Notes under the pieces: generated by a model | Seen by the model: the letters and a program-made list of their open reading frames with translations, nothing else | Told to the model about the DNA's origin: nothing | The model's database searches: none | Made by a program: the position numbers and the translations under genes | In this document: one piece after another, positions 1 to 34,694 of the stretch | Layout of the letters: the number at the start of each line of letters is the position of its first letter | Numbering within the stretch: position 1 is the stretch's first letter | NCBI GenBank assembly: GCA_018060985.1 | Contig: JAGOUZ010000007.1 | Coordinates: 1-34,694 of the forward strand | Direction: 5' to 3' | From: Minisyncoccota bacterium | Lineage (GTDB): Bacteria > Patescibacteriota > Minisyncoccia > Phycocordibacterales > SBAW01 | Length of the DNA: 34,694 bases

Positions 1-195
1 GCTATTCACGAAGCACTTCAAAAGCTCCATGGCACTATGACCATGATTATTATTGCCCACCGCCTCACCACCGTGATGGAGACCGACAAGATTATTGTGG
101 TCGATAAAGGAAATATTGCCGAAGAGGGGGCGCCACAAGAACTTCTTAAAGACGAAAATTCATACTTCTACCGCCTTACGCATTTACAGGAATAG
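1..195 (+). CDS. ABC transporter ATP-binding protein, C-terminal fragment
   Basis: The window opens inside this gene; 64 codons and a TAG stop remain. The fragment reads IHEALQKL, then [10 protein letters not shown] with the switch (H-loop) histidine, then [20 protein letters not shown], which is the standard end of an ABC nucleotide-binding domain. The HRLTTV form and the short tail after EGAPQELL are typical of exporter-type ABC proteins, where a membrane domain precedes the ATPase (MsbA-like). That membrane half would lie outside the window, so substrate and full architecture cannot be judged. It ends one base before a strong hairpin terminator, so it is the last gene of its operon. Confidence 0.9.
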
Positions 196-227
196 AAAAA
201 TCCGCCGGTGTGCCGGCGGATTTTTCG
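196..227. terminator. Bidirectional intrinsic terminator
   Basis: A perfect 13-bp inverted repeat (196-208 with 213-225) has a TGTG loop. It is A-rich on the left and T-rich on the right, so it can stop transcription from both the + strand ABC gene and the convergent minus-strand LamG gene. The T-run continues as TTTTTCG, a tail also seen at the other native terminators near 12336, 20891 and 22266. Confidence 0.9.
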
Positions 228-240
228 TTACAAGCGTTAT

Positions 241-1470
241 CTAGATTTCTTCTGCCCGAAGATAACTGCCTTCAAGGACTGTCGTGAGCGCTGCGTTTGA
301 GGTTGCTTGTGCCCATTTAAACTCCACATCTCCTGCGGTAGAGCCTGTTTTTATAGTGCCTTTAATTTGAATCGGTATCGGAGTGTTTGCTGGAAGAACA
401 ATACGAGGACTAACCGCGCCAGAAGTAAGTACTCCGCCATCTTTGTCCGTAATATATCCAAGCATTACAGTGCTTCCAGACTGACCTAGAAACGAAATTT
501 TTACATCCGGCTTTGCTTTGGTTGCAGACACAAAGATTACTCCATCAACGACGTACGTTTTATTTGCTCCAAGTGAGAGTTTAAGTTGACTGTCACTATG
601 CAGAGACGATGAATTAGAGGAATTTTCAGAAGTGGCCTTTCGCACATTCAATACTTCAGAGAAAGGTGGGGGAGGAGGGACAGAATCAAAGGGCTTGTCA
701 GACGAATACACAACTCCTCCATTGTCTGTTAGGTTGTTTCCGTTACTCGTTGAATCTGTCAGCGAGTTGTTCAATTTCCAGTATCCTACGAGCCCAGCCT
801 CGTTGCCCACTAGTTCGTGTGAAATGTCTGAAGCAATTTGTGTTTCTGTGCGTGCAACATTCCACACTCTTACTTCATCAATAAGGCCATCAAAGAAATT
901 AATCGGTGAACTTTCCTCAGCTCCAATCCTAAAGGCCCCTGAACCATTAAAGATAGTGTGCATATTTACATCAACTGTTGTGTCGTAGGATCCGATAGAG
1001 ACTCCGTTTACATACGCAGTATATTTCTGGGTAGCGTCTGACCAGGTTGCTGCCACGTGGTACCAGGTCCCTGTGGTAATAGAGGGCCAAGTGATGCGCC
1101 CTGTCGAGTCAGGGTTTGAGCCGGTGTGTGAGAGCATCAAAGTTAGTCGGTTGAGTCCTTCAAAGTTTTCAAGGTTAAAGGAATATTGCCGGCTATCAGA
1201 TGCCCCCTCTCTTTTTGAAGCGATAACATAGACCTGGCCTGCTGTAGGTAAGGACTCAAGCTTTATCCACGCCTCGATAGTAAGAGCACTACTAAGATCA
1301 AGACCAATCTGGCCCCCGTCCGTAATCGAAAGCAATTGACCACCACTCCTTTCAAGATCAACAGAGTGAGTGTTCGCTGCTACAGCACTGTTTATAAAAC
1401 TTCCAGCAACAAGCACAACACAAAAAGTGGTTCCCGCCACCCTTTGCCAAGCACTATTTTTCCTTCTCAT
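241..1470 (-). CDS. Secreted LamG-domain protein with phage-virion-like C-terminal domain
   Basis: A 409-residue protein with a signal peptide: RRK, a hydrophobic stretch TTFCVVLVAGSF, and a likely signal peptidase cut after AVA near residue 31. Residues about 35-245 form a LamG/concanavalin A-like fold (LTIEAWIKL, TWYHVAATWS, YVNGV, FDGLIDEVRVWNVART, GYWKLNN), usually a carbohydrate- or protein-binding module. A short Pro-rich linker (VPPPPPF) leads to a roughly 130-residue C-terminal domain ending WAQATSNAALTTVLEGSYLRA. From memory this resembles a beta-sandwich domain common on phage structural proteins. No catalytic residues are evident. It is probably an extracellular or surface binding protein. 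It is the only clear minus-strand gene besides the cupin and sits next to the glycan operon, from which it is divergently transcribed. Confidence 0.8.
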   Translation of the reverse strand: MRRKNSAWQRVAGTTFCVVLVAGSFINSAVAANTHSVDLERSGGQLLSITDGGQIGLDLSSALTIEAWIKLESLPTAGQVYVIASKREGASDSRQYSFNLENFEGLNRLTLMLSHTGSNPDSTGRITWPSITTGTWYHVAATWSDATQKYTAYVNGVSIGSYDTTVDVNMHTIFNGSGAFRIGAEESSPINFFDGLIDEVRVWNVARTETQIASDISHELVGNEAGLVGYWKLNNSLTDSTSNGNNLTDNGGVVYSSDKPFDSVPPPPPFSEVLNVRKATSENSSNSSSLHSDSQLKLSLGANKTYVVDGVIFVSATKAKPDVKISFLGQSGSTVMLGYITDKDGGVLTSGAVSPRIVLPANTPIPIQIKGTIKTGSTAGDVEFKWAQATSNAALTTVLEGSYLRAEEI

Positions 1471-1498
1471 AGATAATGAGTTAGGCTATTAATTGTGT

Positions 1499-1508
1499 TA
1501 GTATAGCA
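1499..1508. promoter_or_regulatory. Overlapping divergent -10 elements
   Basis: The 54-bp gap between the LamG gene and the fused oxidoreductase gene must promote both. On the minus strand 1508-1500 reads TGCTATACT, a strong extended -10, about 29 nt from the LamG ATG. On the plus strand TAGTAT (1499-1504) lies 20 nt before the ATG at 1525. The two elements share the same bases, so the two directions probably compete. No SD is visible for either gene. Confidence 0.5.
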
Positions 1509-1524
1509 ACGCTTTTACCTTTCA

Positions 1525-3663
1525 ATGGCGATCAAAATTGCAGTTATCGGCGCAGGGCAGATGTCCCAGGAAACACATCTGCCAATACTAAAAAGTCTGA
1601 AGGATGCGGGCATATATGAGCTCGCGTTGCTCTGCGACATTAATGCACAGGCAGTACAGGCGGGTGCGCAGAATTTTGGTTTTACTGAATGGACACTCAA
1701 TGCGGATGATATCTTTGCGCGGAGCGATATCAGGGCAGTATTTATATTTGGAACTGCCGCAATGCATTTTGAGTACGGTATGCGGGCGCTCTCTGCCGGC
1801 AAGCATATTTTTATAGAAAAGCCTCCTGCGCCGGATACCGAAAGTGCGTTAGAAATGTTCCAGCTCGCAAAAGAAAAGAATCTAATTGCAGCGGTGGGGT
1901 TTAATCGCAGATTTCAGACTAATCTAAATAAAGCAAAGACTGATATTGAGCAGTCTTCGCGCATTTATAGTATGGAAGCTTTTTTTCACAAAGCTTCTTT
2001 GGGTGAGCCACTACGGTATGGAGCCAAGACGTGGCTTGGCGTTAATGCCATTCATTCTATCGATGCGCTCTGTTATTTAGTTGGGTCACGTCCGGTTGCT
2101 TTATACAGCGCTCTTAACTCTGCCGATGGAGAAATGCCCCATAACTTTTCTGCATTACTGGTGTGGGGAGAAGGGACTCAAGCAGTACTTGCTTCTAACA
2201 ATAGCGGAGGTTCGCGATATGAGCGCTATACCATACATAGTCTGGAGCACTCCTATTATTGTGATAAAGCCCGTACGCTCAACATATCGGGTCCGGCAGG
2301 AAAGTATGAGGAAGTCTTTGACGCGACCGTTGAGCATCAAGGATTCTATGGAGAACATGCTGAATTTGCAGAAGCGCTACAAAACGGTACTGCCATTCGC
2401 AATGGTTTAGAGCATGGCATAGCAGCAGTGCACCTGATGGGACTGATGGAAGAGGGCTATTGCGGAGAGGTAGATTGGTCTAAATGGTTTGGGGCTACCA
2501 CTTCTGCTAATCGTCTTGAGGAAAGACACAAAGCAGTTTCTATAACGGGTAGAAAAAGTATTCTTGTATTGAACCCTAATACCGTAAAGAGCTCTCTCGG
2601 AAAGATAAAAGAGAAATATGAACTTGTGGACTACAGCTCGCTTCCGCAACTCTCCGCGACACAAAGGGCCGCTATTGTTGCGATAATCAACGGAAGAGGT
2701 GCGGGAGATAAGCGGATTACTACGGAGGTGATCGAAAGCCTCCCTAACCTACAAGTTATGGGTGTTAACTACGTATCTGTTAAAGATAAAAATTTTAATC
2801 CAGAGGAACTAATTTCCCGCGGTGTAGTTATCATTAACGCAGGAGATGTGTATGCAGAGGCAGTTGCTGAGTTTGCTCTTATGCAAACACTCGTTGGTTT
2901 AAGAAGCGCTCTGCGTTCGCACGAGGTTATGCGACAAGGCGGGTGGGGAATAGCGCTTCCAGGTTCGCTTGTATCTCGCACTTTTTCAAGACTCAAAAAG
3001 ATGTTGCTGCCATTGCGGGCGCAGCTCATGCCCTTGTGGCACAAGATAAAGCCGGCTATTGCAGGAGGAACGATCGGATTTGCCTACAAAGCACGCGGAG
3101 GAAAATATATTCTCCATGGTGCTACGGTTGGTATTGTGGGGTACGGCGCGATTGCGCGTAGGTTTATCGAACTCCTACAGCCCTTCAACTGCAAGATAAA
3201 AGTCTATTCAGAATTTTTGACTGCAGAAGAGGCGGCAACTCTTGGAGTCTCCCGCGCCACAATGGCCGAGGTGCTTAATGCACAGGTAGTTTCAATTCAT
3301 CGCGGCCTTTCCGAACGCACCAAAAAAAGTTTTGGTAAGGTACAGATTGATGCACTTAAGCCCGGAGCGGTGTTGGTTAATACCGCTCGCGCGGGCGTGG
3401 TCAATACAGAAGCCCTGCTCGAGAGGCTTAAGAAGAATGATATTTTTGCTTGTCTCGACGTGTTTGACGAAGAGCCACTACCAGCCAATAACCCATTTCG
3501 CGCACTGCCTAATGTATTGTTAACGTCTCATATCTCGGGTTCAACGGATGCGTCATATAAGGCAGCCGACATCTCAGTGGTGGAGAATGTGCTTAAGTAT
3601 CTTGAGGGCAACTATAAAGGCACAGTTATTCAGTCGCTAGAGATGCTACAAAGCATGTCCTAA
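1525..3663 (+). CDS. Gfo/Idh/MocA oxidoreductase fused to a D-2-hydroxyacid dehydrogenase
   Basis: One 712-residue reading frame holds two complete-looking dehydrogenases. Residues 1 to about 335 are Gfo/Idh/MocA type: nucleotide-binding GAGQMS (9-14), the catalytic-lysine motif EKPP (98-101) and GFNRRF (125-130). Residues about 345-712 are D-2-hydroxyacid dehydrogenase type: GIVGYGAIARR as the Rossmann loop, NTARAG with the substrate-binding Arg, FDEEPLP with the Glu and SHISGS with the catalytic His. About 45 extra basic and hydrophobic residues precede the second Rossmann fold. Gfo/Idh/MocA proteins oxidise or reduce sugars, often as NDP-sugars; the 2-hydroxyacid family interconverts 2-keto and 2-hydroxy acids. 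A fusion suggests successive redox steps on one acidic sugar, which is inference. It is the first gene of the glycan operon. The start has no SD and follows a -10-like box by about 20 nt. Confidence 0.85.
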   Translation: MAIKIAVIGAGQMSQETHLPILKSLKDAGIYELALLCDINAQAVQAGAQNFGFTEWTLNADDIFARSDIRAVFIFGTAAMHFEYGMRALSAGKHIFIEKPPAPDTESALEMFQLAKEKNLIAAVGFNRRFQTNLNKAKTDIEQSSRIYSMEAFFHKASLGEPLRYGAKTWLGVNAIHSIDALCYLVGSRPVALYSALNSADGEMPHNFSALLVWGEGTQAVLASNNSGGSRYERYTIHSLEHSYYCDKARTLNISGPAGKYEEVFDATVEHQGFYGEHAEFAEALQNGTAIRNGLEHGIAAVHLMGLMEEGYCGEVDWSKWFGATTSANRLEERHKAVSITGRKSILVLNPNTVKSSLGKIKEKYELVDYSSLPQLSATQRAAIVAIINGRGAGDKRITTEVIESLPNLQVMGVNYVSVKDKNFNPEELISRGVVIINAGDVYAEAVAEFALMQTLVGLRSALRSHEVMRQGGWGIALPGSLVSRTFSRLKKMLLPLRAQLMPLWHKIKPAIAGGTIGFAYKARGGKYILHGATVGIVGYGAIARRFIELLQPFNCKIKVYSEFLTAEEAATLGVSRATMAEVLNAQVVSIHRGLSERTKKSFGKVQIDALKPGAVLVNTARAGVVNTEALLERLKKNDIFACLDVFDEEPLPANNPFRALPNVLLTSHISGSTDASYKAADISVVENVLKYLEGNYKGTVIQSLEMLQSMS

Positions 3664-3666
3664 GTT

Positions 3667-5025
3667 ATGAAAATTCTTTTTGTTATACGCTCGGTAGACT
3701 ATGTACACTACTACCGAAGCATTATTGAAACTCTAGGTGAGCACGAGCATATCGTTAAGCTCGCTTTTGATCGTGGATGGAGCAGGGGGGCGAACCTTGC
3801 CCCACTTGAGCTGTTAGTCGAGACGTACCCAAATATATCCTGGGAGTGGGCCCCACGAAGAGGTGGGTGGTGGCGATCGGTTTTGTTTACCTCTAGAGAA
3901 TTGCGCACCTATCGCCGCTTTTTACTCAACGACGAACAGTCCGTCTATTATCGCGATCGATGGCTTAAATATGTACCGTGGTTTGTGCGCGGGGCTATTA
4001 AATATATTCCGGGGGTACAAGGTCTTGTGCGTACCGGCTTTGCCGAGTCATGTATGGCAGGGATCGAGCGTATAACCAAGCCAGCAAAAAATATTAGCGC
4101 ATTCATACGGGAAAAGAATCCCGATCTTGTTATTGCGACACCGTTAAATCAACGTTTTTCAGAAGATATCGAATATGTTAAAGCTGCTAAGACACTTGGG
4201 ATAAAGACTGCAGGTTCCGTCCTTTCGTGGGACAACCTCACGACCAAGGGCCTTATTCATGTGTGGCCCGACCTGTTGTTGGTATGGAATGAGACTCAGG
4301 TAAAAGAGGCGTGGGAGCATCATGGTATTCCAGAAGAAAGGACGCGCATTATAGGAGCCCCCGTGTTTGATCAGTGGTTTAGTGGTATGCAACCTTCGTC
4401 TTCGCGTGAAGGATTTTGCAAGAGACACGATATCGATCCTACTCGACCGTATCTTCTGTATTTGGGGTCTTCCCGCAATATTTCTCACAATGAGACCTGG
4501 GTGGTCGAGAAAATCCGCAAGGAGCTCGACAGCTCATCAGACGAACGGACACGTGCGATGCAGATCGTAGTAAGACCGCATGGCTCTAACTACGCTATTT
4601 ACGAACCTATGCAGATCCCGGGGGTGGTAGTAGTGCCTAAAAAGGGTACACTTCCGAGCACGAACGACGCGTTTCAATTGTCATACGACTCAATGTATTT
4701 TGCTGAAGCAGTTGCAGGTATTAATACCAGTGCCATGATCGAGGCGATGATTATAGGTAAGCCCATATTTGCTATGATGATTGACCAGTATCGTAAGACA
4801 CAACTTGAGGCTCAGCATTTTAGGCAGCTTCTTGATGCAAATGCGCTTGTGTTGATTCATACTGATACAGATCTGCACCGTGAGGCTAGCGCATTACTTG
4901 ATGGCCATGACCATTCAAAAGCCGCGCGAACCAGATTTATTGAGCAGTTTATCCGCCCCAAGGGGGCAGCAGTGTCGGCGGGCAAAAGAGCTGTTGAGGT
5001 GCTAGAATCGTGGAACACAAAATAA
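3667..5025 (+). CDS. GT-B-like glycosyl/glycerophosphotransferase (SWDNLT family, copy 1)
   Basis: A 452-residue soluble protein starting 3 nt after the previous stop, with no SD. The N-terminal half starts MKILFVIRSVDYVHYYRSI, a Rossmann-like opening. The middle holds SWDNLTTKGLIHVWPDLLLV followed by IIGAPVFDQWF, and the C-terminal half holds AGINTSAMIEAMIIGKPI, which resembles the donor-binding STxxxEAxxxGKP segment of GT-B folds such as CDP-glycerol transferases and UDP-GlcNAc epimerase-like enzymes. The gene at 10901 has the same SWDNLT(T/A)KG core. It probably transfers a sugar or polyol phosphate during surface glycan assembly in the cytoplasm. The exact donor and acceptor cannot be read from the sequence. 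Confidence 0.7.
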   Translation: MKILFVIRSVDYVHYYRSIIETLGEHEHIVKLAFDRGWSRGANLAPLELLVETYPNISWEWAPRRGGWWRSVLFTSRELRTYRRFLLNDEQSVYYRDRWLKYVPWFVRGAIKYIPGVQGLVRTGFAESCMAGIERITKPAKNISAFIREKNPDLVIATPLNQRFSEDIEYVKAAKTLGIKTAGSVLSWDNLTTKGLIHVWPDLLLVWNETQVKEAWEHHGIPEERTRIIGAPVFDQWFSGMQPSSSREGFCKRHDIDPTRPYLLYLGSSRNISHNETWVVEKIRKELDSSSDERTRAMQIVVRPHGSNYAIYEPMQIPGVVVVPKKGTLPSTNDAFQLSYDSMYFAEAVAGINTSAMIEAMIIGKPIFAMMIDQYRKTQLEAQHFRQLLDANALVLIHTDTDLHREASALLDGHDHSKAARTRFIEQFIRPKGAAVSAGKRAVEVLESWNTK

Positions 5026-5028
5026 TAT

Positions 5029-6105
5029 ATGACAGGTCAAGAACAATTTCAGAAATATGTTGCAGAACTTACTGACAGCTCTCAATATCGAAACTATTTA
5101 ACAACACGTCAGGTGGTTTTTTCAATGCTTGAACATGCCAAGCCTGAATATGCTGCTAGTGACTATTGGCAGCAGGAACTTGCAGGTTTTGCGTATATGT
5201 TAGACGCGTCACCGCTTATTGTTGATACTATTCGACATCATTCGTACCATCTCACGGGGCTCTACGAATACTTTTATCGCAAGCATCATGTTTTTAAAGC
5301 CAAGCCGTATAAAGAAAAACTTGATCTGCTAAAAGCGCTCGACCGAAGCAACTTACGAGTATCAGAAGCACGCGAGCTCGGCGGCTTTGGGTACGAGTTT
5401 GATGGTGAGCTCTACAACATGGACACGCTCAAATTCTACGAGGTACTTATAGGCATGGATCAGACTACATGTCTGGAGAAATTCAAAAAAGGTGGAGACA
5501 CGAAGGGAGTTGTATTAGAAATTGGTTCAGGGTGGGGCGGGTTTGCGTACCAATTTAAGACCCTTTTTCCGAATACTTCTTACGTACTTGTAGACTTTCC
5601 TCAGGTTCTACTTTTTGCGTCTGTGTACCTCCAGACGTTATTTCCTAAAGCAAAGGTATATCTTGGTGATGGGTCGCCCGAGTCATACGCAGTCAATTTT
5701 GCTGATTATGATTTTGTGTTTATCCCGCATTATGCGTGGAAGTCAGTTAAACCGCAGCGTGTTGATTTGGCGGTAAACATGGCCTCATTCCAAGAAATGA
5801 CGGATGCACAGGTGCGTTCTTATTCGCACACATTAGCAGACTGGAAGACCCCTTTTCTTTACAGTTTGAACCGTGACATTTCTCCGAACAATAAGGAGAT
5901 TAGTGGTGTTTCAACAATTTTGGCAGAGCGCTATACGTTACTCGAACGCGATGTACTGCCTGTGCCGTATCATGCTATGAGTGTACCCAAGCCTTCACTC
6001 AAGGCTGATGTAAAAAATAGCATTAAGAAGCTTATAGGTTACAGGTCACAAAAGACAACTCGAGAATATCGTCATATTCTTGCGTCACTCCCCACACAGT
6101 TATGA
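5029..6105 (+). CDS. Putative sugar O-methyltransferase
   Basis: A 358-residue protein. The SAM-binding motif I is VVLEIGSGWGGFAYQF at about residues 161-176, followed by YVLVDFPQVL, where the acidic residue after beta-2 should hold the SAM ribose. The long helical N-terminal part (about 155 residues) and the segments VNMASFQEM and YSLNRD match my memory of the family annotated 'putative sugar O-methyltransferase' in polysaccharide clusters. It would methylate a hydroxyl of a sugar residue using S-adenosylmethionine. It starts 3 nt after the previous stop and its TGA overlaps the next ATG (ATGA), which indicates translational coupling in the operon. Confidence 0.75.
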   Translation: MTGQEQFQKYVAELTDSSQYRNYLTTRQVVFSMLEHAKPEYAASDYWQQELAGFAYMLDASPLIVDTIRHHSYHLTGLYEYFYRKHHVFKAKPYKEKLDLLKALDRSNLRVSEARELGGFGYEFDGELYNMDTLKFYEVLIGMDQTTCLEKFKKGGDTKGVVLEIGSGWGGFAYQFKTLFPNTSYVLVDFPQVLLFASVYLQTLFPKAKVYLGDGSPESYAVNFADYDFVFIPHYAWKSVKPQRVDLAVNMASFQEMTDAQVRSYSHTLADWKTPFLYSLNRDISPNNKEISGVSTILAERYTLLERDVLPVPYHAMSVPKPSLKADVKNSIKKLIGYRSQKTTREYRHILASLPTQL

Positions 6106-7340
6106 ATTCCGCAATGATCATACATACCAGCTGCCGGATGTGTGGCAGCACGAAGCTACACAAGGTTATGGACCTTGGCGACCAACCTCTTGCGAATGCC
6201 TTCTTAGCAAAAGAGCAGCTTGCGCAGCCAGAGGCCACCTATCCGCTTGTGGTGTATTGGTGCGAAGAGTGTTCGCTTGCACAGCTCATTCATACTGTTG
6301 ACCCGAGCATCCTCTTCCGCGATTATGTGTATTTTTCCATGGGTATGCCAAAGGTCTCTGACCACTTCCGCCGATACGCAGAAGACGCACTCTCGCGATT
6401 TGTAACCGACCCATCACAACTTGTGGTTGAAGTAGGAAGCAATGACGGCGTACTATTGCTGTCGATAAAAGATCGCGTGCGTGTGTTGGGCGTTGACCCG
6501 GCTCTTAACATTGCCAAGCTCGCCAACGAACGAGGAGTAGAAACGCTCGCAGAGTTCTTTAGCGAATCGCTGGCTAAGCAAATTAAAGAGTCGCATGGAT
6601 CCGCCAGAATAATCATTGGTAACAATGTCATTGCGCATATCGACGACCATACAGACCTCGTTCGAGGTGTGCGCGAACTCTTGGATCCTGATGGCGTGTT
6701 TGTGTTTGAAGCGCCCTACTTAACCGACATGTTCGACAATCTTGCGTTTGATACGGTGTATCACGAACACCTCAATTTTTTTGCCGTCAGGCCTTTGGTA
6801 CAGCACTTTGCCTCAAAAGGACTCGAGGTCTTTGATGTGGAGCTGCACCCTGTTCAGGGCTTATCGTTGCGTGTGTTTGTAGGTCACCCTGGTAAGCACC
6901 CTGTTTCCTCCCGAGTGCAGGAGCGTGTTTCAGATGAGCTTAAGCGCGGTTTTGATAAGCGCTCAACATATGAAGAGTTGGCTCAAAAAGTAGCTCATAT
7001 TAAAGACGAGGTTGTTATACACCTGCAAAATTTGAAAAAATCAGGTAAGAAGATTGCCGGCTATGGTGCACCAGCAAAGGGTAATACGCTCCTTAACTAC
7101 TACGGCATCGGTCCAGAGACACTGGATTATCTAACAGAAGCGCTTCCGTCAAAGATTGGCAAATTCTCCCCAGGTATGAGAATTCCAGTTATAGATATTG
7201 ATGAGGCCCGCAAAAATCCACCCGACTACTTTTTTATGCTCGCCTGGAACTATCAGAAGGCTATTCTTGAAAAAGAAACAGAGTTTCGCACCAAAGGAGG
7301 TAAATTTGTCATGCCTATAGGTACTGTACGCGAGCTCTAA
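6102..7340 (+). CDS. NDP-hexose C-methyltransferase (TylCIII/NovU-like)
   Basis: This 412-residue protein shows the three-part layout of sugar C-methyltransferases. Residues about 8-65 are a zinc-binding N-terminal domain (CRMCGS near the start, then WCEECSLAQL). A SAM-dependent core follows with VVEVGSNDGVLL, NNVIAHIDD and YHEHLNFF, the last carrying the conserved YHEH. The C-terminal domain has IAGYGAPAKGNTLLNYYG and ends YFFMLAWNYQ...VMPIG. In the family, the enzyme adds a methyl carbon to a 4-keto dTDP-sugar, giving branched sugars. With RfbB and RfbC three genes downstream this role fits well. Start ATG overlaps the previous stop; a second in-frame ATG lies 12 nt further on. Confidence 0.85.
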   Translation: MNSAMIIHTSCRMCGSTKLHKVMDLGDQPLANAFLAKEQLAQPEATYPLVVYWCEECSLAQLIHTVDPSILFRDYVYFSMGMPKVSDHFRRYAEDALSRFVTDPSQLVVEVGSNDGVLLLSIKDRVRVLGVDPALNIAKLANERGVETLAEFFSESLAKQIKESHGSARIIIGNNVIAHIDDHTDLVRGVRELLDPDGVFVFEAPYLTDMFDNLAFDTVYHEHLNFFAVRPLVQHFASKGLEVFDVELHPVQGLSLRVFVGHPGKHPVSSRVQERVSDELKRGFDKRSTYEELAQKVAHIKDEVVIHLQNLKKSGKKIAGYGAPAKGNTLLNYYGIGPETLDYLTEALPSKIGKFSPGMRIPVIDIDEARKNPPDYFFMLAWNYQKAILEKETEFRTKGGKFVMPIGTVREL

Positions 7341-7349
7341 ACTTGCTAT

Positions 7350-8222
7350 ATGAAAAAACTTCTTATTACAGGCCCAACAGGCTTTCTGGGCTCGCATATA
7401 GTGGGGCAGGCACAGAAGCGTGGCTACGAGGTACATGTTATTGCACATAAGCAGGTCGCGCTTGAAGATAGAAGTGCAGTTGAGAAGTTGCTACAAACCG
7501 TTAAGCCAGATGCGGTTATTCATCCAGCTACGTCGACTTTGATGAGTGGAAAAACAGCAGACCCGCACACTCTGATTGCTACAAACGTAGAAGGAGCGGC
7601 TCATCTTATGGATGCTGCAGTGGCAGTTGGTGTTAAAGCTTTTATAAATATTGGCAGCATCGCAGAATATGGTCCCAAGGACCATCCGGTTAAGGAGAGC
7701 GAACTATGCGAGCCAGGAGAATTGTATGCGGTGACCAAGCTTGCTGCTACTACATATGGGCAGAGTCTTGCTCGGCGTACAGGATTTCCGTTTATGAGTT
7801 TCCGTCTCACTACGCCCTATGGCCCGAGGATTCAAGCGGGCCGTTTGGTGCGAGTACTGATTGAAAAAATTAAAAGTGGGGAACGCATACCGCTAAGTAG
7901 CCCCGAAACTTCCCGAGATTATGTGTTTGTGGAAGACGTTCCGCCTCTATTATTTGAAGCTCTTGAGAAGGCCGGTCAGTATAAGGGGGAGATTTTTAAC
8001 TTGGGCTCTGGCGAGCGTACAACTATCGTCGAGTTGGTGGAGACGCTTGAGACGATGCTTGGCAAAAAAGCACAGCCAGAGTGGGGAGCTTTTCCGCTCC
8101 AGAGTTATGACAGTAACCTGTGGCAAGCAGATATGGCAAAAACATTTTCAGCCTTTACGTGGAGACCTGCTGTTGCTTTGCATGAAGGTATGCAAAAGAC
8201 AGCTGAAACTATTAGTGTGTAG
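7350..8222 (+). CDS. NAD-dependent epimerase/dehydratase (extended SDR)
   Basis: A 290-residue extended short-chain dehydrogenase. The N-terminus MKKLLITGPTGFLGSHIV carries the nucleotide-binding GxTGxxG motif; INIGSIAEYG supplies the catalytic Ser; YAVTKLAA is the YxxxK pair; SRDYVFVEDV is the usual substrate-side segment before the C-terminal domain. Members act on NDP-sugars as 4-epimerases, 4-ketoreductases or dehydratases. Between a C-methyltransferase and RfbB/RfbC it is a good candidate for the final 4-keto reduction in place of RfbD, which is absent from the window; this is inference. It lies 9 nt after the previous stop with no SD, so it probably belongs to the same transcript. Confidence 0.85.
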   Translation: MKKLLITGPTGFLGSHIVGQAQKRGYEVHVIAHKQVALEDRSAVEKLLQTVKPDAVIHPATSTLMSGKTADPHTLIATNVEGAAHLMDAAVAVGVKAFINIGSIAEYGPKDHPVKESELCEPGELYAVTKLAATTYGQSLARRTGFPFMSFRLTTPYGPRIQAGRLVRVLIEKIKSGERIPLSSPETSRDYVFVEDVPPLLFEALEKAGQYKGEIFNLGSGERTTIVELVETLETMLGKKAQPEWGAFPLQSYDSNLWQADMAKTFSAFTWRPAVALHEGMQKTAETISV

Positions 8223-8255
8223 AAATGGGTTACAGCAAATAAGGGAGCCTGTTTT

Positions 8256-8283
8256 TGTATACTGACTGCAATTGTGCTATCGT
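8256..8283 (+). promoter_or_regulatory. Two candidate -10 elements before rfbB
   Basis: The 72-nt gap holds TGTATACT (8256-8263) and TGCTATCGT (8275-8283). The second is 11 nt before the ATG at 8295, matching the close spacing seen at secA and other native genes. The first would give a leader of about 25 nt to that ATG, or almost none to an in-frame GTG at 8274. An internal promoter splitting the glycan operon here is plausible. Confidence 0.5.
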
Positions 8284-8294
8284 CTCTGCGACTT

Positions 8295-9347
8295 ATGACG
8301 CCACTTACTCCTATTCTTGTCACCGGCGGGTACGGATTTATGGGATCACACTTTATTCGTGGTCTCTATCATAAGTATCCGCATTACAAGATCGTTAACC
8401 TGGACCTGCTTACCTACGCTGGGAACCCGGAGAACCTTGCGGATATTGAAGCGCTTGAGGCCGCACTTCCACTTGAGAAGCGCCGATATGAACATGTCCG
8501 CGGCGATGTGGCTGATGCGCAGTTTGTGAATCAAATCTTTTCTCAGTATAGATTTGCGCAGGTGTATCATTTTGCCGCTGAGTCCCATGTAGATAGGTCT
8601 ATCTTTAACTTTGGTGATTTCGTACGAACCAACATTGAGGGTACGCGCGTTATTTTTGAAGCGGTCCGATTTCATAACGTGCCGCGTATGGTTCATATTT
8701 CAACCGATGAAGTGTATGGCAACGTACCCACTGGTTTTTCTCTAGAGAGTGCACCGATGAACCCGTCTAATCCGTATGCAGCTTCTAAAGCATCTGCAGA
8801 CATGTTGGTGAGAACCTATGCAGAAACCTACAAACTACCGATCGTCGCGGTGCGTAGCGGTAACAATTACGGCACCCATCAGTACCCAGAAAAACTTATA
8901 CCATTGACGATTACTAATCTTATTGAGGGGAAGACTATACCCGTGCATGGCACCGGAGAACATAAGCGAAGTTGGGTGCATGTGCACGATTTTTGCCGCG
9001 CAGTTGACCTTATTGCCCACACTCCTTCAGCGGTGGGAGCTTACAACATTGCAGGCGAGCATAAAACTAATCTCGAAGTTATTGAACTCGTTGCGCGCTC
9101 TTTAGGAAGAGATTTTAGGAAGTCCGTATCTTTTGTGAACGATCGTCCTATTGCTGACTTGCGTTATGCTCCGCATGCTGGGAAAATTGAACGCGAGCTT
9201 GGCTGGCGTCGCGAGCACTCTATTGAGGGCACTATGCCCAACATTGTTAAGTGGTACTTAGAGAACGGATCTTGGTGGCAGGCTATTAAAGAAAAAAAGG
9301 AGTTTATGGATCACTACGAAAAACAGTCTAAAGCCTTGTGGTACTAG
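8295..9347 (+). CDS. rfbB: dTDP-glucose 4,6-dehydratase
   Basis: A 350-residue extended SDR. It starts PILVTGGYGFMGSHFI (NAD-binding GxxGxxG) and has NLDLLTYAGNPENL, typical of RfbB. It also shows HFAAESHVDRSI, the catalytic STDEVYGN (Thr, Asp, Glu), YAASKAS (Tyr and Lys) and NNYGTHQYPEKLIPL. It converts dTDP-glucose to dTDP-4-keto-6-deoxyglucose, the branch point for deoxysugars. I chose the ATG at 8295 because the family start (a few residues before ILVTGG) fits it and it follows a -10 element; an in-frame GTG at 8274 would add seven residues. RfbC follows directly. RfbA and RfbD are not in the window and must be supplied elsewhere or replaced. Confidence 0.93.
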   Translation: MTPLTPILVTGGYGFMGSHFIRGLYHKYPHYKIVNLDLLTYAGNPENLADIEALEAALPLEKRRYEHVRGDVADAQFVNQIFSQYRFAQVYHFAAESHVDRSIFNFGDFVRTNIEGTRVIFEAVRFHNVPRMVHISTDEVYGNVPTGFSLESAPMNPSNPYAASKASADMLVRTYAETYKLPIVAVRSGNNYGTHQYPEKLIPLTITNLIEGKTIPVHGTGEHKRSWVHVHDFCRAVDLIAHTPSAVGAYNIAGEHKTNLEVIELVARSLGRDFRKSVSFVNDRPIADLRYAPHAGKIERELGWRREHSIEGTMPNIVKWYLENGSWWQAIKEKKEFMDHYEKQSKALWY

Positions 9348-9348
9348 T

Positions 9349-9906
9349 ATGGAAATAACGCTACTGCAGTTGTCTGGTTTGCAGCTCATTACTATGCCTC
9401 TGTTTCGTGATGAGCGCGGTTTTTTTACTCAGTCGTTCCATAAAGAACAGTATGCCGAGGCTGGTCTTGATCTTGCCATTTGCCAACATAATCAGTCGCG
9501 ATCTCGTAAAGGAGTTGTGAGGGGTCTCCATTTCCAATATGACTCACCGCTTAGCAAACTGGTTCGCGTGACGCACGGCAAGGCACTCTTTGTGGCAGTG
9601 GATATCCGTAAAAATTCTCCGACTCGTGGACAGTGGGAGTCGAGAGAACTCTCGCTTGAGACAGGAGAATTACTCTGGGTGCCGTTTGGATTTGCAACAG
9701 GATTTTGTGCACTCGAAGATGATACGGATATGGAATATTACTTTAATAATTTTTATAACAAAGCAGGGGAGTCAAATATAAGGTGGAATGATCCAGAGTT
9801 AGCTATTGCTTGGCCAATTAGCTCGCCCATTGTCTCCGCACGAGATGCAGGAGCTCAAACGTTTGCTGAGTGGCGGAGCTCCCCATTGTCGGATAAGGTG
9901 GGATAG
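9349..9906 (+). CDS. rfbC: dTDP-4-dehydrorhamnose 3,5-epimerase-like protein
   Basis: A 185-residue cupin-fold epimerase. Family signatures are MPLFRDERGFF, VVRGLHFQ with the catalytic His, VAVDIRKNSPTRGQW, and IRWNDPELAIAWP near the end. It normally epimerises C3 and C5 of dTDP-4-keto-6-deoxyglucose. The usual GFAHGF segment reads GFATGF here, so the His at that position is Thr, while a Tyr pair follows in MEYYFNNFYN. The substitution might mark a single-position (3- or 5-) epimerase used for branched sugars, or may be neutral. It starts 1 nt after the rfbB stop and has no SD. Confidence 0.88.
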   Translation: MEITLLQLSGLQLITMPLFRDERGFFTQSFHKEQYAEAGLDLAICQHNQSRSRKGVVRGLHFQYDSPLSKLVRVTHGKALFVAVDIRKNSPTRGQWESRELSLETGELLWVPFGFATGFCALEDDTDMEYYFNNFYNKAGESNIRWNDPELAIAWPISSPIVSARDAGAQTFAEWRSSPLSDKVG

Positions 9907-9911
9907 TTTCT

Positions 9912-10904
9912 ATGCAGCACGAATTGACCATTATCTCCGCATATCATTCTGATACCAGCCGGCATCTTCTTGAAAAAAATGAAGAGTTTGCACGTACGCT
10001 ACTTGGTCGCGCGCCGTGGACATGGATCGCCGTTGATAACACTCCTGCTGACTATGCAGGTACTCACCCTAACCGCGAGCACTTTCAGGTTATAAAAGGC
10101 GTGCCATATGTGGAGTACCTTCAAACTCTGGAGCCGTGGCAAAAGCCCATAAGCGCAGGCTTTCATCACGTCCAAGCTATTCATAAAGCTTTTGCAGAAT
10201 CTAAGACGCGATTTGTATTAATTTTAGATGGCGATCTGTATCTGGTGTACCGAAACTGGGCTGAAGAAGTCTTGCGCCATATGAAAGAACATCAGGTGGC
10301 CATGTTAGGCACCCCGTGGCATCCACGGTGGTGGAAAAAAGTCCGCTACTATCCTATACACCACGCTCTTTTTATTGATACCAGCTTAGTGCCGCTGTCC
10401 CAGATAGATCTGTTTCCAAAATATAACGGCCCCGAAGATCTTACAGAGAATCGCTACGGATGGCTTGCACCTTTTTCTCGCGTGCCATGGCTGCGCCCGT
10501 TTGCAAATGCTCTGCGAGGGCGCTTACTTATCGGCACATCAAAAGATGCTTCATACGATATGTATGTGCGTTTTCGTAATAGCGAGCTTGTACTTCAGAC
10601 ATTAACGCCAGTACTTCATCCCTATGAGCAGGCGAGGCCTCTAAAACGTTTCATCAGTCGGGTCGTTGATTATGTTGCTACAGATCGTTTGTCATATACG
10701 CCACGCGTAGGAACGTATACAACAAAGGGTTTCAAAGAGCATGGTTGTCCTGATGCCGATGGAAATGGATGGGAAGAGTTTATGTGGCAAGGTAAACCGT
10801 TCGGATTCCATATGCGTTCTTATGGCAATGCGGGGAGAAGGACGCCCGAAGAAAATGTTACATTGCTTTCTCAGACACTTCGATACTTTGTCGAAAAAAT
10901 ATGA
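9912..10904 (+). CDS. Probable GT-A-type glycosyltransferase
   Basis: A 330-residue soluble protein. It starts ELTIISAYHSDT with WIAVDNTP further on, and carries RFVLILDGDLYLV near residue 110. Beta-strand plus D-x-D (DGD) is the usual metal and nucleotide-sugar binding site of GT-A enzymes, and AGFHHVQAIHKAFAESKTRF just before it resembles the GT2-type helix. The rest, rich in Trp, Pro and His, does not match a family I can name. It lies between rfbC (5-nt gap) and another transferase gene (ATGA overlap), so a role in glycan assembly is likely. The linkage made is unknown. Confidence 0.6.
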   Translation: MQHELTIISAYHSDTSRHLLEKNEEFARTLLGRAPWTWIAVDNTPADYAGTHPNREHFQVIKGVPYVEYLQTLEPWQKPISAGFHHVQAIHKAFAESKTRFVLILDGDLYLVYRNWAEEVLRHMKEHQVAMLGTPWHPRWWKKVRYYPIHHALFIDTSLVPLSQIDLFPKYNGPEDLTENRYGWLAPFSRVPWLRPFANALRGRLLIGTSKDASYDMYVRFRNSELVLQTLTPVLHPYEQARPLKRFISRVVDYVATDRLSYTPRVGTYTTKGFKEHGCPDADGNGWEEFMWQGKPFGFHMRSYGNAGRRTPEENVTLLSQTLRYFVEKI

Positions 10905-12292
10905 CGCTCCCTGCCATCTCATCAAATACTCTCTTACTCCCCATCTACAACGGCCTCAGGGCGCGGAATTTCTTTCTTACCGATCTGTATCCCGAGCTTT
11001 TATCGCAAGGCATGCGGCTGGTTATCCTTGTACCGCCGCACAAGATTGAGTATTACCGCGCGGTACATGCGCACCCGCAGGTGATATTTGAAGAATGGAA
11101 TCCTGCTGCCGAGCATTGGTTTGGGAGACTGCTTAACTCATTTGCGTTTAATGCGCTTGGCACGGGGACGGTCAAACAAAAACAGTATGCCGTGTATGTG
11201 CGCGACAAGAAGTTTGTAAAGTTTCTGCTCCGCCGATACATCGCGGTACTTTGCGGGGGTGTTGTATGGATACGCAAGCTTATTCGCGCTCTAGATCGTT
11301 TGGTGCCGGCTGACCACGGTCTTGCCGCGATGCTTAAAAAATATAATCCAAGCGCGGTGTTGGCACCCGATATCATTTTGCCAACCGACCGCGTGCTTTT
11401 GCGTACCGCAAAACGTTTGGGCTACAAAACCATTGGTATGGTGCGCTCGTGGGACAACCTCACGGCTAAGGGCGTTATACAGGTGATGCCAGACTGGCTT
11501 ATTGCGCAAACAACGCAGATGAAGAAAGAGGCGATTTTGCTCGGCGACATGAAGCCCGAAAATATTATTGTATGCGGTGTGGCGCAGTTTGATGAGTACT
11601 TTAAACCAGCCACGCATACCCGCGAGCAATTTTTAGACTCGCTTAAGATCCCGCACGATCGCCGACTGGTGTTGTGTGCGCCATTTTTTGGCGAGTACTC
11701 GCAGAAGTCGGGGCTTATGCTGGTGGAGGCGCTTGCAAAAGCCATTGATGACGGCCGCCTACCGCAGAACACGCACCTCCTTGTGCGCTACCGGCCAGAA
11801 GATGGCACCGCAGAAGGGGCGCCCACACGTTTTAGCCACTCGCACATTACGGCCACACTGCCATACAGCAAATCGTTTACTACGCCGCGCGGTAAAAAAG
11901 ATTACGAGTTTGCCCGTGAAGATGTTGAACTTATGGTCAATTCGCTTCGCTACAGCGATGTGACGCTTAACACCATTTCAACCCTCACGGTAGATGCCGT
12001 TGCGCTCGACAAGCCGGTTGTGAACATCCGTTTTGATATTGATCCGAACACGCCACCTGGCAGCAGGGTAGAGCTGTACGCGCATTTTGACCATTACAAA
12101 GCACTTGAGGCTACCGGCGGTATTACGCTTACCAATTCGTTTAACGAGCTTGTAGAGGCGATAAATGTGTACTTGGCTAACCCTGCAAAGCACGCAGAAG
12201 GCCGCGCCAAAATCCGCCGCGAGCAGATAGAATTTGAAGATGCTGGCTCTGGCAAACGCTCGGCAGAAGCTATTGCTAAGCTTTTAAATTAG
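10901..12292 (+). CDS. GT-B-like glycosyl/glycerophosphotransferase (SWDNLT family, copy 2)
   Basis: A 463-residue relative of the gene at 3667. The shared core is SWDNLTAKGVIQVMPDWLI followed by IIVCGVAQFDEYF; the C-terminal half carries DVTLNTISTLTVDAVALDKPVV, comparable to the donor-binding segment of the first copy. The N-terminus (TLLLPIYNGLRARNFFLTDLY) differs, so the acceptor probably differs too. The ATG overlaps the stop of the GT-A gene (ATGA). It is the last gene of the native glycan run; a terminator follows. GC looks slightly higher than in the upstream genes (about 50 percent by hand count on one line), but no SD is present. Confidence 0.7.
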   Translation: MTLPAISSNTLLLPIYNGLRARNFFLTDLYPELLSQGMRLVILVPPHKIEYYRAVHAHPQVIFEEWNPAAEHWFGRLLNSFAFNALGTGTVKQKQYAVYVRDKKFVKFLLRRYIAVLCGGVVWIRKLIRALDRLVPADHGLAAMLKKYNPSAVLAPDIILPTDRVLLRTAKRLGYKTIGMVRSWDNLTAKGVIQVMPDWLIAQTTQMKKEAILLGDMKPENIIVCGVAQFDEYFKPATHTREQFLDSLKIPHDRRLVLCAPFFGEYSQKSGLMLVEALAKAIDDGRLPQNTHLLVRYRPEDGTAEGAPTRFSHSHITATLPYSKSFTTPRGKKDYEFAREDVELMVNSLRYSDVTLNTISTLTVDAVALDKPVVNIRFDIDPNTPPGSRVELYAHFDHYKALEATGGITLTNSFNELVEAINVYLANPAKHAEGRAKIRREQIEFEDAGSGKRSAEAIAKLLN

Positions 12293-12317
12293 TTGTACGG
12301 TTGCTTGCGGTAAGTCG

Positions 12318-12341
12318 GGTCCCTTGAATGGGATCTTTTTC
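12318..12341 (+). terminator. Intrinsic terminator of the glycan operon
   Basis: A 6-bp stem (12318-12323 with 12330-12335, one G-T wobble) with a TTGAAT loop is followed by TTTTTCG. The stem is short but well placed, 25 nt after the last native transferase and before the GC-rich gene begins. Confidence 0.65.
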
Positions 12342-12358
12342 GTGTAAGTGCAACCAAC

Positions 12359-12389
12359 GTCCGCCTTGGGCGGACTAAACCCAGGAGGG
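12359..12389 (+). promoter_or_regulatory. Leader hairpin and strong SD of the GC-rich gene
   Basis: A perfect 7-bp hairpin (12359-12365 with 12369-12375, loop TTG) lies before AGGAGGG at 12383-12389, 4 nt from the GTG at 12394. This is one of the few real Shine-Dalgarno sites in the window and fixes the start. I see no convincing -10 box. Confidence 0.75.
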
Positions 12390-12393
12390 TTAC

Positions 12394-13509
12394 GTGACCA
12401 AACTTGCAATCTGCGTCGGCGACGGCGGTGCCTTCAACTTCTTCTTCGCCAACGGCGACGACAGCGTCTACACCCGGCTCGAGAATGTGGGCTACGAGAT
12501 CGACATCTATGCCGCTACGAAAGGAGTAGCGCGCGACAAACTCGAAGCGGCTCAGATTGCCGCAACCCCGAGTGACGGTACGGATATCGTCTTCTCGGTC
12601 TACGACGCCGCTCTCTTTGGCACTATCGGCAAGCCGCAGTCGTTCGAGCTGTTTCTGAATGGCAGCAGGGCGGCGCAAGCTGCTGGCGTACCGGTCGTGT
12701 GGTGCGGCGACTACTTCGGCTCGGGCTGCGAGACCATTGCGCGAAACATTCGGCCGAACGCGCTGTACGCCCCGGACGACCTTACCGGACGTACGTTCCT
12801 TGACCAGCGGGCAAGCTACAAGGAGTCCAACGTTGTCGTGACTGGTAGCCCAGTCTTCGACCCGATTCCGAACTTCAACTACCCGAAATCTCGCAAAGAA
12901 GGTCGAGAGAAACTCGGACTTGGTTTCGGCGACGAAGTGGTTCTGCATTTCGCCGACGGACTCGACCAGAACGACTTCGAACCCTACGAGGTCATCGGGC
13001 CGTGGCTCCGGCGCAATCAGGTGAAGTTCGGCGTCTACTTTCATCCGAACGACGTCAAGAACTACGCCGCGAAGGTAGGCACGATCAAGGGCCGCTTGCA
13101 CGCCGACCTCGGCGACAGGTTGATTCCTGACGATGTCCTCGGGCGGCTCAAGGGGCTCGAGCGCGGCGCGGCGGCCGACTTCGTGACGACCGGCTTCTCG
13201 ACCGCTGCGGTCGAGGCGTGCCTCACCGGCGCTCCTACCGCCTTCATCATGCTGGAGAAGGGGCAGGAGCTGTGGAGCAAGACCAAGAACCTGAAGAAGC
13301 CCTTCTTCCCGGTGCTCGAAGACCAGCAGGGGAGCTATGCTCCTGCGATCGGCATCTTCGAGCGCAACATGAACGGGCTCGATATCGCGATCGAACGGGA
13401 CAAGGGCCAGATCGACAGGTTTCTCGAAGCCGAGCGCTTCCAGAAGCTCTGCGACGGCCGCGCCGCAGAACGTGTTGTTGCGGAGATCGTCAAGCGGTTT
13501 CCGGTCTGA
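12394..13509 (+). CDS. GC-rich GT-B-like transferase, probably acquired
   Basis: A 371-residue soluble protein. It starts TKLAICVGDGGAFNFFF, then ANGDDSVYTRLENVGYEIDI. The middle has VVVTGSPVFDPIP and the C-terminal half ADFVTTGFSTAAVEACLTGAPTAF, which matches the donor-binding layout of GT-B folds and recalls VFDQW and STxxxEA in the SWDNLT genes. It lacks the SWDNLT core itself. The donor is unknown. Codon choice is strongly GC-rich (about 60 percent on a hand-counted line, against about 45-50 in neighbours), and it has its own SD, leader hairpin and terminator, so it appears to have arrived as a complete unit. A 270-residue antisense frame over its first half is a GC-driven shadow. Confidence 0.6.
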   Translation: MTKLAICVGDGGAFNFFFANGDDSVYTRLENVGYEIDIYAATKGVARDKLEAAQIAATPSDGTDIVFSVYDAALFGTIGKPQSFELFLNGSRAAQAAGVPVVWCGDYFGSGCETIARNIRPNALYAPDDLTGRTFLDQRASYKESNVVVTGSPVFDPIPNFNYPKSRKEGREKLGLGFGDEVVLHFADGLDQNDFEPYEVIGPWLRRNQVKFGVYFHPNDVKNYAAKVGTIKGRLHADLGDRLIPDDVLGRLKGLERGAAADFVTTGFSTAAVEACLTGAPTAFIMLEKGQELWSKTKNLKKPFFPVLEDQQGSYAPAIGIFERNMNGLDIAIERDKGQIDRFLEAERFQKLCDGRAAERVVAEIVKRFPV

Positions 13510-13529
13510 CGGTCATTCAACGAAACGAG

Positions 13530-13560
13530 AGGAGGCGCGGTGCGCCTCCTTTTTTCTTTT
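13530..13560 (+). terminator. Intrinsic terminator of the GC-rich GT-B-like gene
   Basis: A perfect 8-bp GC stem (13531-13538 with 13542-13549, loop GGT) is followed by six T, C, then a further T-run. The T-C-T tail differs from the native TTTTTCG style and recurs after the other GC-rich units (15648 and 18538). Confidence 0.92.
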
Positions 13561-13572
13561 TATAAATTGGAG

Positions 13573-13578
13573 TACACT
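13573..13578 (+). promoter_or_regulatory. -10 element of the cytidylyltransferase gene
   Basis: TACACT ends 9 nt before the ATG at 13588, directly after the upstream terminator tail. No SD lies between. Transcription would start about 2-3 nt before the ATG, so the message should be almost leaderless. Confidence 0.65.
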
Positions 13579-13587
13579 CGATTCGCT

Positions 13588-14316
13588 ATGGCAGAGACGC
13601 CAAAGGTGCTCGGAGTTATCGGTGCCCGCTCGGGCTCTAAGTCCGTGCCTCATAAAAATATCCGGCCGCTCCTCGGTAAACCCCTGTTCGCTTGGATGGC
13701 GGAGGCAGCCAAACAATCGCGTTTCGTAACGCGGCTTATCATGTCGACCGACAGCGAAGAGTATGCACGCATTGCGCGTGAACATGGGGTAGAGACACCC
13801 TTTATGCGCCCGGCAGAGCTCAGTGGCGACAAGGTGCCGGACTGGGATTATCTCCATCATTCTGCTGTGTGGCTTGCAGAAAAAGAGGGTTGGAAGGCTG
13901 ACATTATTTTGCGCTTACCGGCCACAAGTCCACTCTGTTTGCCAGAGCATATCGATGCCTGCGTCGAGCTGTTGCTTAACGACCCTTTGGCCGACTCGTC
14001 GCGTACGGTAGTCTCGGCAGGTAAACATCCATACAAACTCTGGCGCGCGAGTGATGACTACTTGCAGCCGTTTCTCTCTGAAGCATTTACTGGCCACAAA
14101 GATGCGCACAACATGCCGAGGCAGTCGTTCCCCGAGGCGTACAGTCATGTGGATGTCATTGCCTTGCGCTGGAAGACATTGGTAGAGGACCGTGCCATGG
14201 CTGGCGACAAGATCCGTTTTTATAAAATTGCAAAAGAGAATGCGATGGACATCGACACTGAGACAGACTTTTTGCTTGCAGAATTGTTGCTTAAAAAACG
14301 TCTTGGTCAGATCTAA
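13588..14316 (+). CDS. CMP-sugar (acylneuraminate/KDO-type) cytidylyltransferase
   Basis: A 242-residue nucleotidyltransferase. It opens KVLGVIGARSGSKSVPHKN, the CTP-binding loop (xxARxGSKxxPxKN) of NeuA-type enzymes, and continues with IRPLLGKPLFAW, LIMSTDSEEYARIA, LRLPATSPL and, near the end, NAMDIDTETDFLLAE. The family activates a 2-keto-3-deoxy acid sugar with CTP, releasing pyrophosphate, before transfer to a glycan. Its neighbour, an HpcH-type aldolase, could build such an acid. I start it at 13588 rather than at an earlier in-frame ATG (13540), which lies inside the terminator; the -10 box also fits 13588. GC and the lack of an SD are native in style. Its stop overlaps the convergent cupin gene by 4 nt. 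Confidence 0.88.
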   Translation: MAETPKVLGVIGARSGSKSVPHKNIRPLLGKPLFAWMAEAAKQSRFVTRLIMSTDSEEYARIAREHGVETPFMRPAELSGDKVPDWDYLHHSAVWLAEKEGWKADIILRLPATSPLCLPEHIDACVELLLNDPLADSSRTVVSAGKHPYKLWRASDDYLQPFLSEAFTGHKDAHNMPRQSFPEAYSHVDVIALRWKTLVEDRAMAGDKIRFYKIAKENAMDIDTETDFLLAELLLKKRLGQI

Positions 14317-14729
14317 CGCGGGATTTTAATAATCATGAGGCGCGCCGTGCCCTGTGCACTATGCTGGTGAGGCTCACCTGCAGGGATCCACAACCAGTCA
14401 CCAGGTTTGAGAATATGTTCTGTGCCGCCTGTTAATGTCTTGGCTTTGACCTCGTTCTGGTTTTCGCTGCCGTCGGCACGTTTGCCAAACCAGGTTTCAG
14501 AGAGTTGGCCGCCGCACAAAAAAGAAACTTCGCCTTCTAGACAGAGCCACAGGTCGTCGTCTTTTACATGTATCTCGGCGTCGTTGGTAACTTGCACATC
14601 TTCCAGAATGTTAAAGGGAAGTGAACGCTCTTTTGCATAAGACAAAAACGGCTCGAGATTGCGCTTGCCTTGTGTAGGTGCAACAGCGAGGGTCTCGTCC
14701 AGCTGGGTTTTGGGTACGTATTCAGCCAT
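14313..14729 (-). CDS. Cupin-domain protein
   Basis: A 138-residue minus-strand protein of the small cupin type. The beta-barrel motifs are DDDLWLCLEGEVSFLCGG and LKPGDWLWIPAGEPHQHSAQG; the PHQH part supplies possible metal-binding histidines. Cupins in sugar clusters are often isomerases, epimerases or lyases, but small ones can also be binding proteins, so no reaction is assigned. I start at the ATG at 14729, which lies 6 nt after TATACT; a longer frame from 14840 would run through that promoter and into the neighbouring gene. It converges on the cytidylyltransferase (4-nt overlap) and diverges from the SDR gene. Confidence 0.75.
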   Translation of the reverse strand: MAEYVPKTQLDETLAVAPTQGKRNLEPFLSYAKERSLPFNILEDVQVTNDAEIHVKDDDLWLCLEGEVSFLCGGQLSETWFGKRADGSENQNEVKAKTLTGGTEHILKPGDWLWIPAGEPHQHSAQGTARLMIIKIPR

Positions 14730-14730
14730 A

Positions 14731-14759
14731 TTGACAGTATACATATGCAAACGTAGTGT
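14731..14759 (+). promoter_or_regulatory. Candidate -35/-10 promoter for the GC-rich SDR
   Basis: A perfect -35 box TTGACA (14731-14736) is separated by 17 nt from a weak TAGTGT (14754-14759). It overlaps the cupin promoter on the other strand. A consensus -35 with standard spacing is unlike the extended -10 promoters of the native genes, but the weak -10 keeps this tentative. Confidence 0.35.
14736..14743 (-). promoter_or_regulatory. -10 element of the cupin gene
   Basis: Read on the minus strand this is TGTATACT. TATACT (14741-14736) ends 6 nt before the ATG at 14729, the tightest case of the leaderless pattern in the window. There is no SD. Confidence 0.7.
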
Positions 14760-14794
14760 GGCATCGGTAACGTAGTTCCAACGGGAGGTCCAAG

Positions 14795-15613
14795 ATGGAC
14801 AAACTTCTAAGAAAGACGGCTCTCGTGACCGGTGCTGCAAGTGGTATCGGTCTCGGCATTGCGCAGTGTTTTGCGCTGGAAGGTGCTCGCGTCATTCTTG
14901 CGGACATCAACCTGGACGGCGCTGTGAATGTGATCGAAAACTCCGACGCGCTCAAGTTCAACGGCGCGCAGGCAGTGAAGATGGACGTAGCTCATGATGA
15001 GGATGTGCCTGACGTGATTCGGTATGTCCTGAAGAACTACGGCCCCATCGACATTCTCGTCAACAACGCCGGCATGGCGGGCGAGATCGGCGACCCGTTC
15101 CCCAAGAACACCATCGCCAATCTGCAGAAGGTGTTCGACACCAACGCGGCGTCGGCAATGCGCACGTCGCTCGCGATGTGGGAGAACTTCACGTCGCGGC
15201 GTTCCGGCGTGATCCTCAACATCGCGTCGATCGTTGCGCACTGGCACGGCGCGCTCAACATGAAGCCGGCGTACAACATGTCGAAGGCGGCGGTCGTCTC
15301 GCTCACCAAGACGCTCGCCATCGACCTGGCGCCGTACAACGTGCGGGTCAACTCGATCTCGCCAGGCCTGCTCTATACGGGCTTCTGGGATCATCTTGCG
15401 CGTCAGCTCAAGATCGAGCGTCCCGAGCAGTATGCACCGGATGCCAACATCCACGACGACGTGTTCCTGAAGCGTGTTGGTGAGTTGGTGCCGCTCGGGC
15501 GGCCGCAGGAGCCTGATGATATCGGCAAGGCCGCGGTGTTTCTTGCGTCCGACGACGCGAAGAACATCACCGGCATCGATCTTCCGGTCGACGGAGGTGT
15601 GCTCGCCCGGTAA
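14795..15613 (+). CDS. GC-rich short-chain dehydrogenase/reductase (FabG-like)
   Basis: A 272-residue classical SDR. Cofactor motif TGAASGIGLGIA at about 13-24; ILADIN, whose Asp favours NAD(H); LVNNAGMAG; catalytic Ser in NIASIVAHWHG; YNMSKAA as the YxxxK pair; NSISPGLLYTGF; and a typical end GIDLPVDGGV. It would oxidise or reduce a hydroxyl/keto group on a sugar or acid; the substrate is not readable. GGGAGGT lies 5 nt before the ATG, a real SD. Base composition is markedly GC-rich with CTC/GTC/GAC-type codons, unlike the flanking cupin and dehydrogenase genes. A perfect terminator closes it. It was probably acquired as a unit. Confidence 0.88.
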   Translation: MDKLLRKTALVTGAASGIGLGIAQCFALEGARVILADINLDGAVNVIENSDALKFNGAQAVKMDVAHDEDVPDVIRYVLKNYGPIDILVNNAGMAGEIGDPFPKNTIANLQKVFDTNAASAMRTSLAMWENFTSRRSGVILNIASIVAHWHGALNMKPAYNMSKAAVVSLTKTLAIDLAPYNVRVNSISPGLLYTGFWDHLARQLKIERPEQYAPDANIHDDVFLKRVGELVPLGRPQEPDDIGKAAVFLASDDAKNITGIDLPVDGGVLAR

Positions 15614-15622
15614 CGGGTCTCT

Positions 15623-15656
15623 GGCGGTCGGCATTCAGCCGACCGCCTTTTCTTTT
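15623..15656 (+). terminator. Intrinsic terminator of the SDR gene
   Basis: A perfect 10-bp stem (15623-15632 with 15638-15647, loop ATTCA) is followed by TTTTCTTTT. The tail is the same as after the other GC-rich units. Confidence 0.95.
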
Positions 15657-15661
15657 ACTCG

Positions 15662-15670
15662 TGATATCAT
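15662..15670 (+). promoter_or_regulatory. Extended -10 of the second 2-hydroxyacid dehydrogenase
   Basis: TGATATCAT, an extended -10, ends 10 nt before the ATG at 15681 and begins 6 nt after the terminator tail. There is no SD, so an almost leaderless message is expected. Confidence 0.65.
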
Positions 15671-15680
15671 CAAAAACGCA

Positions 15681-16628
15681 ATGAAAAAAATCATCACTAC
15701 TACGGCCTCGTACTCCGACACGGTTGCCAACACTGATTTAAAAGACAAGCTTGCCGCCGAAGGGGTTGAAGTAGTGCTCCATTACGATTTCGGTAACCCG
15801 CTACCATTTGAGGCAGGTGATGTGTTTGCTATTGTTGCCGGCCACACGCCAAAGGGCGAGATGCTCTATATCAGTGCAGAGGTAGCAAAGAAGTTTCCAA
15901 ATTTAAAAGTAGTGTCGCCGTTTGGTATCGGCACCAACCACCTCGACCTTGAAGGTTTGAAAGGGATGGGTCTACCTATTGTGACCGTGCCGCACTTTAG
16001 CAAGCGCACGGTGGCAGAACTTGCGATGGCAAACCTCTTTGCTATGGCGCGCCGATTGGTGCAGCAGACTGTTGCGATTCGCGGCGGCGAATGGAAGCGT
16101 CAAAACGGAGCGACTATTAACGGTAAGACGCTCGGCATTTTGGGGCTTGGAAGCATAGGGAAGGAGATGGCCAAGCTCGGCAAAGCGTTGGGAATGAACG
16201 TCGTTGGATACGACGTGGTATACGACGAAGCATTTATGAAAGAGTTTGGTATTGAACACGCCGATGTAGACACGGTGGTAAAAACGGCAGATTTTCTTAC
16301 GCTCCATGTACCGTTTTTGCCCGAGACGGGAAACCTTCTTAATCGCGATCGTGTTAATTCAATGAAGAAGGGCGCGTTCCTTATAAATGTGGCGCGCGGC
16401 GAAGTGATTGATGAGAAAGCAGTACTTGAAGCGCTTGAAAGCGGCCAGCTTGCTGGCGCAGCTATAGACGTATTCTCAAAAGAACCTCCATTCCAAGACC
16501 CAACCCTTGCAAAGCTCGTGGCGCATCCGAATGTGATTGCTACACCGCATGTGGGCGCCTTTACGCCGGAGACTCGTTACGCCATAGCGGACTTTATTTG
16601 TAAAGAGCTTGTGCCTTACACTCAGTAA
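15681..16628 (+). CDS. D-2-hydroxyacid dehydrogenase, native style
   Basis: A 315-residue protein. It shows FGIGTNHLDLEG in the substrate domain and GILGLGSIGKEMAKLGKALG as the NAD-binding Rossmann loop, followed by VVGYDV, whose Asp favours NAD. The catalytic set is Arg in NVARGEV, Glu in SKEPPF and His in TPHVGAFT. It would interconvert a 2-keto acid and a D-2-hydroxy acid, in the D-3-phosphoglycerate/glyoxylate reductase superfamily. The start at 15681 follows from the -10 element and the MKKIITT start; an upstream open frame from 15474 only runs through the SDR gene. It sits between two GC-rich units but has native composition. It is one of three such domains within 17 kb, which points to pathway use rather than serine synthesis. 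Confidence 0.88.
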   Translation: MKKIITTTASYSDTVANTDLKDKLAAEGVEVVLHYDFGNPLPFEAGDVFAIVAGHTPKGEMLYISAEVAKKFPNLKVVSPFGIGTNHLDLEGLKGMGLPIVTVPHFSKRTVAELAMANLFAMARRLVQQTVAIRGGEWKRQNGATINGKTLGILGLGSIGKEMAKLGKALGMNVVGYDVVYDEAFMKEFGIEHADVDTVVKTADFLTLHVPFLPETGNLLNRDRVNSMKKGAFLINVARGEVIDEKAVLEALESGQLAGAAIDVFSKEPPFQDPTLAKLVAHPNVIATPHVGAFTPETRYAIADFICKELVPYTQ

Positions 16629-16643
16629 GCTTGCAAAACGATG

Positions 16644-16707
16644 TGTCGGCGCGTAAGGTGGCCGACAGACTAGTCCCTGTCCTCTTGTAGGACGTTCAAA
16701 CGCGGAG
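16644..16707 (+). promoter_or_regulatory. Structured leader and SD of the aldolase gene
   Basis: Two perfect hairpins precede the gene: 16644-16650 with 16661-16667 (7 bp) and 16679-16683 with 16689-16693 (5 bp). GGAG at 16704-16707 is 7 nt from the ATG. Neither hairpin has a T-run, so they are not simple terminators. They may stabilise the message or be remnants of donor regulation. Confidence 0.45.
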
Positions 16708-16714
16708 ACGCACC

Positions 16715-17509
16715 ATGCATGAGATGCCACTGGCGGTGGTTAAGCACCTCGCCGATATGACGAAGCGTTTCGACGTCGTCTGCGTGAAGGCAGAGTTCGA
16801 AGCGCAAGGCATGACTCCGGACGAGCTCAAGCTGCTCGATATCATCGCCAACCGAGCCGGCCTCAAGGTCGCGCTCAAGGTTGGCGGTGTGGAGGCGGTG
16901 ACCGACCTCAACCTCGCACTCGACATCGGTGTCGGGGGGATCATCTTCCCGATGGCGGAGACGCCCTTTGCCCTGAAGAAGGCGCTCGACGCGGCGAAGA
17001 AGTACCTTTCGCCCAGTCAGCGCAAGGCACTCCACCTTGCCGTCAACGTCGAGACCATCACCTCCTATGAGAATCTCGATGGCATTCTGGAGAAGGGGAA
17101 GGCGGGCGGTCTTGACGCCGTGACCTTGGGGCGTGTCGACATGGTCGACTCGCTCGGTCTCGACCGGACCTATGCCAACAGCGATCAGATCTACACGATC
17201 GCTGAAGACATGTGTCGCAGGGTCAAGAAGGCCGGCTTCGACATGACGGTCGGCGGTGCGATCGAGGTGGAGTCGTACGACTTTATCCGGCGGCTGGTCG
17301 CGGCCAAGGTCCTCGACCGGTTCGAGACCCGGATGATCGTCTTCAAGGCCGAGCTCGTGCGCGACAAGGTTACCTTCGAAAGAGCCATCCGTATGGCGCA
17401 CAAGTTCGAGTTGCTCTGGAGCGAGTGTCTGGCAGACAAATACACCAGGCTCGCCAAGGGCCATCTCGACCGGAGCGCCATGCTCAAGAAGCGTATCGGC
17501 GAGGAATGA
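16715..17509 (+). CDS. GC-rich HpcH/HpaI-type aldolase/citrate-lyase-family protein
   Basis: A 264-residue TIM-barrel-type protein. VVCVKAEFEAQGM is an early strand; ALKVGGVEAVTDLNLALDIG and GGIIFPMAETPFALKKAL form the metal/phosphate region; LAVNVETITSYENLDGIL carries the conserved glutamate on a strand; and GGLDAVTLGRVDMVDSLG is the late strand with LGxxD. This matches the HpcH/HpaI aldolase and citrate lyase beta superfamily, which makes or breaks C-C bonds next to pyruvate-like enolates. Near a CMP-sugar synthetase it could condense pyruvate with an aldehyde to give a 2-keto-3-deoxy acid (inference). It is GC-rich, has an SD, and lies 11 nt before the next GC-rich gene. Confidence 0.75.
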   Translation: MHEMPLAVVKHLADMTKRFDVVCVKAEFEAQGMTPDELKLLDIIANRAGLKVALKVGGVEAVTDLNLALDIGVGGIIFPMAETPFALKKALDAAKKYLSPSQRKALHLAVNVETITSYENLDGILEKGKAGGLDAVTLGRVDMVDSLGLDRTYANSDQIYTIAEDMCRRVKKAGFDMTVGGAIEVESYDFIRRLVAAKVLDRFETRMIVFKAELVRDKVTFERAIRMAHKFELLWSECLADKYTRLAKGHLDRSAMLKKRIGEE

Positions 17510-17520
17510 AAGGAGAAGGA

Positions 17521-18504
17521 ATGACCACCAAACAAGTTGTGTTGGTGGGAGCGTCGGGGTTTTGGCAGTGGAAGGCATTTCTCACCGAAAAGTGTCTTCC
17601 TCTCCGGCTCCGGTTTGAGGAAAAACTCATTGCTCCCCCCAAACTGAACCCCTTTGTCTGGGGCCTGGTCGCCGCCGATCAACCGATCGACGGCGAGTTC
17701 ATGGATCAGTACCCTAACCTCAAGACGATCGCGAGGACAGGGACTGGCTATGATGCAATCGATATCGCTGCGGCTCGCGAGCGGGGTGTTACGGTAACTC
17801 GTGTCGCCAAGCTCAATGCCGAAGCGGTGAGCGAATTTGCACTCGCGCACATTCTTGCCCACGCCAAGAATCTTGTTGCGCATCATGAACGAATGGTGCG
17901 CGGCGAGTGGAACCGGGTGTCGTCTCTGCGTATTGCCGACCTCGTGGTTGGAATCGTAGGGCTCGGCACCATCGGCCACGCGCTTGCTTCGACACTGCAC
18001 ATCCTCGGAGTGCGACATCTCCGGGGCTGGAACCGCACGTTGCGGCCAGATGTGCGGGCCCTTGCCGAGTCGACGGGCCTCGAGCTCGCAACGCTCGACG
18101 AGGTCTTCACGAAGAGCGATGTCGTGGTCGTTGCGGTCGCACTCACGCCGGATACTATCGGACTGGTGAGTCGACAGCTCCTGATGCGGATGAAGCCGGG
18201 TGCGCTTCTCGTGAATATCTGCCGCGGTGCGGTAGTCGACGAGCAGGCGCTGGCAGACATTGTGTATCTTGGCGGGGTCTCCGCAGCGCTCGACGTGTTT
18301 TCTGTCGAGCCACCGAGTGGCGATGTCTTCAGGGTACCCTTCATGCAAAAGCTGCGGGCAACTGAACGCAGCAGAAGCAGGGTACTGCTCTCGCCACATC
18401 TCGCTGGCAAGACTACTCGCTCCGACGAGTTGATCGCGGAGCAGGTTGCCCGCAACTTGGCGGGCGTGTGGACCGGTGACCTGACAGACGTCGAAGTGGT
18501 CTGA
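17521..18504 (+). CDS. GC-rich D-2-hydroxyacid dehydrogenase
   Basis: A 327-residue protein. RTGTGYDAIDIAAARERG lies in the substrate domain, VGIVGLGTIGHALA is the cofactor loop, and GWNRTLRP follows where an acidic residue usually binds NAD; Asn-Arg-Thr there suggests NADP. The catalytic set is Arg in NICRGAV, Glu in SVEPPSG and His in SPHLAGKT. AAGGAG (17510-17515) lies 5 nt before the ATG and overlaps the end of the aldolase gene, so the two are coupled and were probably acquired together. It probably reduces or oxidises the aldolase product or substrate. GC-rich codon use and a strong terminator complete the unit. Confidence 0.87.
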   Translation: MTTKQVVLVGASGFWQWKAFLTEKCLPLRLRFEEKLIAPPKLNPFVWGLVAADQPIDGEFMDQYPNLKTIARTGTGYDAIDIAAARERGVTVTRVAKLNAEAVSEFALAHILAHAKNLVAHHERMVRGEWNRVSSLRIADLVVGIVGLGTIGHALASTLHILGVRHLRGWNRTLRPDVRALAESTGLELATLDEVFTKSDVVVVAVALTPDTIGLVSRQLLMRMKPGALLVNICRGAVVDEQALADIVYLGGVSAALDVFSVEPPSGDVFRVPFMQKLRATERSRSRVLLSPHLAGKTTRSDELIAEQVARNLAGVWTGDLTDVEVV

Positions 18505-18513
18505 ACAAGTGCT

Positions 18514-18547
18514 GGGCCGGCGACGAATCGCCGGCCCTTTTTCTTTT
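18514..18547 (+). terminator. Intrinsic terminator of the aldolase-dehydrogenase unit
   Basis: A perfect 10-bp stem (18514-18523 with 18528-18537, loop CGAA) is followed by TTTTTCTTTT, the same T-C-T tail as at 13550 and 15648. Confidence 0.95.
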
Positions 18548-18555
18548 ATAATTTG

Positions 18556-18564
18556 TGATATAGT
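18556..18564 (+). promoter_or_regulatory. Extended -10 of the O-antigen ligase-like gene
   Basis: TGATATAGT ends 9 nt before the ATG at 18574, directly behind the terminator tail. There is no SD. This is the same design as at 15662 and 26859. Confidence 0.7.
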
Positions 18565-18573
18565 TTGGCGGAT

Positions 18574-20808
18574 ATGACATATACCAAGTACCTCAATTGG
18601 ACGGCGTTGGCGCTCATTACGCTCGTTCCGTTTATTGCTTTTATCATTGCCTCGGGCGGCTCATTCTTTGGCGCTAACTGGTTCTTTCCCTTTATTACGG
18701 GAAAAAACTTTTCGTTCCGTATCATCGTAGAGCTCTTGGTGTTGGTATACATCCTGCTTGCTCTCCGCGATCCGGCCTACCGCCCCAAGACATCGTGGAT
18801 TTTTTGGAGCGTCACCGCATTTATTGTGTGGATGGGTATCGCAACTATCTTTAGTGTCGACCCAGTCAAAAGCTTTTGGAGCAACTTTGAGCGCATGGAG
18901 GGGTACGTAACGCTATTGCATCTCTACGGACTCTTCCTGGTTACGGGCGCGGTGCTTACGGTAAACCGCTGGTGGGGTATGTTCTTCCGGATATCCATAG
19001 CTGCGAGCATGATCATGGGCTTTTACGGTATTGCGCAGCTCATCAACCCAGATCTCATCTCTTCACAAAGCGGTCAGCGTATTGATACGACTTTCGGCAA
19101 CGCCGCGTACCTCGCCGTATACATGCTTATTCATATCTTCCTGACACTGTTCATGCTTCTTCGGGAGCGTACATCGGTTGGAATGCAGGTGTTTTACGGA
19201 AGTGCTATTGCCTTGCAGGTGATAAGTCTCTTCTTTACAGAAAGCCGCGGCGCCGCACTCGGCTTTGTTGGTGGCCTTATCGTGATGGCGATATTTATTG
19301 TGCTCCGTGCAAAAGGAAGGGAGTTGGCTCCGCTTCGCAAAGTTGCACTCGGCAGCCTCGCAGCGATTGTGCTCTTAGGCGGTATCTTTTTTGCCTTTAA
19401 AGATACCCAGTTTGTACAGCAGGCTCCTCTTCTCTCGCGCTTGTCCTCAATATCGCTCGATGACCCGACGACCATGTCGCGCTTCACCACCATTTGGCCG
19501 ATGGCCATTAAGGGTGGTCTCGAGCGCCCGATAACTGGCTGGGGACAGGAAAACTTCAGCTATATCTTCAACAGCAACTACAATCCGGCGATGTACGGCC
19601 AGGAACAGTGGTTTGACCGCGCGCACAACCAGTTCTTGGATTGGCTTGTTGCAGGAGGCGTGCCCGCATTTCTGCTCTATGTCTCTTTCTTTGTCTTGGC
19701 GGTGTGGGTAGTGCTTCGCTCACCAGCTCTTTCGGTCCCAGAACAGGCAGCCCTGCTTGGACTTCTGGTTGCATATGGGTTTAACAATCTCTTTGTGTTC
19801 GACAACATAATGAGTGTAATTTACTTCTATCTGATTCTGGCCTACGTTCACTCTCTTTCGCGAGAGCGGCTACCTAAGTGGATGTTCCTCTCTAAACCAA
19901 TGAGCGATCAGGGGATTGCCATCGCTGCTCCTATTGTGGCAGTAGTTATGATTGGCGGTCTCTGGATGTTAAATGTCCCGGGCATTACGAGGGCCAGCAC
20001 GCTTATTGATGCCATTACTACTACTAATGCAGCAGGTGCGGGGCGTGATCCAAAGGAAAATTTGGCAGCGTTTAAACTTACGCTTACACAAGGCTCGCTT
20101 GGAAAACAGGAGGTAGTAGAGCAGCTCTACCAGTATGCCTCTAACTCGATTGCTCCAAATACGGGGATCGCTCCTGACCTTAAGCAACAGTACTACGACA
20201 CCACGCGCGCGGCGGGAGAGAGCATGCTTGCCGAACGTAAAAATGATGCACGTCTTGAGCTCTTTACCGGTGTCTTTTACAGTCAGTTTGGTCAGTATGC
20301 TGATTCACTCAAATTCCTAAACCAGGCCCTTGAACACTCTCCCAACAAACAGCAGATTCTCTTCCAGATCGGGCTTATCAATATCCAGCGCGGGGATGCT
20401 GTAGCAGCGGTAGAGCCGCTTCAGAAGGCCTTTGATTTAGCTCCCCAGTATAAAGATGCACGTATCTTCTACGCACTCGCACTTTTTGTCACGGGGCAAA
20501 ATGCAGCAGCAGACAAGTTGCTTATGGACGGGTTCGGCACGGTGCTTCTTGACGACGACCGTCTATTGCAGGTGTATACCAATACCAAACAGGTTGGCCG
20601 CATCATCGATATATGGAAACTTCGGGTTGAAAAGGATCCACAAAATGTAGAAATGCACCTAGGGCTTGCCAGCGCATACTTTGCAGCCAACAATGTTCCG
20701 GCAACCATAGCGGAACTGCAGAAGATCGCTCAGCTAAATCCGCAAATGGCCGCTCAGATGCAGACGCTCATCACTCAAATTCAGGCAGGGACCTTGAAGC
20801 CGGAATAG
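18574..20808 (+). CDS. O-antigen ligase/polymerase-like membrane protein with C-terminal TPRs
   Basis: A 744-residue protein. The first 450 or so residues hold about ten or more hydrophobic segments. The large loop has ITGWGQENFSYIF and RAHNQFLDWLVAGGVPAFLLY, the HNxxLD-type signature of the Wzy_C/WaaL family. The last 260 residues are soluble and helical: ELFTGVFYSQFGQYADSLKF, HSPNKQQILFQIGLINIQRG and LAPQYKDARIFYALALFVTG look like TPR repeats, ending in a Gln-rich helix. It would polymerise lipid-linked glycan or attach it to a surface acceptor on the outer face of the membrane, with the TPRs possibly recruiting partners. The start at 18574 rather than a TTG at 18565 follows from the -10 box. 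It closes the glycan region. The acceptor in a cell probably without LPS is unknown. Confidence 0.85.
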   Translation: MTYTKYLNWTALALITLVPFIAFIIASGGSFFGANWFFPFITGKNFSFRIIVELLVLVYILLALRDPAYRPKTSWIFWSVTAFIVWMGIATIFSVDPVKSFWSNFERMEGYVTLLHLYGLFLVTGAVLTVNRWWGMFFRISIAASMIMGFYGIAQLINPDLISSQSGQRIDTTFGNAAYLAVYMLIHIFLTLFMLLRERTSVGMQVFYGSAIALQVISLFFTESRGAALGFVGGLIVMAIFIVLRAKGRELAPLRKVALGSLAAIVLLGGIFFAFKDTQFVQQAPLLSRLSSISLDDPTTMSRFTTIWPMAIKGGLERPITGWGQENFSYIFNSNYNPAMYGQEQWFDRAHNQFLDWLVAGGVPAFLLYVSFFVLAVWVVLRSPALSVPEQAALLGLLVAYGFNNLFVFDNIMSVIYFYLILAYVHSLSRERLPKWMFLSKPMSDQGIAIAAPIVAVVMIGGLWMLNVPGITRASTLIDAITTTNAAGAGRDPKENLAAFKLTLTQGSLGKQEVVEQLYQYASNSIAPNTGIAPDLKQQYYDTTRAAGESMLAERKNDARLELFTGVFYSQFGQYADSLKFLNQALEHSPNKQQILFQIGLINIQRGDAVAAVEPLQKAFDLAPQYKDARIFYALALFVTGQNAAADKLLMDGFGTVLLDDDRLLQVYTNTKQVGRIIDIWKLRVEKDPQNVEMHLGLASAYFAANNVPATIAELQKIAQLNPQMAAQMQTLITQIQAGTLKPE

Positions 20809-20812
20809 CTCG

Positions 20813-20821
20813 TGCTATACT
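20813..20821 (+). promoter_or_regulatory. Extended -10 of a short transcription unit
   Basis: TGCTATACT is the best -10 element in the window. It lies 4 nt after the ligase stop and 7 nt before a GTG at 20829. A terminator follows within 75 nt, so the transcript would be very short unless it reads through into murB. Confidence 0.6.
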
Positions 20822-20827
20822 ACTAGG

Positions 20828-20895
20828 CGTGAGTGCCAACGATGTTGGCTTAACAGAACACAGTCCTGCGAAAATGCCCCTTCGGGGGCCTTTTC
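20828..20895 (+). ncRNA. Possible short RNA (about 70 nt) or 24-codon leader ORF
   Basis: Between TGCTATACT and the terminator lies a stretch containing a small hairpin GCCAACGATGTTGGC and then a GC hairpin with a T-run. It could be a free-standing small RNA. Alternatively the GTG at 20829, spaced exactly like the secA start, opens a 24-residue frame (MSANDVGLTEHSPAKMPLRG and four more residues, stop at 20901) that runs through the terminator. It may also be only the ligase terminator with a chance promoter. I do not recognise a known RNA family. Confidence 0.35.
20873..20895 (+). terminator. Intrinsic terminator with TTCG tetraloop
   Basis: GCCCC (20876-20880) pairs with GGGGC (20885-20889) across a stable TTCG tetraloop, with AAAA before and CTTTTCG after. 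It stops transcription of the ligase gene and/or the short unit from 20813. Confidence 0.8.
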
Positions 20896-20910
20896 GTTTC
20901 TGAGATACGC

Positions 20911-21004
20911 GCTATACTAACTTTAGGTGCGCCTCGAGTGGGGAGCGAACTGCACTCACATTAGGACAATGTTTTGGAGCTCGCATCCGCTTCCCACTCG
21001 GAGC
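20911..21004 (+). promoter_or_regulatory. murB promoter and long leader hairpin
   Basis: TATACT at 20913-20918 is followed by a 13-bp stem, 20935-20947 with 20988-21000, having one G-T pair and a 40-nt loop; two further pairs are possible at the base. Within it, GAGTG (20936-20940) can also pair with CACTC at 20953-20957, so two folds compete. The hairpin ends 13 nt before the murB ATG. It could regulate translation, or it could be coding if murB starts at the GTG at 20927. Confidence 0.5.
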
Positions 21005-21013
21005 ACAACTATT

Positions 21014-22015
21014 ATGCAGATCGAAGAGCATATACTGCTTGGACCTTTAACGACCTTCCAGATCGGTGGGCCGGCGCGTTTTTTTGCACGAGTACAATCG
21101 GTTGATGAATTGAAAGAAGCCTTCACTTTTGCTAAAGAAAAAAATCTAAAAGTATTTATATTGGGCGGCGGCTCGAACGTGCTTGTTGATGATGCGGGGT
21201 TTGATGGACTGGTTGTAAAAGTAGAACTCATGGGTGTAGAAGAAGGGTGTACTGCCTTGGTAGCTGCAGCAGGCGAAAACTGGGATGCGCTTGTGGCGCA
21301 TGCAGTTGATAAAAACGCATGGGGCATTGAAAATCTGTCAGGTATTCCGGGAACGGTTGGCGGCGCAGTAGTGCAGAATATTGGCGCTTACGGTCAGGCG
21401 CTCTCTCAAACGCTCGCATGGGTGGAAGTATTTGATACGCAAACTAGTTCAGTGGAGCGTTTAGCAAAAGAAAAACTAAACTTTGGCTACCGCGGTTCCT
21501 TGTTTAAACAGGAAGAAGGGCGCTACGTAGTACTAAAGGCTGCATTCGACCTTAGCCCTACTCCTGCGCCTTCGGTGACCTATAAAGACTTGGCGGCACG
21601 TTTTGCAGGGCAGACTCCTTCCATACTGGATATTCGCCACGCAGTATTGGAAATCCGCGCAAACAAGTTTCCTGACCTGTTGATGGAAGGAACCGCAGGT
21701 TCATTCTTTAAGAACCCTATTGTAAAAGAAGAGGAGGCAAAAAAACTGCAGGAAACATATCCTGACCTCCCGACATTTGCTATGCCGGAAACATCGGGCG
21801 TAAAAGTTCCTCTTGCGTGGCTCTTTGATCACGCACTTAATTTGCGCGGTACGAATGTTGGTGGAGCACGTTTGTTTGAGAAACAACTCTTAGTAATTGC
21901 AGCCGCAAAAAAAACATCATCGCATGATGTACGTGCACTCGCAGAAAAAGTATCTGCAGAAATAAAAAACAAATGTAATATTACGATTGAGCCCGAAGTA
22001 AAAATCATTGTGTAG
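21014..22015 (+). CDS. murB: UDP-N-acetylenolpyruvoylglucosamine reductase
   Basis: A 333-residue FAD enzyme of peptidoglycan precursor synthesis that reduces UDP-GlcNAc-enolpyruvate to UDP-MurNAc with NADPH. Motifs are TTFQIGGPARFF, LGGGSNVLVDD (FAD), NLSGIPGTVGGAVVQNIGAYG, FGYRGSLFK, AGSFFKNP with the proton-donor Ser, and IEPEVKII with the C-terminal Glu. The YRxSxFK loop indicates the E. coli-like type I form. I place the start at the ATG 21014 (MQIEEHILL), where family members begin. An in-frame GTG at 20927, 8 nt after TATACT, would add 29 residues with no family resemblance but matches the leaderless spacing rule. No SD is present in either case. Confidence 0.93.
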   Translation: MQIEEHILLGPLTTFQIGGPARFFARVQSVDELKEAFTFAKEKNLKVFILGGGSNVLVDDAGFDGLVVKVELMGVEEGCTALVAAAGENWDALVAHAVDKNAWGIENLSGIPGTVGGAVVQNIGAYGQALSQTLAWVEVFDTQTSSVERLAKEKLNFGYRGSLFKQEEGRYVVLKAAFDLSPTPAPSVTYKDLAARFAGQTPSILDIRHAVLEIRANKFPDLLMEGTAGSFFKNPIVKEEEAKKLQETYPDLPTFAMPETSGVKVPLAWLFDHALNLRGTNVGGARLFEKQLLVIAAAKKTSSHDVRALAEKVSAEIKNKCNITIEPEVKIIV

Positions 22016-22160
22016 CATAGCGCAAAAAAAGATATCCACAGTTGCAAAATAATTTTCATTGTAATACCAGACTAAATTCTTGATACTGGATAGTAAGGCA
22101 TCGATGTGCTGGTCGAGTCGATGCGAAAACTAAGTGTGTGGCCCCTGGGCTGCAACTAAA
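22016..22160 (+). other. Structured AT-rich gap upstream of the Lys-rich micro-ORF
   Basis: The stretch contains ATATCCACAG (one mismatch to a DnaA box), then TTGATACTGG and GGATAGTAAGG, which could supply a -10. A perfect 7-bp hairpin follows (22098-22104 with 22118-22124), then a small GCCC-CT-GGGC hairpin at 22141-22150. There is no SD before the ATG at 22161. It may be a promoter plus a structured 60-70 nt leader. I recognise no riboswitch class. Confidence 0.4.
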
Positions 22161-22220
22161 ATGGCAAAAAAGAAAAAAGCAGCAAAGAAAAAGAAAAAGG
22201 CAACTAAAAAGCGCCGTTAA
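22161..22220 (+). CDS. 19-residue Lys/Ala-rich micro-ORF
   Basis: ATG to TAA encodes MAKKKKAAKKKKKATKKRR: 12 Lys, two Arg, no acidic residue. It ends 25 nt before a strong terminator, so it lies inside a defined transcription unit between murB and secA. Such a basic peptide resembles the tails of histone H1-like or ribosomal proteins and could bind RNA, DNA or ribosomes. No function can be assigned. A-rich DNA can give Lys runs by chance, but the use of AAA and AAG, the Ala spacing and the CGCCGT Arg pair before the stop look like coding sequence. Too short for most gene finders. Confidence 0.5.
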   Translation: MAKKKKAAKKKKKATKKRR

Positions 22221-22245
22221 CTTCGAGATCCTCTCGAGGGAAAAG

Positions 22246-22272
22246 TCTCCGCCAAACGGCGGGGATTTTTCG
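22246..22272 (+). terminator. Intrinsic terminator before secA
   Basis: An 8-bp stem (22246-22253 with 22258-22265, one G-T pair) with an AAAC-type loop is followed by TTTTTCG. A weaker palindrome TCGAGATCCTCTCGA lies just upstream at 22223-22237. Confidence 0.88.
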
Positions 22273-22281
22273 TATATTTTA

Positions 22282-22290
22282 TGCTATTAT
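22282..22290 (+). promoter_or_regulatory. Extended -10 of secA
   Basis: TGCTATTAT ends 7 nt before the GTG at 22298. With a usual discriminator length the transcript would begin at or next to the start codon. There is no SD and no -35 box. This is the clearest leaderless case because secA is unambiguous. Confidence 0.75.
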
Positions 22291-22297
22291 TCGCGAC

Positions 22298-24784
22298 GTG
22301 TTTCTCTCTAAGATTTTTCAGGGTACCCATGCGCTGATTAAGCAGGCCCAGCCTATAGTGGAGGCCGTAAATGCCCTTGAACCTACGCTCGCCAGCCTCT
22401 CAGACGAAGATTTGCGCAAGCAGAGCCATAAGCTTCGTAACCGCTTGGCGGCAGGTGATACGCTCGAGGATATTATGCCTGAGGCATTTGCTTCAGTGCG
22501 CGAGGCGGCACGCCGGACTCTTAAAATACGCCACTTTGATGTGCAGATAATCGGCGGCTATGTGATGCACAAACGCGGCATTGCCGAGATGAAGACCGGC
22601 GAAGGTAAAACGCTTGTCGCTACATTGCCTGCGTATTTGAATGCGCTGCCAAATAAAGGGGTGCACGTCATTACGGTAAATGACTACTTGGCACGCCGCG
22701 ACGCTGTGTGGATGGGGCAGGTGTATGCTGCGCTCGGCATGTCGGTTGGTGTCATTAACCACGACTCATCATTCCGCTACGACGGAAGCCATGTGCAGAA
22801 GGAAGAAGACGAGGCGCGCGACGAGCGCGGGAGCTTCCATGTCTTTCACGAGTTTTTGCGCCCCGCAAAGCGCCGTGAGGCTTACGAAGCAGATATAACC
22901 TACGGTACTAACTCGGAGTTTGGCTTTGATTATCTCCGCGACAATATTTCGTATAAAAAAGAAGACTTACGTCAGCGCGGGTTCAACTTTGCCATTGTCG
23001 ACGAGATTGACTCTATTTTGATCGACGAGGCCCGCACGCCGCTCATTATCTCGGCTCCTACAACGGATTCTGAAGAACTGTATCGTACATTCGCAACGAT
23101 TGCCGGCAAGCTTACTCTCGAGACCGATTACACCGTGGACGAGAAGCGTCGCGCCATACAGCTAACCGATGCTGGTATTAGCCATGCGGAAAAGCTCCTT
23201 GGTATTGAAAACATTTATACCGAGCAGGGTATCAAGTATGTGCACCACCTTGAGACTGCCGTACGTGCCAAAGCACTCTTTATGCGCGACAAGCAGTATG
23301 TGGTGCGCGATGGCGAAGTCGTTATCGTTGATGAGTTCACAGGTCGCATGCAGCCAGGCAGGCGCTGGAGCGAGGGTTTGCACCAGGCCATGGAAGCCAA
23401 AGAAGGCGTGCCGCTTCAAAAAGAGTCGCGCACCTTTGCTTCTATTACCTACCAAAACTACTTCCGTCTCTACGACAAACTTTCGGGTATGACCGGTACG
23501 GCCAAAACCTCAAGCGAGGAATTCTTTAAGGTATACGGCCTTGAGGTGGTGGAGATACCTACCAATAAGGCAGTAGTGCGTAAAGACAATGACGACCTGA
23601 TCTACCAAACCGAACAGGGAAAATTTAAAGCGGTTGCAAGCAAGATAAAAGAGCTTCAGCAGAAGGGTCAGCCAGTACTCGTGGGTACCGTTTCAGTTGA
23701 GAAGAACGAACTACTCTCCGCCTTTTTGAAGGCGCAGGGCGTACCGCATGAAATATTGAACGCTAAAAACCACGAGCGCGAGGGCGAGATCGTCGCGCAG
23801 GCAGGCGAGAAGGGTAAAGTAACCGTAGCAACTAACATGGCAGGTCGCGGTGTCGACATTAAGCTCGGTGGTGCGCTTGCTACGCCAGAGCAGCATGACG
23901 AGGTTAAAAGCCTGGGAGGCTTGTTTGTGCTCGGTACCGAGCGTCACGAGGCGCGCCGCATCGACAACCAGTTGAGAGGCCGCTCTGGCCGTCAGGGCGA
24001 TCCGGGAGAGACACAGTTTTTTGTCTCACTTGAAGACTCGCTCATGCGCGTCTTTGCTTCCGACATGGTTAAAAACATGATGGGACGCTTTGGCATACCG
24101 GAAGACGAGGCAATTCAGAACAAGATGGTAAGCCGCGCGCTCGAAACTGCTCAGACAAAAATTGAAGGATTTAACTTTGACTCCCGCAAACATGTGCTCG
24201 AGTTCGACAACGTGCTCGACCGTCAGCGTAAAGCCGTGTACCAGAAGCGCCGTGCGGTCTTGGTGGGTACTGATGACGAAGTTGAGAGCGTACTCCAAGA
24301 GCTTGCTGCAGAAAGCGAAGAGGCAAAGGCACTTTTGGTTAAAAAAGAAGAAGAGCTGGGCCGTGACGGCCTCCTTGCTACGGCTCGACGCATTGTGCTC
24401 CAAACACTCGACATGCTTTGGGTAGAGCACCTAGAGTCCATGGAATACCTCCGCGGCTCGGTGAACCTCCGTGCGTATGGCCAGCGCGATCCGCTGACCG
24501 AGTACCGTAAAGAGGGTACTGGCATGTACAAACAAATGGAGATGATGGCGGCAAATCAGATTTTTGAGATGATAGAAAAACTTTCTAAAGATCAGGCCGA
24601 CCAAGCAACCTCTTTGGCAGCAACACCACTCCCGCGCCCCATCATTCAACTCCAGGCCTCAGATGTTGGCCAGCAGGAAATTGGCCGTAACGACCCGTGC
24701 CCATGCGGTTCTGGCAAGAAATGGAAAAACTGCGGGCTTAATAATACCGAAGAGCATCAGAAATTAATGGCCGCAAAGGTATAG
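22298..24784 (+). CDS. secA: Preprotein translocase ATPase SecA
   Basis: An 828-residue motor that drives proteins through SecYEG. Walker A is MKTGEGKTL (about 98-106). The Walker B region is VDEIDSILIDEARTPLI (about 234-250). Later landmarks are TGRMQPGRRWSEGLHQA, SGMTGTA, TNMAGRGVDIKLGG, GTERHEARRIDNQLRGRSGRQGDPG and, at the end, RNDPCPCGSGKKWKNCG, the zinc-binding SEC-C tail (Cys near 801, 803 and 812). Between GVINHDSS and ADITYGTN in the first nucleotide domain are about 30 extra residues (near 158-197), rich in charge, compared with the usual short loop. I believe CPR SecA proteins share this, but could not check. The start GTG is set by the N-terminal FLSKIF and the promoter. Confidence 0.97.
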   Translation: MFLSKIFQGTHALIKQAQPIVEAVNALEPTLASLSDEDLRKQSHKLRNRLAAGDTLEDIMPEAFASVREAARRTLKIRHFDVQIIGGYVMHKRGIAEMKTGEGKTLVATLPAYLNALPNKGVHVITVNDYLARRDAVWMGQVYAALGMSVGVINHDSSFRYDGSHVQKEEDEARDERGSFHVFHEFLRPAKRREAYEADITYGTNSEFGFDYLRDNISYKKEDLRQRGFNFAIVDEIDSILIDEARTPLIISAPTTDSEELYRTFATIAGKLTLETDYTVDEKRRAIQLTDAGISHAEKLLGIENIYTEQGIKYVHHLETAVRAKALFMRDKQYVVRDGEVVIVDEFTGRMQPGRRWSEGLHQAMEAKEGVPLQKESRTFASITYQNYFRLYDKLSGMTGTAKTSSEEFFKVYGLEVVEIPTNKAVVRKDNDDLIYQTEQGKFKAVASKIKELQQKGQPVLVGTVSVEKNELLSAFLKAQGVPHEILNAKNHEREGEIVAQAGEKGKVTVATNMAGRGVDIKLGGALATPEQHDEVKSLGGLFVLGTERHEARRIDNQLRGRSGRQGDPGETQFFVSLEDSLMRVFASDMVKNMMGRFGIPEDEAIQNKMVSRALETAQTKIEGFNFDSRKHVLEFDNVLDRQRKAVYQKRRAVLVGTDDEVESVLQELAAESEEAKALLVKKEEELGRDGLLATARRIVLQTLDMLWVEHLESMEYLRGSVNLRAYGQRDPLTEYRKEGTGMYKQMEMMAANQIFEMIEKLSKDQADQATSLAATPLPRPIIQLQASDVGQQEIGRNDPCPCGSGKKWKNCGLNNTEEHQKLMAAKV

Positions 24785-24794
24785 GTTTTTGAGT

Positions 24795-24800
24795 TAGAAT
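24795..24800 (+). promoter_or_regulatory. -10 element of ccdA-like gene
   Basis: TAGAAT ends 6 nt before the GTG at 24807, without an SD. It lies in the 22-nt gap after secA, so the gene has its own start site rather than depending on secA readthrough. Confidence 0.55.
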
Positions 24801-24806
24801 AGTTGA

Positions 24807-25526
24807 GTGACCCCTCTCGACCCACTACTTTTAGCGCCCGCTGCATTTTTGGCGGGCATTTTAATGTTTTTAGCGCCGTGTACGTTGCCCATAGTGCCAG
24901 GCTACTTGGCCTTTATTGCTGGCGGGCAAGGTAGGGTAGTGCGTAACGCAGCTGCGTTTGTACTCGGGTTCTCGGTCATCTTTATACTTCTCGGCGCGTT
25001 TGCAGGCTATCTGGGTGCGTTTATTGGCCCTTGGCGCGAGATTATCGGCCAGGTAGCAGGTGTGATACTGATTATTTTCGGTCTGGTGATGCTGGGCGTG
25101 CGTATCCCAGTGCTTTCTCGGCAAACGAATATCGGCATACCTAAATGGATCTCAATTGGGAGTCCATTTAGTTCAATGCTTATTGGAGTACTGTTTGCAC
25201 TTGGTTGGAGCCCGTGTATCGGGCCAGTGCTAGGCACCGTGCTCCTTTTTGCTTCAACATCATCAACTGCAATACAGGGGGCGGTGCTACTTGGGATCTT
25301 TTCAATCGGTCTCGGCCTACCGTTCTTACTCACTGCCATGGTGCTCGACAAAGCGCAGACAGTTTTTCAGAAATGGGGTAGGGCTGCGAACATTCTTTCT
25401 AAAATTGGTGGTGTCATACTCATTGCACTCGGTATACTGATGTTTATGGGACGCATGGACTTGCTCTTGGCGTGGGGTTTTGAGTTCTTTGATGCTCTCT
25501 ACGAGCCCCTTCTCCCGTACATGTAA
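24807..25526 (+). CDS. ccdA: CcdA/DsbD-type thiol-disulfide membrane transporter
   Basis: A 239-residue protein with six likely membrane helices. APCTLPIVPGY in helix 1 and WSPCIGPVLG in helix 4 carry the paired Cys-Pro motifs typical of CcdA, with inverted-repeat symmetry. The family moves reducing equivalents from cytoplasmic thioredoxin to the outer face of the membrane, for cytochrome c maturation or disulfide isomerisation. There is no fused thioredoxin domain, so a separate partner is needed. No cytochrome genes lie nearby; the native role is more likely disulfide handling of exported proteins. It starts at GTG 24807. Confidence 0.88.
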   Translation: MTPLDPLLLAPAAFLAGILMFLAPCTLPIVPGYLAFIAGGQGRVVRNAAAFVLGFSVIFILLGAFAGYLGAFIGPWREIIGQVAGVILIIFGLVMLGVRIPVLSRQTNIGIPKWISIGSPFSSMLIGVLFALGWSPCIGPVLGTVLLFASTSSTAIQGAVLLGIFSIGLGLPFLLTAMVLDKAQTVFQKWGRAANILSKIGGVILIALGILMFMGRMDLLLAWGFEFFDALYEPLLPYM

Positions 25527-25528
25527 TG

Positions 25529-25537
25529 TGCTACAAT
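25529..25537 (+). promoter_or_regulatory. Extended -10 of the holin-4-like gene
   Basis: TGCTACAAT ends 7 nt before the ATG at 25545; there is no SD. Spacing and sequence match the secA promoter. Confidence 0.65.
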
Positions 25538-25544
25538 ATCTTTT

Positions 25545-25883
25545 ATGTTAATTAGGGCCCTCATTCGTGTGCTCGCCATAGCGGCCACCCTCCTCCTGAT
25601 CTCTCAGTATGTAGACGGAATCTCCGTAGAGAGCTTCTATACAGCGCTCATTGTCTCTGTCATTTGGGGCATCTTTGGTCTTACCATCAAACCCGTACTT
25701 GCTATCCTGACACTCCCGATTACGATTATTACCTTCGGCCTCTTCTCGTTTGTCCTTAACGCTTTCCTATTCTGGTTCCTGGCAAGCTTTGTTCAGGGTT
25801 TTACCATCGACGGCTTTATCCCTGCCCTTGTAGGTTCCGCAATCCTCGCTATTGTGTCCTGGGCACTCCATAAAGTAATGTAG
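25545..25883 (+). CDS. YvlD/phage-holin-4-superfamily membrane protein
   Basis: A 112-residue protein with four membrane helices: IRVLAIAATLLLISQYV, FYTALIVSVIWGIFGLTIKP, ILTLPITIITFGLFSFVLNA and a final helix ending in SWALHKVM. The NxxKPVLxILTLPITIxTxGLF-type segment (here GLTIKPVLAILTLPITI) is typical of the YvlD family, also called phage holin superfamily 4. Despite the name it is usually chromosomal and not lytic; the role is unclear, perhaps envelope stress. It lies 4 nt before obg and is probably co-transcribed with it. Confidence 0.85.
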   Translation: MLIRALIRVLAIAATLLLISQYVDGISVESFYTALIVSVIWGIFGLTIKPVLAILTLPITIITFGLFSFVLNAFLFWFLASFVQGFTIDGFIPALVGSAILAIVSWALHKVM

Positions 25884-25887
25884 CTCT

Positions 25888-26856
25888 GTGGCATTCGTTG
25901 ACGAGCTTACAATTGAAGCAAAAGCAGGAAAAGGAGGGGACGGCGTCGTACGCTGGCTCCACCTTAAGGGTAAGGAGTATTCGGGCCCTTCGGGTGGCAA
26001 CGGAGGTAATGGCGGCGATGTATATATTCGTGGTGTTCGTGACGCCAACCTTCTTGCGCGCTATCGAGGTGAGAAGAAATTCCATGCAGAAAATGGCGAG
26101 GATGGCGGCAATGACTCTATGCACGGAAAGCGTGGCGAGGATAAAGTAATTGACCTGCCTGTAGGCTCGATGGTGCACAATACTGAAACAGGCGAGAAGT
26201 ATGAGCTTCTAGAGCCCGATCAGCAGATTTTAATATTGAAGGGTGGGCGTGGTGGTGCCGGTAACGAAGTTTTTAAGTCATCGGTTAATCAGCATCCAGA
26301 AGAAAGTTTGCCGGGTGCACGTGGCGAAGAGGCACTAATAAAAATCGAGCTGCGTCTTATTGCCGACGCCGGGTTGGTTGGGTTGCCAAATGCAGGTAAG
26401 TCTTCGCTTTTGAATTTTCTTACTGGCGCTCAAGCTAAAGTAGGCTCATACGCATTTACAACGCTCGACCCAAACTTGGGCGCGCTCTACGGGTTGGTTG
26501 TCGCTGACATTCCAGGTTTGATAGAGGGCGCGTCAGAAGGGAAGGGTCTCGGCTTTAAATTCTTGCGACACATCTCGCGTACCCGACTCCTCCTCCACTG
26601 CGTATCGTTGGAGAACGAGGACCCTATGGCTGTATACAAGACAGTACGTGACGAGCTTTCTCGGTTTGACGACGGCTCTCTTGCTAACAAGCCCGAGCTC
26701 ATCGTGCTCACCAAGTCGGACATGAAGACCCCTGAAGAGGTTGAGCAAATCGCTGCTTACTTTAACGAGCTCGGAAAAGAGGTTACTACGGTTACCGTGC
26801 TCGACGACGCATCGGTTAAAGCACTGCAAGACACCATAGTGCGCGCTTTGCGCTAA
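25888..26856 (+). CDS. obg: Obg-family GTPase
   Basis: A 322-residue ribosome-associated GTPase. The Gly-rich Obg fold occupies about 1-155 (GKGGDGVVRWLHLKGKEYSG, GGNGGNGGDV, GGRGGAGNEVFKSS). The G domain has GLPNAGKSS (165-173), the switch TTLDPNLGA, DIPGLIEGASEGKGLG, and LTKSD as G4. The usual NKxD is TKSD here, a tolerated variant in some GTPases. It ends shortly after the G domain, so the C-terminal OCT domain is absent, as in many Obg proteins. It acts in large-subunit assembly. Start GTG 25888 lies 4 nt after the upstream stop with no SD; translation is probably coupled. Confidence 0.95.
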   Translation: MAFVDELTIEAKAGKGGDGVVRWLHLKGKEYSGPSGGNGGNGGDVYIRGVRDANLLARYRGEKKFHAENGEDGGNDSMHGKRGEDKVIDLPVGSMVHNTETGEKYELLEPDQQILILKGGRGGAGNEVFKSSVNQHPEESLPGARGEEALIKIELRLIADAGLVGLPNAGKSSLLNFLTGAQAKVGSYAFTTLDPNLGALYGLVVADIPGLIEGASEGKGLGFKFLRHISRTRLLLHCVSLENEDPMAVYKTVRDELSRFDDGSLANKPELIVLTKSDMKTPEEVEQIAAYFNELGKEVTTVTVLDDASVKALQDTIVRALR

Positions 26857-26858
26857 AC

Positions 26859-26867
26859 TGATAGTAT
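26859..26867 (+). promoter_or_regulatory. Extended -10 of gatB
   Basis: TGATAGTAT ends 9 nt before the ATG at 26877 and begins 2 nt after the obg stop. There is no SD. Confidence 0.65.
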
Positions 26868-26876
26868 CCCTGTTAT

Positions 26877-28271
26877 ATGGCATACTGGCCGACTATCGGA
26901 CTTGAGATTCACGCTGAACTTAAGACGCAGACAAAGATGTTCTGCGCGTGTTTGAATAATCCAGACGAGCCTACTCCTAACAAAAATATCTGCCCGGTGT
27001 GCATGGCGCATCCGGGGACGCTGCCAGTCATAAATAAAGAAGCGGTGCACAAGGTGCTTCTGGTTGGTACCGCACTTGGCGCCACCTTGGCAGACTTTAC
27101 CGAGTTTGACCGCAAGAACTATTTTTACCCAGATATCCCTAAGGGCTACCAACTAAGCCAGTACAAGTACCCGCTCGTCTCGGGGGGCAATCTAAAGGGT
27201 GTGGCGATAACTCGTGTACACCTAGAAGAGGATACAGCCCGCTCTCAGCATATAGGCGAGAAAAGCCTTGTGGACTATAACCGTGCAGGCGTACCCCTTA
27301 TGGAGCTCGTTACCGAGCCGGTTATCCATGATGCCGAGACTGCAGGTGCCTTTGCTCGCGAGCTCCAGCTGCTCCTCCGCACACTTGGGGCAGGGGAGGC
27401 AAATATGGAGAAGGGCGAGATGCGTGTCGAGGCTAATATCTCGATAAGCCCTGACGATACTTTTGGCACTAAAGTAGAGGTAAAAAACCTCAACTCGTTT
27501 AGAAGTGTTGAGCGTGCTATCGCGTTTGAAATTGCTCGGCAGACCAAACTTTTAGATAAAGGCGAGCTGGTCTCGCAAGAGACTCGCGGCTGGGACGAGA
27601 CAAAACAGGAAACATTTTCGCAGCGCAAAAAGGAGTCGAGCCACGACTACCGCTACTTCCCAGATCCGGACCTACCTAAGCTCGCGCTGTCCGAGATCCC
27701 AGAATTTTCTAAAGAATCACTTACAAAGGAACTGCCCGAATTGCCGTGGCAGAAGCGCGAGCGATATGCGTCTCTCGGACTCAAGACGGAAGATGCAGAT
27801 ATGTTCGTTGCAGACGATCGCTTCGGTTCCTTATTTGAAGAGGCAAGCAAACTTGAACCAGGTGCAACTAAGCGTATTGCCAATTACATAAGCTCCGATA
27901 TTGCTGGCTTGGTTGCCAAGGTAGGGGAGCAGGGCTTGCAGAATATTTCCCCAAAAGGACTCGCAACACTTATGGTGCGCGTTTCTAAAAATGAGCTCTC
28001 TTCTCGCGGCGCTAAAGATACGCTCGCAGAAGTATTTACTACAGGTGGCGACATTATTGAAGTCTCAAACAAGTACACCCAGCAAAGCGACACCGGCCAA
28101 CTCGAGGCTGTAGCGCGCGAAATTGCCGCTGCTTATCCACAGGTGGTGGCAGACTATAGAGCGGGTAAAGAAGCAGCACTGCAGTTCCTTATTGGGCAGG
28201 GAATGAAGCAAACAAAGGGTTCTGCGAACCCCGCAGTTCTGAAGGAGGTCTTCACTAAGATTCTCGTCTAG
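26877..28271 (+). CDS. gatB: Asp-tRNA(Asn)/Glu-tRNA(Gln) amidotransferase subunit B
   Basis: A 464-residue protein with all GatB landmarks: PTIGLEIHAELKT, the zinc-site Cys pairs FCAC and CPVC, NYFYPDIPKGYQLSQY, HLEEDTARSQH (the usual HLEEDAGKx region), DYNRAGVPLMELVTEP, GEMRVEANIS, KNLNSFRSVERAI, and SHDYRYFPDPDLP. The C-terminal tRNA-binding GatB/YqeY domain ends FLIGQGMKQTKGSANPAV. With GatA and GatC, which are not in the window, it converts mischarged Glu-tRNA(Gln) or Asp-tRNA(Asn). It phosphorylates the acyl group with ATP and uses ammonia channelled from GatA. It starts at ATG 26877, set by the promoter and the MAYWPTIGLEI start. Confidence 0.97.
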   Translation: MAYWPTIGLEIHAELKTQTKMFCACLNNPDEPTPNKNICPVCMAHPGTLPVINKEAVHKVLLVGTALGATLADFTEFDRKNYFYPDIPKGYQLSQYKYPLVSGGNLKGVAITRVHLEEDTARSQHIGEKSLVDYNRAGVPLMELVTEPVIHDAETAGAFARELQLLLRTLGAGEANMEKGEMRVEANISISPDDTFGTKVEVKNLNSFRSVERAIAFEIARQTKLLDKGELVSQETRGWDETKQETFSQRKKESSHDYRYFPDPDLPKLALSEIPEFSKESLTKELPELPWQKRERYASLGLKTEDADMFVADDRFGSLFEEASKLEPGATKRIANYISSDIAGLVAKVGEQGLQNISPKGLATLMVRVSKNELSSRGAKDTLAEVFTTGGDIIEVSNKYTQQSDTGQLEAVAREIAAAYPQVVADYRAGKEAALQFLIGQGMKQTKGSANPAVLKEVFTKILV

Positions 28272-28284
28272 CACTACACCACAC

Positions 28285-28312
28285 CCCCTCCCTTGCAGGC
28301 ACGGGGGAGGGG
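28285..28312 (+). terminator. G/C hairpin after gatB
   Basis: An 8-bp stem (28285-28292 with 28305-28312, CCCCTCCC with GGGAGGGG) spans a 12-nt loop. It is followed by TATATT rather than a T-run, so it may pause or block transcripts without being a standard terminator. It directly abuts the next promoter. Confidence 0.5.
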
Positions 28313-28318
28313 TATATT
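28313..28318 (+). promoter_or_regulatory. -10 element of the HTH-TM gene
   Basis: TATATT ends 8 nt before the ATG at 28327, directly against the G/C hairpin. There is no SD. Confidence 0.55.
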
Positions 28319-28326
28319 CTATATAT

Positions 28327-29130
28327 ATGGATGAACTAGAAATCGCGGGGCAACGATATCTATCGACAAGGCGTGCTGGTAAAGAGCACAAGTACCATTC
28401 CGATTATATCGGCCAGCTTATACGTGGCGGCAAAGTTGTCGGTAAAAAGGTGGGTCGTTCTTGGTATGTTGAAGCCGCATCTCTGTCAGCATATTTAAAC
28501 GGTGCAGTAAGCGCTCCTGCAGTTGCGATGGAGACCCCCATTGTAAAAGTTACTCCGGTACCAGCGCGCGAAATTGTTCGTGATGTTGTTAAAGAAGAAG
28601 AGGTACCCCAGCAGCCGGTGGAGCAATCTGTAACACAACCAGTTACCGCTGAAGTGCTTGAAGAAAAAATTGAGCAACAGGTGGTAGAAGAAAAGATAGA
28701 AGAGTCGCAAAGTATTCCGGATGCTCCTGTACCAATAAAGATTTCTAAAGAGTCAGTTAGTTTTAATGCAACCCCTGTTCGCCGTGTTCCGCTTGATGAC
28801 GCTCACAAGATTCAGATCAATGCAGCCACAAAGTCGGACGCATACAAATCAGGAGGCCTTCGATATATAAGTGATGACGCGCCAGTGCTGCCCGTGCAAA
28901 CGAAAAAGATCGCGGTAGTAACTAGTGAGGAGGTCCCCGTGTATGAATCAGAATATTTGCCTACAGTGGAGGAAATAAAAAATAATAGAACCGGCGCTCT
29001 CTCGCTCGCAGCGCTCGCCATCGTAGGAATAATTACATTCTCTATTACTGCAGGGGCATCAGTGGCGATAAGTTCTCAGACTATTATTGAAGAAGGGCAG
29101 GTAGCCGGTGCAGGATTCACGCTCAAGTAG
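28327..29130 (+). CDS. Winged-HTH-like protein with C-terminal membrane anchor
   Basis: A 267-residue protein. Residues about 8-58 resemble the excisionase/MerR-type helix-turn-helix: YHSDYIGQLIRGGKVVGKK, then VGRSWYVEAASLSAYL, with the wing Trp. The same pattern opens the giant gene at 29597. A Pro/Val/Glu-rich, acidic linker (about 65-220, including VLEEKIEQQVVEEKIEES) leads to one membrane helix (about 224-250, LSLAALAIVGIITFSITAGA) and a short outer tail. No signal peptide precedes it, so the HTH should stay in the cytoplasm. It may be a membrane-tethered regulator or a structural linker for the surface fibre encoded next; the function is unknown. A terminator closes the gene. Confidence 0.7.
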   Translation: MDELEIAGQRYLSTRRAGKEHKYHSDYIGQLIRGGKVVGKKVGRSWYVEAASLSAYLNGAVSAPAVAMETPIVKVTPVPAREIVRDVVKEEEVPQQPVEQSVTQPVTAEVLEEKIEQQVVEEKIEESQSIPDAPVPIKISKESVSFNATPVRRVPLDDAHKIQINAATKSDAYKSGGLRYISDDAPVLPVQTKKIAVVTSEEVPVYESEYLPTVEEIKNNRTGALSLAALAIVGIITFSITAGASVAISSQTIIEEGQVAGAGFTLK

Positions 29131-29167
29131 CAAAAGTAAACATTCGACATCATTTCTGAAATGAGTC

Positions 29168-29203
29168 AAAAGCTCCCTCCCAAATCGTTGGAGGGAGTTT
29201 TTT
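29168..29203 (+). terminator. Intrinsic terminator after the HTH-TM gene
   Basis: CTCCCTCC (29173-29180) pairs with GGAGGGAG (29190-29197) across a 9-nt loop, followed by six T. Flanking AA/TT and a G-T pair extend the stem. Confidence 0.92.
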
Positions 29204-29596
29204 AAATTTTGATGCACCAATCTATTAAAACTGGCAGTACATATGTTTGTAAATCCCGGTAGATCCTTTAAAAAAATCGACTCGATTAGCCGAGAACTCG
29301 TATGGCCAAGACGAGAACAGCTTATTTAGCAATGAATCTCGGATATCCTTGGCGCAGAAATATCGGGAAAGATTTTTTACACTTTTTTTAAATTTTTTTA
29401 GGTGAAATTTTTCATATTTTATCTCTTGCGTCCTAAAAACCGTTGTTCTGGAACGTTATTTTGCTATTCGTTTTTTGATGAAATTATTCATGCTATCCAC
29501 AGAAAAAAATATTTTTGTCACTGAATGAAAAATTTGTACGTAGAATTATTACTGGAGCAACCGAACTAACTGCAAATATTAAAGCTTTATCGGATC
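29204..29596. other. AT-rich intergenic region before the giant fibre gene
   Basis: These 393 nt hold no convincing gene. They contain long T-runs around 29374-29425, CTATCCACAG near 29491 (one mismatch to a DnaA box) and TAGAAT near 29541 as a possible -10. A 29-codon ATG frame at 29302-29391 (MAKTRTAYLAMNLG...) has no support. The region probably carries the promoter and regulatory sites of the giant gene; its length and AT content are unusual in this compact genome. Confidence 0.5.
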
Positions 29597-32500
29597 ATGA
29601 GTTCTTACAATAAATTTAAAAATGATGACGGGAAAATGGCCCTATCTGCTAGGGATGCAGCTCTGCGTCTTTCCTGCGCTCAGGACTATGTAGGGCGCCT
29701 CTGTCGTGAAGGCAAACTACGTGGCTTTCAAAAGGATGGCCAATGGTATGTAGAGCTGCGCTCTCTTACGGAGTTTGAAAAGGCACGTGTCGCTGCGAAG
29801 TTGGAACGATCAGAAAAGCTTGCAGAGCAGCGCCGCCAGGAGAGTCTTGAGTATCGTAAGCGCCACAATCTCGTTCAGGGGCAGGAGCAAAAAGCGATTA
29901 TTTCAGCTCCTACAGTTTCGAAGCATAAAGGATTTTTTAATGCGATACCGCAAAGTGTTTCTCTTGCCGTAGGTGCTGCAACGCTACTCCTTGCTGTCGT
30001 ATTTGCAGGAGCAACGTCGTTGCCGCAGTTTGGTAGTCAGGCGCAGGTTGCCGCTATCGGGCATGTGCAGTCGCCATTTTTTGGTATTACACCGGGTACG
30101 TTTACACTTCCAACTCATTCCACCACTTCGCTTTCTCAAAGTTTGATCGGTAGACTATTTTCATCTCTCTTTGGAAAAAAAGACCATGTTGTTGCAGTGA
30201 CACCATCAACACCATTTGTTTCCTCTCATGTATCTGCACCCTCTGCACAGACTATTGTGCAAAATACCTATCCGGTTGTTGAAAGGATAGTACAAACATC
30301 TGTCACAGGAAATTGGGTAACGACAGACATGCTCGTCGTTATGCTGGGCGATTTGCAGCGTTCGATGCGTAAAGATATGCGCACTACGATCGAACAGATG
30401 CTCGATCTCGACTTCTTTACTTCGACGCAATCGGGCGGCGGAGGCATTACTACTATTACTGATGCAGATGTACCGGACACTATAACCGCAAGTAATTATT
30501 TGCCACTTGCTGGCGGTACGCTGACCGGTGGCCTTATTGGCACCGATGCATTGTTTAGTAATGCGACCACTACTAACTTTGCAGCAACGGGAGTTGCCTC
30601 AACTACATCCCTCGTCATTTCTGGCGCAGGCGGCAGCGGTACGCGCTGTTTGCAGGTAGGTCCGACAGGCATTGTTTCTGCAAACGCGTCGGGCTGCGGC
30701 GGTTCGGGTGCACCAGGCGGCAATGATACTGAGGTGCAGTACAACGACAGCGGGTCGTTCGCAGGCAATGCAGCATTTACCTTTAATGACACCACGGGCC
30801 AGCTTTCCGTTACGAATATTCTGACGAGCGGTATTACCGCTACGTTTGCAACTTCTACGCGCCTTGCGATTATGACCGCGCCGATTGCGCCCTCGTACAT
30901 TGCGACGTCATCTACCGCGTCAATCTTCCCATTTGCATCGTCGACGGCGATTACGGTGTCGGGTACCGGTTACTTTGACACTGCTTCTACTTCGAATCTC
31001 ATAGTATCTTCGCTCGGTTCGTCAGCAGGACAGTGCCTCACCATCAATTCTTTCGGCGGAGTAACGACTGTCGCATGCGGCTCGGGGGGAGGTGCAGCCT
31101 TTCCGTTTACTCCAGCTGGATATGGAAACTCAACGTCAACAACTATTGGATTTACAAACGGTATTCTTTCAACCGCATCCTCAACCTTTACCTCAACACT
31201 TTTCCTTTCATCACTTACAAACTCTGGTTTGGCTGTAAATGCATCGGGCCAAGTGTATGCTGCGGCAACTACTACATTCTCTTCTCCACTCGTTTACTCA
31301 AACGGCAATGTAACGATCCAGACCGCAAACGGTTCTCAGAGCGGTGTATTGTCGTCAGCAGACTGGACGACATTTAACAACAAAGTTTCTTCATCATCAC
31401 TCGCATCATCAATTACGGGAATATTCCCATTTACGTCGACAGGATACGGCAACAGCACGTCGACGACGATTGGATTTACAAACGGTATTCTTTCGACCGC
31501 TTCATCAACCTTTACCTCAACGGTTATTCTTTCAACACTTTCAAACAGCGGACTTGGTGTTAACTCGCTCGGTCAGGTGTATGCAGCCGCAACTACCACG
31601 TTCTCTGGGGCACTTGCATACAGCAATGGCAACGTAACCTGCAACACCGCATCAGGCTCTGTCTTTGGCTGCCTCACTTCGGCAGACTGGACCACCTTCA
31701 ACAGCAAAGTTTCGTCGTCATCTCTTTCTTCGCTCTTCCCATTTACACCAACCGCAATCGGCAACGCCACCTCAACGCTCATGCAGTTTACCGGCGGCCT
31801 TATCGCAAATGCATCTTCTACGATCACCGCACTCAACACTATCAATGCGACCTCAACTAACTTCTCCGCAACAAACGCCTCTACGACTAATCTCACCATC
31901 TCTTCGCTCGGTGGCGCAGCGGGGCAGTGTCTCACGGTCACATCTTCAGGCAGTGTTATTACGACAACCTGCGGCACTAATGGCGCAGCGTTCCCATTCA
32001 CACCAGCAGCGTGGGGTAACTCAACCAGCACAACGATCGGCTTCACCAACGGCATAATCTCTAATGCCTCTTCAACCTTTACCTCAGCTCTTAACTTCTC
32101 AAACTTCTCAAATGGCTCTCTTGCCGTAAACAGCGCAGGGGGAGTTTACACCGCTGCAACTACGACCTTCGCTTCGCCACTTACATACGCAAACGGTGTC
32201 GCATCAATACAAGTAGCCAATGGCTCACAAAATGGCTATCTCTCTAATACTGACTGGACTACCTTTAACAACAAAGTATCTAGCTCCTCACTTGCTTCTG
32301 CAGTTACAAACGCGTTTCCGTTTACTTCATCAACCAACTTTGGCACATTGGCAAATGCAACCTCAACCACCGTGTGGTTCCAAAATGGTCTCCAGGCATC
32401 AACAACCGCACGTTTTAGCTCGCTCACAGCTTCGTATGCAACGACGACCTTTGCATCAACGACCGTTCTTTCTGCAAATACAATTTGTTTGTCGACTGAT

Positions 32501-34694
32501 TGCCGCACCTCATGGCCAACAGCAGGCGCAAATTTTGGCCAAGCATGGGAGATTTTCGGCAGCACCTACCTTGCGCCGACTTCAACTATCAAAGGCATTA
32601 TTGCAGCAGCTTCTTCAACCATTGGCAGTGGCGCTCAAGCAGGTGGCCTCACGATTTCTGGCGGCGCGACAACAACCGGTAATCTTATCGCTCAGGGCAA
32701 TATAACGGTAACAGGCAGCTTCTTTGGAGCTAACCTAGGTACCTGCAATACCTCTGCAGACAAGCTGCTGTGGAACAATGGTCAGTTCACTTGCGGTACA
32801 GACCAGACAGGTGGCGGTGCAGGCACCGATGTTAATTGGACATTCTTTAATGGCTCGGGTGTTCGTCCGGCAACAACCACCAACCAGGTGGTCATTGGCG
32901 GATCAGCAACCAGCTCACTGGTAAGCCCACTTGCAAAGCTTGGCGTCTTTGGCGGCGCATCTATAGACTCTGCAACGACTACAAACCTTGCGGTTATAAG
33001 CGTGCTTTCCTCGATTCTATCTACAAACGTAAATGGTTCAGTGCTTACGACCACCGTGTCTGCACCGCTCCAATTCTCTGCGAACACGCTTTCGATAAGC
33101 CAGGCAAATGGTTCAACAAACGGATATCTGTCTAACACGGATTGGACACTCTTTAATAACAAAGTATCGAGCTCATCTCTTTCATCTTCGGTTACTTCGG
33201 CGTTTCCTTTTACGCCAACGGCAATTGGCAATGCAACGTCAACGCTGATTCAATTCACTGCAGGACTTATTGCAAACGCATCATCAACTATCGGTAGCGG
33301 TGCACAGGGGGGCGGCCTGACTGTTGCGGGCGGCGCTACAACAACCGGCACTCTCTACGTAGCAGGAACCGGAACATCGACTATTAATGGTGGGTTGCAG
33401 GTGTTTGGCAACTTGGTGCCGGGTGCAAGTGATATCTACTCTCTTGGTACTGCTGATTACCCATGGCAACACTTGTATGTCGGTGCAAATTCTCTGTATG
33501 TTAACGGTCAACAGGTGGTGTCGACCAATGCTGGCGACGACGTCGTTATCAAAGCTAGTCCAAATGAGAATCTCGTTATTCAGTCTAGCGGAACCGCAAA
33601 TATCGAAATCAATCCTATAGCTGGACAGATACAGCTAAAAAACACGATCAATGTTTCTGCGGGTAAAAGCATTACCACTTCTGACCTTTCGGCATTGCCA
33701 GTTCCGAACGGTATTGCGGCTGGCAATATCACGATTGCGACAAATAGTATTTCAGCAACAAACCTAAATGGTGGTATCTCACTTACCCCTTCAGGCACGG
33801 GAGGTGTGTATGTAACCTCAGGTAACCTTGGTGTCGGCACAACTTCTCCGCTCGCCAAGCTCGACGTATACGGCAACGCAATACTCTCTGGTCAGAACCG
33901 TTATATCAACTTCGACTTCACTGTTGGTTCCTCAGGATACGGCTTCCGCGACAATGCCGGCATTCTCGAATATAAAAACAGTGCCGGCGCTTGGTCACCA
34001 TTTAGCGGAGTATCAACATCTTCTTTGAGCTATTGGTATAGTCAAAATCGCGATTGGGAACTCTCGGGTGGGTACCTTACACCAACTTCGACTGTACACG
34101 TGCTCCGCATGCCAGCAGGCTTTCTATCTCAGGCCTCGTCTACTATCGGCAATGGCACTGCAACGGGCGGTCTCACTATTAACGGCGGCGCAACAACAAC
34201 GGGCAACAGCGTATTGCAGGGAGCACTAACCGTTGCAGGGAATACGGGGCTTCAAAATGCTACGTCAACGACTCTCGCTATCTCTTCAATTACAAGCGCA
34301 ATACTTAAAACAAATTCTAACGGCTCAGTAGTAGCCGCAGTCCCAGGTACCGACTACCTCACCTCAGCAAACCTCACCTCTGCCTTCCCATTCACTCCAG
34401 CAGCCTGGGGCAACAGCACTTCTACCACCATCGGCTTCCAGAGCGGCATCATTGCTAACGCCTCTTCAACCTTTACCTCAACACTCTTCCTCTCATCTCT
34501 CACCAACGGTGGCTTGGCAGTCAACGCAGCAGGCCAAGTCTACAAAGCAGCCACCACCACCTACTCAGGTGCTCTTACCTACAGCAACGGCAACGTTACC
34601 TGCAACACTGCATCAGGCTCACAAGCAGGTTGTCTCTCTACAACAGACTGGACCACCTTCAACAACAAGGTATCGAGCTCATCACTCTCAGCAC
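29597..34694 (+). CDS. Giant HTH-TM-tail-fibre-like surface protein (N-terminal part)
   Basis: Open from ATG 29597 to the window end: 1,699 codons without a stop; I checked the frame at several points. Residues about 14-58 are the winged-HTH-like domain shared with the gene at 28327 (DYVGRLCREGKLRGF, WYVELRSL). A charged Arg/Glu/Gln helix covers about 60-100 and a membrane helix about 119-139 (QSVSLAVGAATLLLAVVFAG). The rest is Ser/Thr/Asn/Gly-rich with very few charges. It has tail-fibre motifs: YLPLAGGTLTGGL, repeated DWTTFNNKVSSSSL, DIYSLGTADYPWQHLYVG and NLGVGTTSPLAKLDVYG, the last typical of fibres that end in an S74 chaperone. It is probably an anchored extracellular fibre or adhesin. 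The start has no SD; an in-frame ATG at 29636 is an alternative. Confidence 0.85.
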   Translation, partial: MSSYNKFKNDDGKMALSARDAALRLSCAQDYVGRLCREGKLRGFQKDGQWYVELRSLTEFEKARVAAKLERSEKLAEQRRQESLEYRKRHNLVQGQEQKAIISAPTVSKHKGFFNAIPQSVSLAVGAATLLLAVVFAGATSLPQFGSQAQVAAIGHVQSPFFGITPGTFTLPTHSTTSLSQSLIGRLFSSLFGKKDHVVAVTPSTPFVSSHVSAPSAQTIVQNTYPVVERIVQTSVTGNWVTTDMLVVMLGDLQRSMRKDMRTTIEQMLDLDFFTSTQSGGGGITTITDADVPDTITASNYLPLAGGTLTGGLIGTDALFSNATTTNFAATGVASTTSLVISGAGGSGTRCLQVGPTGIVSANASGCGGSGAPGGNDTEVQYNDSGSFAGNAAFTFNDTTGQLSVTNILTSGITATFATSTRLAIMTAPIAPSYIATSSTASIFPFASSTAITVSGTGYFDTASTSNLIVSSLGSSAGQCLTINSFGGVTTVACGSGGGAAFPFTPAGYGNSTSTTIGFTNGILSTASSTFTSTLFLSSLTNSGLAVNASGQVYAAATTTFSSPLVYSNGNVTIQTANGSQSGVLSSADWTTFNNKVSSSSLASSITGIFPFTSTGYGNSTSTTIGFTNGILSTASSTFTSTVILSTLSNSGLGVNSLGQVYAAATTTFSGALAYSNGNVTCNTASGSVFGCLTSADWTTFNSKVSSSSLSSLFPFTPTAIGNATSTLMQFTGGLIANASSTITALNTINATSTNFSATNASTTNLTISSLGGAAGQCLTVTSSGSVITTTCGTNGAAFPFTPAAWGNSTSTTIGFTNGIISNASSTFTSALNFSNFSNGSLAVNSAGGVYTAATTTFASPLTYANGVASIQVANGSQNGYLSNTDWTTFNNKVSSSSLASAVTNAFPFTSSTNFGTLANATSTTVWFQNGLQASTTARFSSLTASYATTTFASTTVLSANTICLSTDCRTSWPTAGANFGQAWEIFGSTYLAPTSTIKGIIAAASSTIGSGAQAGGLTISGGATTTGNLIAQGNITVTGSFFGANLGTCNTSADKLLWNNGQFTCGTDQTGGGAGTDVNWTFFNGSGVRPATTTNQVVIGGSATSSLVSPLAKLGVFGGASIDSATTTNLAVISVLSSILSTNVNGSVLTTTVSAPLQFSANTLSISQANGSTNGYLSNTDWTLFNNKVSSSSLSSSVTSAFPFTPTAIGNATSTLIQFTAGLIANASSTIGSGAQGGGLTVAGGATTTGTLYVAGTGTSTINGGLQVFGNLVPGASDIYSLGTADYPWQHLYVGANSLYVNGQQVVSTNAGDDVVIKASPNENLVIQSSGTANIEINPIAGQIQLKNTINVSAGKSITTSDLSALPVPNGIAAGNITIATNSISATNLNGGISLTPSGTGGVYVTSGNLGVGTTSPLAKLDVYGNAILSGQNRYINFDFTVGSSGYGFRDNAGILEYKNSAGAWSPFSGVSTSSLSYWYSQNRDWELSGGYLTPTSTVHVLRMPAGFLSQASSTIGNGTATGGLTINGGATTTGNSVLQGALTVAGNTGLQNATSTTLAISSITSAILKTNSNGSVVAAVPGTDYLTSANLTSAFPFTPAAWGNSTSTTIGFQSGIIANASSTFTSTLFLSSLTNGGLAVNAAGQVYKAATTTYSGALTYSNGNVTCNTASGSQAGCLSTTDWTTFNNKVSSSSLSA
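30926..34694 (+). repeat. FPFTP modules of the giant fibre gene
   Basis: In-frame modules begin with FPF(T/A) at 30926, 31100, 31424, 31736, 31991, 32315, 33203 and 34385. The complete modules at 31100 and 31991 are both 324 nt, and the one at 31424 is 312 nt. A full module reads FPFTP, GNSTSTTIGF, SSTFTS, AVNxxGxVYxAATTT, a Cys- or Ile-containing strand, then DWTTFNNKVSSSSL. Others are cut short or interrupted by long non-repeated inserts. DNA identity stays high in patches, such as ATTGGATTTACAAACGGTAT in the modules at 31100 and 31424, which points to recent duplication or recombination. Confidence 0.85.
31361..34687 (+). repeat. Five copies of the DWTTFNNKVSSSSL segment
   Basis: 42-nt copies start at 31361, 31685, 32252, 33140 and 34646. 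Variants are FNSK in the second and DWTLFNNK in the fourth. Each is preceded by G-x-L-S-(S/N/T)-(A/T), as in the tail-fibre motif GYLSxxDWxxFNxK, known in phage and bacterial fibre proteins. Four of the five are followed within about 5-20 residues by a new FPF module; the last copy runs to the window edge. Confidence 0.85.

Follow-up and report, generated by a model that had tools for sequence, protein, structure and literature searches.

A gatB-linked pair of membrane-anchored winged-helix proteins in a Minisyncoccota bacterium, one heading a giant fibre, with candidate regulatory sites upstream

The 34,694 bp window, the whole of contig C5, carries in tandem downstream of gatB two genes (Table 1) that each encode a winged helix-turn-helix (HTH) domain predicted to be cytoplasmic and followed by a single membrane helix, which in the second gene leads into a giant fibre. 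We give roughly even credence to the view that these are two DNA-binding proteins tethered to the membrane which act on the control regions of their own genes, with a DnaA-box-like activator at the fibre promoter. A preliminary description of this DNA had proposed two neighbouring genes with a common HTH motif and a membrane helix, and this is confirmed by the open reading frames, by 13 invariant columns (D-Y-[IV]-G-x-L-x-R-x-G-K ... W-Y-V-E ... S-L) shared by four domains of this genome, the window pair and two paralogues encoded elsewhere, and by AlphaFold2, which returns a winged HTH at both N-termini (pLDDT 93-98).

Table 1. Positions of the gene pair, its protein domains and the associated DNA elements in the window
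Feature	Position	Strand	Description	Basis
gatB	26877..28271	+	constant upstream neighbour of short gene	synteny
Short gene	28327..29130	+	267 aa; winged HTH, disordered acidic linker, C-terminal membrane helix, 21-aa outer tail	ORF, AlphaFold2, relatives
Winged HTH, short protein	28348..28500	+	residues 8-58	alignment, position table, fold search
Linker motif GLRYISDDAPVLP	28855..28893	+	family consensus GLTYISDDEPLFP; class-wide Y..D...L.P	
C-terminal membrane helix, short protein	28987..29064	+	residues 221-246	AlphaFold2
Extracytoplasmic tail, short protein	29065..29127	+	family pattern V.EGKPASV.FS; two beta strands predicted	
Intrinsic terminator 3' of short gene	29168..29202	+	fold z -4.57; inverted repeat	
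Candidate operator GACTCGATTAGCCGAGAACTCG	29279..29300	+	degenerate copy of family motif ATCTCGGCTAnnCGAGAT	Gibbs motif search, enrichment, genome specificity
Second ATCTCGG half-motif copy	29336..29342	+		
DnaA-box-like site CTATCCACAG	29493..29502	+	about 105 bp 5' of fibre start, conserved in family	
-10-like hexamer TAGAAT	29541..29546	+	48 bp from box	
Leader CCGAACT...TCGG	29561..29593	+	just 5' of start codon; recurrent in family	
Fibre gene	29597..34694	+	winged HTH, long helix, membrane helix, fibre; 1699 aa seen, open at contig end	
Winged HTH, fibre protein	29630..29782	+	residues 12-62	
Long helix running on from fibre HTH	29756..29863	+	residues 54-89, 36 residues	AlphaFold2
Membrane helix, fibre protein	29951..30013	+	residues 119-139	AlphaFold2
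Juxtamembrane motif SPFFG	30071..30085	+	outer side; conserved in family alignment	
Ser/Thr-rich repetitive fibre body	30086..34694	+	>1,500 residues; cut by contig end before C-terminus	

Bacteria of this group are tiny and mostly uncultured. The short and fibre genes lie in tandem directly 3' of gatB in 28 of 41 family genomes, and gatB precedes the short gene at every paired locus, both in the family (28/28) and outside it (21/21), within the conserved order secA-obg-gatB-short-fibre. The gene pair is a class-wide, syntenic feature rather than a local oddity. Of 143 class genomes, 76 contain the winged HTH, which sits mostly within long or giant frames. Among distant relatives the second gene frequently reaches just ~255 aa (several cases), so the giant fibre is an elaboration, dispensable to the arrangement. 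A tRNA search found none.

For both HTHs the PDB structures that match best in fold are those of Xis and BldC, at a TM-score on target of about 0.72-0.79 and an rmsd of about 1.3-2.4 Å; Foldseek E-values are only about 0.02-0.4 because the domain has ~50 residues. The a1-a2-wing-a3 fold agrees with the BldC/Xis structures. Searching the PDB by sequence gave no relative, the relationship being seen by fold comparison only. At profile level HTH_17 matched the isolated window fibre domain at 1e-5 (26.2 against 27 bits, 0.8 bit under the curated cutoff) and the window short protein alone at E=0.018-0.12 (15.7 against 27 bits, likewise under cutoff), while a paralogue on contig C6 of the same genome lies above cutoff for both HTH_17 (3.3e-13, 50.1 against 27 bits) and TIGR01764 'excise' (7.6e-10, 39 against 28.8 bits). 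Fold, helix order, wing and domain size are those of the BldC/Xis (excisionase, TIGR01764, HTH_17) proteins, but known members are small and soluble, whereas here the domain sits on the membrane and up to thousands of outer residues are attached to it. With the DNA-contact positions of BldC taken from PMC5859096, the most conserved HTH positions prove to be the equivalents of the BldC base and phosphate contacts (short/fibre: D26 97/99%, Y27 97/98%, R33 97/96%, W46 100/93%; Q30 97% in short), and in the alignment of short-protein relatives D26, Y27, G29, Q30, L31, R33 and W46 are invariant or nearly so. A domain lacking a DNA-binding surface, the outcome that would have told against the preliminary description, is therefore not what the conservation reveals. 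In a tree of 68 columns, which leaves single forks without resolution, the short/fibre label changes 6 times, compared with 52 in shuffles; short and fibre HTHs are separate ancient lineages.

Charge counts by the positive-inside rule place the HTH inside in 51 of 57 short and 69 of 93 fibre relatives, and this predicted N-in topology, together with the domain architecture, supports the proposal that a DNA-binding-type domain is connected by way of a membrane helix with a fibre outside the cell. The outer tail of the short protein, about 21-28 aa, is too small to be a sensor domain. A tandem repeat search (TRF) of the fibre gene found none. The genome's second fibre, on C6, is complete at 3,206 aa and has two tandem HTHs, one transmembrane helix and a C-terminal Peptidase_S74 chaperone domain, which also ends several relatives, as in the endosialidase-chaperone fibres (phage tail spikes, MYRF). 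A 531-aa S74 C-terminus sits at the end of contig C6.

Two conserved sequence elements lie in the intergenic region 29204-29596, which had been singled out in the preliminary description. The first, ATCTCGG/CCGAGAT, occurs upstream of fibre genes at 4.0 per kb in the family and 2.1 per kb outside, and upstream of short genes at 2.4 and 3.8 per kb, against 0.21 per kb upstream of 357 other genes, a 10-20-fold enrichment before both kinds of HTH gene, although outside the family it owes part to terminator-like hairpins and a CCGAGA-type site is found upstream of only 30 of 60 fibre genes. The window copy of the palindrome is degenerate. In pattern searches of whole genomes, exact TAGCCGAGATA occurs twice in the 722 kb of this genome, the two copies together making an inverted repeat that precedes the C6 fibre, and 27 times in the 41 genomes, 11 of these within fibre-gene upstream regions and the other 16 near chance level (an estimated ~13). 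The motif is not simply a terminator at the C6 copy, which lies in a divergent intergenic region without a T-run, nor at two further loci (L063, L065) where the palindrome stands beside the DnaA-box-like site, again without a T-run; at some distant loci it may be one. A DNA uptake sequence system is ruled out, since this would require many copies genome-wide, and the DNA-uptake arrangement suggested earlier is left without support.

The second element is DnaA-box-like. In relaxed form it is found (sense/antisense) 70/2 times upstream of 93 fibre genes, compared with 2/0 for 57 short genes and 8/8 for 629 other genes; it lies on one strand and is phased to the -10, its spacing falling into clusters of 40-41 and 49-51 bp, which differ by roughly one helical turn. 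Since a terminator follows the short gene, the fibre is probably transcribed from a promoter of its own; a promoter scan before the window fibre gene found no full sigma-70 consensus match; the leader in the window gave no stable RNA fold. DnaA of this genome has the canonical GRDHTTV helix, and sequence types like the window box recur in its dnaA-dnaN gap, which contains TTATCCACA, TATCCACAG and TTATCAACAG, the last also present upstream of the C6 fibre. A replication origin in the intergenic region is disfavoured, as a single box stands here at a fixed promoter distance and the cluster of boxes sits on a different contig, at dnaA-dnaN.

Taken together, cis sequences common to both genes and nearly absent before other genes nearby point to a surface structure wired directly to DNA. 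In the arrangement that we propose, one inner-membrane helix per protein would carry a BldC/Xis-type winged HTH on its cytoplasmic side; the short protein would expose almost nothing outside, and its partner would bear the outer part, in this lineage a giant S74-type fibre. The HTH heads would most likely bind the CCGAGAT/ATCTCGG sites before both kinds of gene and thereby control their own production, as in one-component regulators of the ToxR/CadC type, whereas the fibre promoter would also be driven by the phased DnaA-box-like activator site, presumably through DnaA, coupling fibre production to the replication cycle. As a side effect, the locus would be kept at the membrane, at the point of fibre insertion. 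ToxR and CadC share the layout predicted here (cytoplasmic winged HTH, linker, one membrane helix, outer domain) and probably also the control of surface genes, but the outer part is here a giant fibre and, for the short protein, next to nothing. Their winged HTH is OmpR-type, and a profile search found no Trans_reg_C (OmpR/PhoB-type) match, only HTH_17 and other weak ones; the proteins are therefore ToxR/CadC-like, not members of that family. Several points tell against the regulatory reading: the small outer tail of the short protein, the invariant aspartate and low HTH charge considered below, the patchy presence of CCGAGA-type sites and the share of terminator-like hairpins outside the family, the degenerate window palindrome, and the promoter scan that gave no consensus match before the window fibre gene.

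Two other readings are each unlikely but deserve weight. In the first, the heads would chiefly tether the chromosome to the membrane or the fibre-bearing pole, rather than regulate genes, in the manner of RacA of Bacillus, whose sites are spread over the origin region. RacA too has a winged HTH (MerR-like) running into a long helix, as the fibre head does into a 36-residue helix that could form a coiled coil, and linking chromosome to envelope may be a function here too; the fold search also gives RacA-DNA (5i44) and the architectural winged HTH proteins Xis and RdfS, many fibre copies per cell would mean many tethers, and the short gene has secA, obg and gatB as syntenic neighbours, as a core gene of cell biology would. 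However, RacA has neither membrane helix nor outer part, and the sites here are not spread: the two exact motif copies in the genome are both at a fibre gene, and those away from fibre genes in the 41 genomes are about as many as chance would give (about 13).

In the second, which we think equally improbable, the HTH would grip a scaffold, translocase or chaperone and so anchor fibre placement without contacting DNA. There is a precedent in RodZ, likewise a cytoplasmic HTH with a single membrane helix and an outer part, whose Xre-type HTH binds MreB instead of DNA. The base-contact residues K26/R30 of BldC are D26/Q30 in the short proteins and D and Q/R/K in the fibre proteins; an invariant aspartate in place of a base-contact lysine is unusual in a DNA-reading helix, a conserved protein partner would fit it too, and the HTH net charge is only about +3. 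The second conserved cytoplasmic motif, in the linker, also suggests protein partners, and secA is a neighbour. Against this, the domain is of BldC/Xis type with operator-like DNA motifs, conserved before both kinds of HTH gene and not before their neighbours, the wing W and R are conserved together with the recognition helix, the fold matches are DNA binders, and HTH_25 (RodZ-type) is absent from the Pfam results, where HTH_17 matched instead.

That the HTH is an inert leader, a folded cytoplasmic stop keeping the fibre a type II membrane protein, is very improbable. Ordinary signal peptides do occur on fibres of this repeat type or of S74 type (L168, 4,562 aa; L171, 2,191 aa; L175, 1,265 aa), indicating that the HTH is unnecessary for export, but an inert leader would preserve neither near-invariant recognition-helix and wing residues class-wide nor a like-built partner gene in fixed synteny. 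Nor are HTH-less homologues equally common: among genes with the fibre repeat and an N-terminus in the data, ~20 have the HTH and 2 a signal peptide, three further signal-peptide fibres having been met through the S74 search. Least probable of all is release of the HTH as a transcription factor by S74 autocleavage or signal peptidase, suggested by the S74 C-termini of relatives and by MYRF, in which S74 and a membrane helix are likewise combined with a DNA-binding domain. It is rejected on topology: in MYRF, S74 and the DNA-binding domain share one side of the membrane, whereas here S74 is on the far side, so that cleavage outside would leave the HTH membrane-bound; the family alignment has no consistent A-X-A site after the membrane helix.

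The regulatory pair that we favour may belong to a broader arrangement, which we advance tentatively and consider rather doubtful, in which gatB-linked membrane winged HTHs and winged-HTH-headed giant fibres form a class-wide envelope-to-DNA connector of Paceibacteria: they would bind a dedicated operator, attachment outside would mechanically or stoichiometrically alter the DNA or promoter state inside, and DnaA would time fibre production to replication. A literature search, with most subscription papers outside its scope, found no prior description of such an arrangement. CPR bacteria are regarded as living in attachment to hosts, and to our knowledge hardly anything is known of how this attachment is built and controlled. 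With its operator-like motifs and DnaA-type box, the syntenic membrane-tethered pair provides a concrete circuit, open to testing, by which surface fibres could be controlled, and may connect the cell surface directly with DNA.

The source genome comprises 722 kb in 12 contigs, of which the window is one entire contig (C5, 34,694 bp). Among named groups, this genome is most closely related to Adlerbacteria and other Parcubacteria. The same domain type opens two ORFs of the window, the short gene and the fibre gene, the latter leaving the contig end after at least 1,699 aa. A complete third gene, on contig C6 of the same genome, encodes a 3,206-aa protein that carries a tandem pair of HTH domains and a single membrane helix, shares the fibre repeat and has a Peptidase_S74 domain close to the C-terminus. 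Contig C6 (L006, L158) carries four Peptidase_S74 matches. One is in a C-terminal fragment of 531 aa where the contig ends, which could come from the window fibre or from a different one.

The domain was assigned by Pfam and NCBIfam to the excisionase/HTH_17 group; the window copies match weakly, and the C6 copy scores over the cutoffs. Both window proteins have a winged HTH in the AlphaFold2 models (pLDDT 93-98); in the fibre protein the third HTH helix stretches to 36 residues before the membrane helix, and in the short protein a disordered linker leads to a C-terminal membrane helix. K+R counts predict the HTH end to lie inside the cell. The top solved folds were DNA-bound Xis and BldC, with TraN, RdfS and RacA also matched; the small size of the domain keeps the Foldseek E-values above 0.01. 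When the base and phosphate contacts of BldC (PMC5859096) were mapped residue by residue, the most conserved HTH positions proved to be those matching them. D26, Y27, L31, R33 and W46 (short-protein numbering) are at least 93% conserved in short and fibre HTHs alike, and position 30 is Q in 97% of short proteins and Q, R or K in fibres. On a 165-domain tree the two labels need 6 changes (shuffles about 52); by sequence, the short and fibre HTHs are two lineages sharing one conserved surface. Outside the HTH, a short linear motif, Y..D...L.P, is conserved class-wide (alignment A3) in the short protein's disordered cytoplasmic linker and may bind a partner protein; the short-protein tail has its own family motif, and the outer side of the fibre protein a conserved SPFFG.

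Coordinates of the HTH genes and associated features
Feature	Source	Position	Strand
TATCCACAG, in gap upstream of secA	window	22033-22041	
secA	window	22298	
Short gene	window	28327-29130	+
Y..D...L.P	window	28855-28893	
DnaA-box-like site	window	29493-29502	
Fibre gene	window	29597-34694	+
HTH-only ORF	L134 (G001)	12349-12669	-
HTH-headed fibre gene	L103	9980-17872	

The pairing across CPR genomes that the preliminary description had proposed to look for is indeed found, in 28 family genomes and 21 loci outside the family. The domain occurs in 34 of 41 family genomes, 76 of 143 in the class and, with a narrower model, 12 of 117 in a phylum-wide sample. In the 28 family pairs the fibre gene, or its contig-cut start, lies 200-850 bp downstream of the short gene on the same strand, and gatB precedes the short gene on that strand in 28/28 and likewise in all 21 paired outside loci (gap 0-191 bp in both sets), usually within a secA-(dsbD)-holin-obg-gatB cluster. 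Four more short genes sit at contig ends (G032, G020, G014, G012); G024 (L147) has a short gene with no HTH fibre found in the DNA examined, a real or seeming exception, and G003, scored as negative for the domain, carries a fibre frame of 4,388 aa in which a contig end truncates the HTH. Fibre-type HTH genes are also found alone at other sites. In G001 a 106-aa HTH-only ORF without a membrane helix separates the short gene from the fibre gene.

Among the class frames listed, 59 of 92 reach at least 400 aa and 33 of 92 at least 1,000 aa, the longest being 6,621 (our tally). In several loci outside the family (L058, L059, L068, L070, L077, L084, L106) the gatB-linked second gene encodes only 246-264 aa, comprising HTH, membrane helix and a conserved outer domain that ends in FSDxVxV...GxIxPxF...YxFVxVP and has no match in Pfam; an HTH-TM gene thus probably came first, with the giant fibre as one later elaboration of it. 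Signal-peptide fibres share the repeat or S74 tail at L160, L161, L168, L171 and L175. Across the 41 genomes about 20 genes with the C6-type repeat have the HTH head and two a signal peptide, by our count of genes with the N-terminus present, most others being contig-end cut. Because contigs break within fibre genes in many genomes (L119-L158, and C5), these assemblies underestimate fibre content. The 2,631-aa fibre of a Zambryskibacteria locus (L103) contains an intein-splicing domain match enclosing a NYN domain.

Besides a terminator, the short-fibre gap holds a CTCGG-type motif and a DnaA-box-like site, together with a -10-like box and a leader of the form CCGAA...TTCGG. TATCCACA occurs in 26/28 family intergenic regions, where 0.2 would be expected, and in most of them it lies 102-114 bp from the fibre start. 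The density of ATCTCGG/CCGAGAT upstream of both kinds of HTH gene is 10-20 times that of other genes at the same loci, and Gibbs sampling gave the 22-bp consensus cgAtATCTCGGcTAancGAgAt. The palindrome immediately precedes the box in outside-family loci such as L063 and L065, and the C6 copy forms an almost perfect inverted repeat within a divergent intergenic region. TATCCACAG also lies ahead of secA in the window. The strand-specific DnaA-box-like site of the window also stands ahead of fibre genes in L039-L158. Across all loci its loosened pattern lies upstream of fibre genes in 70/93 cases in sense and 2 in antisense, and before 2/57 short genes and 8/629 other genes, spaced mainly 40-41 or 49-51 bp from the -10 box. 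The dnaA-dnaN gap of the source genome has the same sequence types as the fibre-gene box, and its DnaA has the standard recognition motif; we infer that DnaA binds the box.

Two less probable alternatives are that the HTH heads anchor the chromosome or that they hold a protein partner in a RodZ-like way. A replication origin in the intergenic region was set aside, as the box is single and at a fixed promoter distance and a box cluster lies at dnaA-dnaN on another contig; so were DNA uptake, as the motif is not genome-wide, and MYRF-like release, on topology.

We infer, as the simplest account using all the data, a pair of membrane-tethered DNA-binding proteins that would act on the control regions of their own genes. 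That proposal includes the binding, the direction of control and the signal, and in it the fibre gene would in addition be activated via the DnaA-type box. The strand-specific, -10-phased site before most HTH-fibre genes suggests, from its sequence and placement, replication-linked expression of the surface fibre.
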